From NCBI RefSeq assembly GCF_000382285.1, contig NZ_KB907925.1:186001-250000 (forward strand): DNA of 64,000 nucleotides, in the 5' to 3' direction. The notes beneath the pieces are model-generated. The model had not been told where the DNA came from. It made no database searches and was given only the letters and a program-made list of their open reading frames with translations. Position numbers and translations under genes: made by a program. The DNA comes from Solimonas variicoloris DSM 15731 (GTDB taxonomy: Bacteria > Pseudomonadota > Gammaproteobacteria > Nevskiales > Nevskiaceae). The stretch's first letter is position 1. Every line of letters starts with the position of its first letter. Shown here one piece after another: positions 1-64,000 of the stretch.

Positions 1-519
1 CCAGCCGAGATGCTCGGCGAGCAGGCCGCTGATCACGCGCGACAGCAGGATGCCGAGCAGCAGGCCGGTCATCACCGTGCCGACGATCTTGCCGCGATGG
101 GCGTCGGGCGCCAGCGTCGCGGCGGCCGGCACGATGTCCTGCGCGAGCGTCGCCGTCAGGCCGACCGCGAGGCTCGCCGGCAGCAGCCAGCCGATGCCCG
201 GCGCCGCCGCGCTGAGCAGCAGTGCGAAGCTCAGCAGCACGGCCTTGGCGACGATGATGCGGCGCCGGTCGTAGCGGTCGCCGAGCGGTGCGAGCAGCAG
301 GATGCCGAGCGCGTAGCCGAGTTGCGTCAGGGTCGGCACCAGGCCGACGAGCCGGCTGTCGCTGTGCAGATCGGCGCCGAGCACGCCGAGCATCGGCTGG
401 CTGTAGTACAGCGAAGCGACGCTGAGGCCGGCCGCGGTGGCCAGCAGCAGGATCAGCGAAGGCGCAAGGTTCGCGGTCGGTGCAGAAAGGTTTGCATGCA
501 TGGGTTGAATGGTAGACAT
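1..519 (-). CDS. MFS transporter, N-terminal part (cut by window edge)
   Basis: Inner-membrane major facilitator superfamily carrier; about 173 N-terminal residues are visible and the rest lies beyond base 1. Translation shows a hydrophilic start (MSTIQPMHAN), a first membrane segment (LILLLATAAGLSVASLYYSQ), and between the second and third helices the loop GDRYDRRR, the MFS signature after TM2. The YYSQPML stretch resembles DHA1-type drug/purine exporters of the NepI/YgaY type. The ATG is preceded by GGAG at 8 bases. It is divergent from the LysR gene at 616, with a 96-base gap, so it is the likely regulatory target. The transported compound cannot be read from the sequence. Confidence 0.85.
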   Translation of the reverse strand, partial: MSTIQPMHANLSAPTANLAPSLILLLATAAGLSVASLYYSQPMLGVLGADLHSDSRLVGLVPTLTQLGYALGILLLAPLGDRYDRRRIIVAKAVLLSFALLLSAAAPGIGWLLPASLAVGLTATLAQDIVPAAATLAPDAHRGKIVGTVMTGLLLGILLSRVISGLLAEHLGW

Positions 520-615
520 CGAGCGGCTCCAGTCTGGAAGCGACGTGCGCATTGTCCTTAGGCGGCTGGCGGCCTGGTAGGCGCGTCCTCTGCAGATCTG
601 CTATACGCTCCGCGC

Positions 616-1548
616 ATGGCCGTTGCTTCGTACACGCCGGGAACCGACCGCCTCGAACTGATGCAGACCTTCGTGCGCATCGTCGAGGCCGGCAGTCTGT
701 CGGCGGCCGCCGAGCAGCTCGGCACCACGCAGCCGACGGTTAGCCGTCGCCTGCAGACGCTGGAGCGCGCGCTCGGCCTGCGTCTGCTGCAGCGTTCGAC
801 GCACGGCCTGCGCATGACGCCCGACGGCGAGCGCTGCTACGCCGGCGCCAAGGCCCTGCTCGACGACTGGGAGGCGCTCGAAACCGAGCTGCGCGGCGCG
901 CAGGACGAGCCGGGCGGGCGGCTGCGCGTGGTCGTGCCGCACGCGTTCGGTCAGGGCCAGCTGATCGAGCCGCTGACCGACTACCTGCGCCGCTATCCGC
1001 GCGTCTCGGTCGAGTGGCTGCTGCATGACCGCCAGCCGGATTTCATCGCCGATGGCGTCGACTGTGCGATTCACGTCGGCGCCGTCGACGATCCGGCGGT
1101 CGTCGCGCAGCGGCTCGCCGAAGTGCCGCGCATCGTCGTCGCAGCGCCGTCGCTGCTCGGCGAAAACCCGCTGCCCGAGGCGCCACAAGCGCTCGCCGCA
1201 CTGCCCTGGCTCGCGCTGCGCACCTTCTATCGCGACGAGGTATCGCTGATCCGTCCGCAGGACGGCGCCCGCGAGCGCTTCGCAATCTGCCCGCGCCTGG
1301 CCACCGACAGCCTGTACGCGCTGCGCACTGCGGCGCTCGCCGGCCTCGGCGCGGCGATCGTCTCGGCCTGGCTGGTCGCCGACGACCTCGCGCGCGGCGA
1401 GTTGCGCCGCCTCGCGCCGCAGTGGGAGGCGCAGCCGCTGCCGGTCTACCTCGTCTATCCGCAGGCCCGCTTCTACCCGGCGCGCCTGCGCCGCTTCCTC
1501 GCGCTGATGCGCGAGCGCATGCCGATGATCGACGGCATGCGGCCCTGA
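616..1548 (+). CDS. LysR-family transcriptional regulator
   Basis: DNA-binding regulator of 310 residues, the usual LysR length. An N-terminal winged helix-turn-helix covers roughly residues 15-75 (VRIVEAGSLSAAAEQLG, then TTQPTVSRRLQTLE), followed by a periplasmic-binding-protein-like effector domain from about 100 to 300 (for example DGVDCAIHVGAVDD). It is transcribed away from the MFS transporter ending the window at base 519, the classic arrangement of a LysR regulator and the exporter it controls. Start ATG 616 has no obvious ribosome binding site; an in-frame ATG at 661 would still keep the helix-turn-helix. The ligand is unknown. Confidence 0.92.
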   Translation: MAVASYTPGTDRLELMQTFVRIVEAGSLSAAAEQLGTTQPTVSRRLQTLERALGLRLLQRSTHGLRMTPDGERCYAGAKALLDDWEALETELRGAQDEPGGRLRVVVPHAFGQGQLIEPLTDYLRRYPRVSVEWLLHDRQPDFIADGVDCAIHVGAVDDPAVVAQRLAEVPRIVVAAPSLLGENPLPEAPQALAALPWLALRTFYRDEVSLIRPQDGARERFAICPRLATDSLYALRTAALAGLGAAIVSAWLVADDLARGELRRLAPQWEAQPLPVYLVYPQARFYPARLRRFLALMRERMPMIDGMRP

Positions 1549-1669
1549 CCCGCACGAACCGACGCGGTTCGGAGCGGCACCGGCGTTCCATTTCGCGGAG
1601 CGGACAACGCTCCCGGTGCTGCGCGACTTCCGCCGTCTTTGGGCCGGTCGGCGCCGTATACGGGTTTCC

Positions 1670-1706
1670 TATGCGCCGTCGTGCCGTCCAGCCTCGAATT
1701 CCTACG
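1670..1706 (+). promoter_or_regulatory. Bipartite promoter-like motif, copy A
   Basis: TATGC (1670-1674), 18 bases, then CTCGAATTCCTACG (1693-1706), ending 54 bases before the ATG of the small membrane protein at 1761. The same two boxes at the same 18-base spacing occur at 3341-3377 (+) and 3255-3291 (-), each 55-62 bases from a start codon. Upstream, GTATAC at 1656-1661 lines up with the TTTATA box of copy B. It looks like a promoter or a shared activator site; no known consensus was recognised. Confidence 0.55.
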
Positions 1707-1760
1707 GGCGTCCCGATTCCAATACCGACGCCGCATCCGCGGCCGCGTATCGGATTCGCC

Positions 1761-1874
1761 ATGAGCAGCTTGTTCTTTCTCGGCCTGGGTGTGAGCGGTG
1801 TGGTGCTGCTGTTGCTCTATGCCCGCAGCAAAAGCCGCCGCCAGCGTCAGTTGTACCGGCGCTCCCGCTCCTGA
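1761..1874 (+). CDS. Small single-pass membrane protein, paralogue of the pre-kdpF peptide
   Basis: 37 residues: one hydrophobic helix (LFFLGLGVSGVVLLLLYA) followed by a very basic tail (RSKSRRQRQLYRRSRS). The core FLGLGVxGxxLxLxY repeats in the 27-residue peptide at 3439 before kdpF, and both have the same bipartite upstream motif, so they look like duplicated cassettes. It lies 55 bases before the porin-like gene and may share its transcript. The positive-inside rule suggests the C-terminus faces the cytoplasm. Function unknown. No strong ribosome binding site is visible; conservation with the second copy is the main support for translation. Confidence 0.55.
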   Translation: MSSLFFLGLGVSGVVLLLLYARSKSRRQRQLYRRSRS

Positions 1875-1929
1875 AGGCGGGCCAGACCGCCGTCTCCGAT
1901 CGCGCCATCCATCCGCGCGAGGTTTTTCC

Positions 1930-2637
1930 ATGCATCTACTTACCAGCTTCCCGGCAGCGGCGTTCATCGCGGCTGCCTCGCTGGCGGCGCCGGCCGCCGC
2001 CACGGCATCCACCGCCACAGGCAATGTCGGCGCCTTCAGCGAATACCTGTATCGCGGTGTCGAGCAATCGAACGGCGCCGCGATCCAGGGCGGGATCGAC
2101 TACGCGCACGACAGCGGCCTGTACATCGGCACCTGGGCGTCGAACACCGATTTCGCCGGCAGCCAGGGCACGGTGTCGGACGAGATCGACGTCTACGGTG
2201 GCTACACGCATTCGTTTGGCGCGGTGACGATCGACGTCGGCGCCTACTTCTACTACTACCGCGACGATACCTCGCTCGACACCATCGAGTACTACCTCGG
2301 CCTGAGCGCCGGCCGTTTCGGGGCCAAGGCCTACTACACCGGCGACTACTTTGGCACCGACGAGGACGGCTTCTACGTCACGGCCAGCTATGCGCTGCCG
2401 CTCGGCGATACGCTGGCGCTGACGCCGCAGGTCGGCTACAGCGTTGGCGATGGCCCGCGCGCTTTCGTGATCGCGGCCTTCGATCCGGAGCCATCCGACC
2501 ATTACCTCGACTACAGCCTGACCCTGACCAAGACGCTGGACGATGGCCTGAGCTTCTCGCTGGCATTGATCGGCACCGATCTGCACGACGACGACGAAAA
2601 GGTGGTCGTGGGCCTGAAGAAAACGTTCGAGCTCTGA
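1930..2637 (+). CDS. TorF-family putative porin (TIGR02001/PF09694 type)
   Basis: 235 residues with a signal peptide (hydrophobic stretch to about residue 25, cleavage after an AAAT-AST region) and then alternating amphipathic beta strands rich in Tyr and Gly, ending in a C-terminal aromatic/hydrophobic residue pattern (KKTFEL), as in outer-membrane barrels. The early motif GAFSEYLYRGVEQSNG is characteristic of the gcw_chp/TorF family of small putative porins. The ATG at 1930 follows GAGG (1920-1922 region). It sits behind a small membrane protein and ahead of a strong terminator, near the kdp potassium operon. Substrate unknown. Confidence 0.85.
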   Translation: MHLLTSFPAAAFIAAASLAAPAAATASTATGNVGAFSEYLYRGVEQSNGAAIQGGIDYAHDSGLYIGTWASNTDFAGSQGTVSDEIDVYGGYTHSFGAVTIDVGAYFYYYRDDTSLDTIEYYLGLSAGRFGAKAYYTGDYFGTDEDGFYVTASYALPLGDTLALTPQVGYSVGDGPRAFVIAAFDPEPSDHYLDYSLTLTKTLDDGLSFSLALIGTDLHDDDEKVVVGLKKTFEL

Positions 2638-2658
2638 CGACTTCGTTCCGCGTAAAGC

Positions 2659-2687
2659 AAAAGGGCCGCAGCGATGCGGCCCTTTTT
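2659..2687 (+). terminator. Intrinsic terminator of the porin gene
   Basis: A perfect 12-bp stem (AAAAGGGCCGCA / TGCGGCCCTTTT) with a GCGA loop and a T run lies 21 bases after the porin stop codon. The A run on the other side makes it usable in both directions, so it also serves the convergent GNAT gene ending at 2705. Confidence 0.92.
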
Positions 2688-2704
2688 GCTGCGGATTCCC
2701 GCGT

Positions 2705-3199
2705 TCACGTTGGGCGCAGCGGGACGACCCTGGCGCCGTGACGGGCAATGTCGTGCGCCGGCGGGTGCTGCGCGACGTCGATCTCGAGCGTGATCGCGTA
2801 GTCGCGATAGCCGACGGAACGCCAGAAGGCGATTCCGGCGGGGTTGGCCGTCAGCGCTTCGACGGTCAGGCGCTTGCCGGCCGGCCAGATCCGCCGCCGC
2901 AGCAGTTCGACCGCGGAGCGGCCGACACCGTGGCGCCGCGCGTTCGGCAGGACCATGAATTGACGCAGGTAGATCTCCGCGGCGTGCTCGCGGAACAGCG
3001 CATACGCGCGCAGATGGCCGGCGGCGCTGAACAGCACCGCCCGATAGCGTCCCGAGCCGAGCCAGCGCTGGAAGCGCCGGCGCAATTCGACCGGGTCGGT
3101 CGGCCCGGTATCGGCACCGTCCCGTATCAGTTGCAGATTCAGCCAGGCCAGGGCCTTGCAGTCGTCGAAGCTGGCGTAGCGGTATTGCAGGGCGTCCAC
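2705..3199 (-). CDS. GNAT-family N-acetyltransferase
   Basis: 164 residues with the GNAT fold: strand/helix 1 (YRYASFDDCKALAWLNLQLI), then acetyl-CoA binding motif A around residues 90-110 (LPNARRHGVGRSAVELL, the Q/RxxGxG/A pyrophosphate loop), and motif B (LTANPAGIAFWRSVGY). It would transfer an acetyl group to an amine of a small molecule or protein; the acceptor is unknown. The start is GTG 3199, chosen because GGAGG lies 7 bases upstream. The promoter region, shared divergently with the kdp operon, carries the minus-strand copy of the bipartite motif, suggesting common control with the kdp-side genes. Confidence 0.88.
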   Translation of the reverse strand: MDALQYRYASFDDCKALAWLNLQLIRDGADTGPTDPVELRRRFQRWLGSGRYRAVLFSAAGHLRAYALFREHAAEIYLRQFMVLPNARRHGVGRSAVELLRRRIWPAGKRLTVEALTANPAGIAFWRSVGYRDYAITLEIDVAQHPPAHDIARHGARVVPLRPT

Positions 3200-3254
3200 C
3201 CGAAACCTCCGGTCTCGCCGCCGAGCGCGGCCGCTGCATTACAGGATTGCGGGA

Positions 3255-3291
3255 CGTAGGAAAACGAGATCGGACGATGCGCGCCGGCATA
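3255..3291 (-). promoter_or_regulatory. Bipartite promoter-like motif, copy C
   Basis: On the minus strand TATGC (3291-3287), 18 bases, then CTCGTTTTCCTACG (3268-3255), 55 bases before the GTG of the acetyltransferase gene. It matches copies A and B in 12 of 14 bases of the second box and all five of the first, at identical spacing. Confidence 0.5.
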
Positions 3292-3325
3292 GGCGCGGCA
3301 TAGGAATCCGGTGCCGCGCGGCGGA

Positions 3326-3342
3326 TTTATATGCGTTCTATA
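3326..3342 (+). promoter_or_regulatory. Candidate KdpE operator (direct repeat)
   Basis: TTTATA-N5-TCTATA, two half-sites 11 bases apart in an otherwise GC-rich intergenic region, 113 to 97 bases before the first small ORF of the kdp transcript. The E. coli KdpE site upstream of kdpFABC has the form TTTATA-N5-TTTACA as I recall it, so the geometry fits. KdpE itself is encoded at 10857. It is an inferred site. Confidence 0.5.
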
Positions 3343-3377
3343 TGCCCGGCGACGCGCCGGCGTCTCGAATTCCTACG
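3341..3377 (+). promoter_or_regulatory. Bipartite promoter-like motif, copy B (kdp operon)
   Basis: TATGC (3341-3345), 18 bases, CTCGAATTCCTACG (3364-3377), 61 bases before ATG 3439. The second box is identical to copy A over 14 bases. It overlaps the right half of the candidate KdpE repeat by two bases, as expected if a core promoter sits just downstream of an activator site. Confidence 0.55.
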
Positions 3378-3438
3378 CGCTCAAGCGCTCCAATGGCGCC
3401 TGCCGCAAAGGGCGGTGACCACTCAAGGAGTCGGACCC

Positions 3439-3522
3439 ATGGTCGACTTCATCTTCCTCGGACTGGGCGTGATCGGCTTCGCGCTGATGCTCGTCTACGT
3501 GCGCATCTGCCAGAACCTCTGA
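3439..3522 (+). CDS. 27-residue membrane peptide preceding kdpF
   Basis: A 27-residue ORF with a perfect AAGGAG ribosome binding site 8 bases before the ATG. It is almost entirely one transmembrane helix (FIFLGLGVIGFALMLVYV) ending in RICQNL. It is not KdpF, which follows separately at 3534, 11 bases after this stop codon. Similar tiny hydrophobic ORFs with a C-terminal R-x-C-x-x-L ending occur upstream of kdpF in other bacteria as far as I recall, usually unannotated. Likely co-translated with the Kdp complex, so a possible accessory subunit or assembly factor; this role is inference. Confidence 0.7.
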   Translation: MVDFIFLGLGVIGFALMLVYVRICQNL

Positions 3523-3533
3523 GTCGCACGGCC

Positions 3534-3620
3534 ATGCTCGATGACATCCTCGGCGGCTGCGTCGCCGCATTCCTCTTCGTCTACCTCGTCTACGTGCTCG
3601 CACGTCCCGAGAAGTTCTGA
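3534..3620 (+). CDS. kdpF: Potassium-transporting ATPase subunit KdpF
   Basis: 28 residues (MLDDILGGCVAAFLFVYLVY followed by VLARPEKF), one membrane helix with the VYxLxxPExF ending seen in KdpF of other proteobacteria. KdpF is the lipid-like stabiliser of the KdpABC high-affinity K+ pump. It lies between the unknown 27-residue peptide and kdpA, with 21 bases to the kdpA start, and is part of the same operon. The size and C-terminus match the family (E. coli KdpF is 29 residues). Confidence 0.9.
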   Translation: MLDDILGGCVAAFLFVYLVYVLARPEKF

Positions 3621-3641
3621 TCGCCGACCCGGGAGCCTGTG

Positions 3642-5351
3642 ATGACCGTCAACGGTTGGCTGCAAATTCTTTTCTATTGCGCGCTGCTGTTGCTGAGCGT
3701 GCGGCCGCTCGGCGGCTATCTGCATCGCCTGTTCGCCGGCGAGCGGGTGCTGCTCACGCCGGTGCTCGGCCTGATCGAGCGCGGTTTCTATCGCCTGGCC
3801 GGCGTCGATGCGAAGCAGGAGCAGGGCTGGCTCGCCTACGCGATCGCCATGCTGGTCTTCAACCTGCTCGGCTTCGTGCTGCTGTACGCGATGCTGCGCA
3901 CGCAGCAGTGGCTGCCGCTGAATCCGCAGCAGCTGCCGAATCTGCCTGCCGATCTCGCCTTCAATACGGCGATGAGCTTCACGACCAACACCAACTGGCA
4001 GGCGTACGGCGGCGAAGCGACGATGAGCTATTTCTCGCAAATGGTCGGACTCGCCGTGCAGAACTTCCTGTCGGCGGCGACCGGCATCGCGCTGGCGCTG
4101 GCGCTGATTCGCGGTTTCGCGCGCAAGTCGGCGCAGGCGATCGGCAACGCCTGGGTCGATCTGACGCGCGCCACGCTGTACCTGCTGCTGCCGGTCTGCC
4201 TGGTGTTCGCCGTGGTGCTGATCTGGCAGGGCGTGCCGCAGAACTTTTCCGCCTACATCGAGGCGACGACGCTGGAGGGCGCCAAACAGCTGATCGCGCA
4301 GGGCCCGATCGCCTCACAGGAAGTGATCAAGGTGCTCGGCACCAACGGCGGCGGCTTCCTCAATGCCAATTCCTCGCATCCGTTCGAGAACCCGACGCCG
4401 CTGAGCAATCTGGTCGAGATGCTGGCGATCTTCCTGATCGGCGCCGCGCTGACCGACGTGTTCGGCCGCGCCGTCGGCAACCGCTGGCAGGGCCACGCGA
4501 TCCTCGGCGCGATGATGGTGCTGTTCATCGCCGGCGTCGCCGCGGCGTACTGGGCGGAGAGCGCGGCGCCGAATGCGCTGGCGCATTTCGACGCCGTGCA
4601 GGCTACCGGCAATCTCGAAGGCAAGGAGACGCGCTTCGGCATCGCCAGCTCGGCGTTGTTCGCGGTGATCACCACGGCCGCGTCCTGCGGCGCCGTCAAT
4701 GCCATGCACGACAGCTTCACCGCGCTCGGCGGCGCCGTGCCGCTGCTCAACATGATGCTCGGCGAGGTCATCATCGGCGGCGTCGGCGCCGGCTTCTACG
4801 GCATGATGCTGTACGCGCTGATCGCGATCTTCATGGCGGGCCTGATGGTCGGCCGCACGCCGGAGTACGTCGGCAAGAAGATCGAGGCGCGCGAGATCAA
4901 GCTCGCCTCGCTCGCGGTGCTCGCCGCGCCGCTGGCGATCCTCGGCTTCACGGCGATCGCCTGCGTGCTGCCGGCCGGCCTCAAGGGGCTCGCCAATGCC
5001 GGCCCGCACGGCTTCTCCGAAATGCTCTACGCCTACAGCTCGGCCGCCGCTAACAACGGCAGCGCGTTCGCCGGCCTCTCCGCAAATTCGGTCTTCTACA
5101 ACGTGACGCTCGGCCTGGCGATGCTGATCGGCCGCTTCGCGATCATCGTGCCGATGCTGGCGATCGCCGGCAGCCTTGCCGCCAAGAAGCAGGTGCCCGC
5201 CTCGGCCGGCACGCTGCCGACCGACGGCGGTCTGTTCGTCGCGCTCGTCGTCGCCGTCGTCCTCGTCTTCGGCGGCCTTACCTTCCTGCCGTCGCTGGTC
5301 CTTGGCCCGATCGCCGAGCACGTGACGATGCTCGCCGGCAGCCGCTACTGA
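3642..5351 (+). CDS. kdpA: Potassium-transporting ATPase, K+-binding channel subunit KdpA
   Basis: 569 residues, inner-membrane channel-like subunit that selects K+ in the KdpFABC pump. The four degenerate selectivity-filter repeats are visible, including [12 protein letters not shown] near residue 115, [18 protein letters not shown] near 230, and [17 protein letters not shown] near 370. About ten transmembrane helices. GGGAG lies 6 bases before ATG 3642; an overlapping GTG one codon earlier is possible but leaves only 3 bases of spacing. Second gene of the structural set F-A-B-C, 32 bases before kdpB. Expected to be induced by K+ limitation through KdpD/KdpE encoded downstream. Confidence 0.98.
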
Positions 5352-5383
5352 GGCCCGTGTCCCGGCCTCCCAGGAATTCCTTC

Positions 5384-7429
5384 ATGAAACCCGTTCAAGC
5401 CTCCGCGTCTTCCGGCTTGTGGATCGGCGCGCTCGTGGATGCCGCGCGCAAGCTCGATCCGCGCCGCCTGATTCGCAACCCGGTGATGTTCACGACCGGT
5501 CTCGTCGCCTGCGTCGCCACCGTGCTGTTCGTGCGCGATGCCATCGGCGGCGCGCCGCAGCTGCTGTTCTCCGGACAGATCATCGTCTGGCTGTGGTTCA
5601 CGGTGCTGTTCGCCAACTTCGCCGAGGCGCTCGCCGAAGGCCGTGGCAAGGCGCAGGCGGCGGCGCTGCGGCACACGCGCACGCAAACCCGCGCGCGGCG
5701 CCTGAATCGCAACGGCGGCGATGCCGCGTTCACCTGGGTCTCGGCCACCGAGCTGCGCGCCAACGATCTGGTGCGGGTGGAGGCCGGCGAATTCATTCCC
5801 GGCGACGGCGAAGTCGTCGAGGGCGTGGCGACCGTCGACGAGTCGGCGATCACCGGCGAATCGGCACCGGTGGTGCGCGAATCCGGCGGCGACCGCTCGG
5901 CCGTCACCGGCGGCACGCGCGTGCTGTCCGACTGGATCAAGATCCGCATCACCGCCGCCGGTTCCAGCTTCCTCGACCGCATGATCGCGCTGGTCGAGGG
6001 CGCGGCGCGGCAGAAGACGCCGAACGAGCTGGCGCTGAACGTGCTGCTCGCCGGCATGACGCTGATCTTCATCCTCGCCTGCGCGAGCATCCCGAGCTTC
6101 GCCGCATACGCCGGCGGCCAGGTGTCGGTGATCGTGCTGATCGCGCTGTTCGTGACACTGATCCCGACGACGATCGGCGCGCTGCTGTCGGCGATCGGCA
6201 TCGCCGGCATGAACCGTCTGGTGCGCTTCAACGTGCTGGCGATGTCCGGCCGTGCCGTCGAAGCTGCCGGCGATGTCGACACGCTGCTGCTCGACAAGAC
6301 CGGCACCATCACGCTCGGCAATCGCCAGGCCGCCGACTTCCTTCCGGCGCCGGGCATCGAGGCGCGCGAACTCGCCGAGGCGGCACAGCTCGCCAGCCTC
6401 GCCGACGAGACGCCGGAAGGGCGCTCGATCGTCGTATTGGCCAAGGAGCGCTTCGGCATCCGCGCGCGCGATGTCGCCGATCTGCACGCGCGCTTCGTGC
6501 CGTTCAGCGCGCAGACGCGCATGTCCGGCGTCGATCTCGGCGGCGGCGAGATCCGCAAGGGCGCGGTCGACGCGATCGTCGAGTACATCAAGGCGCACGG
6601 CCACGGCGAGCCGGTGCCGGGGGCGGTGCTCGAAGACGTCGAGCGCGTCGCCAAGGCCGGCGGCACGCCGCTGGCCGTGGCGCGCGACGGCCGCGTGCTC
6701 GGCATCGTGCATCTGAAGGACATCGTCAAGAACGGCATCAGGAGCCGCTTCGCCGAATTGCGCCGCATGGGCATCAAGACGGTGATGATCACCGGCGACA
6801 ATCCGCTGACCGCCGCCGCGATCGCCGCCGAAGCCGGCGTCGACGACTTCCTCGCGCAGGCCAAGCCGGAAGACAAGCTGGCGCTGATCCGCAGCGAACA
6901 GGCGCAGGGCAAGCTGGTGGCGATGTGCGGCGACGGCACCAACGACGCGCCGGCGCTGGCGCAGGCCGACGTCGGCGTGGCGATGCAGACCGGCACGCAG
7001 GCGGCGCGCGAGGCCGGCAACATGGTCGATCTCGATTCCGATCCGACCAAGCTCATCGAGATCGTCGCGATCGGCAAGCAGCTGCTGATCACGCGCGGCG
7101 CGCTGACCACGTTCTCGGTATCGAACGACGTCGCCAAGTACTTCGCGATCCTGCCGGCGATGTTCGCGACGATCTATCCGCCGCTGGCGGTGCTCAACAT
7201 CATGAAGCTCGGTTCGCCGCAGTCGGCGATCCTGTCGGCGACGATCTTCAACGCCCTCATCATCCTGCTGCTGGTGCCGCTGGCGCTGCGCGGCGTGAAG
7301 TACCGGCCGGCGCCGGCCGCCAGCCTGCTGGCGCGCAATCTGGCGATCTACGGCCTCGGCGGCCTCGTCGCGCCGTTCATCGGCATCAAGCTGATCGACC
7401 TCGCGCTCAATGCCATCGGTCTCGTCTGA
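5384..7429 (+). CDS. kdpB: Potassium-transporting P-type ATPase catalytic subunit KdpB
   Basis: 681 residues, against 682 in E. coli. It hydrolyses ATP to drive K+ uptake through KdpA. Visible motifs: actuator TGES (157-160), phosphorylation site DKTGTIT with the acceptor Asp at about 304, nucleotide-binding domain, TGDN (about 470) and hinge [10 protein letters not shown] (from about 516). The Ser of TGES is the residue whose phosphorylation inhibits E. coli KdpB. ATG 5384 has AGGAA upstream; an earlier in-frame GTG at 5357 would overlap the kdpA 3' region without a binding site. 12 bases separate it from kdpC. Confidence 0.98.
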
Positions 7430-7441
7430 GGAAATCCGGTC

Positions 7442-8026
7442 ATGAAAACCGTCCTGCGTCCTGCGCTGGTCATGCTGCTGCTGTTCACGCTGCTGACCGG
7501 CGTCGCTTATCCGCTTGCCGTCACCGGCCTCGGTCAGCTGCTGTTCCGCGCACAGGCGAACGGCTCGCTGCTCGAACGCGACGGCCAGCTCGTCGGCTCG
7601 GCCCTGCTTGGCCAGAACTTCAGCGCCGAGCGCTATTTCCACGGCCGCCCGTCGGCGGCGGGCAGCGCCGGTTACGACGCCAGCTCATCCAGCGGCAGCA
7701 ATCTCGGAGCGTCGAGCCAAGCGTTGCAGGATCGCATCGCCGGCGATGTGGCCAGGCTGCAGGCCGAAAACCCGGGTGTGCCGGTGCCGGCCGATCTCGT
7801 CACCGCCTCGGGCAGCGGTCTGGACCCGCACATCTCGCCGGACGGGGCGCTGTTCCAGGTGCCGCGCGTCGCCCGCGCGCGCGGTCTCGACGAGGCGAAG
7901 CTGCGCGCGCTGGTCGCGGCGCACGTCGAGGGGCGCACCCTGGGGTTGCTCGGCGAGCCGCGCGTCAACGTGCTCGAACTGAACCTGGCGCTGGATGCCG
8001 CTGCCGCGCCGAAGTCGGGGGAGTGA
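7442..8026 (+). CDS. kdpC: Potassium-transporting ATPase subunit KdpC
   Basis: 194 residues: one N-terminal membrane helix ([20 protein letters not shown]) and a periplasmic domain with the family motifs SALLGQNF near residue 55, YFHGRPSA near 67 and [13 protein letters not shown] near 120. KdpC joins KdpA and KdpB and is thought to raise K+ affinity. GAGGAAA lies just upstream of ATG 7442. About 120 bases separate it from kdpD, with no clear terminator, so the sensor kinase is probably on the same transcript. Confidence 0.97.
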
Positions 8027-8145
8027 TCCTGCGGCCCGCGACCGGCCCCGCGGCCGGCGGCGCCGGGCCGCCCTTTTGGCGCATCGCCGCCGGCGCCATA
8101 CTGCGCGCGTGATCCGCACCTGCCCTCTAGCCGACGGAACCTGTC

Positions 8146-10860
8146 GTGAACGCCGATCCGGCCGCGTCTGAGGGCGCGCGGCCGTCGCCCGACGCGTTGT
8201 TGCAGCAGGCGCAACAGGAAGGTCGCGGCAAGCTGAAGATTTTCCTCGGCGCTGCGCCCGGCGTCGGCAAGACCTACGAGATGCTGCAGGCGGCCCGGCG
8301 CAAGCGCGCCGAGGGCGTCGACGTGGTCGCCGGCATCGTCGAGACGCACGGGCGCAGCGAGACGGTGGCGCTGCTCGAAGGGCTGGAGGTGCTGGCGCGG
8401 CGGCGCGTGCCGTACCAGCAGCGCGAGCTCGACGAAATGGATCTCGACGCGCTGCTCGCGCGTCGCCCGCAGCTGGCGCTGGTCGACGAACTGGCGCACA
8501 CCAACGCGCCGGGCTCGCGGCACCCGAAGCGCTGGCAGGACGTGGTCGAGCTGCTCGACGCCGGCATCGATGTCTACTCGACGCTGAACATCCAGCATCT
8601 CGAAAGCCTCAACGATATCGTCGCCAGCATCACGCACGTGCGCGTGCGCGAAACGGTACCGGATTCGGTGCTCGAAGCGGCGCACGACATCGAGGTCGTC
8701 GACATCACGCCGGCCGATCTGATGCAGCGCCTGCGCGAAGGCAAGGTCTATCGCGGCGAGGCCGGCGAACGCGCGCTGCAGCACTACTTCACGCCGTCCA
8801 ATCTGACCGCGCTGCGCGAACTGGCGCTGCGCCGCACCGCCGACAGCGTCGACGAGCAGCTGCAGCAGCAGCGCCGCGCGCGCGGCGTCGAACAGGTCTG
8901 GGCGGCCGGCGACCGCGTGCTGGTCTGCATCGACGAATCGCCGGCCGGCGAGGCGCTGGTGCGACACGCCAAACGCGTCGCCGACCGTCTCGATGCGCCG
9001 TGGACCGCGCTGCACCTCGAAACCGCGCGCAGCCTGCAGCTCGGCGACGCCGGGCGCGCGCAGATCGCTGCCACGTTGCGTCTCGCCGAGCAGCTCGGCG
9101 CCGATACCCAGACGCTGCCGGGCGGCATGAGCATCGCCGACACCGTGCTGCGTCTGGTGCGCGAGCACAACGTCACGCAGCTGATCGTCGGCAAGTCGCG
9201 GCGCTCGGTCTTCTTCGAGTGGCGGCACGGTTCGGTGGTGCGCGAGCTGGTGCGCAAAGCCGACGGCATCACGGTGCAGGTGCTCGCCGCCGCGCCCGAC
9301 GCGCACCGGCAGCGGCGCCAGCGCGATGCCGGCCGGATCGAGCGGCGCTGGTCCTGGGGCTCCGGCGCCGATCACGTCCATGCGCTGCTGTATGCAGGCC
9401 TGGCCGCGGTGCTGGCCGTCGGCGTCGACCGCTGGCTCAGCGTGCCGAACGTGTCGATGGTCTTCCTGCCGGCGGTGATCCTCGCCGCCACGCGCTCCGG
9501 CCTGGTGCCGGGCCTGGTCTGTGCGCTGGCCAGCGCCACGCTCTACAACTTCCTGTTCCTGCCGCCGCTCTACACCTTCACGATCGGCGATCCGGCCAAC
9601 GTCGTGGCGCTGATCGCCTTCCTGCTGACCGCGGCGTTCACCAGCCGTCTGTCGGCGCAGGCCCGCGATCAGGCGCGGCTGGCCAGCGATCAGGCGATGC
9701 TCAACGGCGAGCTGCTGCAGTTCAGCCGCCAGATCGCCGGCCTGCGCCGGCTCGACGAGCTGATGGGCATCGCTGCCAAGCGCATCGCGCAAATGCTCGG
9801 CGTCGAGGCCGTGCTGCTGTCGTCCGATCCGGACGGCCTGCGTCTGCGCGGCGCCTCGTCGCCGCAGGCGGTGCTCGACGAGGCCGATCTGGCCGCCGCC
9901 AACTGGTGCCGCGACAAGGCGCAGCCGGCCGGGCGCGGCGCCGACACGCTGCCCGGCGGCAGATGGCTGTTCGTGCCGATGCTGTCCGAGCAGGCGGCGG
10001 TCGGTGTGATCGGCGTGCGCGGCGACGAGCGCCTGCGCCTCGGTGCCGGCCAGCGCCGCCTGCTCGACGCGCTCGCCGATCTCGTCGCGATCGGCACCGA
10101 GCGCATCCGCCTGGCCAAGGACGTCGACCAGGCCAAGATGCTGGCCGAGACCGAGAAGATGCGCGCCGCGCTGCTGACCTCGGTGTCGCACGATCTGCGC
10201 ACGCCGCTGGCCAGCATCCTCGGCGCGATCACCAGCGTGCGCTCCTACGGCGCGCTCTACGACGAGGCGGCGCGCGATGAGCTGCTGGCGACGGCGCAGG
10301 ACGAGACCGAGCGCATGAGCCGCTTCGTCGCCAACCTGCTCGACATGACCCGGCTCGACGCCGGCGCGCTGCAGGCCAGGCGCGAGCCCTGCGATCTGCA
10401 CGATATCGTCGCCGGCGCGGTGCGGCGCGCGCAGAAGCTGCTCGCGCAGCACCGGCTGCTGGTCGAGCTGCCGCGCGATCTGCCGTTCGTGCTCGCCGAT
10501 GCGGCGCTGCTCGAACAGGTGCTGGTCAATCTGCTCGACAACGCCGCCAAGTACGCGCCGGAAGGCAGCGAGATCACGATCGCCGCCCGCCAGCACCGCT
10601 ATGCGCTGACGCTGGCGGTCGCCGACCGCGGCGCCGGCGTGCCGGCGGCTGAGCAGGACCGCATCTTCGACGTGTTCTATCGCGTGCGGCAGGCCGACCG
10701 CCAGCGCGCCGGCACCGGCCTCGGCCTGACGATCTGCCGCGGCTTCGTGCAGGCGATGGGCGGCAGCATCCGCGTGCGCAACCGCGACGGCGGCGGCGCC
10801 GAATTCGAAGTGGAGTTCCCGGCCAGCCTGATCGTCGCCGTGAAGGCGCTGCCGGCATGA
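8146..10860 (+). CDS. kdpD: Sensor histidine kinase KdpD
   Basis: 904 residues. Order: KdpD N-terminal ATP-binding domain with Walker A GAAPGVGKT (35-43); a universal-stress-protein-like domain (about 250-370, LVCIDESPAGEALVRHAKR); four closely spaced membrane helices (about 405-500); GAF domain; dimerisation domain with the phospho-acceptor His 682 in SHDLRTPL; and the HATPase domain (NLLDNAAKYAP, GTGLGLTICRGF). Senses K+ limitation and salt stress and controls KdpE phosphorylation. GTG start 8146 follows a weak GACGGAA. The stop overlaps the kdpE start (ATGA), so the two are translationally coupled. Confidence 0.97.
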   Translation: MNADPAASEGARPSPDALLQQAQQEGRGKLKIFLGAAPGVGKTYEMLQAARRKRAEGVDVVAGIVETHGRSETVALLEGLEVLARRRVPYQQRELDEMDLDALLARRPQLALVDELAHTNAPGSRHPKRWQDVVELLDAGIDVYSTLNIQHLESLNDIVASITHVRVRETVPDSVLEAAHDIEVVDITPADLMQRLREGKVYRGEAGERALQHYFTPSNLTALRELALRRTADSVDEQLQQQRRARGVEQVWAAGDRVLVCIDESPAGEALVRHAKRVADRLDAPWTALHLETARSLQLGDAGRAQIAATLRLAEQLGADTQTLPGGMSIADTVLRLVREHNVTQLIVGKSRRSVFFEWRHGSVVRELVRKADGITVQVLAAAPDAHRQRRQRDAGRIERRWSWGSGADHVHALLYAGLAAVLAVGVDRWLSVPNVSMVFLPAVILAATRSGLVPGLVCALASATLYNFLFLPPLYTFTIGDPANVVALIAFLLTAAFTSRLSAQARDQARLASDQAMLNGELLQFSRQIAGLRRLDELMGIAAKRIAQMLGVEAVLLSSDPDGLRLRGASSPQAVLDEADLAAANWCRDKAQPAGRGADTLPGGRWLFVPMLSEQAAVGVIGVRGDERLRLGAGQRRLLDALADLVAIGTERIRLAKDVDQAKMLAETEKMRAALLTSVSHDLRTPLASILGAITSVRSYGALYDEAARDELLATAQDETERMSRFVANLLDMTRLDAGALQARREPCDLHDIVAGAVRRAQKLLAQHRLLVELPRDLPFVLADAALLEQVLVNLLDNAAKYAPEGSEITIAARQHRYALTLAVADRGAGVPAAEQDRIFDVFYRVRQADRQRAGTGLGLTICRGFVQAMGGSIRVRNRDGGGAEFEVEFPASLIVAVKALPA

Positions 10861-11567
10861 GCCTGCACGCCGCGCGCATCCTCGTCGTCGACGACGAGAA
10901 GCCGATCCGCAAGCTGCTGCGCACCACGCTCGCCGCCCAGGACTACGAAGTGCTCGAAGCCGGCGACGCGCGCAGCGCGCTGCAGCTGCTGCGCGAACAG
11001 GCGCCGGATCTGCTGATCCTCGACCTCGGCCTGCCCGACCGCGACGGCCTCGAGCTGCTGCGCGAGATTCGCGCGGCCTCCGATCTGCCGGTGCTGATCC
11101 TGTCGAGCCGCGACTTCGAGGCCGCCAAGGTGCAGGCGCTCGACGAGGGCGCCGACGACTACGTGGCCAAGCCGTTCGGCACCGAGGAGCTGATGGCGCG
11201 TCTGCGCGCCGCGCTGCGCCATCGCGTGCAGCGCCAGGGCGCGCGGCCGCTGTACCGCAGCGGTCCGCTCCGGGTCGATCTGGTGCGGCGCCTGGTGTGG
11301 GTCGGCGACGTCGAGGTCAAGCTGTCGCCGAAGGAATACGCGCTGCTCGAACAGCTGGTGCTGCACGCCGGCAAGGTGCTCACGCACCGGCACCTGATGA
11401 AAGCGGTCTGGGGCGAGGCGGCCGATACCGACGTCCAGTACCTGCGCATCTACGTGCGCCAGCTGCGCCAGAAGCTCGAACGCGACGCCACGCAGGGCGC
11501 GCTGATCCAGACCGAGGCCGGCGTCGGGTATCGTTTGCGCGAATCCGAGCCACCGACCCCGTCCTGA
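10857..11567 (+). CDS. kdpE: Response regulator KdpE
   Basis: 236 residues: receiver domain with acidic pair DDE near residue 11, phospho-Asp about 56 (LILDLGLPDRDG), and Lys about 106 (VAKPFG), followed by an OmpR/PhoB winged-helix domain (SPKEYALLEQLVLHAGKVLT ... VRQLRQKLE). Cytoplasmic transcription activator of the kdp operon. The ATG lies inside the kdpD stop. A thioesterase gene begins 2 bases after its stop, so the operon appears to continue into unrelated metabolic genes. Confidence 0.97.
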   Translation: MSLHAARILVVDDEKPIRKLLRTTLAAQDYEVLEAGDARSALQLLREQAPDLLILDLGLPDRDGLELLREIRAASDLPVLILSSRDFEAAKVQALDEGADDYVAKPFGTEELMARLRAALRHRVQRQGARPLYRSGPLRVDLVRRLVWVGDVEVKLSPKEYALLEQLVLHAGKVLTHRHLMKAVWGEAADTDVQYLRIYVRQLRQKLERDATQGALIQTEAGVGYRLRESEPPTPS

Positions 11568-11569
11568 CG

Positions 11570-12028
11570 ATGTCCGAACCTCTCGCGCCGCCGCCCGACG
11601 CCGATGCCCTGACCCGCTTCCTGCACGAACAGATTCCGCTGACTGCGGCGATGGCGCTGCGCGTGCTGCAGGCCGACGCGCAGGTGCTGCGCGTCGCCGC
11701 GCCACTGGCGCCGAACCGCAACCCGCACGGCACCGTGTTCGGCGGCAGCCTGGCGACGCTCGCCATCGTCGCCGGCTGGACGCTGCTGTACCGCGCGCTC
11801 GCCGCCGAACAGCTCGCCGCCTCGCTGGTGATCCAGCACTACGACTGCGACTACCGGCTGCCGGCCGATCGCGAGTTCGTCGCCGAGGCGCGGTTGCCCG
11901 ACGACTGGCCGCAGTTCGTCGAGACACTGCGCACGCGCCGACGCGCGCGCTGCGACGTCGCCGTGCAGCTGTCGTGCGATGATCGCGTCGTCCTCACCGC
12001 CAAGGCCCGCTACGCCGCCCGCCTATGA
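11570..12028 (+). CDS. YiiD-C-type thioesterase (hotdog fold)
   Basis: 152 residues. The central HGTVFGGSLATLAIVAGWTLL segment has the hotdog-fold thioesterase helix with the G-T-x-F-G-G pattern found in the PF09500 domain at the C-terminus of E. coli YiiD. Here the domain stands alone. Probably hydrolyses an acyl-CoA or acyl-ACP. The start lies 2 bases after the kdpE stop with no room for an independent ribosome binding site outside kdpE, and its own stop overlaps the Nudix gene start (ATGA), suggesting coupled translation with the kdp regulators. The link to potassium physiology is unexplained. Confidence 0.82.
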   Translation: MSEPLAPPPDADALTRFLHEQIPLTAAMALRVLQADAQVLRVAAPLAPNRNPHGTVFGGSLATLAIVAGWTLLYRALAAEQLAASLVIQHYDCDYRLPADREFVAEARLPDDWPQFVETLRTRRRARCDVAVQLSCDDRVVLTAKARYAARL

Positions 12029-12561
12029 CTTCGCCGAACGCGCCCTCCTACCGCTACTGCCCGCGCTGCGCGGCGCCGCTCGAATCCGAGGCGCACGGCG
12101 GCTTCGATCGTCGCGTCTGCCGGAGCGAAGGCTGCGGTTTCATTTTCTGGGACAACCCGACGCCGGTCGTCGCCGCCGTCGTCGAACACGAAGGACAGCT
12201 CGTGCTGGCGCGCAACGTCGCCTGGCCGTCCGGCATGTTCGCGCTCGTCACCGGCTTTCTCGAAAAGAATGAGATTCCCGCCGAGGCCGTGCAGCGCGAG
12301 GTCGAGGAAGAGCTGGGTCTCACCCCGCTCGGCGCCAGCTTCATCGGTCACTACGGCTTCGAGCGCATGAACCAGCTCATCATCGCCTTCCACGTGCCGG
12401 CGCGCGGCACGGTGCGGCTCAACGAGGAGCTGGCCGAGTGGAAGCACGTCGCGTTCGAACGTGCCGCGTACTGGCCGGCGGCGACCGGTCTGGCGCTGCG
12501 CGACTGGCTGCGCGGGCGCGGCTACGACCCGCAGGAAATGCCGCTGCCGAAGCGCGGCTGA
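12025..12561 (+). CDS. Nudix hydrolase with N-terminal zinc ribbon (NADH pyrophosphatase-like)
   Basis: 178 residues. An N-terminal zinc ribbon with two Cys pairs (CPRCAAPLE ... CRSEGCGF) precedes a complete Nudix box, G-x5-E-x7-R-E-x-x-E-E (GFLEKNEIPAEAVQREVEEE). The combination resembles NudC-type NADH pyrophosphatases but the protein is shorter and lacks the extra N-terminal domain, so the substrate may be another nucleoside diphosphate derivative. Starts within the stop codon of the thioesterase gene. Last gene of the run beginning with kdp; 84 bases follow before the next ORF. Confidence 0.88.
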   Translation: MTSPNAPSYRYCPRCAAPLESEAHGGFDRRVCRSEGCGFIFWDNPTPVVAAVVEHEGQLVLARNVAWPSGMFALVTGFLEKNEIPAEAVQREVEEELGLTPLGASFIGHYGFERMNQLIIAFHVPARGTVRLNEELAEWKHVAFERAAYWPAATGLALRDWLRGRGYDPQEMPLPKRG

Positions 12562-12645
12562 GGCCGCGCCGGCTGCCGTCGGAGCAGGCGCCCGAGCGGC
12601 GCCGTGTCAGGTGGTGATCGCTCCTGCGCGCCGTATGCTGGCGCG

Positions 12646-13038
12646 ATGCAAGCTTTCCTGAAGGTGCTGCGCGGCTGGGCGCTCGATCTGCGCGCGCAGC
12701 TACGCGTCGCCTATTTCGCGGCGCGCGATCCGCGCCTGCCATGGGCGGCGCGCCTGCTCGCGCTCGCCGTGGTCGCCTATGCGCTGAGCCCGATCGACCT
12801 GATTCCGGACTTCATCCCGGTGCTCGGCCTGCTCGACGATCTGCTGATTGTGCCGCTGGGCCTGGCGCTGGTGCTGCGCCTGACGCCGCCGGCGGTGCTC
12901 GACGCGGCGCGTCGTCGTGCCGCCGCCGCCGGCCGCCTGCCCGCCAGCCGGACCGCGGCGCTGGCGATCGCCGCGCTGTGGCTGCTGCTGGTCGCCCTCG
13001 CCGCCCGCTGGACCTGGCGGCGCTGCAGCGGCGGCTAG
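12646..13038 (+). CDS. DUF1232 (YkvA-like) membrane protein
   Basis: 130 residues. Contains the DUF1232 signature [22 protein letters not shown] at about residues 45-66, with membrane helices around 30-50, 60-80 and a last one near 105-125 followed by a basic tail. Function of the family is unknown. It is convergent with the acetyl-CoA hydrolase gene ending at 13076; the 37 bases between contain GC-rich sequence but no clear intrinsic terminator. The ATG at 12646 is the only start preserving the whole domain. Confidence 0.85.
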
Positions 13039-13075
13039 CGGGCCGCGCGCGGCGCCGGCCGCTACGCGGCGCAGC

Positions 13076-15241
13076 TCAGCCGAGGCCGCGCTCGCGCAAT
13101 GCGTCGACGATCAGCATGCGCGCGACGCGGTCCTGGAGGGTTTTCGGCGCCGTCAGCTGCAGGCGTTCGAGGTAGGGCTGCAGCGCCGGCGTGATCGCGC
13201 TGGCGTCGAAGCGCAGCAGCTGCATCAGCAGCTTCCACTTCGGCGTTGTCGCCGCGCGGCTGCGCACGCGGCCGAGCGCCGGCAGCAGCGCGCGCTCGGT
13301 GGCGTCGAAATCGCTGCCGAACGGGAACGGCGGGAACACGGTCGCGCTGCGATGCGCGGCGAGACGGGCGTCCAGCGCTTCGGGCGTGTTGCGGCGGAAC
13401 GCTTCGGGAACCCGCCAGCCGGCTTCGATCTTGCCGGCCTTCTGCGCCTGCGCGAGCAGGCCGTCCTGAAAGCGCGAGTCGGCGATGCAGATCAGCGCCT
13501 TTGCCACCGCGCTGTCGGTCTGCGAACGCAGGTCGGCGATGCCGTACTCGGTGACGACGAGATCGCGCAGATGGCGCGGGATCGTTGTGTGGCCGTAGTT
13601 GAACAGCACGTTGCTGCTCGGTGTGCCGCCGTTCTCGCGCACCGCGCGCAGCATCAGGATCGAGCGTCCGTCGTCGAGCTGGTGCGCCTGCGCGACGAAG
13701 TTGTACTGGCCGCCGACGCCGGACACGATGCGGCCGTCGTCGAGCCCGTCGGCGACGAAGTTGCCGGACAGCGTCACCATCATGCCGGTGTTGACGAAGC
13801 GCGCGTGCCGCCGCTGCAGCTGGTAGAGGCGCGGGTTGCGGTCGAGCTGGTTGATCTTGTCGACGCCGGTCATGCAGATCGACGCGCGTGTGTCCTCGTC
13901 GAAATCGCGCAGGGCCTGATAGAAATCGCGCGGCCCGAGGAAGAAGCCGCCGTGCAGGACGATGCCGTGGCGCAGCTGCGCGCCGAGGCACTGCGCACCG
14001 ATCACGGCGCGCGCCTGCGGATCGCCGATGTTGGCGACCACGCGCGTGCCGTCCGGCGCGATCAGGTAGCCGCGCTCGTAGCGCGTCGCGTCGTTGAAGA
14101 AGCCGTGGTGCTGCAGGATCTCGAAATCCTGCGTGCGGATCACGCGCACGCCGAGCGCGTCGAAAGCGTCGAGCAGCGCAGGATCGAGGCGCTGCGGATC
14201 GCAGCGACCTTCGTCGACCAGCTGCTGCAGGGCCCAGAAATCGTAGACGCGGCGCCTGAGGATGCCGTCGCGCAGCAGGTGCCAGAAGCCGTCGACGAAC
14301 ATTTCGGTGGCGCCGTAGACGCCTTGCGCGAAAGGCTCGAGGCCGCCGATCTCGTGCACCAGCGCGCCATGGCGTTCGAGCGTGCCGAAGTCCGCGACGA
14401 TGCGCCGGTAGCGCGCGTTGTCGCCGTGGCGCAGCTGCAACGCGTGGACGATGGCGTCGCCGAGGCTGCCGATGCCGAGCTGCAGCGTGCCGCCGTCGCG
14501 CACCAGCGCGCTGACCTGCAGGCCGATCGCGTAGTCGGCGCTGACGACCGGCATCTTCGGCGTCGAGAACAGCGGCGTCGTGTAGCGCGGATGCTCGACG
14601 AGATAGTCGAAGCGCTCCGCCGGCAGCTCGGCGTCGTGGCCGAAGTACGGCAGCGACTGGTTGACGACGCCGATCACCAGGTGCGGGCGCCCGCTCTGCT
14701 CGAGCAGGCGGATCACCTCGGGTCCGGTGTCCGGATTGCAGGACATCGAGTAGCGCGGCCCGTCCGCTGTGTCGCGCCGGCAGACGATCTGCGCGACGAC
14801 GTTGCAGCCCTGGTTGAAGACGTCGCGCGGCGCGTGCGTGTAATTGCTGCTGATGTAATCGCGCTGCGCCTCGGCGTTGCCGAGCATCGCGCCGGTCAGG
14901 AAGAAGAACTCGCAGATCTCGACGTTCGCCGGCAGGCGCCGCGCGTGCTGGTCGCGCACGTAGTCGAGCTCCGGCACACCGGCGAACACGCGCTCGACGA
15001 ACGGCTGCATGAAGGCGCGCTCGAGGCCTGGCGCCGCTGAGGGTTTGGCCAGCGACAGCGCGGTGAAGATCTTCAGCTGCAGCGACGGGTCCTGCTGCGC
15101 GCGCCGGTACAGCGCGTTGGTCAGTTCGACCGGCTTGCCGAGCCCGAGCGGGATGCCGAACACGATGCGCTTGCCGACGCGCTCGATGATGCGGTCGACG
15201 GCGGTCTCGACATCGTCCAGGGGCACGGCGGCTCGGCGCAT
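13076..15241 (-). CDS. Acetyl-CoA hydrolase/CoA-transferase family protein, long form
   Basis: 721 residues, larger than the about 500-residue succinyl-CoA:acetate transferases. The C-terminal acetyl-CoA hydrolase/transferase domain is clear: a glycine-rich VSGVGGQYNF loop (about 500) and VVTEYGIADLRS (about 570), whose Glu is the family's catalytic residue forming the CoA thioester. The N-terminal part (IVFGIPLGLGKPVELTNALY) is the first CoA-transferase lobe. Likely moves CoA between acetyl-CoA and another acid or hydrolyses it. It lies 29 bases after a LysR gene on the same strand and is divergent from aceE, suggesting control of the acetyl-CoA pool; this is inference. Confidence 0.88.
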   Translation of the reverse strand: MRRAAVPLDDVETAVDRIIERVGKRIVFGIPLGLGKPVELTNALYRRAQQDPSLQLKIFTALSLAKPSAAPGLERAFMQPFVERVFAGVPELDYVRDQHARRLPANVEICEFFFLTGAMLGNAEAQRDYISSNYTHAPRDVFNQGCNVVAQIVCRRDTADGPRYSMSCNPDTGPEVIRLLEQSGRPHLVIGVVNQSLPYFGHDAELPAERFDYLVEHPRYTTPLFSTPKMPVVSADYAIGLQVSALVRDGGTLQLGIGSLGDAIVHALQLRHGDNARYRRIVADFGTLERHGALVHEIGGLEPFAQGVYGATEMFVDGFWHLLRDGILRRRVYDFWALQQLVDEGRCDPQRLDPALLDAFDALGVRVIRTQDFEILQHHGFFNDATRYERGYLIAPDGTRVVANIGDPQARAVIGAQCLGAQLRHGIVLHGGFFLGPRDFYQALRDFDEDTRASICMTGVDKINQLDRNPRLYQLQRRHARFVNTGMMVTLSGNFVADGLDDGRIVSGVGGQYNFVAQAHQLDDGRSILMLRAVRENGGTPSSNVLFNYGHTTIPRHLRDLVVTEYGIADLRSQTDSAVAKALICIADSRFQDGLLAQAQKAGKIEAGWRVPEAFRRNTPEALDARLAAHRSATVFPPFPFGSDFDATERALLPALGRVRSRAATTPKWKLLMQLLRFDASAITPALQPYLERLQLTAPKTLQDRVARMLIVDALRERGLG

Positions 15242-15270
15242 CGGCGATCCTTGTCTGCGGAGTCCGGCGA

Positions 15271-16191
15271 TTATGCCCGGCGCGTGCTGCGCCGCGACGC
15301 CGGCGTCGCCAGTTCGCGCACCAGCTCGCGCAGGCGCGCGATGTGCGGCGCCCCGCCGTCGGCGCGGCGATAGATCAGCGCCAGCCTTGCCTTCGGCACC
15401 GGCCGCTGGATCGGCCGGAACACCACGCCCTCGGTGTGCATGTGCTGCATCGACGCCGGCACGATCGACACGCCGAGGCCGGAGGCGACGAGATTGACGA
15501 TCGACGTCACCTGCGAGGCTTCCTGCACGACGCGCGGCGAGAAGCCGGCCTTGCGGCAGGCGGAGACGATCTCGTCGTGCAGGCCGGCGCCGACCGTGCG
15601 CGAAAACAGCACGAAGGGTTCGATCGACAGCGCCAGCAGCGGAATGTGGCGGCGCCGCGCGAGCGGGTGGCCGGAGGGCAGCGCCACCATCAGGTCCTCG
15701 TCGACCACCGTCTCCATGCCGAGCCCCTCGCTGCTGCCGTGGATCGGGCGCACGAAGGCGACGTCCACCGTCTCGTTGCGCACGGCGGCGACCAGGCCGG
15801 GCGTGGTGCGCTCTTCGAGCGAGAAGGCGACGTTCGGGTAGCGGCGCCGGAACTCGCGGATCACCTGCGGGATCAGCGGATGGAACGGCGCCGAGTTGAT
15901 CATGCCGACGCGGATGCGGCCGAGTTCGCCGCTGGCGACGCGACGCGCCCGTTCGCAGGCGCCGTCGACTTCGCGCAGGATGCGGCGCGCGTCGTCGGCA
16001 AAGGCCTGGCCGGCGTCGGTCAGCGCGACGCCGCGCGGCAGGCGCTTGAACAGCGGCGTGCCGAGCTCGCGTTCGAGCTGCTGGATCTGCTGCGACAGCG
16101 GCGGCTGGCCGATGCCGATCGCCTTGGCGGCGCGGGTGAAATGTCCTTCGTCGGCGATCGCGACGAAGTAGCGCAGGTGCCGGAGTTCCAT
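15271..16191 (-). CDS. LysR-family regulator (CatM/BenM/CbbR-like) between acetyl-CoA hydrolase and aceE
   Basis: 306 residues. Helix-turn-helix at about 3-62 (LRHLRYFVAIADEGHFTRAAKAIGIGQPPLSQQIQQLERELG) and effector domain from about 90. The YFVAIADEGHFTRAA wording is typical of the BenM/CatM branch. I use ATG 16191 rather than an upstream TTG at 16197 because it gives the usual MELRHLRYF start. Same strand as the acetyl-CoA hydrolase gene 29 bases downstream, so probably one transcript; divergent from aceE with 110 bases between starts. Likely regulates one or both sides in response to an aromatic or carboxylic metabolite. Confidence 0.9.
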   Translation of the reverse strand: MELRHLRYFVAIADEGHFTRAAKAIGIGQPPLSQQIQQLERELGTPLFKRLPRGVALTDAGQAFADDARRILREVDGACERARRVASGELGRIRVGMINSAPFHPLIPQVIREFRRRYPNVAFSLEERTTPGLVAAVRNETVDVAFVRPIHGSSEGLGMETVVDEDLMVALPSGHPLARRRHIPLLALSIEPFVLFSRTVGAGLHDEIVSACRKAGFSPRVVQEASQVTSIVNLVASGLGVSIVPASMQHMHTEGVVFRPIQRPVPKARLALIYRRADGGAPHIARLRELVRELATPASRRSTRRA

Positions 16192-16194
16192 CAG

Positions 16195-16248
16195 CAATAC
16201 GTATTAAATATGGATTAACGACGTCTCATATATTGGACGTATCGCCGT
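16195..16248. promoter_or_regulatory. AT-rich divergent control region of LysR and aceE, with candidate LysR operator
   Basis: An unusually AT-rich island in the 110-base gap. ATACGTAT (16197-16204) is a perfect palindrome, and ATAC-N7-ATAT (16197-16211) differs by one base from the ATAC-N7-GTAT sites of BenM/CatM-type regulators. A second ACGTAT lies near 16240. Probably holds both promoters and the operator of the adjacent regulator. Site assignment is inferred from pattern only. Confidence 0.5.
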
Positions 16249-16301
16249 GCAGCGGTCTAGAGTCGACCGGCATTGCCTGATCGAGACGGTGGAGGAAGCA
16301 G

Positions 16302-18971
16302 ATGCAGACCGACAACAACAAGTCCGTGGACATCGATCCGCAGGAAAGCCGTGAATGGCTCGAAGCGCTCGACGCGGTGCTCGACCGCGAAGGTCCGGAG
16401 CGCGCCCACTTCCTGCTCGAGCGGTTAATCGAGCGCGCCCGCCGCAACGGCGCGCTCATTCCGTTCTCGGCCAACACCGCTTACCTCAACACGATCCCGC
16501 CGCATCTGGAAGAGCGTTCGCCGGGCGATCACGAGATCGAATGGCGCATCCGCTCGATCGTGCGCTGGAACGCGATGGCGATGGTCGTCAACGCCAACCG
16601 CGAGCACTCGGGCATCGGTGGCCACATCGCCAGCTTCGCGTCGAGCGCGACGCTCTACGACGTCGGCTTCAACCATTTCTGGAAGGGGCCGGATCATCCG
16701 GACGGCGCCGATCTCGTCTATATCCAGGGCCACGTCACGCCGGGCATCTACGCGCGCGCCTTCCTCGAAGGCCGCCTCAGCGAGGCGCAGCTCAAGCGCT
16801 TCCGCATGGAGGCGCTGCAGCCGGGCCTGCCGAGCTATCCGCATCCGTGGCTGATGCCGGACTTCTGGCAGTTCCCGACGGTGAGCATGGGCCTCGGCCC
16901 GATCACCGCGATCTATCAGGCGCGGCTGATGAAGTATCTGGAGAACCGCGGCCTGGCCAGGGCCGCCGGGCGCAAGGTCTGGTGCTTCTGCGGCGACGGC
17001 GAGATGGACGAGCCGGAATCGCTGGGCGCGATCGACATCGCCGCGCGCGAGAAGCTCGACAACCTGATCTTCGTCGTCAACTGCAATCTGCAGCGCCTCG
17101 ACGGTCCGGTGCGCGGCAACGGCAAGATCGTGCAGGAGCTGGAAGGCACATTCCGCGGCGCCGGCTGGAACGTCATCAAGCTGCTGTGGGGCTCGCTGTG
17201 GGACCCGCTGATCGCGCAGGATCGTTCCGGCAAGCTTCTCGAGGCCTTCAACGAGACGGTCGACGGCGAGTACCAGAGCTACAAGGCCAAGGGCGGCAAG
17301 TACACGCGCGAGAACTTCTTCGGCAAGTATCCGGAGCTGCGCAAGCTGGTCGAGACCATGTCCGATGAGGACATCGCGCGGCTCAACCGCGGCGGCCACG
17401 ATCCGCACAAGATCTACGCCGCCTACGCGGCGGCCAGCCGCCACGAAGGGTCGCCGACGGTGATCCTCGCGCATACCGTCAAGGGTTACGGCATGGGCGA
17501 GGCCGGCGAAGGCCAGAACATCACGCACCAGCAGAAGAAGATGGGCGAGGACGCGCTGCGCGCGTTCCGCGACCGCTTCCGCATTCCGATCTCCGACGAG
17601 AAGATCGCCGAGACGCCGTTCTACCGGCCGGCCGACGATTCGCCGGAGATCCAGTACCTGAAGCAGCGCCGTGCCGCGCTCGGCGGCTCGCTGCCGGCAC
17701 GCCGGCCGACGCAGGTGCGGCTCGAGATTCCGCCGCTCGCGGCTTTCGACAAGATCACTGCCGGCACCGGCGAGCGCGAGATCAGCACGACGATGGCCTT
17801 CGTGCAGATGCTGCAGACGCTGTGCCGCGACAAGAACATCGGCAAGCTGGTCGTGCCGATCGTACCGGACGAGGCGCGCACCTTCGGCATGGAGGCGATG
17901 TTCCGTTCGCTCGGCATCTATTCGATCGTCGGCCAGAAGTACAAGCCGGAAGACGCCGACCAGCTCGCGTTCTACAAGGAAGACATCAAGGGCCAGATCC
18001 TCGAAGAAGGCATCACCGAGGCCGGCTCGATGTCGTCGTGGATCGCCGCGGCGACGAGCTACGCCAATCACGGCACGCCGCTGCTGCCGTTCTACATCTT
18101 CTATTCGATGTTCGGCTTCCAGCGCATCGGCGACCTCGCCTGGGCGGCCGGCGACGCGCGTGCGCGCGGCTTCCTGCTCGGTGCGACCGCCGGCCGCACG
18201 ACGCTCAACGGCGAAGGCCTGCAGCACGAGGACGGCCACTCGCACGTCTACAGCGCGACGGTGCCGAACTGCCGCTCCTACGATCCGGCTTTCGCCTACG
18301 AACTGGCCGTCATCATCCAGCACGGCATGCAGGAGATGTACGTCGACAACCACGACGTCTACTACTACCTGTCGGTCTACAACGAGAACTACGCGCATCC
18401 GGCGCTGCCGGCCGGCGCCGAGGCCGGCATCATCAAGGGCATGTACCGCCTGCGCGCCGACGCAGCGCCGGGCGAGGCGCACGTGCAGCTGCTCGGCTCG
18501 GGCTGCATCCTGCGCGAGGTGATCGCCGCCGCCGACCTGCTGAAGGAAGAATGGGGCGTCAGCAGCGACATCTGGAGCGTGCCGAGCTTCACCGAGCTGG
18601 CGCGCGAGGGCCGCGAGGCCGAGCGCTGGAACCTGCTGCATCCGACGCAGCCGCCGCGCAAGAGCTACGTGCAGGAATGCCTCGAAGGCACGACCGGTCC
18701 GGTGATCGCGTCGAGCGACTGGGTGCGCGCCTACGCCGAGCAGATCCGTCCGTACGTGCCCGGCCGCTACCATGTGCTCGGCACCGACGGCTTCGGTCGT
18801 TCCGACAACCGTCCGGCGCTGCGCGACTTCTTCGAGATCGATCGCCGCTGGATCGTGGTCCGCAGCCTGATGGCGCTCGCCGAACAGAAGCGTTTGCCGC
18901 CGGAACGCGTCGAGCAGGCGATCAAGATCTACGGCATCAAGCCGGATCGCCGCGCGCCCTGGCTGAGCTGA
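16302..18971 (+). CDS. aceE: Pyruvate dehydrogenase E1 component, homodimeric type
   Basis: 889 residues, the size of E. coli AceE (887). Thiamine-diphosphate enzyme that decarboxylates pyruvate and acetylates the lipoyl groups of AceF. The ThDP/Mg motif is visible as GDGEMDEPESLGAI, from about residue 231, with NLIFVVNCNLQRLDGPVRGN after it. GGHIASFASSATLYDVGFNHFW and the C-terminal GTDGFGRSDNRPALRDFFE are family hallmarks. GGAGGAAG lies 5 bases before ATG 16302. It is followed by aceF after 13 bases. No pdhR-type GntR gene is adjacent; instead a LysR regulator is divergent from it. Confidence 0.98.
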   Translation: MQTDNNKSVDIDPQESREWLEALDAVLDREGPERAHFLLERLIERARRNGALIPFSANTAYLNTIPPHLEERSPGDHEIEWRIRSIVRWNAMAMVVNANREHSGIGGHIASFASSATLYDVGFNHFWKGPDHPDGADLVYIQGHVTPGIYARAFLEGRLSEAQLKRFRMEALQPGLPSYPHPWLMPDFWQFPTVSMGLGPITAIYQARLMKYLENRGLARAAGRKVWCFCGDGEMDEPESLGAIDIAAREKLDNLIFVVNCNLQRLDGPVRGNGKIVQELEGTFRGAGWNVIKLLWGSLWDPLIAQDRSGKLLEAFNETVDGEYQSYKAKGGKYTRENFFGKYPELRKLVETMSDEDIARLNRGGHDPHKIYAAYAAASRHEGSPTVILAHTVKGYGMGEAGEGQNITHQQKKMGEDALRAFRDRFRIPISDEKIAETPFYRPADDSPEIQYLKQRRAALGGSLPARRPTQVRLEIPPLAAFDKITAGTGEREISTTMAFVQMLQTLCRDKNIGKLVVPIVPDEARTFGMEAMFRSLGIYSIVGQKYKPEDADQLAFYKEDIKGQILEEGITEAGSMSSWIAAATSYANHGTPLLPFYIFYSMFGFQRIGDLAWAAGDARARGFLLGATAGRTTLNGEGLQHEDGHSHVYSATVPNCRSYDPAFAYELAVIIQHGMQEMYVDNHDVYYYLSVYNENYAHPALPAGAEAGIIKGMYRLRADAAPGEAHVQLLGSGCILREVIAAADLLKEEWGVSSDIWSVPSFTELAREGREAERWNLLHPTQPPRKSYVQECLEGTTGPVIASSDWVRAYAEQIRPYVPGRYHVLGTDGFGRSDNRPALRDFFEIDRRWIVVRSLMALAEQKRLPPERVEQAIKIYGIKPDRRAPWLS

Positions 18972-18984
18972 GGAGAACCCGACG

Positions 18985-20658
18985 ATGGCGAATCAGAAAG
19001 TCACGGTCCCCGACATCGGCAACTATCACGACGTGCCGGTGATCGAGCTGCTGGTCAAGGACGGCGACACGATCGAGAAGGACGCGCCGCTGCTGGTACT
19101 GGAATCGGACAAGGCGACGCTGGAAGTGCCGGCGCCGGCGTCCGGTACGGTGCGCGCGCTCAAGCTCAAGGTCGGCGACAAGGTTTCGCAGGGCGCCGAG
19201 ATTTGCGAGCTCGAAATCGCCGAAGCGGCGGTGTCCGCGCCGGCTCCGGCTCCGGCCGCCGCTACGGTGGCACCGGTCGCAGCGCCGCCAGCCAGCGCCT
19301 CGGTCGCGCCCGCGCCGCCGCCGCCCGTTGCCGCCGCGCCGGCCGCGGCCAGCGCCGAGATCGACGTGCGCATTCCCGACATCGGCAACTATCACGACGT
19401 GCCGGTGATCGAGCTGCTGGTCAAGGACGGCGATGCGATCGAGAAGGACGCGCCGCTGTTGGTGCTGGAATCGGACAAGGCGACGCTGGAAGTGCCGGCG
19501 CCGGCGTCCGGCACGGTGCGCGCGCTCAAGCTCAAGGTCGGCGACAAGGTTTCGCAGGGTGCCGCCGTCTGCACGCTGCTGACTGCGGCCGGCGCCGCAG
19601 CCGCGCCGCCGTCGCCGCCCGCCGCCGCGCCGGAAGCGGCGGCGACGCCGCGCGATCCGGCGACGCCGACTGAGCCGCTGCCGAAGAATCCGCTAGCGAT
19701 CATCGCCGACACCGCGCCGATCCCGCCGCCGCCGGCCGCCGCGCGCCGCGACGGCGAGGTGCCGTATGCCGGTCCGGCGACGCGCAAGTTCGCGCGCGAA
19801 CTCGGCGTTGATCTGTTCCAGGTGCACGGCAGCGGCGCCCGCGGCCGCATCCTGATCGAGGACGTGCAAGGCTTCGTCAAGCAGCGCCTCACGCAGCCGC
19901 CGGCCGCGGCGCCGGCCGCCGTCGCCGGTGCCGGCATTCCGCCGATCCCGGCCGTCGACTTCGCGCAGTTCGGCGCGATCGAGACGCGGCCGCTGGCGCG
20001 CATCCGCAAGCTCTCGGCCGCGCACCTGCATCGCGCCTGGCTCAACATCCCGCACGTCACGCAGACCGACGAGGCCGACATCACCGAGCTGGAAGCCTTC
20101 CGCAAGGCGCAGAGCGAGGAAGGCGGCGTCAAGCTGACGCTGCTGCCGTTCATCATCAAGGCGGTGACGGCGGCGCTGAAGCAGTATCCGGAGTTCAACG
20201 CCTCGCTGTCGCCGGACGGCGAGAGCCTGATTCTCAAGAAGTACATGCACATCGGCTTCGCCGCCGATACGCCGAACGGTCTGGTCGTGCCGGTGGTGCG
20301 CGACGCCGACCAGAAGGGCATCGTCCAGCTCGCGCAGGAGACCGCCGAGCTCGCCAAGAAGGCGCGCGACGGCAAGCTCAAGCCCGACGAGATGAAAGGC
20401 GGCTGCTTCTCGATCTCCTCGCTCGGCGGCATCGGCGGCAGCTTCTTCACGCCGATCGTCAACGCGCCGGAGGTCGGCATCCTCGGCGTGTCGAAGAGCC
20501 AGATCAAGCCGGTCTGGGACGGCAAGGTCTTCCAGCCGCGTCTGCTGTGCCCGCTGGCGCTGTCGTACGATCACCGCGTCATCGACGGCGCCTACGCGGC
20601 GCGCTTCATCGTGCTGCTGACCAAGCTGCTGTCCGACCTGCGGCGTCTGGCGCTGTAG
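18985..20658 (+). CDS. aceF: Pyruvate dehydrogenase E2, dihydrolipoamide acetyltransferase with two lipoyl domains
   Basis: 557 residues. Two lipoyl domains (about 4-75 and 126-197), each with the lipoylated Lys in ESDKATLEVP, are joined by Ala/Pro-rich linkers. A peripheral subunit-binding domain follows (about 255-290, YAGPATRKFARELGVDL ... GRILIEDV), then the catalytic acetyltransferase domain ending with SYDHRVIDGA, whose His and Asp are catalytic. Core of the pyruvate dehydrogenase complex. The lipoyl copies are nearly identical even at DNA level. GAGGAG precedes the ATG. No E3 (lpdA) gene follows within the window, so the dehydrogenase must be shared or encoded elsewhere. Confidence 0.98.
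   Translation: MANQKVTVPDIGNYHDVPVIELLVKDGDTIEKDAPLLVLESDKATLEVPAPASGTVRALKLKVGDKVSQGAEICELEIAEAAVSAPAPAPAAATVAPVAAPPASASVAPAPPPPVAAAPAAASAEIDVRIPDIGNYHDVPVIELLVKDGDAIEKDAPLLVLESDKATLEVPAPASGTVRALKLKVGDKVSQGAAVCTLLTAAGAAAAPPSPPAAAPEAAATPRDPATPTEPLPKNPLAIIADTAPIPPPPAAARRDGEVPYAGPATRKFARELGVDLFQVHGSGARGRILIEDVQGFVKQRLTQPPAAAPAAVAGAGIPPIPAVDFAQFGAIETRPLARIRKLSAAHLHRAWLNIPHVTQTDEADITELEAFRKAQSEEGGVKLTLLPFIIKAVTAALKQYPEFNASLSPDGESLILKKYMHIGFAADTPNGLVVPVVRDADQKGIVQLAQETAELAKKARDGKLKPDEMKGGCFSISSLGGIGGSFFTPIVNAPEVGILGVSKSQIKPVWDGKVFQPRLLCPLALSYDHRVIDGAYAARFIVLLTKLLSDLRRLAL
19012..19563 (+). repeat. Near-identical tandem lipoyl-domain repeat inside aceF
   Basis: Bases 19012-19197 and 19378-19563 (186 bases each, offset 366) differ at 6 positions by direct comparison, about 97% identity, whereas the linkers between them diverge. 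Suggests recent duplication or gene conversion of the domain. Confidence 0.9.
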
Positions 20659-20789
20659 CCGGCGCCGCGGGAAGCACGGATTGATGGACGCCCGACCGCA
20701 GCGCGCGCCTTGCGCTGCGGCCGGCAGGCATCCGTGGTTCGCTTCTTGCACTCCGATCGGCCCACAGCAGACAGCGAAGAAGGCGCGCC

Positions 20790-21233
20790 ATGGACTTGCC
20801 CAAGCATCAACTGACGATGACCGTGCTGATGACGCCGGACATGGTGAATTTCTCCGGCAACGTGCACGGCGGCCACATCCTCAAGCTGCTCGATCAGGTC
20901 GCCTACGCCTGCGCCAGCCGCTACGCCGGCAGCTACGTCGTCACCCTGTCCGTCGACCGCGTCATGTTCCGCCAGCCGATCCACGTCGGCGAGCTCGTCA
21001 CCTTTCTGGCCTCGGTGAACTACACCGGCCGCACCTCGATGGAGGTCGGCATCAAGGTCATCACCGAGAACATCCGCAAGGATGTGGTGCGCCACGCCAA
21101 CAGCTGCTTCTTCACGATGGTCGCAGTCAACGAGCAGGGCGAGCCGCAAGCGGTGCCGGCGCTCGTGCCGCAGACGCCCGAAGAACAGCGTCGCTTCGCA
21201 GCGGGGCGGCAGCGGCGCGCGCAGCGCCACTGA
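20790..21233 (+). CDS. YciA-like acyl-CoA thioesterase (hotdog fold)
   Basis: 147 residues. The NFSGNVHGGHILKLLDQVAYACASRYAG segment is the hotdog-fold signature of the acyl-CoA hydrolases of the YciA/BACH type, with the Asn-x-x-G-N-V-H-G-G-x-I-L pattern and the active-site Asp in LLDQ. VDRVMFRQPIHVGELV is the second conserved strand. Probably hydrolyses short to medium acyl-CoA esters. It follows aceF by 131 bases, which contain a 9-bp GC hairpin (20696-20720) without a T run, so readthrough from aceEF is possible. A link to the acetyl-CoA enzymes upstream is plausible but unproven. Confidence 0.92.
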   Translation: MDLPKHQLTMTVLMTPDMVNFSGNVHGGHILKLLDQVAYACASRYAGSYVVTLSVDRVMFRQPIHVGELVTFLASVNYTGRTSMEVGIKVITENIRKDVVRHANSCFFTMVAVNEQGEPQAVPALVPQTPEEQRRFAAGRQRRAQRH

Positions 21234-21328
21234 ACGCGCGGGCGCGCCGCCAAGCTGAATCGCGGCTGAAGCGGCGCGTGCGCGTGCGGGTGTTCACTGC
21301 GGGATCGCGTTGCTAGACTCGATCCGCC

Positions 21329-21925
21329 ATGAATCGCTCGCTTCTCTCTCTGGCGCTGCTGATCGCGGCGCCGCTCGTGCATGCCCAGTCCGGCACCACG
21401 CAATTCGTCTCCGATGACATCGCCGTGGTGCTGCGCGAAGCGCCGCGCAACGACGCCGGTTCGCTCGGCAACCTGCGCAGCGGGCAGAAGGTCACGGTGC
21501 TCGAGTCGCTCGGCCCCGACAGCTTCGCGCGCGTGCGCACCGCCGACGGCCGCGAAGGCTGGATGACGGCGCGTTACCTGTCGGCGCAGCCGGCCGCCAA
21601 GGATCGCGTCACGCAGATGAAGGCCGATCTCGACGCCGCGCAGAGCCAGATCAAGTCGCTGCAGGATCAGCTGAAGGCCGCGCAGGTGCAGCTCGACCAG
21701 GCGCGTCCGGCCTTCGAACTGGCGCAGGACAACACGCGCCTGAAAGCCGAACTCGCCGCCCGGGAACAAGCCGGCGCCGCGCTGCAGCAGCAGTTCGACC
21801 AGGAGCGCGCGCGCCGCGCCACCATGCTGACCGGTGCCGGCCTGCTCAGCGGCGGTGTCGTGCTCGGCCTGCTGCTGCCGTGGCTGCTGCGCAGCCGGCG
21901 GCGGCGTCGCTACGGCGACTTCTGA
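21329..21925 (+). CDS. SH3-domain, coiled-coil membrane protein (TIGR04211/YgiM type)
   Basis: 198 residues: signal peptide (to HAQ, about 20), bacterial SH3 domain (about 24-90, VLREAPRNDAGSLGNLRSGQKVTVLE ... GREGWMTARYL), a coiled coil (about 95-160), a C-terminal membrane helix (GLLSGGVVLGLLLPWLL) and a basic tail. This matches the YgiM/TIGR04211 architecture, periplasmic and anchored by its C-terminus. Cell-wall association is the usual guess for such SH3 domains; no enzymatic domain is present. Confidence 0.88.
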   Translation: MNRSLLSLALLIAAPLVHAQSGTTQFVSDDIAVVLREAPRNDAGSLGNLRSGQKVTVLESLGPDSFARVRTADGREGWMTARYLSAQPAAKDRVTQMKADLDAAQSQIKSLQDQLKAAQVQLDQARPAFELAQDNTRLKAELAAREQAGAALQQQFDQERARRATMLTGAGLLSGGVVLGLLLPWLLRSRRRRRYGDF

Positions 21926-22111
21926 GTTCGCGCCGGCGGCGCTCGCCGTCCTGAGTTCCTCGCCTCGCGGCGCCGCCGGCACCGGCGCGCATGAGCGCAG
22001 CGCCGCTCGCGCCGGCCGGTTGCGCCCGCCGCGGTACGCGCTGTCGCGACGCCGGCCTTTTCAAGCGCCGGCCGACGCGGCAAGCTGCGCGCCCTGTCCG
22101 CGGGCTCCGCC

Positions 22112-22996
22112 ATGTCGCCCTCCCTCAAAGCCCAGCTGCAAATCCACTTCTGCGTCCTGCTCTGGGGCTTCACGCCGATCCTCGGCAAGGCGATCTCGAT
22201 GCCGGCGCTGGCGCTGGTGTGGTGGCGCATGCTGATGGTCGCGGCGATCCTGCTGCTGGTGCCGCGCGTCTGGCGCGGCCTGCTGGCGTTGCCGCGGCGC
22301 CTGCTCGCCACCTACGCCGGCATCGGCGTGATCGTCGCGCTGCACTGGTTCACGTTCTACGCCGCGATCAAGCTCGCCAACGCCTCGGTGGCGGCGACCT
22401 GCCTGGCGCTGGCGCCGGTGTTCCTCGCGCTGATCGAGCCGGTGGTCGCGCAGCGGCGGCCGGACCTGCGCGAGCTGGTCGTCGGTCTCGCCGCGGTGCC
22501 GGGTGTCGCGCTGGTCGCCGGCGGCGTGCCGCAGGGCATGCTCGCCGGCTTCGCGGTCGGCGTGCTGTCGGCGCTGCTGGTCGCGGTTTTCGGTTCGTTC
22601 AACAAGCGCTACGTCGACCGCGCCGATCCGGTCGTGGTGACGGCGATCGAGCTCGGCGTCGGCGGCGCCTCGCTGACGCTGCTGGCGCCGCTGTTCGGCG
22701 GGCTGTCGAGCCTGCTGCACGTGCCGGGTGCGCGCGACGCGCTGCTGCTGGCGATCCTGGTCGTCTGCTGCACGCTGACACCGTTCACGATCTATCTGTT
22801 CGCGCTGCGCCGGCTGACGGCGTTCGCGGCCCAGCTCGCCGTCAATCTCGAGCCGCTGTACGCGATCATCCTCGCCGCGCTGCTGTTCGGCGAGCAGCGC
22901 GAGCTCGGCGCTTCGTTCTACGCCGGCGCGGCGATCCTGCTTGCCTCGGTGCTCGTGCATCCCTGGCTCGCGCAGCGCGCGCGCCGCCGCGACTGA
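22112..22996 (+). CDS. EamA-family (DMT) transporter
   Basis: 294 residues with ten membrane helices in two EamA repeats. The first contains LLWGFTPILGKAISMPALALVWWRML and the second LEPLYAIILAALLFGEQRELGASFYAGAAILLASV, both recognisable drug/metabolite transporter signatures. Inner-membrane exporter or permease of unknown substrate. ATG 22112 is directly after a GC-rich noncoding gap (21926-22111) in which I see no other gene. Alternative upstream starts would add non-family sequence. Confidence 0.9.
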   Translation: MSPSLKAQLQIHFCVLLWGFTPILGKAISMPALALVWWRMLMVAAILLLVPRVWRGLLALPRRLLATYAGIGVIVALHWFTFYAAIKLANASVAATCLALAPVFLALIEPVVAQRRPDLRELVVGLAAVPGVALVAGGVPQGMLAGFAVGVLSALLVAVFGSFNKRYVDRADPVVVTAIELGVGGASLTLLAPLFGGLSSLLHVPGARDALLLAILVVCCTLTPFTIYLFALRRLTAFAAQLAVNLEPLYAIILAALLFGEQRELGASFYAGAAILLASVLVHPWLAQRARRRD

Positions 22997-23055
22997 ACGC
23001 GTCGCGCCGCCTGCCGGCCGCGGCGATCCAGAGACGTCGCTTGCGTAGGGAGCTG

Positions 23056-23093
23056 CTGGATTGCTTCGTCGCCGGCGGCTCCTCGCAATGACG
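23056..23093. repeat. Palindromic intergenic repeat of the ATTGCGAGGAGC/GAAGCAATCC type
   Basis: CTGGATTGCTTCGTCGCCGG then CGGCTCCTCGCAATGACGG. The two ends (GGATTGC / GCAATGAC) form an imperfect hairpin. Elements with these ends are scattered between genes in many unrelated bacterial genomes, as far as I recall; here a single copy lies between the DMT transporter and the M1 peptidase terminator. Confidence 0.55.
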
Positions 23094-23117
23094 GAATAGG
23101 GACTCAGACCTTCCCTA

Positions 23118-23149
23118 GAAAACGACGACGGCGCCCGCAGGCGCCGTCG
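23118..23149 (-). terminator. Intrinsic terminator of the M1 peptidase gene
   Basis: Stem CGACGGCGCC/GGCGCCGTCG (10 bp) with a CGCA loop, followed on the minus strand by TCGTTTTCTAG, located about 18 bases after the peptidase stop. Confidence 0.8.
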
Positions 23150-23167
23150 CGTACATGCGGCTGAGCT

Positions 23168-25042
23168 TCAGGCGGCCCTGGCGAGCGCCTTCTCGATGGC
23201 GTCCTGGGCGATCGGGTGATAGCGGTTCTTCCACTTCGCGTAGACGGTCTTGGCGCGCGCCAGACCGTCCGGCGTTTTCGCCATCTCGCGGTACAGCGGC
23301 ATGATCAGCAGCATGCGGCCGACCTCGCCGAGGTACTGCTCGACGCCGGCGTCGGCCTTCGCGTAGTGGTTGGCGAGGCACTGCTTCCACCAGTGGCTGG
23401 CGATGATCTGATTGCGCGTCTTCGAGAAGCCGAACGCCGCATCGAGTTCGTCGAGCTGCGCCGCCGACAGCGCCGGCAGCGTGTCGATGAAGTACTGCCA
23501 CTGGTGCGTGGTCCAGCCCTTGGTGTCGAGCGCCGCGGCCGGCGTCTTGCCGGCGAGCCAGGCCTGGCGCTGCACGTCGACCCGGTCGAAGGCGTCCGAC
23601 TTCGGCCAGACCGTGTCGGCCGGCATCGCGGGCTGGTGCAGCCAGGCGTCGAGCTCGGCTTCGCTGAGCACGCCGGGCTTCTGCGCCATCAGCTGCTCGT
23701 GCAGGTAGGCGACGAAGTCGGCGGTGCGCACGCTCTGGAACGCGTGGCTGTTGAACCAGCCGTTGAGGAAGCCGTCGAGCACCGGCCGCGAGAACTGGGC
23801 CTCCAGATAGTCGAGGAACAGGCTGCCGCGCGCGTACGGTACGCCGGACAGGCCGTCATCCGGGTCGCGGCCGACCAGATCCGGCGTCAGCGTCTTGTCG
23901 TCGTCGCGCGCGATCTCGGCCAGTTCCGCCTGCAGACGGCGCGCCGACAGCACGCGCTCCTGCTGCGCGGCGTCGCGGCCGTAGACCTCCTCGACGATGC
24001 GGAAGGTCGCGTGTTCGGTGAAGCCCTCGTTGAGCCAGATGTCGGCCCAGGTCGCGTTGGTGACGAGGTTGCCGGACCAGGAATGCGCCATTTCGTGCGC
24101 GACCAGCGAGACCAGCGACTTGTCGCCGGCGATCACGGTCGGCGAGGCGAAGGTCAGACGCGGGTTCTCCATGCCGCCGTACGGAAAGCTCGGCGGCAGG
24201 ATCAGCAGGTCGTAGCGGCCCCAGCGGTACGGACCGTACAGCGCCTCGCAGCGCTCCAGCATCTTCTCGGTGTCCTCGAACTCGCGGGCGGCGGCGTCGA
24301 CCACGCCCGGATCGGCGTAGACACCGGTGCGCGGACCGGTCGCGCGGAACGCCAGATCGCCGACCGCGAGCGCGATCAGGTACGAGGGAATGCGCTGCGG
24401 CATCTTGAAGCGATACTCGCCGGACAGCGGCGCCTGCGGATCGTTGTCGGCGCTCATCACCGCGCGCAGGTTCTTCGGCGTCGTGATGTGCGCGCTGTAG
24501 GTCTGCCGCACCTGCGGCGTGTCCTGCAGCGGAATCCAGCTGCGCGCGTGGATCGCCTGCGACTGGCTGAACAGCAGCGGATGCTTCTGGCCGGCGGTCT
24601 GCGCCGGCGTCAGCCACTGCAGGCCCGACGCCTGCGGCTGCGTCGCGTAGTGCACGCGCACCCGGTCGGCGCCCTTCGGCATGTGGATGACGAGCGCGCT
24701 GCCGAGCACCGGATCGCGCGGCGCCAGCTTGAACGTGGTCTTCGCCAGCTTGCCGTCGCGGCCGGCCTCGACGGCGCCGACGTCGAGGTCGCGGGTGTCG
24801 AGCACCAGCGTGTCGGCCTTCGGGTTGACGCGCTCGAGGGTCAGCTCGGCGCTGCCGCGCAGCACGCGGCGCTCGAAGTCGACGTCGAGATCGAGCGCCA
24901 GGTCGCGGGTGCGGAAATCCTGGGTATTGGCGTACGAGTGCGGGTCGCTGCGCTGCGCAGCGTCGGGCAACGCGATGGTCGACATGGCGGGTCCGGACAG
25001 CAAGGCGGCGCTCAGCGCCGCGGGCTTGAGAAAGCGGAACAT
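23168..25042 (-). CDS. M1-family zinc aminopeptidase, exported
   Basis: 624 residues. A signal peptide (about 1-23) precedes an M1 peptidase of the leukotriene A4 hydrolase-like branch: exopeptidase motif YGGMENPRLTF (about 265-275), zinc site HEMAH at about 295, with the third ligand Glu 18 residues on in NEGFTEH, then a C-terminal helical domain (about 430-620) as in LTA4 hydrolases. It would remove N-terminal amino acids from peptides in the periplasm. The start at 25042 is chosen because the signal peptide begins there; the long upstream extension in frame is implausible. The gene is divergent from a small lipoprotein. Confidence 0.95.
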   Translation of the reverse strand: MFRFLKPAALSAALLSGPAMSTIALPDAAQRSDPHSYANTQDFRTRDLALDLDVDFERRVLRGSAELTLERVNPKADTLVLDTRDLDVGAVEAGRDGKLAKTTFKLAPRDPVLGSALVIHMPKGADRVRVHYATQPQASGLQWLTPAQTAGQKHPLLFSQSQAIHARSWIPLQDTPQVRQTYSAHITTPKNLRAVMSADNDPQAPLSGEYRFKMPQRIPSYLIALAVGDLAFRATGPRTGVYADPGVVDAAAREFEDTEKMLERCEALYGPYRWGRYDLLILPPSFPYGGMENPRLTFASPTVIAGDKSLVSLVAHEMAHSWSGNLVTNATWADIWLNEGFTEHATFRIVEEVYGRDAAQQERVLSARRLQAELAEIARDDDKTLTPDLVGRDPDDGLSGVPYARGSLFLDYLEAQFSRPVLDGFLNGWFNSHAFQSVRTADFVAYLHEQLMAQKPGVLSEAELDAWLHQPAMPADTVWPKSDAFDRVDVQRQAWLAGKTPAAALDTKGWTTHQWQYFIDTLPALSAAQLDELDAAFGFSKTRNQIIASHWWKQCLANHYAKADAGVEQYLGEVGRMLLIMPLYREMAKTPDGLARAKTVYAKWKNRYHPIAQDAIEKALARAA

Positions 25043-25166
25043 GGCATCAGGCCTGACGGAGGAAGCGGCCGATCTTAGCGAAGCCGTGCCGCGTCCGCGC
25101 CGGGGTTTTCCCGGGCCGCAGGCTGCGCGCATACTCGGTGATCCCGAACGTTCCTGGAGAATCCGC

Positions 25167-25457
25167 ATGCGCCGCCTGCTCTGCGCCGCCTTCATCAGTG
25201 TCGCGACGCTGGCCGCCGCCTGCCAGCACGTGACGATGAGCGACCCCAAGCCCGTGCCTGGCCACGTCACCGACCTCGACGCGTTCCACCGCTTCATCGG
25301 CACGCATCCGACGCCGGAGCAGTTCCGCAAGGCCTACCCGGACGTCACCCTCGTGCTGCCGGGCCAGATCTCGACCCGCGAGTTCCGCACCAACAACAGC
25401 CGCTACTTCGCCGAGCTCGGCGGCGACGGCAAGATCGTCGGCGGCAAGTTCATGTAG
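25167..25457 (+). CDS. Small lipoprotein of unknown function
   Basis: 96 residues. A type II signal peptide (MRRLLCAAFISVATLAAAC, lipobox LAAAC at about 15-19) precedes a short acidic/aromatic domain: DAFHRFIGTHPTPEQFRKAYPDVTLVLP, and NNSRYFAELGGDGKIVGGKF, which ends the protein. The FxGxHP-TPexFRxxYPDV wording recurs in xanthomonad-type genomes as hypothetical proteins, from memory. GGAGA precedes ATG 25167. Single gene, ended by a terminator at 25475. No function can be assigned. Confidence 0.75.
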   Translation: MRRLLCAAFISVATLAAACQHVTMSDPKPVPGHVTDLDAFHRFIGTHPTPEQFRKAYPDVTLVLPGQISTREFRTNNSRYFAELGGDGKIVGGKFM

Positions 25458-25474
25458 GCCGCGCCGCGCAGCAA

Positions 25475-25502
25475 AAAGGGCGCGTCCTGCGACGCGCCCT
25501 TT
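25475..25502. terminator. Bidirectional intrinsic terminator
   Basis: Perfect 12-bp stem AAAGGGCGCGTC/GACGCGCCCTTT with a CTGC loop between the lipoprotein gene and the convergent yceI gene. The A run before it gives a T run on the minus strand. Confidence 0.88.
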
Positions 25503-25522
25503 GCCTGTCGCCGATCGCAGCC

Positions 25523-26086
25523 TTACTTCTTCACCGCCTCGACCTCGATCGACAGCGTCACCTCGTCGCCGACCGCCGGCACGTAGGTCGTGATGCCCCA
25601 GTCGGAGCGCTTGATCTTGGCCTCGAGATCGGCGCCGCAGGCCGGCTTCTTGGTCATCGGATGGTCCTTGCAGACGAAGTTCTCGACGTCCAGCGTCACC
25701 GGCTTGGTGACGCCGTGCATGGTCAGCTCGCCGCGGACTTCCTCGAGCTTGTCGCCGTCGAACTTGAACTGGCTCGACTTGAACGTGATCGTCGGGTACT
25801 TGGCCGCGTCGAAGAAGTCCGGCGTCTTGAGGTGCTCGTCGAGCTTGGCGACGCCGGTCGAGACCGAGGCGACGTCGATCGTCACGTCGACGCTGCCGGT
25901 CTTCTTGGCGAGGTCGATCGTCGCCGTGCCGCTGGTCTTGTCGAACTGACCGTGGAAGGTCGAGAAGCCGAGGTGGTTGATCGCGAAGCGCGGGAACGTG
26001 TGGTTCGGCTCCAGATCGTAGGTGTCGGCCGCGGTGGCGACGAACGAGGCGCTGGCGAGCAGCGCGGCGACGAGCATCTTCTTCAT
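25523..26086 (-). CDS. YceI-family periplasmic protein (first copy)
   Basis: 187 residues: signal peptide (MKKMLVAALLASASFVATAA), then the YceI lipocalin-like beta barrel (YDLEPNHTFPRFAINHLGFSTF ... GVTKPVTLDVENF ... DWGITTY). The family binds isoprenoid lipids such as polyprenyl pyrophosphate or ubiquinone precursors. AGGAG lies 8 bases before the ATG. Forms a minus-strand cluster with a second yceI and a cytochrome b561 gene, a common combination. It keeps two Cys (VCKDHPMTKKPACGAD) that may form a disulfide. Confidence 0.95.
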   Translation of the reverse strand: MKKMLVAALLASASFVATAADTYDLEPNHTFPRFAINHLGFSTFHGQFDKTSGTATIDLAKKTGSVDVTIDVASVSTGVAKLDEHLKTPDFFDAAKYPTITFKSSQFKFDGDKLEEVRGELTMHGVTKPVTLDVENFVCKDHPMTKKPACGADLEAKIKRSDWGITTYVPAVGDEVTLSIEVEAVKK

Positions 26087-26127
26087 GCGAAAACTCCTGG
26101 CAAAACGCGTGGGGGATGAATGGCGGG

Positions 26128-26697
26128 TCAGCGCGCGGCCGGGCCGAGCGTCAGGCTGAAGGTGACCGGGACTTCGTCGGCGACGAGGTCGCCCTCGTTC
26201 CATTCGCCGCCGCCGATGCCGAAATCGGAGCGGCGCACCGAGAAGCCGCCGGTGGCGAGCAGGCCGCCGTCGGCCTGCGCCGCGGTGGTCAGCGGCACGA
26301 CGATCGGGCGCGCCTTGCCGCGAATCGTCAGCACGCCGCTCACTTCGTAGCGGTTCGGCGCCGGGCTTTTCACCGCGGTGCTCTTGAACGTCGCTTTCGG
26401 AAAGCCGAGCTTGTCGAGCCAGGGCTTGTCGACGGCGATCGCGTCGGCATCGGCGTCGCCGGTCGTCAGGCTGGCGATGTCGACGACGACCTCGGCCTTC
26501 GACGCTTCCGGCCGGGCCGGATCGAGATCGATCGTCGCCTCGAACTTGCGGAACTGCCCGGAGACGGTGACGCCCATTTCCTTGACGCTGAAGTCGATGC
26601 GGCTCTTGGCCGCGACCAGCGGCCGCGGCGCGGCCAGGGCGAGACCGCAGACGGCGAGCAGGCCGGCGGCGATGGCGGTACGGACGGGCAGGGACAT
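26128..26697 (-). CDS. YceI-family protein (second copy)
   Basis: 189 residues with a signal peptide (to about ALAAPRP) and a divergent YceI domain (SRIDFSVKEMGVTVSGQFRKFEATIDLD ... VSGVLTIRGKARPIVVPL ... RRSDFGIGGGEWNEGD). Shares little sequence with the first copy except the family framework, so the pair is not a recent duplication. Begins 19 bases after the cytochrome b561 stop and is followed after 41 bases by the other yceI. Probably carries a quinone or prenyl lipid for the adjacent cytochrome. Confidence 0.93.
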   Translation of the reverse strand: MSLPVRTAIAAGLLAVCGLALAAPRPLVAAKSRIDFSVKEMGVTVSGQFRKFEATIDLDPARPEASKAEVVVDIASLTTGDADADAIAVDKPWLDKLGFPKATFKSTAVKSPAPNRYEVSGVLTIRGKARPIVVPLTTAAQADGGLLATGGFSVRRSDFGIGGGEWNEGDLVADEVPVTFSLTLGPAAR

Positions 26698-26716
26698 GCG
26701 CGGCTTCTCCTCTGGA

Positions 26717-27271
26717 TCAGGACCGGCGGCGCCACTGCGGCAGCATGCGCCGCAGCACGTCGTCGCGATCGACGAAATGGTGTTTGAGCGCCGCCGCCGC
26801 GTGCAGCGCGACCAGCGCCAGCAGCAGCCAGGTCAGCGCCTCGTGCACCTCGGTCAGCGCCTGGCCGAGCGCGGCGTTCTTGCCGAGCGCGTCGGGAATC
26901 GGCAGCAGGCCGAGATAGACGGTCTGGAAACCCTTGGCCGAGCTCATCAGCCAGCCGGACAGCGGCACCGCGAACATCAGCAGGTAGAGCAGGCGATGCG
27001 CGATCTCCGCGGCCTGCCGCTCCCAAGCCGCCATGCCCGCCGGCAGCGGCGGCGGGCGATGGCCGAGACGCCAAGCCAGGCGCAGCGCGGCGAGCGCGAA
27101 CACGGTGACGCCGATCCACTTGTGATAGTTGAAGAGCTTGAGCTTGGTCGGCGACAGCTTCAGATCGACCATGGTCCAGGCCACGGCGTAGGCGGCGACG
27201 ATCAGCAGCACGACCAGCCAGTGGCCGAGCTGGGCCGGTGCCGTGTACTGCGCGCGCGGTGCCGTCGCCAT
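26717..27271 (-). CDS. Cytochrome b561
   Basis: 184 residues, four membrane helices with the di-heme ligand histidines in helices: LGHWLVVLLIVAAYAVAW, NYHKWIGVTVFALAALRLAW, AHRLLYLLMFAVPLSGWLM and VHEALTWLLLALVALHAAAALKHHF. Belongs to the bacterial CybB-like b561 family that oxidises ubiquinol in the inner membrane. Start ATG 27271 follows GGGAGG; the longer in-frame extension upstream lacks a binding site. First gene of the b561-yceI-yceI operon. Confidence 0.94.
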   Translation of the reverse strand: MATAPRAQYTAPAQLGHWLVVLLIVAAYAVAWTMVDLKLSPTKLKLFNYHKWIGVTVFALAALRLAWRLGHRPPPLPAGMAAWERQAAEIAHRLLYLLMFAVPLSGWLMSSAKGFQTVYLGLLPIPDALGKNAALGQALTEVHEALTWLLLALVALHAAAALKHHFVDRDDVLRRMLPQWRRRS

Positions 27272-27408
27272 GCCGCCTCCCGATTCGAAGTGCGACGATG
27301 CTAGAACTGCCGGCCTCGCGCCGATAGCGAGGATTTTCGGCAGGCTCATTCAAGAACCCTGAACGATAAGCCAGACTCCGCGTCTGCAACTGACAATCCG
27401 GTCATCAC

Positions 27409-27936
27409 ATGCACTGCGAGAGTTTCCCGCCCGCCGCGCGCGCCGATGCGCGCGTCCTGATCCTCGGCTCGATGCCGGGACAGGCATCGCTGCGCGCGCA
27501 GCAGTACTACGCGCATCCGCGCAATCTGTTCTGGCCGTTCATGGGCGAGCTGTTCGGCGCCGGTCCGGCGCTGCCGTACGCCGCGCGCCTGACGCGCCTG
27601 CACGACCACGGCGTCGCCGTCTGGGACGTGCTCGCCGCCTGCGTGCGGCCCGGCAGCCTCGACGGCCAGATCGCCCGCGACAGCGAGGTCGGCAACGATT
27701 TCGCCGCGTTCCGGCGCCGGCATCGCCGGCTGGAATGCGTCTGCCTGAACGGCGGCAAGGCGGCCGAGGCGTTCGCGCGGCACGTCGTGCGTGCGGCGCC
27801 GGCGCTGGTCGCCGACCTGCGCGTGCAGACGCTGCCGTCGACCAGTCCGGCCAATGCCGGCCAGCCGCGTGACGCCAAGCTCAAGGCCTGGCGCGAGGCG
27901 CTGGCGCCGTACTCGCGCGGTTCAGCCGCGGCGTAG
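27409..27936 (+). CDS. DNA-deoxyinosine glycosylase (hypoxanthine-DNA glycosylase, UDG superfamily family 6)
   Basis: 175 residues. The N-terminal ARVLILGSMPGQASLRAQQYYAHPRNLFWPFM is the uracil-DNA-glycosylase-superfamily motif 1 in the form used by family 6 (HDG/TIGR04274), with the Asn in HPRNLFW. The C-terminal LPSTSPANAG is motif 2 (S/T-P-A-N). The enzyme excises hypoxanthine arising from adenine deamination. A PhzF gene follows after 40 bases and an alkyltransferase-like repair gene lies 1.5 kb on. Confidence 0.93.
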   Translation: MHCESFPPAARADARVLILGSMPGQASLRAQQYYAHPRNLFWPFMGELFGAGPALPYAARLTRLHDHGVAVWDVLAACVRPGSLDGQIARDSEVGNDFAAFRRRHRRLECVCLNGGKAAEAFARHVVRAAPALVADLRVQTLPSTSPANAGQPRDAKLKAWREALAPYSRGSAAA

Positions 27937-27976
27937 GACAATAGCCGGCCCGTTTCCCCCGCACTCAGGTGTTGCC

Positions 27977-28870
27977 ATGACGCTGCGCTTCCACACGCTC
28001 GACGTTTTCACGACCCAGCCGTTCGGCGGCAATCCGCTCGCCGTGGTGTTCGGCGGCGACACCCTGACGGCCGTGCAGATGCAGCGCATCGCCCGCGAGT
28101 TCAATCTTTCCGAAACCGTCTTCGTGCTGGCGCCGACGCTGCCGCAGGCGCTGCACCGCGTGCGCATCTTCACGCCGGGGCGCGAGCTGCCGTTCGCCGG
28201 CCACCCGACCGTCGGCGCCGCCTGCCTGCTCGCCGAGCTCGGCCTCGCGCCGAAGGGTGCGGACGTCAGCTTCGTGCTCGAGGAAGGCGTCGGCCCGGTG
28301 CCGGTGCGCGTGCGCTGCACGCCCGGCGAGCCGATGTACGCCGAGCTGAGCGTCGCCAAGCTGCCGGAGTACGGGCCGGCGCCGGACGTCGGCGCGGTCG
28401 CGGCCGTGCTCGGCCTCGAGCCGGGCGAGCTCGGCAGCGGCGCCGAGGCGCCGCGCGCCGTGTCCTGCGGCGTGCCGTTCGTGCTGGTGCCGCTGCGCGC
28501 GCCGGAACTGCTCGCCGCCGTCGACTTCGACGCGGCCGGCGCCCGCCAGCGCTTCGCCGGCGCCTGGGCCTCGTCGTTCTACGTCTATGCGCGTGGCTAC
28601 GAGGGCGAGCTGCGCGCGCGCATGTTCGCGACCGACATGGGCATCGCCGAGGATCCGGCCACCGGTTCGGCGGCGGCGGCGCTGGCCGGCGCGCTCGCCA
28701 GCGAGGCCGACCGCGACGGCACGCATGCCTGGACCCTGCACCAGGGCGTCGAGATGGGCCGGCCGAGCGTGCTGCACATCGCCGCCGACCGCGTCGGCGG
28801 CCAGGTCAGCGCGGTGCGCGTCGGCGGCCACAGCGTGCTGATCGCCGACGGCACATTCGGCGCCGCCTGA
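27977..28870 (+). CDS. PhzF-family isomerase/epimerase-like protein
   Basis: 297 residues with the PhzF fold of two diaminopimelate-epimerase-like halves. Visible hallmarks: LDVFTTQPFGGNPLAVV at the N-terminus, the catalytic Glu region FNLSETVFV (about 42-50), GRELPFAGHPTVGAA (about 70-84) and the C-terminal EDPATGSAAAALAG. The family catalyses isomerisation of small carboxylates (PhzF itself in phenazine synthesis) but most members, like this one outside a phenazine cluster, have unknown substrates. Confidence 0.93.
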   Translation: MTLRFHTLDVFTTQPFGGNPLAVVFGGDTLTAVQMQRIAREFNLSETVFVLAPTLPQALHRVRIFTPGRELPFAGHPTVGAACLLAELGLAPKGADVSFVLEEGVGPVPVRVRCTPGEPMYAELSVAKLPEYGPAPDVGAVAAVLGLEPGELGSGAEAPRAVSCGVPFVLVPLRAPELLAAVDFDAAGARQRFAGAWASSFYVYARGYEGELRARMFATDMGIAEDPATGSAAAALAGALASEADRDGTHAWTLHQGVEMGRPSVLHIAADRVGGQVSAVRVGGHSVLIADGTFGAA

Positions 28871-28878
28871 CGCCGGGC

Positions 28879-28905
28879 TCAAGTCGGCCGCCAACCGGCC
28901 GACAA
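28879..28905 (+). promoter_or_regulatory. Candidate sigma-28 (FliA) promoter
   Basis: TCAAGTCG-N11-GCCGACAA. The FliA consensus is T(A/C)AAGTTT-N11-GCCGATAA, so spacing is exact, the minus-10 box has one mismatch and the minus-35 box two. It begins 8 bases after the phzF stop and precedes the unknown gene at 28984. Confidence 0.5.
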
Positions 28906-28983
28906 CCCGACTAGACTTTTTCCTACAGGGGCTGCCGACAACGGCGGTCTCAAAGCCCACGTGCGCCGGCCGCAAACCTCATC

Positions 28984-29346
28984 ATGGAGACGACCCCGCA
29001 CATCCTGCCGGCCTACGGTTCGCACGACGAGTTCAGCGCCCAGATCGAGCGCGTCGAGACGCTCGTGTTCAACGCCCTGCTGATGCCGCGCGACGGCGCC
29101 GCACCGTACGGTGCGCGCGCCGTGATCGTGTCGCGCACCGCCGCCGGCCAGCACTGGCTGCGCGTCTGCGAGGGCGCCGACGAGCGCTGGATGCGCTGGA
29201 CCGAGCAGCGCCGCCTGCGCATGCAGTTCGGCGAGACCTATGCGGAGGCGCTGGCGCAGGCCTGGATCGCGCGCTGGGAGCGCGAGGGCTGGCAGGTCGA
29301 ATGGAGCCAGCGCCGCGATGCGCTGCCGGCGGAAGCGGCGGCCTGA
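28984..29346 (+). CDS. Hypothetical protein, 120 residues
   Basis: I do not recognise a family. The protein has no signal peptide or membrane helix. It is mostly alpha-helical and rich in Trp and Arg: VETLVFNALLMPRD, QHWLRVCEGADERWMRWTEQRRLRMQFGETYAEALAQAWIARWE. The codon and GC pattern match the neighbours, so it looks like a resident gene. The 113-base gap upstream holds a sigma-28-like promoter and a TTTTTCCTACAG stretch 57 bases before the ATG. A flagellar or chemotaxis role would follow if the promoter is real, but nothing in the protein shows it. Confidence 0.75.
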   Translation: METTPHILPAYGSHDEFSAQIERVETLVFNALLMPRDGAAPYGARAVIVSRTAAGQHWLRVCEGADERWMRWTEQRRLRMQFGETYAEALAQAWIARWEREGWQVEWSQRRDALPAEAAA

Positions 29347-29458
29347 GCGAAGGCCGCTCGGCATTGCGGTTGGGGAAGCGTGGGGGAAACAGAGCGGCGC
29401 CGGGCGCAGGCCCGGCCGCGGCCTTTTCGCCCGCCGGGCGCTGCGGCAAGCTGCGCGC

Positions 29459-29890
29459 ATGTCGAAAACCGTCCCTCGTAAAGCTGGCCCGCGCGCGGCC
29501 GGTCCGCTGCGGCCCGCGACAGCGCCGGCGTCGCGCGCCGCACTTGCGCCGCCGCCGACGCTCGCCGCACGCCACGCCGCGATCTGGGCGACGATCCGCC
29601 GCATCCCGCGCGGCAAGGTCGCGACCTACGGGCAGGTCGCCGATCTCGCCGGCTTCGCGCGGCAGCCGCGCCTCACCGCGCAGGCGCTGCGCCACGTGCC
29701 GGACGGCATGGACCTGCCGTGGTACCGCGTCATCAGCGCGTCCGGACGTTCGTCACTGCCCGGCGAGGCCGGCCAGCGCGAGCAGCGCCGCCGCCTCGAA
29801 GCCGAGGGCGTGATCTTCGACGCGCGCGGCCGCGTCGATTTCGAGCGCTGCCGCTGGCGTCCGCGCGGCGACGCGCCGGTGCTCGACTAG
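29459..29890 (+). CDS. Alkyltransferase-like protein (ATL, MGMT fold without the active Cys)
   Basis: 143 residues. An Ala/Pro/Arg-rich N-terminal extension of about 38 residues precedes the MGMT DNA-binding domain: IWATIRRIPRGKVATYGQVADLAGFARQPR, then LPWYRVISASGRSSLPG, where the alkyl-acceptor motif PCHRV of true methyltransferases reads PWYRV. The Cys to Trp change defines ATL proteins, which bind O6-alkylguanine and hand the lesion to nucleotide excision repair (UvrA). Start ATG 29459 is the first that makes sense; translation of the extension is uncertain. Confidence 0.9.
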   Translation: MSKTVPRKAGPRAAGPLRPATAPASRAALAPPPTLAARHAAIWATIRRIPRGKVATYGQVADLAGFARQPRLTAQALRHVPDGMDLPWYRVISASGRSSLPGEAGQREQRRRLEAEGVIFDARGRVDFERCRWRPRGDAPVLD

Positions 29891-29984
29891 GGAAGCTCCG
29901 AGAATTCGTACACGACCCGCCGGCAGCTGGCCGCCGGTGGCTGGGCACTGACGCCGTGGCCGCGTGCGGCGCGCGGCTGAGCGC

Positions 29985-30254
29985 TCAGCGCAGCGGCGCG
30001 TCGTGACCCGGCAGCGCCGGCCGGCCGTCCGGCGGCGGCGCCGACGGCCGCAGCGCCAGGCGCCCGCCGTGCTGCTCGCAGACGCCTTCGAGGGTGTGTT
30101 CCTTGGTCGTGAAGCTGACCAGGTCGCCGGCGTTGCGGCCGGCGCAGGCGGCGTAGGCTTCGGCCGTCGGCTCCGGGGCCTTCTTGCCCTCGGGTCCGGC
30201 GTGGACGGTCGCGCTCAGCAGCAGCAGGGCGGTGGCGCAGTATCGGGCGTTCAT
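29985..30254 (-). CDS. Small exported Cys-containing protein
   Basis: 89 residues. Signal peptide MNARYCATALLLLSATVHAG, then AYAACAGRNAGDLVSFTTKEHTLEGVCEQHGGRLALRPSAPP. The pattern ACxGRxxGDxxSFTTxEHTLEGxC, with two conserved Cys likely forming a disulfide, belongs to a family of small periplasmic proteins of unknown function frequent in xanthomonad-like bacteria, from memory. Convergent with the ATL gene, 95 bases away; no terminator is obvious between them. Confidence 0.75.
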   Translation of the reverse strand: MNARYCATALLLLSATVHAGPEGKKAPEPTAEAYAACAGRNAGDLVSFTTKEHTLEGVCEQHGGRLALRPSAPPPDGRPALPGHDAPLR

Positions 30255-30367
30255 GCGGTTCTCGGGATGCGGGGCGGCTCGGGGACCACGGATACCTCGC
30301 ACGTCTCCGCGGGCCGGTGCAAGCCGCCGTTGCAAAGGGTTACAGAGTGTCTTCGGCCGTGCGGTGC

Positions 30368-31693
30368 TCAGCCTTCGTGTTCGAGAGCGTCGCCGCGCGG
30401 CGGCGCGCTGACGCGCAGGCGCTCGATGCGCGGTCCGGCGACTTCGAGCACTTCGATCTGCAGGCCGGCGGCCTCGACCGCGTCGCCGCGCTGCGGCAGG
30501 CGGTCGAGCGTCTGCATGACCAGACCGCCGATGGTGTCGGCGTGGCCGGATTCGATGTCGCGGCCGATCATGCGTTCCAGCGTGTAGATCGGCAGCCAGC
30601 CCGGCCCCTCGTAGGTATGCGGACCGGTCTCGACCCAGTCCTCCTTGCGGCGGTGGAACTCGTCCTGGATGCTGCCGAAGATCGCTTCGAGGATGTGCTC
30701 GAGCGTGATGAAGCCGATCACCGTGCCGAGCTCGTCGGTGACCAGCGCCAGATGCGGCAGGCCGCGGCGGAAGCGGCGGAACAGTTTCTGCGCCGGCTCG
30801 TCGCGGGTCACCATCGGCACTTCGCGCAGCAGCGGCTGCAGATCGCCGAGGTTCGGGTTGTCGAACAGCGCCGGCACCAGATCGCGCACGTGCAGCAGGC
30901 CGAGATAGCGGTCGTCCTGCTCGCTGTCCCTGACCGGATAGCGCGAGTAGCGGTGCTGGGCGATCAGCGCGAGATTGGCGCGGATGCCGTCGCGGATGTC
31001 GAGCGCGACGAGGTCGAAGACCGGCCGCATGAGGTCGCCCGCAGTCAGCTCGGGCAGGTCCAGCGTGTGCGACAGCGCCTGCGCCTGCGCGCTTTCCAGC
31101 TCGCCGTGGCGGTGGCTGGCGAGCAGCAGCTTGCGGATCTCGTCGGCCGAATGCGGCTCCTCGCCCTCCTCGGTCAGCTGCATGCGCATCGTGCGCAGCA
31201 CGAGGTTGGCGCTGCCGTTGAGGACGGCGATGAACGGGTACATCAGCCAGTAGAACAGGAACAGCGGCAGCGCCGTCCACAGCGACACCATCTCGGCGCG
31301 GCGGATCGCGATCGACTTCGGCGCCAGCTCGCCGAGCACGATGTGCAGGAACGAGATCACGCCGAACGCGATCGCGAACGACACGCTGTGCAGCACCTGC
31401 TCGGATTCGACGCCGAGCGCGCTCAGCAGCGGCTCGACGAGGCGCGAGAAGGCCGGCTCGCCGAGCCAGCCGAGGCCGAGCGAGGCGAGCGTGATGCCGA
31501 GCTGGCAGGCCGACAGATAGGCGTCGAGCCGGTGGCGGACCTTGTACAGGGTCCGGCCGAGGAAACCGCGTTCCTCGAACAGTTCCTCGGCACGCGTCAG
31601 GCGCAGCTTGACGATGGCGAATTCGGCGGCGACGAAAAAACCGTTGATGAAGACCAGCAGGACCGCGAGCAGCGTCAGCGTGAAATCGTTCAT
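30368..31693 (-). CDS. CNNM/CorC-family transporter (hemolysin-like, DUF21-CBS-CorC)
   Basis: 441 residues: N-terminal DUF21/CNNM membrane domain (LTLLAVLLVFINGFFVAAEFAIVKLRLTR, and YLSACQLGITLASLGLGWLGEPAF), two CBS domains (about 205-330; VFDLVALDIRD, MVTRDEPAQKLFRRFRRGLPHLALVTDE) and a C-terminal CorC-HlyC domain (DTIGGLVMQTLDRLPQRGDAV). The family exports Mg2+ or Co2+. Inner membrane with cytoplasmic regulatory domains. Its promoter lies between it and the M13 peptidase terminator; it is the only gene of its transcript. Confidence 0.95.
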   Translation of the reverse strand: MNDFTLTLLAVLLVFINGFFVAAEFAIVKLRLTRAEELFEERGFLGRTLYKVRHRLDAYLSACQLGITLASLGLGWLGEPAFSRLVEPLLSALGVESEQVLHSVSFAIAFGVISFLHIVLGELAPKSIAIRRAEMVSLWTALPLFLFYWLMYPFIAVLNGSANLVLRTMRMQLTEEGEEPHSADEIRKLLLASHRHGELESAQAQALSHTLDLPELTAGDLMRPVFDLVALDIRDGIRANLALIAQHRYSRYPVRDSEQDDRYLGLLHVRDLVPALFDNPNLGDLQPLLREVPMVTRDEPAQKLFRRFRRGLPHLALVTDELGTVIGFITLEHILEAIFGSIQDEFHRRKEDWVETGPHTYEGPGWLPIYTLERMIGRDIESGHADTIGGLVMQTLDRLPQRGDAVEAAGLQIEVLEVAGPRIERLRVSAPPRGDALEHEG

Positions 31694-31789
31694 TCAGGGG
31701 CGGCCGGCCGCATGCACGGCAGGCCGCGAGGCAATGGAGACGCCCGGATTATCCGGAGCGGGCCGGCCCGAGCGCAAATGACGGCCATG

Positions 31790-31823
31790 AAAAAGCCCGC
31801 GCGGCCGGGCGGCGGCGCGGGCT
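31790..31823 (-). terminator. Intrinsic terminator of the M13 peptidase gene
   Basis: On the minus strand, stem AGCCCGCGC/GCGCGGGCT around a 12-base GC loop is followed by TTTTC, 23 bases after the M13 stop. Confidence 0.78.
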
Positions 31824-31845
31824 GCGGACGACGTTTTGCGCGCCG

Positions 31846-33912
31846 TTACCAGATTTTCACGCGCTTTTCCGGGTCCAGATACATCTTGTCGCCGGCTTTG
31901 ACGTCAAAGGCCGGATAGAACGCCGGGACGTTGACGACCACGCCGTTGCAGCGGAACTCCGACGGCGAGTGCGGATCGGTCTTGAGACGGTTCAGCAGGT
32001 TCTGGTCGGTGTACTTGCGGCGCCAGACCTGGGCCCAGCCGATGAAAAAGCGCTGGTCGCCGGTGAAGCCGTCGAGCACGCGCGCCGGCCGGCCGTCCAG
32101 CGACAGCTGGTAGGCCTGATAGGCGATCGACAGGCCGCCGAGGTCGCCGATGTTCTCGCCGATCGTGAACGCGCCCTGCAGGTGCTGGCCGGGCAGCGGC
32201 TCGTAGGCGTCGTACTGGGCGATCAGCGCCTTCGTGCGCGCCTCGAAGTTCTTGCGGTCCTCGTCGGTCCACCAGCTCTTGAGGTTGCCGTCGCCGTCGA
32301 ACTTGCTGCCCTGGTCGTCGAAGCCGTGACCGATCTCGTGGCCGATCACCGCGCCGATGCCGCCGTAGTTCACCGCGTCGTCGGCGTTCATGTCGAAGAA
32401 CGGCGGCTGCAGGATCGCCGCCGGGAACACGATCTCGTTCTTCAGCGGGTTGTAATAGGCGTTGACCGTCTGCGGCGTCATGCCCCACTCGTCGCGGTCG
32501 ATCGGGCCGCCGAGCTTGGCCGTTTCACGATGGTGCTCGACGACTTTCGAGCGCATGACGTTGCCGACCAGATCATCGGCTTTCACGTCGAGCGCCGAGT
32601 AGTCCTTCCACTTCTTCGGATAGCCGATCTTCGGGTCGAAGGTCGCGAGCTTGGCGAGCGCCTTCTGCTTGGTCGCCTCGGTCATCCAGTCCAGCGACTG
32701 GATGCTCTGCTGGTACGCCTTCAGCAGGTTCTGCACCAGCGTTTCCATGCGCGCCTTGGCCTCGGGCGGGAAGTACTTGGCGACGTAGAGGCGGCCGAGC
32801 ACCTCGCCGAGCGCGCCTTCGGTCGCCTCGACGCCGCGCTTCCAGCGCGGCTGGTTTTCCTTGACGCCGTTGAGCGTGCCGGCGAAGAACGCGAAGTTCT
32901 CGTCGACGAAGGGCTGCGACAGGTACGGCGCGTAATTCGTCAGCAGCTGCCACTGCATGTAGACCTTCAGCGTCGGCAGCGGGGTGGCGCCGATGATCTT
33001 GTCCCAGGCGCTGAAGAAGCTCGGCTGGCTGATGATCAGGCCCGGCGACTTGCCGATGCCGGTGCCGTCGATGAAGGCGGTCCAGTCGAAGCCCGGCGTC
33101 AGCTTGGCGAGATCGGCGAAGGCGACCTTGTTGTAGGTGTTCTCGGCGTCGCGCGAGGCGACCTGCGTCCACTGCGCCTCGGCGAGCCGGGTCTCCAGCG
33201 CCATGATCGCCTTGGCGCTCTTCGCCGCGTCGGGCAGCTTGGCGAGCGTCAGCATCTTCTCGATGTGCGCCACGTAAGCCTTGCGGATCGCCTCGAACTT
33301 GTCGCCTTTCTCGAGGTAGTAGTCGCGATCCGGCAGCTGCGTGCCGCCCTGGCTCAGGTAGACGATGTACTGCTTGGAGTCCTTCGCGTCCGGCTCGATG
33401 TAGCCAGGGAAGGTCGGCACGCCGATCGTCTCCAGGTGCGCGAGCAGCGCCGGCAGCTCCTTCCGGTCCTTGAGGGCGGCGATGGTCGCCAGTTCGCCTT
33501 CGAGCGGCTGCAGGCCCAGCGCGTCGGCGCGGGCTTCGTCCATGAACGCGGCGTAGAAGTCGCCGGTCTTCTGCTCGTCCGAACCGGCCTTCTTGTCCGG
33601 ATTGGCGGCGGCGGCCTCGATGATCTCGCGCAGGTGCAGCTGGGCGTCGTCGGCGAGCTTGGTGAAGGCGCCGTAGTTCGACTTGTCGGCCGGGATCTCG
33701 GTCTTCTTCAGCCAGGTGCCGTTGATGTGGCGGTAGAAGTCGTCCTGGGCGCGCACCTGCGAATCGAAGTTGGCGGTCTCGATGCCGGAACCCAGGGCCT
33801 TCTGGTCGACGCTGGCCGGCGGCGTCGCCGGCGCCTGCGAAGACTTGCCGCAGGCACTGAGCAGGCTGGCGCCGAGAACGGCACTCACGGCGCCGAGCAC
33901 GAATACACGCAT
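31846..33912 (-). CDS. M13-family zinc metalloendopeptidase (neprilysin-like), lipoprotein
   Basis: 688 residues. Lipobox LLSAC at about 17-21, then DDFYRHINGTWLKKTEIPADKSNYGAF, the M13 N-terminal signature. Zinc site HEIGH (about 520, in VIGHEIGHGFDDQGSKFD), third ligand Glu in GENIGDLGGL (about 580), and the C-terminal Trp (EKRVKIW) that lines the S1' pocket. Expected to cleave small peptides at the outer membrane or in the periplasm. ATG 33912 is selected since the lipoprotein signal starts there; a longer frame upstream adds charged residues. Confidence 0.95.
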   Translation of the reverse strand: MRVFVLGAVSAVLGASLLSACGKSSQAPATPPASVDQKALGSGIETANFDSQVRAQDDFYRHINGTWLKKTEIPADKSNYGAFTKLADDAQLHLREIIEAAAANPDKKAGSDEQKTGDFYAAFMDEARADALGLQPLEGELATIAALKDRKELPALLAHLETIGVPTFPGYIEPDAKDSKQYIVYLSQGGTQLPDRDYYLEKGDKFEAIRKAYVAHIEKMLTLAKLPDAAKSAKAIMALETRLAEAQWTQVASRDAENTYNKVAFADLAKLTPGFDWTAFIDGTGIGKSPGLIISQPSFFSAWDKIIGATPLPTLKVYMQWQLLTNYAPYLSQPFVDENFAFFAGTLNGVKENQPRWKRGVEATEGALGEVLGRLYVAKYFPPEAKARMETLVQNLLKAYQQSIQSLDWMTEATKQKALAKLATFDPKIGYPKKWKDYSALDVKADDLVGNVMRSKVVEHHRETAKLGGPIDRDEWGMTPQTVNAYYNPLKNEIVFPAAILQPPFFDMNADDAVNYGGIGAVIGHEIGHGFDDQGSKFDGDGNLKSWWTDEDRKNFEARTKALIAQYDAYEPLPGQHLQGAFTIGENIGDLGGLSIAYQAYQLSLDGRPARVLDGFTGDQRFFIGWAQVWRRKYTDQNLLNRLKTDPHSPSEFRCNGVVVNVPAFYPAFDVKAGDKMYLDPEKRVKIW

Positions 33913-34027
33913 CGCAGACACTCCATCATCGGGAAAGTGGGGACTGTAACGATCCCTTGACCGCAACCGCAGCCGGAAATTCCCCCAGTGACGCCCGACG
34001 GATGCGGCAGCGCCGCCGCGTTCGCCT

Positions 34028-34669
34028 TCAGCCGACGCCCTGCGCCGACCAGGCGATGCAGGCGATGCCGCCCCAGTAGGTGCTGAGGATCACGCCCTGC
34101 GCGCCGCGGTAGCGGCCGACGAAACGGCGGATGCCGAGCGCCGAATCGGACAGCACGAACAGCGCCGCACCGGCCAGCGCGTAGCCGCCGGTGACGCCGC
34201 CGAGCGCCTGCCAGCGCAGCAGCGCGGTGATCGCCATGCCGGTCAGCACCAGCGCGTAGATCACCACCGGCACGCGCAGCGGCGCGTCGGCGCGGCGCAC
34301 CAGCACGGCACCGAGCGCGACGCCGTACAGCACGAAGGCGGCCGCCCACAGCGGCGGCGTGTAGTGCCCGACGCCGTGCAGGAACGCCAGCATGAAGACC
34401 AGATGCGCGAGCAGGAAGCTGCCGAGGCCGGCCAGGAAGGCGCCGTTCGATTCGTACATCAGCGCGATATCGCCGAGCAGCGACAGGCCCAGCGCCAGCA
34501 GCAGGCCGTCGCGGTAGCCGCTCTCCGGCGCGCTCCAGGCCAGCGCCGCGATCAGGATCGTGGTCAGCGGCTTGAGCACCTTGAACAGCGGCGTGCGGGC
34601 CTCATTCCAGTCGGAGACGATGGCGGCGACGGCGCACAGCGCGATGGCGGCGAGCAGGACAGGCAGCAC
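34028..34669 (-). CDS. YhhN-family (lysoplasmalogenase-like) membrane protein
   Basis: 213 residues with about eight membrane helices. YhhN signatures: KPLTTILIAALAW (about 33-45), ALGLSLLGDIALMY (about 60-73, with the conserved Asp), FLLAHLVFMLAF and a C-terminal SDSALGIRRFVGRY. Eukaryotic relatives (TMEM86) hydrolyse the vinyl ether bond of lysoplasmalogens; the bacterial substrate is unsettled. GTG start. A minus-strand intrinsic terminator lies 87 bases upstream in its leader region, which may isolate or attenuate it. Confidence 0.92.
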   Translation of the reverse strand: MLPVLLAAIALCAVAAIVSDWNEARTPLFKVLKPLTTILIAALAWSAPESGYRDGLLLALGLSLLGDIALMYESNGAFLAGLGSFLLAHLVFMLAFLHGVGHYTPPLWAAAFVLYGVALGAVLVRRADAPLRVPVVIYALVLTGMAITALLRWQALGGVTGGYALAGAALFVLSDSALGIRRFVGRYRGAQGVILSTYWGGIACIAWSAQGVG

Positions 34670-34755
34670 GGCAGGATTCCCCGGAGGTTTTTTCTAATGG
34701 GTGCCCGCGACGCGGCGCGGTCCGGGCGGCCGCTAGAGTAGTCGTCGCGGCGCCC

Positions 34756-34780
34756 AGAAAAAACCCAGCCGGAGCTGGGT
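34756..34780 (-). terminator. Minus-strand intrinsic terminator upstream of yhhN
   Basis: Perfect 7-bp stem ACCCAGC/GCTGGGT with a TCCG loop and a T6 run on the minus strand. It ends a transcript starting within the next 91 bases before msrB or antisense to msrB: a short RNA, or an attenuator in the yhhN leader. It cannot work on the plus strand, where no T run follows. Confidence 0.75.
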
Positions 34781-34871
34781 CGGGGAAGATCCCGCGAAGG
34801 GATACGGTTGAGAGCCGGGCCATGAGGCCTGACGCCGCGACGATGAACCGCCGAGATGAAGGACGGATGAC

Positions 34872-35267
34872 ATGGACAAGATTCGCAAGACCGACGCCGA
34901 GTGGCGGGCGTTGCTGACGCCCGAGCAGTATCGCGTGACGCGCCAGGGCGGCACCGAATGCGCGTTCACCGGCGCGCTGTGGAACGACCATCAAGACGGC
35001 ATCTATCACTGCGTCTGCTGCGGCCTGCCGCTGTTCGACGCGCGCACCAAGTTCGAGTCCGGGACCGGCTGGCCGAGCTTCTTCGACCCGGCCAGCAACG
35101 AGGCGGTCGCCAGCCGCGAGGACCTGAGCCACGGCATGCGCCGCGTCGAGGTGCTGTGCGCGCGCTGCGACGCCCACCTCGGTCACGTCTTTCCGGACGG
35201 CCCGAAGCCGACCGGCCTGCGTTACTGCATCAACTCCGCGGCGCTGGAGCTGAAGGCGCGGCCGTGA
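34872..35267 (+). CDS. msrB: Peptide-methionine (R)-S-oxide reductase MsrB
   Basis: 131 residues, close to E. coli MsrB (137). Repairs oxidised methionine in proteins. Zinc-binding Cys pairs CVCC (about 47-50, in [11 protein letters not shown]) and CARC (about 95-98, in [18 protein letters not shown]), and the catalytic Cys in LRYCINS near residue 120. [13 protein letters not shown] is the substrate-binding signature. GAAGGACGG lies upstream of the ATG. The stop overlaps the amidotransferase start (GTGA). Confidence 0.97.
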
Positions 35268-35962
35268 GGGTGCAGGGCTTCCGTCACGCGGACTTCGAGG
35301 ATTTCGGCTGCATCGCGCCGGCGCTCGCCGGGCGCGGCCATCATCTGCGCGCCACGCGCTGGTACGCCGGCGAGACGCCGCCGGGGCCGGACGCCTACGA
35401 CGCGCTGCTGGTCATGGGCGGGCCGATGAACATCTACGAGGACGCAGCCCATCCCTGGCTGCGCGCCGAGAAGGCGGCGATCGCCGCCGCCATCGACGCC
35501 GGTCGCCCGGTGCTCGGCATCTGCCTCGGCGCGCAGCTGGTCGCCGACGTGCTCGGTGCGCCGACCACGCGCAACGCGCACCCCGAGATCGGCTGGTTCG
35601 ACGTGACGCTGGCGCCGCAGGCGGCGCAGTCCTGGGCCTTCGCCGGCTTTCCCGAGCGCTTCCGCGCCTTCCACTGGCACGGCGATACCTTCGCGATCCC
35701 GGCCGGCGCGCGCAGCCTGATGCGCAGCGAAGCCTGCGCCAACCAGGCTTTCGCGCTGCGCACGGCGAGCGGAGCGAAAGTCGCGGCGATCCAGTTCCAT
35801 CTCGAAGTGACGGCGGCCGACGCCCGCGTCTGGTTCGGGCACGAGACGCCGCCGCCGGCGCGCCACGTGCAGTCGCCGGCGCGCGTGCTCGGCGAGCTCG
35901 ACGCCTTCGCGAAGAACAACCGCCTGATGCTGCGTCTGCTCGACAACTGGCTGGCGGACTGA
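35264..35962 (+). CDS. Class I glutamine amidotransferase-like protein
   Basis: 232 residues, GTG start overlapping the msrB stop. Class I amidotransferase triad: nucleophile Cys in [14 protein letters not shown] (about 88), His in IQFHLEVT (about 180) and Glu two residues on. The oxyanion loop is [17 protein letters not shown]. Stand-alone members of this family act on gamma-glutamyl or similar amides, or are annotated after GuaA; the synthetase partner is absent. Translational coupling with msrB suggests a role in stress or glutathione-like metabolism, which is inference. Confidence 0.9.
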
Positions 35963-35978
35963 AGTCCGCCGCCGCGCC

Positions 35979-37112
35979 TCAGGCTTCGGCGCGCTTGCTG
36001 ACGCGCACGCGGCGCGTGGCCGGTCGCGTCGTCCGGCAGGCGGCGCGACGACGCGGCGCCACCGCCTCGATGTCGCGCTGCAGATGCTCGATCGCCTGCG
36101 CGCGGCCGTCGCCGGCGTGGTCGCGCATGTTGGAGCGATACCACGCGTAGTTGCCGAGGAAGCGATCGACGTCACTCGGCGTCAGGCGCATCAGCTCGCC
36201 GCGCGCGCCGACGCCCATGCGCTCGATCATGTGCGCGTTGAGGCGCTGCTCGAACGCCTGCTCGGGCAGCGCCAGCACCGGCTTGCCGAAGTGGATCGCC
36301 TCGCCGATCAGCTGGTTGCCGGCGGTCGACAGCACCGCGCGGCAGCGCGCCAGATCGCGCACGAAGCCGGCCACGCTCGGCGCGCGGAATTCGAGGTTCT
36401 CGTCCTCGCCGCGCAGGCCGGTGCCGTAGACCAGCACCTTGCAGTCGAGCTCGCGCAGCGCGCGATCGACGTGCGGCAGGTACTGATGCTCGCCCTTGTT
36501 GAAGTAGGCGAGCAGGTAATCGCCTTCCTCGGGCGTTTCGGCGACGACTTCGTCGCGCAGCATCGGCCCGACGATGCGGACCTGCGGATAGGCCGGGATC
36601 GCCGGGTAGAAGCTGGAGATCAGGATGCGCTCCGGCACGCCCATCAGCGCGCGGTAGCCCCAGGCATCGCGCATGCCGAGCGTCCACAGGTCCGGCGGGA
36701 AGTGTGGCTTGCAGTAGGCGATGATGCCGACGTGATCGAAGCTGATGCGCGGGATGCCGAGCTTCTGCGCGACGCGATGCGTCCAGGCCTCGGAGTCCGA
36801 AATCACCAGCTCGATGCCGCGCGCCTGCATCTCGCGCTCGACCTGGGCGACGCCGGCGCCGCCGAACAGCAGATCGCGCATCGGCGCGAAGTTGCGGGCG
36901 ACGGTCTTCGGCAGCGAATGCGTGCCGCCGGCGCTGTACTGGTAGCCGATGGTCGGGATGCGCACGGTCGGGAAGCGCGGCGCGAGGACCTCGTAGGCGT
37001 CGCCGCCGGCGAATACCGTCACCTCGTGGTCGGCCTGCAGCGCCGGCAGCACGGACATCGTGCGCATGGCATGGCCACGCCCGTAGCCCATCACGCCGTA
37101 AGCGATCCGCAT
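35979..37112 (-). CDS. MJ1255/VC2487-family glycosyltransferase-like protein
   Basis: 377 residues. Starts with IAYGVMGYGRGHAMRTM, the GxGxGHxxR nucleotide-sugar-fold signature of the MJ1255 family, and later has the GT-B C-terminal loop STAGNQLIGEAIHFGKPVLALPEQAFEQRLNAHMIE. UDP-sugar transferase of unknown acceptor. A C-terminal basic tail (RRRAACRTTRPATRRVRV) of about 25 residues is unusual and may contact the membrane. ATG 37112 chosen as the start of the family domain. Convergent with the amidotransferase, 16 bases between the stops. Confidence 0.88.
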   Translation of the reverse strand: MRIAYGVMGYGRGHAMRTMSVLPALQADHEVTVFAGGDAYEVLAPRFPTVRIPTIGYQYSAGGTHSLPKTVARNFAPMRDLLFGGAGVAQVEREMQARGIELVISDSEAWTHRVAQKLGIPRISFDHVGIIAYCKPHFPPDLWTLGMRDAWGYRALMGVPERILISSFYPAIPAYPQVRIVGPMLRDEVVAETPEEGDYLLAYFNKGEHQYLPHVDRALRELDCKVLVYGTGLRGEDENLEFRAPSVAGFVRDLARCRAVLSTAGNQLIGEAIHFGKPVLALPEQAFEQRLNAHMIERMGVGARGELMRLTPSDVDRFLGNYAWYRSNMRDHAGDGRAQAIEHLQRDIEAVAPRRRAACRTTRPATRRVRVSKRAEA

Positions 37113-37304
37113 GCAGCCGTCCCATCTGTCGACGCCGGTATCGGCGCCTTGCAGCCTATTAACGGGCGGTGATCGGCGGATGACAGCCGCGCAACAGAAA
37201 CATGACGGTCTGCGGACGCCGCGGCCAGCGCGGTGCCGGCCCGAACGCCGGGGCGGCGGTGGCTGCGCTACGATGTCCGTCCGCGATCTCGCGTGGAGTA
37301 GGAC

Positions 37305-38054
37305 ATGCAGACAGGCAATCCGGTACTGCGCAACAAGGATTTCGGCGTCGTCGCCGGCGAGCGCATGACGATGGACGGGACGGTCGGCAAGACCGCGATC
37401 CTGTTCGTGCTGCTGCTGATCGCCGCCGGCTGGACCTGGACACGCTTCAACGGCGTGCTCGCCGAGGCCGGGCCGCAGGCGGCGCTGGCGAGCGTCGCGC
37501 CGTTCCTGTGGGGCGGCCTGCTGATCGGTTTCGGACTGGCGCTCGTCACCGTCTTCAAGAGCGCCTGGTCGCACGTCACCGCGCCGCTCTATGCGATGGC
37601 CGAGGGCTTCGCGATCGGCGGCCTGTCGGCGTTCTTCGAGCTGCGCCATCCGGGCATCGTCGTGCAGGCGGTCGGCCTGACTTTCGGCGTGCTGGTGATG
37701 ATGCTGTTCCTGTACCGCACGCGGGTGCTGCGCGTCACCGAGAAATTCCGCTTCGGCATCGTCGCCGCGACCGGCGCGATCGCCCTGCTCTATCTCGTCG
37801 ACATCGGCCTGCGCCTGTTCGGCGGCATCAGCATGCCGTTCATCCACGAGGGCGGCGTCGCCGGCATCGGCTTCAGCCTGCTGGTCGTCGGCCTCGCCGC
37901 GCTGAACCTGACGCTCGACTTCGATGCGATCGAGCGCAGCGTCGCCCAGGGCGCGCCGAAAGTCATGGAGTGGTACGGCGCGTTCAGCCTGATGGTGACG
38001 CTGATCTGGCTGTATCTCGAAATCCTGCGACTGCTCGCCAAGTCGCGGCGCTGA
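37305..38054 (+). CDS. Bax inhibitor-1/YccA family membrane protein
   Basis: 249 residues with seven membrane helices. The N-terminus NPVLRNKDF followed by MTMDGTVGKTAILFVLLL is the start of the BI-1-like PF12811 group, and the rest shows the family layout with LYAMAEGFAIGGLSAFFE and a late acidic helix LTLDFDAIERSVAQGAPKVMEWYGAF. Members are proposed Ca2+ leak channels or membrane-protein quality factors. Single gene; divergent from the glycosyltransferase with a 192-base gap where I see nothing beyond a promoter-sized space. Confidence 0.9.
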   Translation: MQTGNPVLRNKDFGVVAGERMTMDGTVGKTAILFVLLLIAAGWTWTRFNGVLAEAGPQAALASVAPFLWGGLLIGFGLALVTVFKSAWSHVTAPLYAMAEGFAIGGLSAFFELRHPGIVVQAVGLTFGVLVMMLFLYRTRVLRVTEKFRFGIVAATGAIALLYLVDIGLRLFGGISMPFIHEGGVAGIGFSLLVVGLAALNLTLDFDAIERSVAQGAPKVMEWYGAFSLMVTLIWLYLEILRLLAKSRR

Positions 38055-38157
38055 AGTGCCGCTACCATGCGCGCGCCCGGCGGCCGCGCGCGGCGGGCCG
38101 GTGCCGCGAATGCTTTTCCATTTTTCGTCTTTCTTCACTCAATCCTGACGTACTGAC

Positions 38158-38880
38158 ATGCACGCCCTGCTCGAACCCGAACTCTGGATCGCCCTCTTCA
38201 CGCTCGCCGCGCTGGAGATCGTGCTCGGCATCGACAACATCATTTTCCTGTCGATCATGGCCAACAAGCTGCCCGAGCATCAGCGCGCCCGGGCTCGCCT
38301 CGTCGGCCTGGCCGGCGCCTGCGGCACGCGCATCCTGCTGCTGCTGTCGCTGGCCTGGCTCGCCAAGCTGACGACGCCGCTGTTCCACGTCGGCGAATGG
38401 GGCATTTCCGGCCGCGACATCATCCTGATCGGCGGCGGCCTGTTCCTGCTCGGCAAGAGCGCGCTGGAGATCCACGAATCGGTCGAGGGCGGCACCCACG
38501 ACGCCGAGCACGTGGTCGGCAAGGCGGCGACCGGCTTCGCCGCGGTGATCGTGCAGATCATGATCCTCGACATCGTCTTCTCGCTCGACTCGGTGATCAC
38601 CGCCGTCGGCATGACCGACCGCGTGCCGGTGATGATCGCGGCGATCATCATCGCCATCGGCGTGATGATGTTCTTCGCCGGCCCGGTGTCGGACTTCGTC
38701 GAGAACCATCCGACGATCAAGGTGCTGGCGCTGTCGTTCCTGATCCTGATCGGCATGGCGCTGGTCGGCGAGGGACTCGGCTTCCACGTGCCGAAGGGCT
38801 ACATCTACTTCGCGATGGGCTTCTCGACGCTGGTCGAGGTGATCAACATCCGCATGCGCTCGAAGCTGGCGAAGAGCTGA
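38158..38880 (+). CDS. TerC-family membrane protein
   Basis: 240 residues. EIVLGIDNIIFLSIMANKLPEHQRARAR is the TerC signature with the conserved Asp; a second acidic helix ILDIVFSLDSVITAVGMT mirrors it. About seven helices. The family includes the tellurite resistance protein TerC and Alx, and several members export Mn2+, helping to metalate secreted enzymes. No ter operon is present here. The leader (38055-38157) is relatively AT-rich near its end but shows no yybP-ykoY motif. Confidence 0.94.
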   Translation: MHALLEPELWIALFTLAALEIVLGIDNIIFLSIMANKLPEHQRARARLVGLAGACGTRILLLLSLAWLAKLTTPLFHVGEWGISGRDIILIGGGLFLLGKSALEIHESVEGGTHDAEHVVGKAATGFAAVIVQIMILDIVFSLDSVITAVGMTDRVPVMIAAIIIAIGVMMFFAGPVSDFVENHPTIKVLALSFLILIGMALVGEGLGFHVPKGYIYFAMGFSTLVEVINIRMRSKLAKS

Positions 38881-39076
38881 GCGGGGCGGATTCGCCGCGG
38901 CGCTTGCGCGCGGATCTGCCCCGACACGCCCGGCGATTCGGTCAAGACCGCCGAGCCGCGGCACAAGCTCACCGAGCTCAGCGACTGGCTCGGCTTCACG
39001 CTCGGCAAGAAAGTCCGGCTTGGCGACGCCGCGCCTCGCCGCGATCGTCGCGCCGCGCGGCCGGTCGTCGTCGCGG
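38881..39076 (+). other. Intergenic stretch with a possible orphan coding remnant
   Basis: Between terC and a convergent LysR gene. Bases about 38936-39030 translate without stops as DSVKTAEPRHKLTELSDWLG followed by FTLGKKVRLG, which reads like real protein with no start codon or upstream domain. It could be the tail of a decayed gene or chance in GC-rich DNA. I cannot name a parent family. Confidence 0.3.
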
Positions 39077-40006
39077 CTAGGCGGCCGTCGCTTGCTCGCG
39101 CAGCCAGGCGACGAAGCGCTGCACCTCCGGCCGCTGCCGCGCCGCCGGCTCGACCAGCAGGTAGTAGGCGCGCGGTGCCACCACCGCGCGCAATTGTCGG
39201 GCGAACGGCACGACCAGCTGGCCGCGCGCCAGCTGTGCATCGATCAGCGGTCGCCGGCCGAGCGCGATGCCCTGGCCGTCGATCGCCGCCAGGATCGCCT
39301 GGTCGTAGTGACTGAAGCGCAGCGCGCCGGCCGGCTGCAGGCCGGCCAACCCCATCGTCTCCAGCCACAGATCCCAGGCCAGCCACGGATACGGCGAGGT
39401 CGCGTCGCAGTGCAGGAGCACGTGCCGGCGCAGATCGGCCGGCGTACGCAGCGGCCGCCGGCGATCGGCGCGCAGTGCCGGACTGCAGACCGGGATCGTC
39501 GCCTCACCGAACAGCCGCTCGCCATCGCCCGGCGCCCGCTCCGGCGGGCAGAAGCGGATCGCCACGTCGATGCGCTCGCGCGTCAGGTCGGCGACGCGGC
39601 TGTCGGCGCTGATGCGCACATCGATCTGCGGATGCGCGGCACGGAACGCCGGCAGCCGCGGCAGCAGCCACAGCGAGGCGACGCTGCCCGGCGTCGTCAC
39701 CGTCACCAGCCGCGCGGTCTGCGCCGCGCGAATCTGCTCGATCGTCTCGCCGAGACGTCCCAGCAGCTCGCCGACCTGGCGCAGCAGCAGTTCGCCGGCC
39801 GGGGTCAGCGCCAGCGCGCGATGCCGGCGCTCGAACAGCGGCTGCTGCAGATGGGATTCGAGCGCCTGTACCTGACGGCTCACGGCGGATTGCGTCAGCG
39901 ACAGCTCGGCGGCCGCGCGTGTGAAGCTGAGGTGGCGGGCCGCGGCCTCGAAGCCGCGCAGCAGGTCGAGCGGCGGCAGGCCTCGTCTGGCATGCGTCTG
40001 ACTCAT
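39077..40006 (-). CDS. LysR-family regulator (GcvA-like)
   Basis: 309 residues. PPLDLLRGFEAAARHLSFTRAAAELSLTQSAVSRQVQALE is the GcvA-type N-terminal helix-turn-helix, and the effector domain contains LLPRLPAFRAAHPQIDVRISAD and a later YDQAILAAIDGQGIALGR, both typical of this branch. ATG 40006 gives the classic start. Divergent from a 71-residue unknown ORF at 40121, with the palindrome CGAAATTTCG in the gap, a possible operator. The target of regulation may be that small gene, since no enzyme gene adjoins. Confidence 0.92.
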   Translation of the reverse strand: MSQTHARRGLPPLDLLRGFEAAARHLSFTRAAAELSLTQSAVSRQVQALESHLQQPLFERRHRALALTPAGELLLRQVGELLGRLGETIEQIRAAQTARLVTVTTPGSVASLWLLPRLPAFRAAHPQIDVRISADSRVADLTRERIDVAIRFCPPERAPGDGERLFGEATIPVCSPALRADRRRPLRTPADLRRHVLLHCDATSPYPWLAWDLWLETMGLAGLQPAGALRFSHYDQAILAAIDGQGIALGRRPLIDAQLARGQLVVPFARQLRAVVAPRAYYLLVEPAARQRPEVQRFVAWLREQATAA

Positions 40007-40120
40007 GCAAAAGCTTCCGAAATTTCGTTTGAGTGGCCATGCAGCCGGGGGAAGAATGCCGCCCCGGCCGCATCCTGCATTCATGATTCGCATGGTAGGC
40101 GGCCTTTCGGAGAAATGCCC

Positions 40121-40336
40121 ATGGCCAAGGACCTGTACGCCCTCGTCGACCTGCCCGCGCCGGCCGCCGCGACGATCGCCCGATCCGTCGACGCGCCGGC
40201 CGACGCGGCGCGGGCGTCGGCCGATGTCCCGGGCATGGCGCCGGCCCGGCCGCTGCGGCTCGCGGGCTGGCAGCGCTTCAATCGCTGGATCGTCCGCGCC
40301 TACGGCGTGCTCGCGCCGAGCGCACGCTACAAGTGA
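40121..40336 (+). CDS. Small protein of unknown function divergent from LysR
   Basis: 71 residues. GGAG lies 8 bases before ATG 40121 (another in-frame ATG at 40115 is too close). The N-terminus is Ala/Pro-rich; the C-terminus WQRFNRWIVRAYGVLAPSARYK is aromatic and basic, perhaps an amphipathic membrane-binding helix. No family recognised. Gene structure, ribosome binding site and divergent regulator support it as real. It ends 52 bases before uvrD. Confidence 0.6.
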   Translation: MAKDLYALVDLPAPAAATIARSVDAPADAARASADVPGMAPARPLRLAGWQRFNRWIVRAYGVLAPSARYK

Positions 40337-40388
40337 CGGCGGCGTGTAGCCGGCCGCGGCGCGCGGGCGCGCGGCGTAAAATGCGCCG

Positions 40389-42716
40389 ATGTTCGAAGCC
40401 CGCGCTGATCTATCCCACCTCGTCTCGGCCCTGAATCCTGCGCAGCGCGAAGCCGTCACTGCGCCGCCCGAGCACCGCCTGGTGCTGGCCGGTGCCGGCT
40501 CCGGCAAGACGCGCGTGCTGACACACCGCGTCGCCTGGCTGATCGCCGCCGAGGGCGTGTCGCCGATGTCGATCCTGGCGGTGACCTTCACCAACAAGGC
40601 GGCGGCGGAGATGCGCGCGCGCATCGAGCAGCTGGTCGACGTGCCGATTCGCGCGATGTGGGTCGGCACCTTCCACGGCATCGCGCACCGCATGCTGCGC
40701 ACGCATTTCATGGAAGCCGGGCTGGTACAGAACTTCCAGATCCTCGACGCCGACGATCAGGTGCGGCTGGTCAAGCGCATCGTCAAGAACCTCGAACTGC
40801 CCGAGGACCAGTGGCCGGCCAAGACCGTCGCCGGCTGGATCAACGCGCAGAAGGAAGAAGCGCGCCGGCCGCAGCAGATGGAGGATCAGGGCGACTATAC
40901 GCAGCGCCAGTTCGTGCGCATCTACAGCGCCTACCAGGCGCAGTGCGATCGCCAGGGCGTCGTCGACTTCGCCGAGCTGCTGCTGCGCGCCTACGAGCTG
41001 ACGCGCGACCACGCCGAGATCCAGGCGCACTACCGGCGCCGCTTCCGGCACATCCTCGTCGACGAGTTCCAGGACACCAACAAGCTGCAGTACGACTGGC
41101 TGCGCACGATCGCCGGCAAGACCGGCGTGCTGTTCGCGGTCGGCGATGATGACCAGAGCATCTATTCCTGGCGCGGCGCCCGCGTCGACAACATGCTCAA
41201 GCTGGCGCGCGACTTCCCCGGCTGCGAGACGATCCGCCTCGAACAGAATTACCGCTCGACCGGCAACATTCTCGCCGCCGCCAACGGCCTGATCGCCAAG
41301 AACGCCGGCCGCCTCGGCAAAGAGCTGTGGACGGAAGGCAACGACGGCGAGCCGATCCAGCTCTACGCCGCGTTCAACGAGTACGACGAGGCCGAGTTCG
41401 TCGTCAACCGCATCAAGGAGCATCTCGACGGCCGCTGCGCGCTGTCCGACATCGCCGTGCTGTATCGCATGGGCGCGCAGTCGCGCGTGCTCGAGGAAAC
41501 GCTGATCCGCGCGCGCCTGCCGTACCGCATCTACGGCGGCCTGCGCTTCTTCGAGCGCCAGGAGATCAAGGACGCCCTCGCCTACCTGCGCCTGCTGCAC
41601 AACCGCCACGACGACGTCAGCTTCGAGCGCGCCGTCAACACGCCGCCGCGCGGCATCGGCGCGACCAGCGTCGAGAAGCTGCGCCAGCTCGCGCGCGAGA
41701 ACAACGTGTCGCTGTGGACGGCGGCGACGCAGGGCGCCGCGCCGCTCGGCCGCACGGCGGCGGCGCTGCAGCAGTTCACGGGCCTGATCGAGTCGCTGGC
41801 CAGCGAGACCAGGGCCGTGGCGCTGTCGCGCGCGACCGAGCGCGTCATCGAGCGCAGCGGCCTGCGCGAACACTATCGCAAGGAAAAGGGCGAGCAGGCC
41901 GAAGCGCGCCTCGAGAACCTCGACGAGCTGATCAGCGCGACGCGCGCCTTCGAGCCGCGCGTCGAGGCGGCGCCGCCGGACGAGAACGAGCCGCCGCGTG
42001 CCGATCCGTTGACCGAGTTCCTCACCCACGCCGCGCTCGAGGCCGGCGAGCAGCAGGCCGGTCCCGGCGAGGACTGCGTGCAGCTGATGACGCTGCACGC
42101 GGCCAAGGGCCTCGAATTCCCGATCGTGTTCATGGTCGGCATGGAGAACGGTCTGTTCCCGCACGCGCGCTCGACCGACGAGGGCAATCTCGAGGAGGAG
42201 CGCCGCCTCTGCTACGTCGGCATCACGCGCGCGCGCAAGCAGCTCTACATGAGCTACGCCGAGACGCGGCGCCTGCACGGCGTCGAGCAGATCAACGCGC
42301 CGTCGATGTTCCTGCGCGAGATTCCGCCGGAGTGCATCGTCGAGACGCGGCCGCGCGCGCAGGTCACGCGCCCGGCGTTCGCGGTGCGTGGCGCCTACAG
42401 CCGCGAGCACGGCGGCGGCTCGCAGTCCGGTTACGGCGGCGGCTGGGGTCGCGACGAGGTTCGCGAGCGGCGCGGCGGCTACGGCGCGCGCGACGAGGCG
42501 CCGCTGCGGCGGCCGCAGATCACGCCGGCGATGGCCGGCAAGAGCGAAGGCCCGGCCGGCCTGCGCCTCGGCCAGACGGTGCGCCATGACAAGTTCGGCG
42601 AGGGCACGGTGCTGGCGTTCGACGGCGACGGCGAGCGCACGCGCATCGAAGTCCGCTTCAAGAGCGCCGGCACCAAGTGGCTGATGCTCAGCTTCGCCAA
42701 CCTGCAGGCGGGCTGA
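40389..42716 (+). CDS. uvrD: DNA helicase II UvrD
   Basis: 775 residues, superfamily 1A helicase. Motif I GAGSGKT (about 35-41), motif Ia AVTFTNKAAAEM, motif II DEFQDTN (about 222), motif III GDDDQSIYSWRGA, motif IV LEQNYRST, motif V LMTLHAAKGLEFP (about 563), and motif VI EERRLCYVGITRA. The C-terminus contains a glycine-rich linker and a Tudor-like end (RLGQTVRHDKFGEGTVLAFDG) as in PcrA/UvrD for binding RNA polymerase. Acts in mismatch and nucleotide excision repair. Starts within 52 bases of the small ORF and is followed after 3 bases by another small ORF. Confidence 0.98.
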   Translation: MFEARADLSHLVSALNPAQREAVTAPPEHRLVLAGAGSGKTRVLTHRVAWLIAAEGVSPMSILAVTFTNKAAAEMRARIEQLVDVPIRAMWVGTFHGIAHRMLRTHFMEAGLVQNFQILDADDQVRLVKRIVKNLELPEDQWPAKTVAGWINAQKEEARRPQQMEDQGDYTQRQFVRIYSAYQAQCDRQGVVDFAELLLRAYELTRDHAEIQAHYRRRFRHILVDEFQDTNKLQYDWLRTIAGKTGVLFAVGDDDQSIYSWRGARVDNMLKLARDFPGCETIRLEQNYRSTGNILAAANGLIAKNAGRLGKELWTEGNDGEPIQLYAAFNEYDEAEFVVNRIKEHLDGRCALSDIAVLYRMGAQSRVLEETLIRARLPYRIYGGLRFFERQEIKDALAYLRLLHNRHDDVSFERAVNTPPRGIGATSVEKLRQLARENNVSLWTAATQGAAPLGRTAAALQQFTGLIESLASETRAVALSRATERVIERSGLREHYRKEKGEQAEARLENLDELISATRAFEPRVEAAPPDENEPPRADPLTEFLTHAALEAGEQQAGPGEDCVQLMTLHAAKGLEFPIVFMVGMENGLFPHARSTDEGNLEEERRLCYVGITRARKQLYMSYAETRRLHGVEQINAPSMFLREIPPECIVETRPRAQVTRPAFAVRGAYSREHGGGSQSGYGGGWGRDEVRERRGGYGARDEAPLRRPQITPAMAGKSEGPAGLRLGQTVRHDKFGEGTVLAFDGDGERTRIEVRFKSAGTKWLMLSFANLQAG

Positions 42717-42719
42717 GCG

Positions 42720-42893
42720 ATGAGCGCGACCGGTACCGTCATCGGCGTCGTCGTTCTGGTCGTCGCGCTGATCGTCGGGCCGTTCGCGACGCTGCGCGCG
42801 GTGTCGCGCTACCGCGACCGGCGCAAGCCGCCGCCGGCGGCGACGAAGCGCGACGACGAGGACGATCCGGACCGGCCGAGCGGCTTCTGGTGA
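42720..42893 (+). CDS. Small membrane protein downstream of uvrD
   Basis: 57 residues. Immediately follows uvrD (stop 42714-42716, start 42720). One membrane helix (TVIGVVVLVVALIVGPFATL) and then a charged tail (YRDRRKPPPAATKRDDEDDPDRP) ending GFW. No family recognised. Close spacing suggests translational coupling with uvrD. It is convergent with the MFS gene whose stop is at 42904. Codon use matches its neighbours. Confidence 0.6.
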   Translation: MSATGTVIGVVVLVVALIVGPFATLRAVSRYRDRRKPPPAATKRDDEDDPDRPSGFW

Positions 42894-42903
42894 GCGTGGC
42901 GGC

Positions 42904-44208
42904 TCAGGCGCCGGCGCGCTGCCGCGCGACGCTGGCGCGGTACGGCGCCAGCCCGAGCCCCAGCAGGATGGCCGCCAGCGCCGGCGCCAGCGTGCAGACC
43001 AGCAGCAGCGAACGGCCGACCGCGAGATCGCTGCCGAAGCCGTAGTCGGTGACCAGCGCGACCGCGGTCGGGCCGAAGCCGAGGCCGAGCATGTTGAGCA
43101 CGAACAGGTAGATCGCCGAGACGCGCGCGCGCACCGCCGGCGCGACGGCGTCCTGCAGCCCCGACGGCGCGACGCCGAACGGCATGCTGAAGAACAGCAC
43201 CGCCGGCAGCATCGCGGCGATGATCGCCGGACGCGCGTCGGCGAGCAGGAACAGCGCCGTACACGGTATCGCCAGCAGCGCGGCGAGCATGCCGACGCGC
43301 AGCGTCGCGTCCTCGACGCCGCGCCGCAGCCAGCGGTCGGCGAGCGCGCCGCCGAGCAGCACACCGAGCGTGCCGAACACCGCGACCGCGCCGCCGTACC
43401 AGATGCCGACCTGCGCCGGCGTCCACTGGTGCAGGCGGATCAGATAGCTCGGAATCCACGCGGCGCTGCCGTAGGCGCCGATCGCGATCAGCGCGAAGCC
43501 GAAGTGGTGGCAGGCCAGCGTGCGCGCGTTGGCGCGCAGCTCGGCGCGCAGCAGCGTCCAGCCGCCGCCGTGCTCGCGCCGGTGCTGGCGCGGCGGTTCG
43601 CGGATCGCCAGCAGCACCAGGCTGAACACCGCGCCGACCGTGCCGAGCAGCACGAACACGAACTGCCAGGGCCGCAGCGTGCCGAGCAGCGGCAGCGCCG
43701 GCAGCGGATGCGTGCTGGCGTAGTGAACGATCGCGCCGCCGAGCAGGAAGGCGACGCCGGAGCCGACGTAGACGCCGGTGCCGAACAGGCTGATCGCGGT
43801 CGCGCGGCGCTCGCGCGGGAAGGTGTCGGTGATCAGCGAGTACGCGGCCGGCGACAGCGAGGCCTCGCCGATGCCGACGCCGATGCGCGCGACCAGCAGG
43901 TGCGCGTAGCGCTGCGCGAGTCCGCAGGCGGCGGTCGCCAGGCTCCACGCGAAGGCGCCGGCGGCGATCAGGCCGCGGCGGCTGCCGCGGTCCGCCCACC
44001 AGGCCAGCGGGATGCCGCAGACCGTGTAGAACAGCGCGAAGCTGAAGCCCATCAGCAGGCTCATCTCGGTGTCGCTGATGCCGAGATCGGCGCGGATCGG
44101 CCCGACCAGCAGATTGAGGATCTGGCGGTCGACGTACGACAGCACGTGCGCCGCCATCAACAGGGCGACGACCAACCAGGCGCGGCGCGGTGTCGGCGCC
44201 GTGTTCAT
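42904..44208 (-). CDS. MFS transporter, spinster-like, last gene of the gntR operon
   Basis: 434 residues, twelve helices. MFS signature WWADRGSRRGLI between helices 2 and 3 and SYVDRQILNLLVGPIRADLGISDTEMSLLMG at the N-terminus, typical of spinster-type MFS members found beside aromatic and steroid degradation genes. The start overlaps the CoA-transferase stop (ATGA). Probably imports or exports the organic acid processed by the operon. Substrate cannot be read from sequence. Confidence 0.93.
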   Translation of the reverse strand: MNTAPTPRRAWLVVALLMAAHVLSYVDRQILNLLVGPIRADLGISDTEMSLLMGFSFALFYTVCGIPLAWWADRGSRRGLIAAGAFAWSLATAACGLAQRYAHLLVARIGVGIGEASLSPAAYSLITDTFPRERRATAISLFGTGVYVGSGVAFLLGGAIVHYASTHPLPALPLLGTLRPWQFVFVLLGTVGAVFSLVLLAIREPPRQHRREHGGGWTLLRAELRANARTLACHHFGFALIAIGAYGSAAWIPSYLIRLHQWTPAQVGIWYGGAVAVFGTLGVLLGGALADRWLRRGVEDATLRVGMLAALLAIPCTALFLLADARPAIIAAMLPAVLFFSMPFGVAPSGLQDAVAPAVRARVSAIYLFVLNMLGLGFGPTAVALVTDYGFGSDLAVGRSLLLVCTLAPALAAILLGLGLAPYRASVARQRAGA

Positions 44209-45434
44209 GGCGCGGCCCTGCGCGAGCGGATCACCGCTTCGGCTTCGAGCGCGTCGAGTTCGGCGTCGGACAGGCCGAGCCGTTCGGCGAGCACGGCGCG
44301 TGTGTCGGCCGACAGCTCCGGGCCGCTCCAGCGCACCGCGCCCGGCGTTGCCGACAGCTTCGGCACGATGCCGACCTGCAGCAGCTCGCCGAAATGCGAG
44401 TGCGGCGCGCGCAGCAGCATCTCGCGCGCCGCGTAGTGCGGATCGTGCGCCGCGTCGGCGAGCGTGTAGACGCGCGAGCACGGCACGCCGGCGGCGTCGA
44501 GCTGCGCGCCGATCTCGGCGGCGTCGCGCGCCGCGGTCCAGGCGCCGATCTCGGCGTCGAGCGCGTCGACGTGCTCCCAGCGCGAGTTGATCGTCGCGTA
44601 GCGGGGATCGTCGAGCAGCGCGGCGCGGCCGATCGCCTGCATCAGCCGCCGGAAGGTTGCGTCGTTGTTGGCGGCGATCAGCACGTAGCCGCCGTCGCGC
44701 GTCGGATAGAGATTGTTCGGCGCCATGTACGGCAGGCGCGAGCCTTCGCGGTTCGGTACGTAGCCGAAGCGGTCGTAGGCCGGCACCGAGGCTTCGAGCA
44801 TCGAGAACGCCGCTTCGTACAGCGCGCAATCGACGACCTGGCCGCGGCCGCTGCGCTGCCGCTCGAGCAGCGCCAGCACCGCGCCATAGGCGGCGTAGGC
44901 CGCCGACAGGTAATCGACGACCGGCACGGCGACGCGCGGCGGTGGCCGCTCCGGATCGCCGATCAGATGGCGCACGCCGCCGTAGGCTTCGCAGATCGCG
45001 CCGTAGCCCGGCATCGCGCGGCGCGGCCCGCTCTGGCCGTAGCCGCTGATGCGCACCAGCACCAGCCCCGGGTTCTGCGCCGACAGCGCCTCGTAGCCGA
45101 GGCCGAGGCGTTCGAGCGTGCCCGGCCGGAAATTCTCGACGACGAGGTCGCACTCGGCCGCCAGGCGCAGCACCAGCTCGCGGCCGCGCGCGGTCTTGAG
45201 GTCGATCGTCACCGCGCGCTTGTTGCGCAGGATCGACGCCGCGAACAGCGCGATGCCTTCGTCCGGCAGGCCGATCTGCCGCACCGAATCGCCCTCCGGC
45301 GGCTCGACCTTGATGACCTCGGCGCCGAAGTCGGCGAACAGGCGCGTGCAGGCCGGCCCGGCGATCGTATTGCACAGTTCCAGCACGCGATAGCCGGCGA
45401 GCGGTCCGGATGCGGGCGGCGTGGCGGCGCTCAT
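44205..45434 (-). CDS. CaiB/BaiF-family (class III) CoA-transferase
   Basis: 409 residues. LAGYRVLELCNTIAGPACTRLFADFGAEVIKVEPP is the family N-terminus, and the catalytic Asp lies in NKRAVTIDLKTARGREL or in the following VENFRPG segment, as in formyl-CoA transferase. ISGYGQSGPRRAMPGYGAICEAYGG is the signature loop. Transfers CoA to a carboxylic acid from an acyl-CoA donor. Linked by ATGA overlaps to the carboxyltransferase upstream and the MFS gene downstream. Confidence 0.94.
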   Translation of the reverse strand: MSAATPPASGPLAGYRVLELCNTIAGPACTRLFADFGAEVIKVEPPEGDSVRQIGLPDEGIALFAASILRNKRAVTIDLKTARGRELVLRLAAECDLVVENFRPGTLERLGLGYEALSAQNPGLVLVRISGYGQSGPRRAMPGYGAICEAYGGVRHLIGDPERPPPRVAVPVVDYLSAAYAAYGAVLALLERQRSGRGQVVDCALYEAAFSMLEASVPAYDRFGYVPNREGSRLPYMAPNNLYPTRDGGYVLIAANNDATFRRLMQAIGRAALLDDPRYATINSRWEHVDALDAEIGAWTAARDAAEIGAQLDAAGVPCSRVYTLADAAHDPHYAAREMLLRAPHSHFGELLQVGIVPKLSATPGAVRWSGPELSADTRAVLAERLGLSDAELDALEAEAVIRSRRAAP

Positions 45435-46990
45435 CGCTGGGTCCGCCGCTTCGGCGCCGGCTGCAGCTGCGTCAGGCGCACCGCGTCGCGCACCCAGCGG
45501 CAGAGCAGCGCGCGCGTTTCCGCCGGCTCGATGATGTCGACCACGCCGAAGGCCTCGGCGCTGCGGAACGGCGAGCCGAGCTGCTCGTAGTACGCCTCCA
45601 GTTCGAGGCGCCGCGCCTGCGGATCGGCCGCCGCCTCGATCTCGCGGCGATGCGCGGCGGCGACGCCGCCCTCGATCGGGATCGAGCCCCAGCGCGCGCT
45701 CGGCCAGGCGAAGCGGTGGTTCAGCGCGGTGCCGGTCGGGCCGCTCCACGGCCCCAGCATCGAGCCGCCGACGCCGTAGGCGCGGCGCAGCACGACGCTG
45801 ACCCAGGGCACGCTGGCCTGCTCGATCGCGGCGCCGGCGCGGGCCGCCGCGAGCAGCGTGCCGGCGCGCTCGGCGTCGGGGCCGATCATCACGCCCGGCT
45901 GGTCGACGAGGTGCACGACCGGCAGGTGGAAGCTGTCGCAGAGATCGACGAAGCGCTCCATCTTCTGCGCCGCCGCGCGGGTCAGCGCGCCGCCGGCCAC
46001 CGCCGGATCGTTGAGCATCAGGCCGACGGCGTGGCCGTCGAGGCGGGCCAAGAAGGTGCGCAGCGAGGCGCCGAAGTCCGGCGCCAGCTCGAACAGCGAG
46101 CCGCGGTCGGCGATCGACTCGGCGATCGGCCGCGCCGCGTAGATGCGGCGGCGGTTGGCGGGAATCACGCCATTGAGCGCCTCGTCGCGGCGCTGCGGAT
46201 CGTCGTCGACGCTGGCGCGCGCCGGCGCTTCCCAGGCATGGCTTGGCAGGTATGACAGGAAGCGCCGCACTTGGGCGAGCGCGTCACGCTCGTCGGCGGC
46301 GGCGTTGAGGATCGCGCCGCTGAGGCGCGTGCACAGCTCGGTGCCGCCGAGCGCTTCCTTGTCGACGTCGATGCCGAGGCCTTGCTTGACGACCGGCGGG
46401 CCGGCCGCGAAGACCTGCGCCTGGTCGCGCACCATCACCGAGAAATGCGCGGCGACGGCGCGGATCGCGCCGAGTCCGGCGCAGGCGCCGAAGGCGACGC
46501 TGGCGACCGGCACCGCGCCCATCAGCGCCGTGCTCGGCCACAGCGGATAGCCGGGCAGCTTGGTGCGGCCGGCCTTGGCGAGCAGCTTGACGCTGCCGCC
46601 GGCCGAATCGACGAAGCGCACCAGCGGCATGCGGAAGTCGAGCGCCATGCGCTCGGCATAGATCCACTTCTCGGCGACCGCCGCCTCGGACGAGCCGCCG
46701 CGGATCGTGAAGTCGTCGGCGACGACCATCAGCGGCCGGCCGTCGACGGCGGCGCGGCCCATGACGCTGTTCGACGGCGTGAAGCCCTGATAGCGGCCCT
46801 GCGCGTCGTAGCGTCCGGCGCCGGCGATGCGGCCGAGCTCCTGGAACGAATCGCGATCGGCGAACGCGTCGATACGTTCGCGCGCCGTCAGCCGTCCCTG
46901 CGCGTGCCAGGCCGCGACCGCGGCGTCGCCGCCGAGGCGCAGAGCGGCCTCGCGGCGCTCATGCAGTTCCTGCAAGGCTTCGTCGTCCAT
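45431..46990 (-). CDS. Acyl-CoA carboxylase/decarboxylase carboxyltransferase subunit
   Basis: 519 residues, the length of PccB/MccB-type beta subunits. N-terminal RLTARERIDAFADRDSFQELG and GRPLMVVADDFTIRGGSSEA form the first crotonase-like lobe; the second has DQPGVMIGPDAERAGTL and VVLRRAYGVGGSMLG, with oxyanion-hole glycines. It transfers a carboxyl group between biotin and an acyl-CoA. A small biotin carrier gene lies 33 bases upstream but no biotin carboxylase is encoded in the operon. GGDAAVAAWHAQGRLTARERI is the expected subunit start. Confidence 0.93.
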   Translation of the reverse strand: MDDEALQELHERREAALRLGGDAAVAAWHAQGRLTARERIDAFADRDSFQELGRIAGAGRYDAQGRYQGFTPSNSVMGRAAVDGRPLMVVADDFTIRGGSSEAAVAEKWIYAERMALDFRMPLVRFVDSAGGSVKLLAKAGRTKLPGYPLWPSTALMGAVPVASVAFGACAGLGAIRAVAAHFSVMVRDQAQVFAAGPPVVKQGLGIDVDKEALGGTELCTRLSGAILNAAADERDALAQVRRFLSYLPSHAWEAPARASVDDDPQRRDEALNGVIPANRRRIYAARPIAESIADRGSLFELAPDFGASLRTFLARLDGHAVGLMLNDPAVAGGALTRAAAQKMERFVDLCDSFHLPVVHLVDQPGVMIGPDAERAGTLLAAARAGAAIEQASVPWVSVVLRRAYGVGGSMLGPWSGPTGTALNHRFAWPSARWGSIPIEGGVAAAHRREIEAAADPQARRLELEAYYEQLGSPFRSAEAFGVVDIIEPAETRALLCRWVRDAVRLTQLQPAPKRRTQR

Positions 46991-47023
46991 GGCGCCGGCT
47001 TCCCTCCGTTCGCGCGGTCCGCG

Positions 47024-47242
47024 TCAGCCGAGTTCGGCGAGCGGCTGGCCTTCCTCGACGGCATCGCCGACACGCACCAGCCAGGCCGTCACGCGGCCGG
47101 CCTGAGGCATCGTCGCCGGGATTTCCATCTTCATCGATTCCACGTACAGCACCACGCTGCCGGCGGCGAGCGGCGCGTCGAGCTCGGCGGCGAGCTGCCA
47201 GACCGTGCCGGTCGCCGGCGCGCGCACGTGGCGCGCGCTCAT
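47024..47242 (-). CDS. Stand-alone biotin carboxyl carrier domain protein
   Basis: 72 residues, consisting of little more than a biotinyl/lipoyl domain: VRAPATGTVWQLAAELD, then VESMKMEIPATMPQAGRVTAWLVRVGDAVEEGQPLAEL. The Lys in ESMKME is the biotin attachment site. Starts inside the gntR stop codon and precedes the carboxyltransferase by 33 bases, so the three are cotranslated. It lacks the usual Ala/Pro linker and N-terminal thumb of AccB. Confidence 0.93.
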   Translation of the reverse strand: MSARHVRAPATGTVWQLAAELDAPLAAGSVVLYVESMKMEIPATMPQAGRVTAWLVRVGDAVEEGQPLAELG

Positions 47243-47958
47243 CGCGCCGCCCCGGTCGCCGCCACGCGCTGCAGCACGAAGCTGCGCGTGTGCTCGACGA
47301 TGCGCCGCGCCGCCTTCTCGGCGTGCGGTTCCGAGCGCATGCGCAGCGCGGCGACCAGCTTGCGATGGCGGGCCGCCGATTGCTGACGCCAGCGGCTCGG
47401 CGCCGGCTGCAGGAAGCGGTGCAGCCAGTAGGCAACGCGGCCGAGCCGGCGCTGCACCGTCGCCGCGTGGCGGCTGCCGCAGACCTCGCCGAGCTGGGTG
47501 CCGGCGCGGTAGGCGGCATCGACCAGCTCGACGTTGCGGCCGCCGCGCGCGATCAGGGCGCCGAGTTCGTCGACGGCGTCGGCGTAGCGCTGCAGCTCGG
47601 CGTCGCTGGCGTGGCGCACGGCGAAGCGCGCGACGGCGCCGTAGGCGACGCCGAGCAGGTCGAACAGATCGGCGATCTCGGCCGGCGAGGGATCGATGAC
47701 GCGCGCACCGCGCCACGGGGCCAGCTCGATCAGGCCGTCCTGTTCGAGCACGCGCAGCGCCTCGCGCACCGGCGCGCGGCTGATGCCGAGCCGCTGCGCG
47801 ACGTCGAACTCGCGAATGCGCTCGCCCGGCTTGTAGACGCCGGCGAGGATGTCGCGCAGCAGGCGGCGCACCGTCTGCTGGATCAGCGGCGCCTCGTCGC
47901 CGGCGCCGTTGTCGCTGTCGATCTCCACCGCTTCCGTCGCTGTCGATGCCGCCTTCAT
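47239..47958 (-). CDS. GntR-family regulator with FCD domain
   Basis: 239 residues. Winged helix-turn-helix (QTVRRLLRDILAGVYKPGERIREFDVAQRLGISRAPVREALRVLEQDGLIEL, about 25-80) followed by an all-helical FCD effector domain, in which metal/acid ligands are expected from His and Asp residues. I prefer ATG 47958, 5 bases after GGGAG, to GTG 48000, which has no binding site and lies against the operator. First gene of the operon and divergent from the TonB receptor gene. Probably autoregulated through the palindrome at 48001; released by an organic acid or acyl-CoA. Confidence 0.93.
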   Translation of the reverse strand: MKAASTATEAVEIDSDNGAGDEAPLIQQTVRRLLRDILAGVYKPGERIREFDVAQRLGISRAPVREALRVLEQDGLIELAPWRGARVIDPSPAEIADLFDLLGVAYGAVARFAVRHASDAELQRYADAVDELGALIARGGRNVELVDAAYRAGTQLGEVCGSRHAATVQRRLGRVAYWLHRFLQPAPSRWRQQSAARHRKLVAALRMRSEPHAEKAARRIVEHTRSFVLQRVAATGAAR

Positions 47959-48000
47959 CGTCGCTCCCGCCGCCGCGCCGGTGCCGCCCGAGGTCGACAC

Positions 48001-48012
48001 ATTGTCGACAAT
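48001..48012. promoter_or_regulatory. Palindromic GntR operator candidate O1
   Basis: ATTGTCGACAAT, a perfect 12-base palindrome of the TTGT-N2-ACAA class bound by FCD-type GntR regulators, 43 bases before the gntR start codon. The remaining bases up to 48361 contain no gene; they hold an AT-rich patch near 48130-48165 and the receptor promoter. Confidence 0.6.
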
Positions 48013-48251
48013 CGGACGCCGTCCGGACGCCAGGTCCGACGGAATCTACGCCGGCGTGCCGGGCCGCGGCAAGCCGGCGCCGGCGGCGGGGTTGCCGCCG
48101 CCGGGTCGGTCGCCGGCCACGATCCGCTGCGGTGATAAGCAAATAAGCCAATGATATTTCGTCAATTCTGGAGTCGGTGCTAGAAAGGCGATGGCGCTGC
48201 GCGGCGCGTGCTGCAGGTGGCCGGCCGCAACGGGCGCTTGCCGCGGCAGGC

Positions 48252-48279
48252 TTGCGTGCCCGGAATTGTCGACTACACT
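48252..48279 (+). promoter_or_regulatory. TonB receptor promoter overlapped by operator candidate O2
   Basis: Minus-35 TTGCGT (48252-48257), 16 bases, minus-10 TACACT (48274-48279). AATTGTCGACTA at 48264-48275 is one base short of the O1 core palindrome (TTGTCGACAA) and lies between and over the promoter boxes, as expected for repression. 82 bases follow before ATG 48362. Confidence 0.5.
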
Positions 48280-48361
48280 CGCTGCAGAAAGCGGCGATTT
48301 CTGCAAGGAAACGACCGTCCACGCCGGGCCGCGAGGCGCTGGCAAGAGGGGGAGAACGGAC

Positions 48362-50605
<2,244 letters not shown>

Positions 50606-50667
50606 CTTCACGCCTCGTCGCGTCGGCGACTAGGCGATCCGCACGCGGCGCCGCGCTGCCGCGACCG

Positions 50668-50677
50668 TTGTCGACCG
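50668..50677 (+). promoter_or_regulatory. Partial operator-like site before the esterase gene
   Basis: TTGTCGACCG, sharing the eight-base half TTGTCGAC with O1 and O2, 9 bases before the esterase ATG. The right half is not conserved, and the same 8-mer also occurs by chance inside coding sequence elsewhere, so support is weak. Confidence 0.3.
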
Positions 50678-50686
50678 GGAGTTCGC

Positions 50687-52204
50687 ATGGTCTACGCTGG
50701 CACACTGAGAAGGCTTGCCGCCGCCGCGCTGCTCGCGGGCGCTGCCGCCGCCCACGCCGACGAAGCGCCGCGCGCGACGCTCGCGGACGGTGCGCTGCGC
50801 GGCGCCAGCGCCGACGGCGTGCAGGCCTTCCTCGGCATTCCGTACGCGGCGCCGCCGGTCGGCGCCCTGCGCTGGCGGCCGCCGCAGGCGCCGGCGCCGT
50901 GGAGCGGCGAACGCGACGCCACGCAGTTCGGTCCCGCCTGCCCGCAGGGCGAGGATCGCCTCTACGGCCTGACGCCGAAGCTGCGCCGCGAAGACTGTCT
51001 CTATCTCAACGTGTGGACGCCGGCCGCGCGCACCGCGCCGCTGCCGGTGATGGTCTGGCTGCACGGCGGCGCGCACCGCATCGGCAGCGCCTCGATCCCG
51101 AGCTACGACGGTCGCCGCCTCGCGCAGCGCGGCGTCGTCGTGGTGACGCTGAACTACCGGCTCGGCTATCTCGGCAATTTCGCGCACCCGGCGCTGGCCG
51201 CCGAGGGCAAGGCCGGCAATTTCGGCCTGCTCGATCAGATCGCCGCGCTGCGCTGGGTGCAGCGCCACATCGCCGCCTTCGGCGGCGATCCGCAGCGCAT
51301 CACCGTGTTCGGCGAAAGCGCCGGCGGCGCCGACGTGCTGTACCTGATGACGAGCCGCGCCGGCGAAGGCCTGTTCCAGCGCGCGATCGTCGAGTCCGGC
51401 GGCGGCTGGGGCAAGCCGCTGCCGCGCGAGCGGATGCAGCGCCAGATCGTCGCCGCGCTCGCCGCGGCCGGCGTCGACGGCAAGGCCGATGCCGCGGCGC
51501 TGCGCGCGCTGGCACCGGAGAAGCTGCTCGAGGCGCAGCGCGCCGAGCGCTCGCTCGGCTTCGGGCCGTTCGTCGACGGCGACAGCGTGTCCGAGGCGCC
51601 GGCCGCGGTGTTCGCCGCCGGCCGCGAGGCGCGCGTGCCGCTGATCATCGGCAGCAACGACTGGGAAGGCAGCCTGCTGAAGCTGCGCAAGCCGGGTTTC
51701 TGGGACGGCGTGCTGGCGCGTCTGCCGCCGGTCTCCGGCTGGTACGAAGGTCAGGCCGCCGACGCCGCGGCACGCCAGCCGCTGCTGTTCCGCGACATCG
51801 TCTTCGCCGCGCCGGCGCGCTGGCTCGCCGCCCGCCATGCGGCGCAGGCGCCGACCTGGCTGTATCGCTTCGCGCACGTCAGCGCCGGCCGTCGCGGTCA
51901 GGTGCCCGGCGCCGGCCACGCCGCCGAGATCGCCTACGTGTTCGACACGCTCGACGCGCTGCAGGCGCTTGGCACCACGGTCGACGCCGACGATCGCGCG
52001 CTCGCCGCGACGCTCGCCGACTGCTGGACGGCGTTCGCGCGCGACGGCGCGCCGCGCTGCGCGGCGGACTGGCCGCGCTACGACGCCAGGGGCGACCGTT
52101 TGCTGCTGCTCGATCGCGGCGCGCGCGTGCAGGCGACGCCCGACGCCGCGGCGCTCGACGGTGTGACCAAGTATTTCGGGCCCGGCGGCTGGCTGGCCCG
52201 CTAG
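50687..52204 (+). CDS. Exported type B carboxylesterase
   Basis: 505 residues. Signal peptide to about residue 24. Carboxylesterase B family: EDCLYLNVWTP (about 103-113), oxyanion loop VWLHGGAHRIGS, nucleophile elbow GESAGGADV with the active Ser near 210, FGGDPQRITVFG before it, and the His in GHAAEIAYVFD near 410. Cleaves an ester outside the cytoplasm. It follows the TonB receptor gene on the same strand by 81 bases and probably supplies the acid used by the gntR operon. Confidence 0.94.
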   Translation: MVYAGTLRRLAAAALLAGAAAAHADEAPRATLADGALRGASADGVQAFLGIPYAAPPVGALRWRPPQAPAPWSGERDATQFGPACPQGEDRLYGLTPKLRREDCLYLNVWTPAARTAPLPVMVWLHGGAHRIGSASIPSYDGRRLAQRGVVVVTLNYRLGYLGNFAHPALAAEGKAGNFGLLDQIAALRWVQRHIAAFGGDPQRITVFGESAGGADVLYLMTSRAGEGLFQRAIVESGGGWGKPLPRERMQRQIVAALAAAGVDGKADAAALRALAPEKLLEAQRAERSLGFGPFVDGDSVSEAPAAVFAAGREARVPLIIGSNDWEGSLLKLRKPGFWDGVLARLPPVSGWYEGQAADAAARQPLLFRDIVFAAPARWLAARHAAQAPTWLYRFAHVSAGRRGQVPGAGHAAEIAYVFDTLDALQALGTTVDADDRALAATLADCWTAFARDGAPRCAADWPRYDARGDRLLLLDRGARVQATPDAAALDGVTKYFGPGGWLAR

Positions 52205-52264
52205 GCGCCGTCATCGCCGCGCATGGCGCCGGCGCCGCGTGCGGCCGGACGCTAAGCTTGCGCA

Positions 52265-53068
52265 GTGAGTCCGCTTCTCGCGCTGTCACTGCTCCTGCTG
52301 GCCATCCCGATCGCCTGGTTCGTCCGGCGGCGCCGCGCCCGTGCGTCCGCGCCGCGATTGCCGGACGGCTGGCGCGCGCGTCTCGACGCGCGCGTGCCGC
52401 AGGCGGCGCTGGTGCCGGCGGCGCTGCGCGAGCGCTACGAGGCGCGCGTCGAAGCCTTCGTCGCGCGCAAGCGCTTCATCGGCTGCAACGGCCTGGTGGT
52501 CGACGACGACATGCGCCTGACCGTCGCCGGCCTGGCGGCGCTGCTGCTGCTGCGCGACGACGCGACGCTGTTTCCCGCGGTGCGCAGCGTGCTGCTGTAT
52601 CCGGCTGCGTTCCTCGTCCGCCACGAGGAACCGGACGAGCTCGGTCTGGTCGACGACGAGCCGGTCGAACAGATCGGCGAGTCCTGGCAGGGCGATCGCG
52701 TGATCCTGTCGTGGGAGGACGTCGAGGCGGCGCTCGCCGGCGATGCGGTGAACGTCGTGATCCACGAGTTCGCGCACCAGCTCGACGACGAGAATCCGTG
52801 GAGCGAGGGCGCGCCGCCGATGGCCGACTACACGCAGTGGTCGCAGGTGATGCAGCGCGAGTACGAGCGCCTGCAACGGCACCGGCGGCCGCCGGTGCTC
52901 GATCCGTACGGCGCCGAGAGTCCGGGCGAGTTCTTCGGCGTGGTCAGCGAGGCCTTCTTCCAGCGTCCGGTCGAACTGCGCCGCCATCACGCCGAGCTGT
53001 ACGCGCTGCTCGCCCGCTACTACCGGCTCGATCCGGCCGCCGCGCCGCCGCTCTGGCCGGCCGCCTGA
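52265..53068 (+). CDS. mtfA: MtfA-family zinc peptidase (M90)
   Basis: 267 residues against 265 in E. coli. GTG start. One membrane segment at the N-terminus (LLALSLLLLAIPIAWFV), then the peptidase domain with VVIHEFAHQLDDENPW (about 160-175; HEFAH zinc ligands), and GEFFGVVSEAFFQRP carrying the third ligand Glu. E. coli MtfA inactivates the glucose repressor Mlc; here the N-terminal helix would anchor it to the membrane. Lies 60 bases after the esterase gene; no link to it is evident. Confidence 0.93.
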   Translation: MSPLLALSLLLLAIPIAWFVRRRRARASAPRLPDGWRARLDARVPQAALVPAALRERYEARVEAFVARKRFIGCNGLVVDDDMRLTVAGLAALLLLRDDATLFPAVRSVLLYPAAFLVRHEEPDELGLVDDEPVEQIGESWQGDRVILSWEDVEAALAGDAVNVVIHEFAHQLDDENPWSEGAPPMADYTQWSQVMQREYERLQRHRRPPVLDPYGAESPGEFFGVVSEAFFQRPVELRRHHAELYALLARYYRLDPAAAPPLWPAA

Positions 53069-53153
53069 GCGCGGCGTTCAGGTGCGGTTCGGCGCCGGAC
53101 CCGACACAATGAATCGCCGCATCGACGCGGCGCGGGGCATGCAAGGAGCGGAC

Positions 53154-53375
53154 ATGGGAGTCCTGAAGATCGTCGGCATCGTGCTGATCGTCGCCGGCGC
53201 CGCGGCGCTGAGCTACAAGCAGTTCTCGTACACCAAGGAAACGCACGACGCCGATCTCGGCGCGCTGCACTTTTCCGTGAAGGAGAAGGAATCGGTGGCG
53301 ATTCCGGCCTGGCTCGGCGGCGGCGCGGTGGTGCTCGGCATCGTCCTGCTGGTGCTGCCGTCGCGCAAGAGCTGA
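53154..53375 (+). CDS. DUF3185-family small membrane protein
   Basis: 73 residues. ATG 53154 has AAGGAG 5 bases upstream; an earlier in-frame start at 53082 adds non-hydrophobic sequence without a binding site. Two membrane helices (LKIVGIVLIVAGAAALSYK, and IPAWLGGGAVVLGIVLLVL) with a loop between them containing KETHDADLGALHFSVKEKESV, the DUF3185 arrangement. Function unknown. It is followed by a strong bidirectional terminator. Confidence 0.85.
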   Translation: MGVLKIVGIVLIVAGAAALSYKQFSYTKETHDADLGALHFSVKEKESVAIPAWLGGGAVVLGIVLLVLPSRKS

Positions 53376-53392
53376 CGCGTCGTTCCCGCCAC

Positions 53393-53430
53393 AAAAAGCC
53401 CCGCGCGGCACGCACCGCGCGGGGCTTTTT
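53393..53430. terminator. Strong bidirectional intrinsic terminator
   Basis: A perfect 16-bp stem (AAAAAGCCCCGCGCGG / CCGCGCGGGGCTTTTT) with a six-base loop between the convergent DUF3185 and SPOR protein genes. Confidence 0.95.
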
Positions 53431-53445
53431 CATGCGCCGGCGGGC

Positions 53446-54135
53446 CTACTGCAGCTTCACCAGCAGCGCCTGGATGCCGTTCGATTCGAGCCGCGTCATG
53501 GTCGCCTGCACGTGCTGCCAGTTGCGATCGGGGCCGATGCGCACGCGGTAGAAGGTGTCCTTGCCGTCGATCGTCACCGTCTCGATGCGCGATTCGATGC
53601 CGAGCAGCGCGAGGCTGGCCTTCTGCTTCTCGGCTTCGGTCTGCGAGCGGTACGAGGCGACCTGGATGATGTAGCTGCCGCTGTTGGCATCGGCCGCCGC
53701 CGGCGCCGGCGGCGAGCCGTCGGCGTTCGGCGGCGTCTGCGGCTTCGGCGTGCTCGGCGGCTGCGCCGACTTGGCGGCCTCGCGCGGCAGCACGACTTCC
53801 TGGTTCTTGAGGATCTCGTAGAAGGTGAAGCGGTCCTTTTCCTTCGGCGGCAGCGGCAGGGCCTCGGACTTGCCGCCGCTCTTGCGCGGCGCCGGCTTGT
53901 CGCCGGCCTCGGCCTGCGCGCCGGCCGCCGGGGCATGGGCCTGCGGCAGCAGCGTGCCGTCGACCGGCCGCTTGATGTAGACGAAGGCGGCGACCGCGAG
54001 GCCGACCGACAGGCCGGCGATCAGCCAGACCCAGCCGGGCACGCCGCCGCCGCTGCGGCCGCCACCGCCGCCGCGCGGGCTGCTGCGGGTGTGACGGCGG
54101 CTGCCGTTGCTGCGGTGGGCGTAGTCGCGGGGCAT
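53446..54135 (-). CDS. SPOR-domain membrane protein (FtsN-like)
   Basis: 229 residues: a basic and glycine-rich cytoplasmic start (RSNGSRRHTRSSPRG), one membrane helix (VWLIAGLSVGLAVAAFVYI, about 37-55), a Pro/Ala-rich periplasmic linker, and a C-terminal SPOR domain (about 150-229, SYIIQVASYRSQTEAEKQKASLALLGIESRI ... YRVRIGPDRNWQ). SPOR domains bind denuded glycan at the septum, and argS-adjacent SPOR proteins are FtsN-like division proteins in many gammaproteobacteria. The start lies 88 bases after argS on the same strand. Confidence 0.93.
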   Translation of the reverse strand: MPRDYAHRSNGSRRHTRSSPRGGGGGRSGGGVPGWVWLIAGLSVGLAVAAFVYIKRPVDGTLLPQAHAPAAGAQAEAGDKPAPRKSGGKSEALPLPPKEKDRFTFYEILKNQEVVLPREAAKSAQPPSTPKPQTPPNADGSPPAPAAADANSGSYIIQVASYRSQTEAEKQKASLALLGIESRIETVTIDGKDTFYRVRIGPDRNWQHVQATMTRLESNGIQALLVKLQ

Positions 54136-54223
54136 GGGCGCTCGGTCCGGCGAATGTCGGGGTCGGGACTCAGTGTGTCACGCGGGTGCCGGCCACGGTA
54201 TCGCCGCCGGCGCCCACGGGTCG

Positions 54224-55999
54224 CTACATCTTCTCGGGCGCGGACACGCCGAGGATCGTCAGGCCGTTCTTCAGCACCTGGCGCACGGCGGCGACCAGCG
54301 CGAGGCGCGCATTCTGCAGCTCGGCGTCGTCGTCGACGAGGAAGCGGTGCACGTTGTAGTAGCCGTGCAGCGCCTCGGCGAGATCCTTCAGATAGAAGAC
54401 GACGGTGTGTGGCGTGTACGCCGCCGCCGCCTTGCGCAGCATTTCCGGATAGCGCGTCAGCAGCGTCAGCAGCGCCTTCTCGTGTTCGGTGTCGAGGCGG
54501 TGCAGCGTCGCCGCGGCATCTTCGGCCTGCCACGTGCCGCCTTTCTCGGCGAGCTGCTCGAACACGCGGCAGATGCGCGCGTGCGCATACTGCACGTAGT
54601 AGACCGGATTGTCGTTCGACTGCGAGCGCGCGAGGTCGATGTCGAATTCGAGATGCTGGTCGTGCGAACGCGTCAGGTAGAAGAAGCGCGTCGCGTCGGT
54701 GCCGGCCTCGTCGATCAGATCCTGCAGCGTGACGAAATTGCCGCTGCGCTTGCCCATGCGGCCCGAGGACAGCGTGACGAACTGGATCAGCTGCACGTTG
54801 AGCGCGTCCTTGCGGCCGGTCAGCGCTTCGATCGCGGCGCGCACGCGGGCGATATAGCCGTGATGGTCGGCGCCCCAGACGTCCATCAGCATCGGCCAGC
54901 CGCGATCGAGCTTGTTGACGTGGTAGGCGAGATCGTTGCAGAAATAGGTGGCGGCGCCGTCGGCCTTGACCAGCACGCGGTCCTTCTCGTCGCCGAAGGC
55001 CTCGGTGCGCATCCACAGCGCGCCGTCCTTTTCGTAGGTGAGGCCCTGGTCGGCGAGGCGCTTGAGCGCGATCTGCACGAAACCCGACTGCACCAGCGCC
55101 GCTTCCGACGACCACTGGTCGAACTCGACATTGAAGTCAGCGAGCGTCTTCCTGATGACGCCGAGCTGGTCGTCGAGCGCGGCCCGCTGGATCGTGCGAT
55201 AGCCGTCGCCGAGCAGCGCCTTGGCGCGCTCGATCAGGGCATCGAGATAGCGTTCCTGCTGCGCCTTGACGGCTTCCTTCTGCGCGTCGTCGGCGCCTTC
55301 CGGCGCGACGGCGTCGGCCGGCAGGCCGGCCAGCACCGCGGCGGCCGGGTGCGCGAACGCGCGGCCGTGCGCGGCGAGCACGGCGGCGGCGGTCGTCCGG
55401 ATGTAGTCGCCGGGATAGCCGCGGCGCGGCACCTCGATGGTCTCGCCGCAGGCCTGCAGATAGCGCAGCCAGACGCTGACCGCGAGCACGTCGACCTGAC
55501 GGCCGGCGTCATTGATGTAGTACTCGCGCCACACCGTCCAGCCGGTCGCGGCGAGCAGCTTGGAAACCGAATCACCGTACGCGGCGCCGCGGCCGTGGCC
55601 GACGTGCATCGGCCCGGTCGGGTTGGCCGAGACGAACTCGACCATGATGCGGCCACGGCTGCCGGAATCGTCGCGGCCGTACGCCGCGCCCTGCGCGAGC
55701 ACGTCGACGACCACGTTCTGGAACGCCGCGCGGTTCAGGAAGAAATTGATGAAGCCGGGTCCGGCGATCTCGACCTTGGCGATGATGCCGGCCGCCGGCA
55801 GCGCCGCGACCAGCGCTTCGGCGACCGCGCGCGGCGGCTTGCCGAGCGGCTTGGCGAGCTGCAGCGCGAGGTTGGTCTGGAAGTCGCCGAACTTCGGATC
55901 CTTGGTCGCATCGAGCTGGATCGCCGGTCGCGCGATCTCGGTCCCGGCGAGCAGCGGGTCGAGGGCGCGGGCGAGCAGGTCCTGCAAATGCGTTTTCAT
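54224..55999 (-). CDS. argS: Arginyl-tRNA synthetase
   Basis: 591 residues, class Ia aminoacyl-tRNA synthetase. N-terminal additional domain (about 1-110), the HIGH equivalent HVGH in NPTGPMHVGHGRGAAYGD (about 130), REYYINDAGRQVDVLA, the KMSKS equivalent as RMGKRSGN (about 375), and the DALR anticodon domain near the C-terminus (YYNVHRFLVDDDAEL). Charges tRNA-Arg. The frame continues upstream of ATG 55999 without a better start. First gene of a pair with the SPOR gene; promoter divergent from the Mn riboswitch region. Confidence 0.97.
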   Translation of the reverse strand: MKTHLQDLLARALDPLLAGTEIARPAIQLDATKDPKFGDFQTNLALQLAKPLGKPPRAVAEALVAALPAAGIIAKVEIAGPGFINFFLNRAAFQNVVVDVLAQGAAYGRDDSGSRGRIMVEFVSANPTGPMHVGHGRGAAYGDSVSKLLAATGWTVWREYYINDAGRQVDVLAVSVWLRYLQACGETIEVPRRGYPGDYIRTTAAAVLAAHGRAFAHPAAAVLAGLPADAVAPEGADDAQKEAVKAQQERYLDALIERAKALLGDGYRTIQRAALDDQLGVIRKTLADFNVEFDQWSSEAALVQSGFVQIALKRLADQGLTYEKDGALWMRTEAFGDEKDRVLVKADGAATYFCNDLAYHVNKLDRGWPMLMDVWGADHHGYIARVRAAIEALTGRKDALNVQLIQFVTLSSGRMGKRSGNFVTLQDLIDEAGTDATRFFYLTRSHDQHLEFDIDLARSQSNDNPVYYVQYAHARICRVFEQLAEKGGTWQAEDAAATLHRLDTEHEKALLTLLTRYPEMLRKAAAAYTPHTVVFYLKDLAEALHGYYNVHRFLVDDDAELQNARLALVAAVRQVLKNGLTILGVSAPEKM

Positions 56000-56096
56000 C
56001 GAAAAACCAAGGTGGAAGCGAGTTTTTGGGCGCGGATTGTAGCCGGGCGACGACGACGGCGTCTTTTGCGCGCCGCGCTTTTCGGCTAGGCTGCGC

Positions 56097-56240
56097 GCCG
56101 TTTTTGGGGAGTAGCCGTCCCGCGCAAGGCGGGAGCACGCGTCAACAGACTTGTCCCGGTCGGGACATGGCGCGTCCAGCGACGAAGCCGCCTGCACGGC
56201 GCGCGCGTCGCCTGGCGAGACCAGGATGAGCGAGGCGGCC
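56097..56240 (+). ncRNA. yybP-ykoY manganese riboswitch
   Basis: The two conserved loops are present: GGGGAGTAG (56106-56114) and GGCGAGACC (56214-56222). TTTTTGG (56101-56107) can pair with CCAGGAT (56221-56227) to close the aptamer, with GU pairs. Between them GC-rich hairpins occupy 56115-56210 (CGTCCCG.. and GTCCCGGTCGGGAC). It fills the 308-base gap before a TMEM165/GDT1 gene, the usual partner. Mn2+ binding should raise expression of the exporter; whether control is by termination or translation is not clear, though no T run follows. Confidence 0.88.
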
Positions 56241-56307
56241 GCCGGGCGGGCTTCGCGCGTCCGGTCTTGCCCAGCGCCCGGCCCTTCGTCTGACTCGATA
56301 TCTCGAT

Positions 56308-56883
56308 ATGGAAGCTTTCCTCGTTTCGACCGGCGCCGTGCTGCTCGGCGAAATCGGCGACAAGACCATGCTGCTCTCGCTGGTTCTCGCCACCCGCTTT
56401 CGCAAGCCGCTGCCGGTGATCGCCGGCATCCTGGTCGCGACCCTGCTCAATCACGCGCTGGCCGGCGCGCTCGGCGGCTGGGTGCGCACGGTGGTGCCGG
56501 CGCAGTGGCTGCCGTGGATCGTCGGCGGTTCGTTCATCGCCGTCGGCCTGTGGGCGCTGGTGCCGGACAAGATCGACGAGGACGAGGCCAAGCCGGCCGG
56601 CGACGGCAGCGCCTTCCTGGTCACCGCGCTGGCGTTTTTCCTCGCCGAGATCGGCGACAAGACGCAGATCGCGACCACGCTGCTGGCCGCGCGTTTCGAC
56701 TCGCTGGCGGCGGTCGTCGCTGGTACCACGACCGGCATGATGCTGGCCGACGTGCCGGTGATCTTCGTCGGCGCGGCGCTCGCCAAGAAACTGCCGCTGA
56801 AGGCGATCCGCATCGTCGCCGCCGGCCTGTTCCTCGTGCTCGGCGTCAGCACCCTGCTGTTCCGCCACTCGCTCGGCGGCTGA
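56308..56883 (+). CDS. TMEM165/GDT1-family Mn2+ exporter
   Basis: 191 residues, six helices in two repeats, each with the E-x-G-D-K-(T/S) ion-binding motif: LLGEIGDKTMLL (about 12-23) and FLAEIGDKTQIA (about 111-122). A charged cytoplasmic loop joins the repeats (PDKIDEDEAKPAGDG). Bacterial members such as MneA in Vibrio export manganese. The upstream yybP-ykoY riboswitch supports that function. No membrane-independent start alternative. Confidence 0.95.
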   Translation: MEAFLVSTGAVLLGEIGDKTMLLSLVLATRFRKPLPVIAGILVATLLNHALAGALGGWVRTVVPAQWLPWIVGGSFIAVGLWALVPDKIDEDEAKPAGDGSAFLVTALAFFLAEIGDKTQIATTLLAARFDSLAAVVAGTTTGMMLADVPVIFVGAALAKKLPLKAIRIVAAGLFLVLGVSTLLFRHSLGG

Positions 56884-56935
56884 GTCCGGTAGCGCCGCGC
56901 GGGTCGACGTCGCTCGACCCCCGCGGCGCGGCGCC

Positions 56936-58753
56936 TCAGGCCGGCTCGCGGGCCTGCCGCTCGGCCGCGGCGATGCTCGAAAAGATGGTCTGCCACAGCG
57001 CGTAGATGACGAAATGGCCGGCCTGCGGCAGGCGGTTCAGCGCCACTGCCTTGAGCTGCCGGCCGATGCGTTCGGCCAGCGCGATCGACACGTGGCGGTC
57101 GTCCTCGCCATGCCAGATCGTCACCGGCGCGCGCACCTCGGACAGCTCGAAACCCCAGTCCTGCACCGACAGCAGGGTTTCGAGCACGAGCTCGCGCTCG
57201 TCGTGCCGCACCGAGGCGAGCAGGCCGTCGACATAGGCCTTGCGCAGTGCCGGATCGTCGAGGATCGCGCGGTCGGCGTCCGTCACCTGCGTCTTGACCT
57301 GCTCGATGTAGCGCTGCGGATCGTTGCGGATGCCCTTGATCACCACGCGCATCACCGGCGCCAGCAGGCTCGGCGTGTAGCGCGCCAGCAGCATCGCCAT
57401 GCGGAAGGCCGGCAGGTAGTGGCGGATGTCCTCGACGCTGGTGAACGGCGGCGCGCAGCCGACCAGGGTGACGCTGCTGACGCGCTCGGGCAGCAGCGCC
57501 GCAGTTGCCAGCGCATACGGGGTGCCGCCGGAGAAGCCGGCGACGGCGAAGCGATCGAGTCCGAGATGATCGGCGAGCGCGGCGACGTCGCGCGGCCAGT
57601 CGGCGATGCGCCGGCCCGGCTGCGGGTCGGAGTCGCCGCAGCCGGGCCGCTCCGGCAGGATCAGGCGCACGCCGCAGCGCGGCAGCAGGCTGTCGTCGGG
57701 ATGGCGCTGGAAGCGCGAGCCGGAGATGCCGTGCATCAGGATCACCGGCAGGTCGCCGGGATCGCCGACGTCGGCGTACGCCAGCCAGCGCCCGTCGCGC
57801 AGACGCAGGCCTTCCGCCGGCGCCGGCGGCGGCGCTTCGAGCAAGGCCGCGGCGCCGGCCGCGGCCGTTTCCCCGGCGACGGTGTCCAGCCAGACCGGGC
57901 TGCTGTAAAGCGTCTGCAGCAGCTCCGGCTGGCGCCGCACGCCGGTCTTGGCGAAGACCGCCTTGAGCTGCGCGCGCGTGGTGTGGATCGTCACCGCGTG
58001 CGCGCGCGCGATCTGCTCGAGCGTGCGGCCGCGGACCAGGCCCTGGGTCACGCGCGCCTCGGCCGGCGTGAGGCCGAACGCCGACATCAGGGCCTGCTCC
58101 GACAGCTGGTGGGTGCGGCGGCTGGCGACGAACACGACGGCGCGGCTGGCGTCGGCACGGCCCTTCAGCGCCATGCGCGAGACCAGCAGCGACAGCGCGT
58201 CGGCGCTGTTCGCGTCGAGGTGCAGCGAGCGACCGGCGCCGTCCGGCTGGTCGATCGCGGCGCGGATCGCCGCCTGCAACGGCGCCGCCGGCGTCGCCAC
58301 CAGGCGGCCCTGTTCGAGCCGCAGCGCGCCCTTGCCGCGCGTGACCTCGAGCAGTGCGCGGTTCATGCCGCTGACGCGGCCGTCGCGGTCGACGATGGCC
58401 ATGCCGACCGGCAGGCGGTCGAGGGCGCTCTCGAGCAGATCGCGTTCCTCCTCGGCCTGTGCCAGCTCGTGATGGATCGCGTTGGCGCGGACGAAATGCG
58501 GGATCAGCTGCTGCAGCAGCTGGCGCTCGCCGGGCGTCGCCGCGCCGTCGAGCAGCGCCCCCTGATCGAACCAGCGGGCGACGAGGCCGTGCACGGTCTG
58601 GTGGCTCAGGCGCGGTGTGTCTTCGTCGAGCTGCTGCAGATAGCCGGACACGCCTTCGAGCAGCTCCGGCCAGAGGCTGAGATCGGTGGCGGCGTCGTAG
58701 ACCAGCCCGATCAGCTCGGACAGCGCACGCGGCGGCGGAAGGCTCGAAGTCAT
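56936..58753 (-). CDS. PAS/LuxR-type HTH regulator fused to an alpha/beta hydrolase
   Basis: 605 residues. An N-terminal PAS-like part (about 110-200, LPVGMAIVDRDGRVSGMNRALLEV) is followed by a LuxR-type helix-turn-helix (about 232-285, FGLTPAEARVTQGLVRGRTLEQIARAHAVTIHTTRAQLKAVFAKTG), then a complete alpha/beta hydrolase fold (about 320-600): HGISGS oxyanion loop, GFSGGTP nucleophile elbow with Ser near 408, catalytic Asp in WHGEDDRHV, and His in LPQAGHFV. The domains read in one frame from ATG 58753. The hydrolase domain may bind or turn over a signal that controls DNA binding. It is a single gene, divergent from the large lipoprotein. Confidence 0.9.
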   Translation of the reverse strand: MTSSLPPPRALSELIGLVYDAATDLSLWPELLEGVSGYLQQLDEDTPRLSHQTVHGLVARWFDQGALLDGAATPGERQLLQQLIPHFVRANAIHHELAQAEEERDLLESALDRLPVGMAIVDRDGRVSGMNRALLEVTRGKGALRLEQGRLVATPAAPLQAAIRAAIDQPDGAGRSLHLDANSADALSLLVSRMALKGRADASRAVVFVASRRTHQLSEQALMSAFGLTPAEARVTQGLVRGRTLEQIARAHAVTIHTTRAQLKAVFAKTGVRRQPELLQTLYSSPVWLDTVAGETAAAGAAALLEAPPPAPAEGLRLRDGRWLAYADVGDPGDLPVILMHGISGSRFQRHPDDSLLPRCGVRLILPERPGCGDSDPQPGRRIADWPRDVAALADHLGLDRFAVAGFSGGTPYALATAALLPERVSSVTLVGCAPPFTSVEDIRHYLPAFRMAMLLARYTPSLLAPVMRVVIKGIRNDPQRYIEQVKTQVTDADRAILDDPALRKAYVDGLLASVRHDERELVLETLLSVQDWGFELSEVRAPVTIWHGEDDRHVSIALAERIGRQLKAVALNRLPQAGHFVIYALWQTIFSSIAAAERQAREPA

Positions 58754-58966
58754 CGGAGATGGATCGGGATCGGTTCGGGCGCGATGGATGCCGCAGCAGT
58801 AGCACGCCGCCGCCGGCGCGCGCAACGCGGCATTACCCAAATGGGCAATGCGTCGGCGCGGACCGCCGTGCCAAGGTCTTCGCGGCGCCGGACGACGGAG
58901 CGCGCCCGGCCTTCCGGAGCTCGCGTCCGGCGCCGCATTCGATGCTTTTGCATGGGGGTCCGCGGT

Positions 58967-61192
58967 ATGTCCAGCGCATTTCATGTTTCCCGTCATCCGT
59001 CGCTGCGACGCCTGCTGTCGTGCGCCGCGGCCGGCCTGCTGAGCGCGCAGCTGGCGGCCTGCGGCGGTGGCGGCGGCGGCGATGACGAGGCGTCGCGGCC
59101 GAGCGTGACGCTGACGGCATCGGCGACCACGGTCGAAGGCGGCGAGACCGTCGCCCTCACCGCGCGCGCGCGCGACGCGCAGGGTGCCGCGCTCGCGGCC
59201 GGGCTGGCCTGCACGGCCGGCACGCTGGAAGGCACGCTCCTGATCACGCCGACGGTGCGCCAGGACACGGACATCGTCTGTACGGCGACGGCGACCGATG
59301 CCGCCGAGCGCACGGCGCGCGCCGAGGTCACGATCCGCGCCACTGCGACGCTCGCCAGCCTGACGATTCCGGACGGCAAGTCGACGCTCGCCGGCGGCGA
59401 GCTCGGCCTGCTGTTCGCCGACCAGCTGCCGCTCGAGGACGAAAGCTACGTCGCCACGCTCGACGGCCAGGACCTCACGCTGTACCGCAGCGATGCCGGC
59501 ACGCTGACCTTCGCGGTGCCGGCCACGGCCGTCGCCGGCGAGAAGATCCTGCGGGTGACGATCGGCACGCGCTCGTACGCCTATCCGCTGCAGATCGAGG
59601 GCGCGCCGGCGATCGCCGATGCGGGCGCCGTCGTGTCGGCGGCGCTGCGTCATTTCAAGGCGCAGCTCGACGACATCGTCACGGCGTACGGCGCGACCTT
59701 CAGCGCCAGCCAGCTGGCGACGATCGAGCAGCAGCAGCAGGATCTCGACGCGGCGCTGGCGCAGCTGGACGGCGCGACGCCGGCCGAGCTCGAAGAGGCG
59801 GCCGTCGTGCTGGTCGCGAACGGCTTCATCGCCGCCGACGGCTCGATTCCGGCTGCGGCGACGCCGGCGCGCGCCTTCGATCTGAGCGCCTGCAAGAGCA
59901 AGACCGCCGAGTTCGTCCGCAGCAACGCCAGCCTGGCGCTGTGGATGAGCGCCACCTACTGGAGCGGCAAGCAGATCGCGAACGGCAGCGTGCTCAGCGC
60001 GATCTACGCCGGCGTCGCGATCGGCAGCGCGGTCAACGCGTTCACGGAGTTCAACAAGACGCGCACCAGCGTCGGCGCGGTGCTGGGGACCTGCCTGAAG
60101 GAAGTGGCCGCGCAGCTGGTGCGCGTGATCACCGGCGAGGACGCCAGTCGCGGCGGATCGGCGTACAAGCAGGTCCGCGCGCTGACCGGCGAGGCGCGCA
60201 TCGGCTTCACCAACGACGTCGCGCAGACCTTCCGCATCGAACGCACGCTGCGCATCGACGACAGCGTGCTCGCTGTGGTGCAGGCGAACTTCGCGCGGCT
60301 CGCGACGATGATCGCGCGTCTGCCGTATCTGCCCGACTCGCTGCAGAATCTTCTCGCCAGCCTGCAGACCGAAAAGACCGAAGACCTGCCGGCGGCCGGG
60401 GTCACGCTCGGTGCTATCTCGCGCAGCGACATCGGTGGCAGCGCGACGTCGTCCGGCGCGCACCTCGTGCTGAAGTTCAAGGCGATCGAGCCGGAAGAGG
60501 AAAACATCGATTTCGACTTCAAGCTCCATCGCAGCGAAGGCGAGCCGATCGCCGTCGCCGCGCAACTAAGCATCGATCTGCCCGAGGCCGACGATGCGGC
60601 GATCACGGTCACGCAGGGCACGCCCGCGGCATCGACGCTCGTGGTGCGCGGCGCCGACAGCCTGGAAGTCGTGAGCGCGCCGACGCTGGGCAGCGTGGCG
60701 CTGCAGGCGGACGGTCGCTTCACCTACACGCCGTCCGGACAGTCGTTCGGCGCCGACCGCTTCACCTACCGCGCCAAGAACGAGAACGGCTATTCGAAGG
60801 CTGCCACCGTCCTCGTGACGATCAAGCGTGTCTTCGAAGGCGCCTGGGAGATCAGCTCGCACAGCACGGTGACCAGCATGTCGCAGCCGGGCCTCTGCGG
60901 AGACGAGGACAACCACTTCACGACCGGCGTCAGCAAGATCTCGGACACCAAGTACCTGACCGAGTACGGCGGCAAGCCGCTCGAACTGACGATGAGCTCG
61001 GCCGACGATCCCTCGGGCCTGTCCGGTCGGCTGACCGTGACGATGGAGGATGGCCCCGGCGAGACCACCGAGACCGTGCAGGTGTCGATCCCGAACAGCA
61101 CCGAGCTCAGCGGCCGGACGACCTGGACCTATCGCGGGCCGGGCCAGACGAGTTGCACCGGCGTCACGCAGTTCACCGGCCGCAGGCCCTGA
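58967..61192 (+). CDS. Large lipoprotein with Ig-like domains, unknown function
   Basis: 741 residues. Lipobox LAAC at about 23-26 followed by a Gly/Asp-rich spacer (GGGGGGDDEA), an Ig-like domain (about 35-125), a second beta domain, a helical region rich in Gln/Asp (about 225-320) and a conserved mid-part (AEFVRSNASLALWMSATYWSGKQIANGSVLSAIYAG) I do not recognise. A C-terminal Ig/VCBS-like domain (TLGSVALQADGRFTYTPSGQSFGADRFTYRAKNENGYSK) and a final beta-rich domain complete it. GGGGG precedes ATG 58967 by 8 bases; ATG 58952 is an alternative. Outer-membrane anchored, surface or periplasmic. Confidence 0.8.
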   Translation: MSSAFHVSRHPSLRRLLSCAAAGLLSAQLAACGGGGGGDDEASRPSVTLTASATTVEGGETVALTARARDAQGAALAAGLACTAGTLEGTLLITPTVRQDTDIVCTATATDAAERTARAEVTIRATATLASLTIPDGKSTLAGGELGLLFADQLPLEDESYVATLDGQDLTLYRSDAGTLTFAVPATAVAGEKILRVTIGTRSYAYPLQIEGAPAIADAGAVVSAALRHFKAQLDDIVTAYGATFSASQLATIEQQQQDLDAALAQLDGATPAELEEAAVVLVANGFIAADGSIPAAATPARAFDLSACKSKTAEFVRSNASLALWMSATYWSGKQIANGSVLSAIYAGVAIGSAVNAFTEFNKTRTSVGAVLGTCLKEVAAQLVRVITGEDASRGGSAYKQVRALTGEARIGFTNDVAQTFRIERTLRIDDSVLAVVQANFARLATMIARLPYLPDSLQNLLASLQTEKTEDLPAAGVTLGAISRSDIGGSATSSGAHLVLKFKAIEPEEENIDFDFKLHRSEGEPIAVAAQLSIDLPEADDAAITVTQGTPAASTLVVRGADSLEVVSAPTLGSVALQADGRFTYTPSGQSFGADRFTYRAKNENGYSKAATVLVTIKRVFEGAWEISSHSTVTSMSQPGLCGDEDNHFTTGVSKISDTKYLTEYGGKPLELTMSSADDPSGLSGRLTVTMEDGPGETTETVQVSIPNSTELSGRTTWTYRGPGQTSCTGVTQFTGRRP

Positions 61193-61313
61193 GTCCGTCC
61201 GCCGCGGCGACGATGCCCCTCTGCGCCGGGGCGTCGTCGTTGCCGCGGTAGCGGTCGCTGCGCGTCCCGCGTCCCGCGTCGTCGCGCTGCGGCGCGATCA
61301 GCGCCAACCGGCC

Positions 61314-63485
61314 CTAGAACAGATCGGCCGGATCGACGTCGACCGACCAGCGCACGCGGCGCGCGTCGGGCAGCTCGCCGAGCCGCGGCACGGTCGCCGC
61401 CAGCGCCCGCTGCAGCGCGGCGCGGCTGTCCGACTGCAGCAGCAGCTGCGCGCGCGTGTAGCCGGCGCGGCGTTCCATGCCGGACGGAATCGGTTCCATC
61501 GTCTGCACGTCCTTGAACGGCGCGTACAGCTGTCGCGCGGCGCCGAGAAAGCGCAGCGGCAGGCCGGCGTCCTCGGCTTCGGCGCGCAGCAGCGCGAGAT
61601 GCGCGTACGGCGGCAGCTTCGCCATCGCCCGCTCCTCGAGCAGTGCCTCGGCGAGCGCGTCGTAGCCGCGTTCGACCAGCGTGCGCAGCAGCGGGTGCTG
61701 CGGCTCGTGCGTCTGCAGCCAGACCTCGCCGGCCTGGCCGGCGCGGCCGGCGCGGCCGGCGACCTGGGTGACGAGCTGGCCCATGCGTTCGATCGCGCGG
61801 AAGTCGGCGCCGTACAGCGCCTGGTCGGCGGAGACGATGCCGACCAGCGACAGATTCGGGAAGTCGTGACCCTTGGCGAGGATCTGCGTGCCGACCAGCA
61901 CGTCGATCTTCTGCGCGCGCACGTCGGCGAGCAGGCGTTCGAGCTCGTGGCGCTTGCCGAGGCGATCGGAGTCGAGACGCTCGACGCGCTGGCGCGGATA
62001 GCGGTTGGCGAGCGCCTGCTCGATGCGCTCGGTGCCCTGGCCGAGCGGCATCAGCTCGCTGCCGCCGCAGGACGGGCAGGTCTTCGGCACCGGCTGCTGC
62101 GCGCCGCAGTGATGGCAGATCAGGCGGCCACGGCCGCGGTGCAGCGTCAGGCGGGCGTCGCAGGCGGTGCAGGCGGCGCGCCAGCCGCAGTCGTGGCAGA
62201 GCAGCATCGGCGCGTAGCCGCGCCGGTTGATGAACAGCAGCGCCTGCTCGCCGCGTTCGAGGCAGCGGTCGAGCGCCTCCAGCAGCACCGGCGAGAGGCC
62301 GTGCGCGAGCGTCTGCTGGCGCACGTCGAGCACGCGGATGCGCGGCGGCGGCTGGGCGTGCACGCGCTCGCGCAGCGGCACGTGCCGGTAGCGCCCCTGG
62401 CGGGCGTTGTGCAGCGATTCGAGCGACGGTGTCGCGCTGCCGAGGATGACCTCGGCCTTGAGCCGCTGCGCGCGCACGATCGCCAGATCGCGCGCCGAAT
62501 AGCGGAAGCCGTCCTGCTGCTTGTACGAGGGGTCGTGCTCCTCGTCGACGACGATCAGTCCCAGACGCGCGAACGGCACGAACACCGCCGAGCGGGTGCC
62601 GACGATCACGCCGGCGCTGCCGGCGCGGGCCGCCAGCCAGGCCTGTTCGCGTTCGCCTTCGCTCATCCCGGAATGGAAGCTGAGCACGCCCGGGCCGAGC
62701 CGCTCGCGCAGGCGCTGCGTGAGCTGCGGCGTCAGGCTGATCTCCGGCACCAGCACCAGCGCCTGGCGGCCGGCGGCGAGCGCCACTTCGATGCGGCGCA
62801 GATACAGCTCGGTCTTGCCGCTGCCGGTGACGCCTTCGAGCAGGCTGACGCTGAAGCCGGCGGTCGCGGCGGTTTCCAGCGCCTGCAGCGCCACGCTCTG
62901 GGCCGGCGTCAGCGTCGGTCCGGGAGGTATAGGTTCGGTTTGCGCCGGGATCGGGACTGCCTCGACCCAGGCCTGCGCGAGCAGGCGCGCGCGCACCGCC
63001 GCCTCGACCGCCCAGTCGCCGCTGCCGAGCGGGCCGGCGCGCAGCGCCTCGAGCGCGGCGCGCTGCGCGCGATGACGCGCCGGCAGGCGCTCCAGGGCCT
63101 CGCGACCGGCGGCGCTCAGCTGCCACTGCAGGGCGCTTTCGAGCCGGGCCCGACCCTCGTGCTTGAGGCTGCCCGGCAGCGCCGCGGCGACGACCTCGCC
63201 GATCGGGTGGCGGTAGTAGTCGGCCGCCCATTCGCACAGGGCCAGCAGATCGGCGCCGAGCAGCGGGGTCTCGTCGAGCACGGTCTCGACCGGACGGTAA
63301 TCCTGGCCGTCGTCGCCCGCCTCGAAGGGCGCGCGCAGCACCACGCCGGTGACGCGGCGGCGCCCGAACGGCACGCGCACGCGCACGCCCGGCCGCAACT
63401 GCGCCGCCAGCGCCGCCGGCACCCGGTAGTCGAAGCTCCGGTACAGCGGCACCGGCACGGCGATGCTCGTCAGCTGGCCGCTCAC
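61314..63485 (-). CDS. priA: Primosomal replication restart helicase PriA
   Basis: 723 residues. N-terminal 3'-DNA-binding domain (VPVPLYRSFDYRVPAALAAQLRPGVRVRVPFGRR), superfamily 2 helicase motifs GVTGSGKTEL (about 218) and DEEHD (about 315), eight Cys zinc-binding residues in two ribbons (CHDCGWRAACTACDAR and CHHCGAQQPVPKTCPSC), and a C-terminal helicase lobe ending RRVRWSVDVDPADLF. Restarts stalled replication forks. A DnaA box touches its start. 122 bases separate its stop from the lipoprotein gene; I see no terminator. Confidence 0.97.
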   Translation of the reverse strand: MSGQLTSIAVPVPLYRSFDYRVPAALAAQLRPGVRVRVPFGRRRVTGVVLRAPFEAGDDGQDYRPVETVLDETPLLGADLLALCEWAADYYRHPIGEVVAAALPGSLKHEGRARLESALQWQLSAAGREALERLPARHRAQRAALEALRAGPLGSGDWAVEAAVRARLLAQAWVEAVPIPAQTEPIPPGPTLTPAQSVALQALETAATAGFSVSLLEGVTGSGKTELYLRRIEVALAAGRQALVLVPEISLTPQLTQRLRERLGPGVLSFHSGMSEGEREQAWLAARAGSAGVIVGTRSAVFVPFARLGLIVVDEEHDPSYKQQDGFRYSARDLAIVRAQRLKAEVILGSATPSLESLHNARQGRYRHVPLRERVHAQPPPRIRVLDVRQQTLAHGLSPVLLEALDRCLERGEQALLFINRRGYAPMLLCHDCGWRAACTACDARLTLHRGRGRLICHHCGAQQPVPKTCPSCGGSELMPLGQGTERIEQALANRYPRQRVERLDSDRLGKRHELERLLADVRAQKIDVLVGTQILAKGHDFPNLSLVGIVSADQALYGADFRAIERMGQLVTQVAGRAGRAGQAGEVWLQTHEPQHPLLRTLVERGYDALAEALLEERAMAKLPPYAHLALLRAEAEDAGLPLRFLGAARQLYAPFKDVQTMEPIPSGMERRAGYTRAQLLLQSDSRAALQRALAATVPRLGELPDARRVRWSVDVDPADLF

Positions 63486-63489
63486 GGCT

Positions 63490-63498
63490 TGTGGATAA
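63490..63498 (-). promoter_or_regulatory. Perfect DnaA box at the priA start
   Basis: TGTGGATAA, which reads TTATCCACA on the minus strand, the exact E. coli consensus DnaA box, 5 bases before the priA start codon. Confidence 0.6.
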
Positions 63499-63590
63499 CT
63501 ATGTGAATGAAGGGGACGGCCTGCGCGCGGCGCCCCGGCACGCCTGCCGCAGCGTCTGCGGGCGGTCCGGGATAATCAAGAATAAAGCGT

Positions 63591-63624
63591 TTCTATTCAA
63601 TGGAATATGTCGATATGAATAGAA
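63591..63624. repeat. AT-rich inverted repeat in the priA-MFS gap
   Basis: TTCTATTCA (63591-63599) and TGAATAGAA (63616-63624), a perfect 9-bp inverted repeat around 16 bases, in an AT-rich patch (about 63570-63640) of the 338-base gap from 63486 to 63823. No ORF with gene character is visible in the gap. It may be an operator for the MFS gene or the priA promoter region. Confidence 0.55.
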
Positions 63625-63823
63625 TGTGAATGAGGCGTCTCTTGATTGTGACAGCAAAGCTCGATCCGCCCGGCTTGTGCATAAGGATTTCTAAACCATG
63701 CCGTTCGCGGAAAAACCGGCGGCGGCCGCCGCCGGCGCCGGGCCCGCATGATACGGGCGCCGGCCGCGCCCCGTCGCGGCCCTTACAATCGCGCGCTTTC
63801 GAAGAACAAGACCCCCGCCTGCC

Positions 63824-64000
63824 GTGTCGCAAGCCGCCCCCGCCGTCCCGCACGTGGCCTTCGCCGCCCTCCGCCATCGCGGTTACCGCGCCTATTTCCT
63901 GCTGTCGGCGCTGGCGATGATGGCCGACAGCATCGAGCACGTGATCAGCTACTGGGTGATCTTCCAGAAGTTCCAGTCGCCGGCGCTCGGCGGCTTCGCG
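63824..64000 (+). CDS. MFS transporter, N-terminal part (cut by window edge)
   Basis: 59 residues are visible: a short Ala/Pro-rich start (MSQAAPAVPHVAFAALRHRG), then YRAYFLLSALAMMADSIEHVISYWVIFQKFQSP. The first helix with an acidic DSIEH segment and the following pattern resemble EntS/MFS_3-type exporters. GTG start; the stop lies outside the window. The AT-rich inverted repeat 200 bases upstream may control it. Too little is present to predict a substrate. Confidence 0.7.
   Translation, partial: MSQAAPAVPHVAFAALRHRGYRAYFLLSALAMMADSIEHVISYWVIFQKFQSPALGGFA

Follow-up and report, generated by a model that had tools for sequence, protein, structure and literature searches.

Three genes or gene groups around the kdp operon share an exact sequence motif in front of their start codons, and this raises the question of which factor connects a putative porin, an acetyltransferase and a potassium uptake system. 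An earlier note on the window, i.e., the whole analysed stretch of 64,000 nucleotides, had described the motif as TATGC-N18-CTCGWWTTCCTACG and had proposed a dedicated sigma factor or activator as its reader. The analysis described here was based on the sequence, the spacing, the conservation and the gene neighbourhoods, and it leads to the reading that the three copies are, very probably, KdpE-dependent promoters. The genes of the locus are the following:

1761..1874, plus strand, ORF of 37 codons (MSSLFFLGLGVSGVVLLLLYARSK...) before the porin gene; no Pfam or NCBIfam match over the curated cut-off
1930..2637, plus strand, TorF-family putative porin with a signal-peptide-like N-terminal helix (PF09694, E=3e-33; TIGR02001, E=1.6e-43)
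2705..3199, minus strand, GNAT-family acetyltransferase with a GTG start (PF00583, E=1.1e-6)
3439..3522, plus strand, ORF of 27 codons with one likely membrane span, located before kdpF (MVDFIFLGLGVIGFALMLVYVRICQNL); without a match in Pfam or NCBIfam
3534..3620, plus strand, kdpF (PF09604, E=8.6e-7; TIGR02115, E=1.6e-8)
3642..5351, plus strand, kdpA (TIGR00680, E=3e-232)
5384..7429, plus strand, kdpB, P-type ATPase (PF00122, E=6.7e-30; PF00702, E=2.7e-25), named from its position between kdpA and kdpC; start codon chosen by eye
7442..8026, plus strand, kdpC (PF02669, E=1e-76)
8146..10860, plus strand, kdpD, sensor kinase (PF02702, E=1e-97; NF007793 (PRK10490) under its cut-off)
10857..11567, plus strand, kdpE, response regulator of the OmpR type (best NCBIfam match PRK10529 (KdpE), 214 bits, under the cut-off of 325)

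The motif occurs three times in the genome

A pattern search of the window recovered exactly three perfect copies within 1.7 kb, on both strands and with the identical spacing of 18 bases, as had been claimed:

1670-1706, plus strand, copy before the porin cassette
3255-3291, minus strand, copy before the acetyltransferase gene
3341-3377, plus strand, copy before the kdp operon

The 18-base spacers of the three copies differ in sequence; the boxes and distances are exact. A fourth copy was present neither in the window nor in the 4.12-Mb genome when up to three mismatches were allowed. The motif was not matched in any of 100 dinucleotide shuffles of the window, and the chance expectation from the base composition of the window was 1.4e-5 matches per genome. 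An origin from coding sequence or from a repeat was rejected on the basis of the empty shuffles and the lack of a further genomic copy. The earlier note had named two observations that would speak against its motif, namely absence upstream of orthologous genes and an equal frequency inside coding sequence. Degenerate forms were found upstream of orthologous kdp and acetyltransferase genes, and the motif is not scattered through this genome.

The distances to the next start codon are 54 bp (ATG 1761), 61 bp (ATG 3439) and 55 bp (GTG 3199). The reported range of 54-61 bp was correct, but the two plus-strand starts are those of the small ORFs of 37 and 27 codons, which precede the porin gene and kdpF, and not those of the porin gene and kdpF themselves.

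Predicted KdpE-type promoters contain the motif

A longer promoter element, predicted to be of the KdpE type, encloses the motif as its inner part. TATGC belongs to the second half-site of a KdpE-type box, i.e., two 6-bp direct repeats 5 bp apart, and the CTCGaaTTCCTACG part spans a -35-like TCGAAT and a hexamer similar to a third half-site, with a -10-like hexamer next. The three predicted promoters are arranged as follows:

1657..1723, plus strand, porin cassette (letters checked): half-sites TATACG 1657-1662 and CCTATG 1668-1673, then N19; -35-like TCGAAT 1694-1699; third half-site-like CCTACG 1701-1706; -10-like TCCAAT 1718-1723
3238..3304, minus strand, acetyltransferase (letters checked, exact motif match): half-sites CCTATG 3304-3299 and CCTATG 3293-3288, then N19; -35-like TCGTTT 3267-3262; third half-site-like CCTACG 3260-3255; -10-like TGTAAT 3243-3238
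3328..3394, plus strand, kdp (letters checked): half-sites TATATG 3328-3333 and TATATG 3339-3344, then N19; -35-like TCGAAT 3365-3370; third half-site-like CCTACG 3372-3377; -10-like TCCAAT 3389-3394

The acetyltransferase copy is divergent from the kdp copy. The two direct repeats with the 5-bp gap are present in all three copies. The TATA-type bases that had been seen upstream of two copies do overlap first half-sites of the direct repeat (1657-1662 and 3328-3333), but the restriction to two copies did not hold, because the minus-strand copy also has a first half-site, CCTATG at 3304-3299. Literal TTTA at the start of both half-sites was not found in the window (TATATG, TATACG, CCTATG), and the half-sites were therefore classed as a lineage variant and not as an E. 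coli-type KdpE box. Most relatives in the family do have TTTA half-sites, and the half-sites of the kdp promoter become TTTATA and TCTATA when read two bases earlier.

The box lies at about -73 to -57, assuming a start 7 bp after the -10-like hexamer. Both core elements were assigned by eye: TCGAAN at positions 37-42 presumably represents the -35, and the hexamer at 61-66 (CCTAAT, TCCAAT, CATATT, GATACT) presumably the -10. In Bradyrhizobium kdp promoters the -10 was unconvincing. The hexamer just inside the -35 is conserved (CCTACG in the window, TTTATG in Mesorhizobium), lies 33 bp after the second half-site, and resembles a third KdpE half-site.

The promoter is located upstream of the kdp genes, and KdpD and KdpE are encoded in the same genome. 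KdpE is identical to E. coli KdpE at 104 of 225 aligned positions; D52 is kept in this alignment, as are R193, R200 and T215, the published DNA-contact residues. These features point to KdpE, encoded 7.5 kb downstream in the same cluster, as the most likely factor. Of the original proposal, i.e., a dedicated sigma factor or activator by which acetyltransferase, porin cassette and kdp are connected, a dedicated factor is still the most likely solution; the assumption that a new sigma factor alone reads the motif was judged unnecessary, because -35-like and -10-like hexamers are present. By eye, the motif matched none of what we take to be the consensus hexamers of sigma-54, FliA and ECF sites. 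The statement that no published consensus was recognised had to be revised, as the motif matches the published layout of the KdpE box, 6-bp direct repeats 5 bp apart, given in PMC3264566.

A sequence model of kdp promoters detects two copies clearly and the third weakly

A sequence model of 74 positions (R1) was built from 28 of 32 family kdp upstream regions and was run on 58 family genomes with the stricter filters of Infernal. This genome (G000) and its near twin (G038) were left out of the model, so that this genome stayed a test case; also left out were G008, which has no core, and G037, which has a 20-bp gap. The kdp copy scored 49.9 bits (genome-wide E=1.2e-12) and the porin copy, matched at 1657-1726, 34.0 bits (E=1.1e-7). 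The acetyltransferase copy scored 16.2 bits and was weak genome-wide (E=0.17); unrelated matches in this genome had E-values of 0.047, 0.63 and 0.82, and the first of these outranks it. When the window alone was searched with the filters off, the three copies were the top three matches, with E=0.0006 for the acetyltransferase copy and 0.26 for the next match. The R1 matches in G057:C8 and G005:C10, which resemble coding sequence, were discounted as chance. When R1 was run on 12 genomes of other lineages, it matched the known kdp or porin promoter in 10 (by coordinate arithmetic), in eight of them as the best match, and missed it in G060 and G065. Most E-values there were 0.005 to 0.3, and R1 was therefore not used to count targets in other lineages.

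The promoter layout is conserved before kdp

KdpA was found at 39 places in 37 of the 58 family genomes, and the half-sites and the CTCG core were sought with a free gap at 32 of these places. The gap from the second half-site to the core was exactly 19 bp in 30 of the 32 regions; it was 20 bp in G037, and G008 had no good core. Two of the remaining seven places are cut by contig ends, three (G005-G007) have no CTCGA, in G039 the core is replaced by the variant ATCGA at 19 bp, and at the second kdp of G024 the core is accompanied by a poor box. In the g4 genomes (G005-G008) the KdpE box is present although CTCGA is missing, and at fixed offsets from the box they have T-N-G-A (37-40), the half-site-like TTTACG (G005) or TTAGCG (44) and GATACT (61). 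When the pattern of the earlier note was applied with up to two mismatches to the family genomes, leaving aside this one and G038, 11 of 14 matches were just upstream of kdpA; the three not near kdpA were in G011, G015 and G044. Matches with three mismatches across the family were not counted, because matches of this quality were also obtained with a backward control pattern.

A wider set comprised 80 kdpA loci, almost all of which are alphaproteobacterial according to their titles. The promoter layout was found before kdp in 62 of these loci, with a gap of 19 in 60 and of 20 in two cases; two more passed at odd gaps and look like chance. The other 16 loci failed the layout scan, and eight of these are sphingomonad loci with the promoter before a porin gene, outside the scanned stretch. 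As controls, reversed sequences passed in 4 of 80 cases (one at gap 19) and single-base shuffles in 8.4 of 80 at any gap.

For the analysis of offsets, sites were required to have at least four of the five letters of CTCGA in the wider set (65 of 80 loci) or at least three of five in the family (31 of 32 regions), so that CTCGA served to pick sites here as well as in the wider layout scan. The sites were thinned to 28 (wider) and 20 (family) non-redundant promoters. In both sets the half-site score peaked at offsets 0, 11 and 44 bp; offsets 0 and 11 had been used in choosing the sites, and 44 was independent of the choice. The half-site threshold was reached at offset 44 by 24 of 28 and 14 of 20 promoters, and at the other offsets from 18 to 83 by a mean of 0.87 (highest 7) of the 28 and 0.46 (highest 11) of the 20. 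The count of 11 belongs to offset 62, a position that overlaps with the -10-like hexamer. T37, G39 and A40, letters that belonged to the site choice, are jointly kept in 26 of 28 and 18 of 20 promoters.

The acetyltransferase and the porin are linked to kdp in other genomes

Orthologs of the acetyltransferase were detected in 8 of 58 family genomes (E<=1e-15), which belong to two genera, and all eight genomes have kdpA. The orthologs of the other genus are about 55% identical. In four of these six the likely transcription unit begins with the CTCGATTTCCWACG core, and in all four the KdpE box is 52 bp before the core (19+33, i.e., 33 bp further upstream). Another ORF lies between promoter and acetyltransferase gene in at least G012 and G022. 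In two of the six the gene adjoins kdpD: it is located between kdpC and kdpD in G025 and directly before kdpD in G021, on a contig that differs from that of kdpA. The acetyltransferase of G022 and G024 is fused to a lytic transglycosylase SLT domain.

The membership of the porin in the TorF family is indicated by a TIGR02001 score of 149 bits versus a cut-off of 47, and the predicted structure is a barrel model of moderate confidence with 13 strands, a mean pLDDT of 70 and a pTM of 0.65. Foldseek matches to the model were outer-membrane porins and channels; the best E-values were obtained for general porins, with low TM-scores, and the top target-normalised TM-score among the matches listed, 0.75, for the small channel KdgM. 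Within the family, TorF was seen next to kdp in no genome but this one and the near twin G038 (the contig of G041 ends too early). No promoter match was obtained at 28 other family TorF loci (of 58 other match rows), and these loci were rejected as further targets.

In sphingomonads, a porin gene lies directly before the small ORF and kdpF at 8 of the 80 loci, and all eight porins are PF09694 proteins. The promoter was found before the porin gene in all eight cases, with a gap of 18 in five and of 19 in three, and the 18-bp gaps weaken a strict 11-bp phasing. Three Sphingomonas plasmid records have TorF followed by kdpF, with kdpA and kdpB in view in two, and carry the same promoter before the porin gene with a gap of 18. 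A fourth plasmid TorF, 27% identical, is not beside kdp. In a small, midpoint-rooted tree, built without other sphingomonad TorF, the window porin stands among the family TorF and the sphingomonad TorF stand apart, which suggests two recruitments. The other TorF gene of this genome has P-II and ammonium-transporter genes in its neighbourhood. K+ and NH4+ are similar in ionic size, and thus related channels for both uptake systems are plausible.

A small ORF precedes kdpF

The ORF before kdpF encodes 26-27 residues with one likely membrane span and ends mostly with C-[DE]-R-[LIV] or similar. By eye, it was present in 30 of 32 family regions, G008 and G029 being without it, and in all 80 other loci; a loose script filter, run without chance control, gave 31 of 32 and 80 of 80. 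The 27-residue ORF of the window matched the identical copy of the 37-codon ORF in G038 with 54.5% over 22 residues (tblastn), and these two small ORFs are probably paralogs. Seven members of the kdpF-preceding type, that of the window included, gave no match to a relevant Pfam or NCBIfam family (Pfam: six of seven). The small ORF is unannotated in the five plasmid records examined, in which it was detected by script (three) or by eye (two); the PLSDB gene table is incomplete, and the ORF may be annotated elsewhere. A plasmid search with a KdpF-like peptide as query gave no match and was not used. A small membrane ORF before kdpF was not found in the open-access literature searched.

Proposed mechanism and alternative explanations

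If the three copies are KdpE-dependent promoters, scarce potassium would lead to phosphorylation of KdpE by KdpD. KdpE dimers would bind the two direct half-sites, which are spaced by 11 bp around a centre near -65, and would recruit RNA polymerase to a weak promoter with a -35-like TCGAAN, an 18-bp spacer and a -10-like hexamer. A single signal would then induce the Kdp pump together with the small membrane ORF, the outer-membrane TorF channel with the paralogous small ORF, and the GNAT acetyltransferase. KdpE binding, the start sites, the control by potassium and the passage of potassium through the channel are all features that we infer from the DNA. The promoter copies before the channel and acetyltransferase genes suggest that potassium shortage is answered at the outer membrane too. 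Several points stand against this reading: the half-sites of the window are not TTTA half-sites, the acetyltransferase copy scores weakly on its own, and the gap is 18 instead of 19 in most of the sphingomonad porin promoters. Also against it are the restriction of the porin-kdp neighbourhood within the family to this genome and G038, the 28 other TorF loci without a promoter match, the assignment of the -35 and -10 by eye, and the description of kdpFABC as the sole KdpE target in E. coli.

In an unlikely alternative, KdpE would act jointly with another factor, either an alternative sigma factor or a second activator, and the CTCGaaTTCCTACG box would be the site of this other factor. The CTCGaaTTCCTACG box is intact where the KdpE box is shifted 33 bp upstream, and A47, which had no part in the choice of sites, is conserved in 27 of the 28 and 19 of the 20 non-redundant promoters. 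In addition, Caulobacter kdp is also driven by a SigT promoter, according to PMC8552747. However, T-N-G-A followed after 18 bp by CCTAAT, CATATT or GATACT agrees with a weak sigma-70 promoter of the ordinary type, the genome contains no further copy of the motif, and the four g4 genomes have lost CTCGA but keep another T-N-G-A in place, 18 bp before GATACT.

It is far less probable still that one kdp promoter segment was recently duplicated and that the kdp copy alone is functional. The three copies do lie within 1.7 kb, and the porin copy is accompanied by the probable paralog of the ORF after the kdp copy, but the spacers differ while boxes and distances are exact, which indicates selection rather than leftover similarity. 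Furthermore, in another genus the promoter accompanies acetyltransferase orthologs that are about 55% identical, and the link to a porin is seen independently in sphingomonads. Chance, or a repeat family unrelated to regulation, in favour of which nothing was found, has a practically negligible probability in view of the empty shuffles and of the position upstream of kdp, which is conserved across genera.

Beyond the preferred reading, i.e., control of the three promoters by KdpE, a broader picture is put forward tentatively, and as a whole it has somewhat less than even chances. It combines three elements: KdpE would command potassium entry at the outer membrane, with TorF channels, which otherwise occur near ammonium genes, recruited at least twice, in this lineage and in sphingomonads, as a partner of Kdp; the promoters would be read via three half-sites in helical phase, at 0, 11 and 44 bp, of which the last lies within the core promoter; and the unannotated 27-residue membrane protein would be a standard extra part of Kdp systems of the alphaproteobacterial type. 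Kdp is a model for high-affinity potassium uptake, and a channel under KdpE would make the outer-membrane step testable. The layout provides a rule by which KdpE targets can be sought in alphaproteobacterial sequences, and a conserved small ORF is flagged that annotation missed in the records examined.

Comparison with known systems

The kind of promoter predicted here, KdpE-dependent, is already known. In the open-access literature searched, we found no KdpE regulon that reaches an outer-membrane channel, no extended KdpE promoter, no acetyltransferase as KdpE target and no paper on an outer-membrane step of Kdp uptake. The Caulobacter study mentions a second kdp promoter that is possibly regulated by KdpDE and yet to be identified (PMC8552747).

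For E. coli kdpFABC, PMC3264566 gives the KdpE site as TTTATA-N5-TTTACA, shown by EMSA and with a footprint from -72 to -50, and reports that loss of TTTA abolished KdpE binding. The predicted promoters of the window share with this site the two 6-bp direct repeats 5 bp apart before kdp and a similar distance to the presumed -10. They differ in their half-sites (TATATG, TATACG, CCTATG), in the added constant CTCGAA-type box and third half-site-like hexamer, and in their number, three. For the E. coli KdpE regulon, kdpFABC is called the sole target in PMC7657598, yet in the same paper adeP, uxaA and uxaC are direct candidates. The kdp operon is the core target in both species; in contrast to E. 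coli as described there, an outer-membrane porin and an acetyltransferase are predicted as targets in the window. The porin itself agrees with the TorF family (TIGR02001 / PF09694) in sequence and in its predicted barrel, and it differs from the other TorF copy of the genome, the one near the P-II and ammonium-transporter genes, in that it lies under a predicted Kdp-type promoter.

Small ORF upstream of kdpF

A conserved ORF of 26-27 residues with a single predicted span lies upstream of kdpF (3439-3522 in the window), and it has an equivalent position in most of the kdp loci compared. No family model was found for this small ORF, and it was without annotation in the five records inspected. 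In genome G041 (L135) an additional membrane-type ORF of 38 residues is located between the small ORF and kdpF.

Variant and additional KdpE-type promoters

The kdp upstream regions of genomes G005-G008 (L254-L256, L141) have retained the KdpE box, i.e., the putative KdpE site of two 6-bp direct repeats, and contain ATNGAG in place of the CTCGA core; the third hexamer, 44 bp from the box start, is TTTACG or TTAGCG, and GATACT is found at 61 bp.

Putative KdpE-type promoters were also seen elsewhere. In Azospirillum cavernae (L252) a second one lies upstream of the kdp promoter, at a distance of about 530 bp, and is followed by two short membrane-protein-like ORFs. In Bradyrhizobium sp. ARR65 (L251, G069:C7:224728-224788) one with a gap of 19 bp precedes an unknown gene. 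L176 (G022:C533:1148-1197) contains a match to the core promoter, located before a short membrane-protein-like ORF.

In L241 (5608-7011) and L242 (3631-4983), both from another genus, the Kdp-linked GNAT-family acetyltransferase forms a fusion protein with a lytic transglycosylase SLT domain.

In two further stretches, L179 (G022) and L192 (G012), a kdpD-like gene is preceded by a KdpE box that lacks the CTCG core, and this arrangement suggests that kdpDE may be autoregulated.
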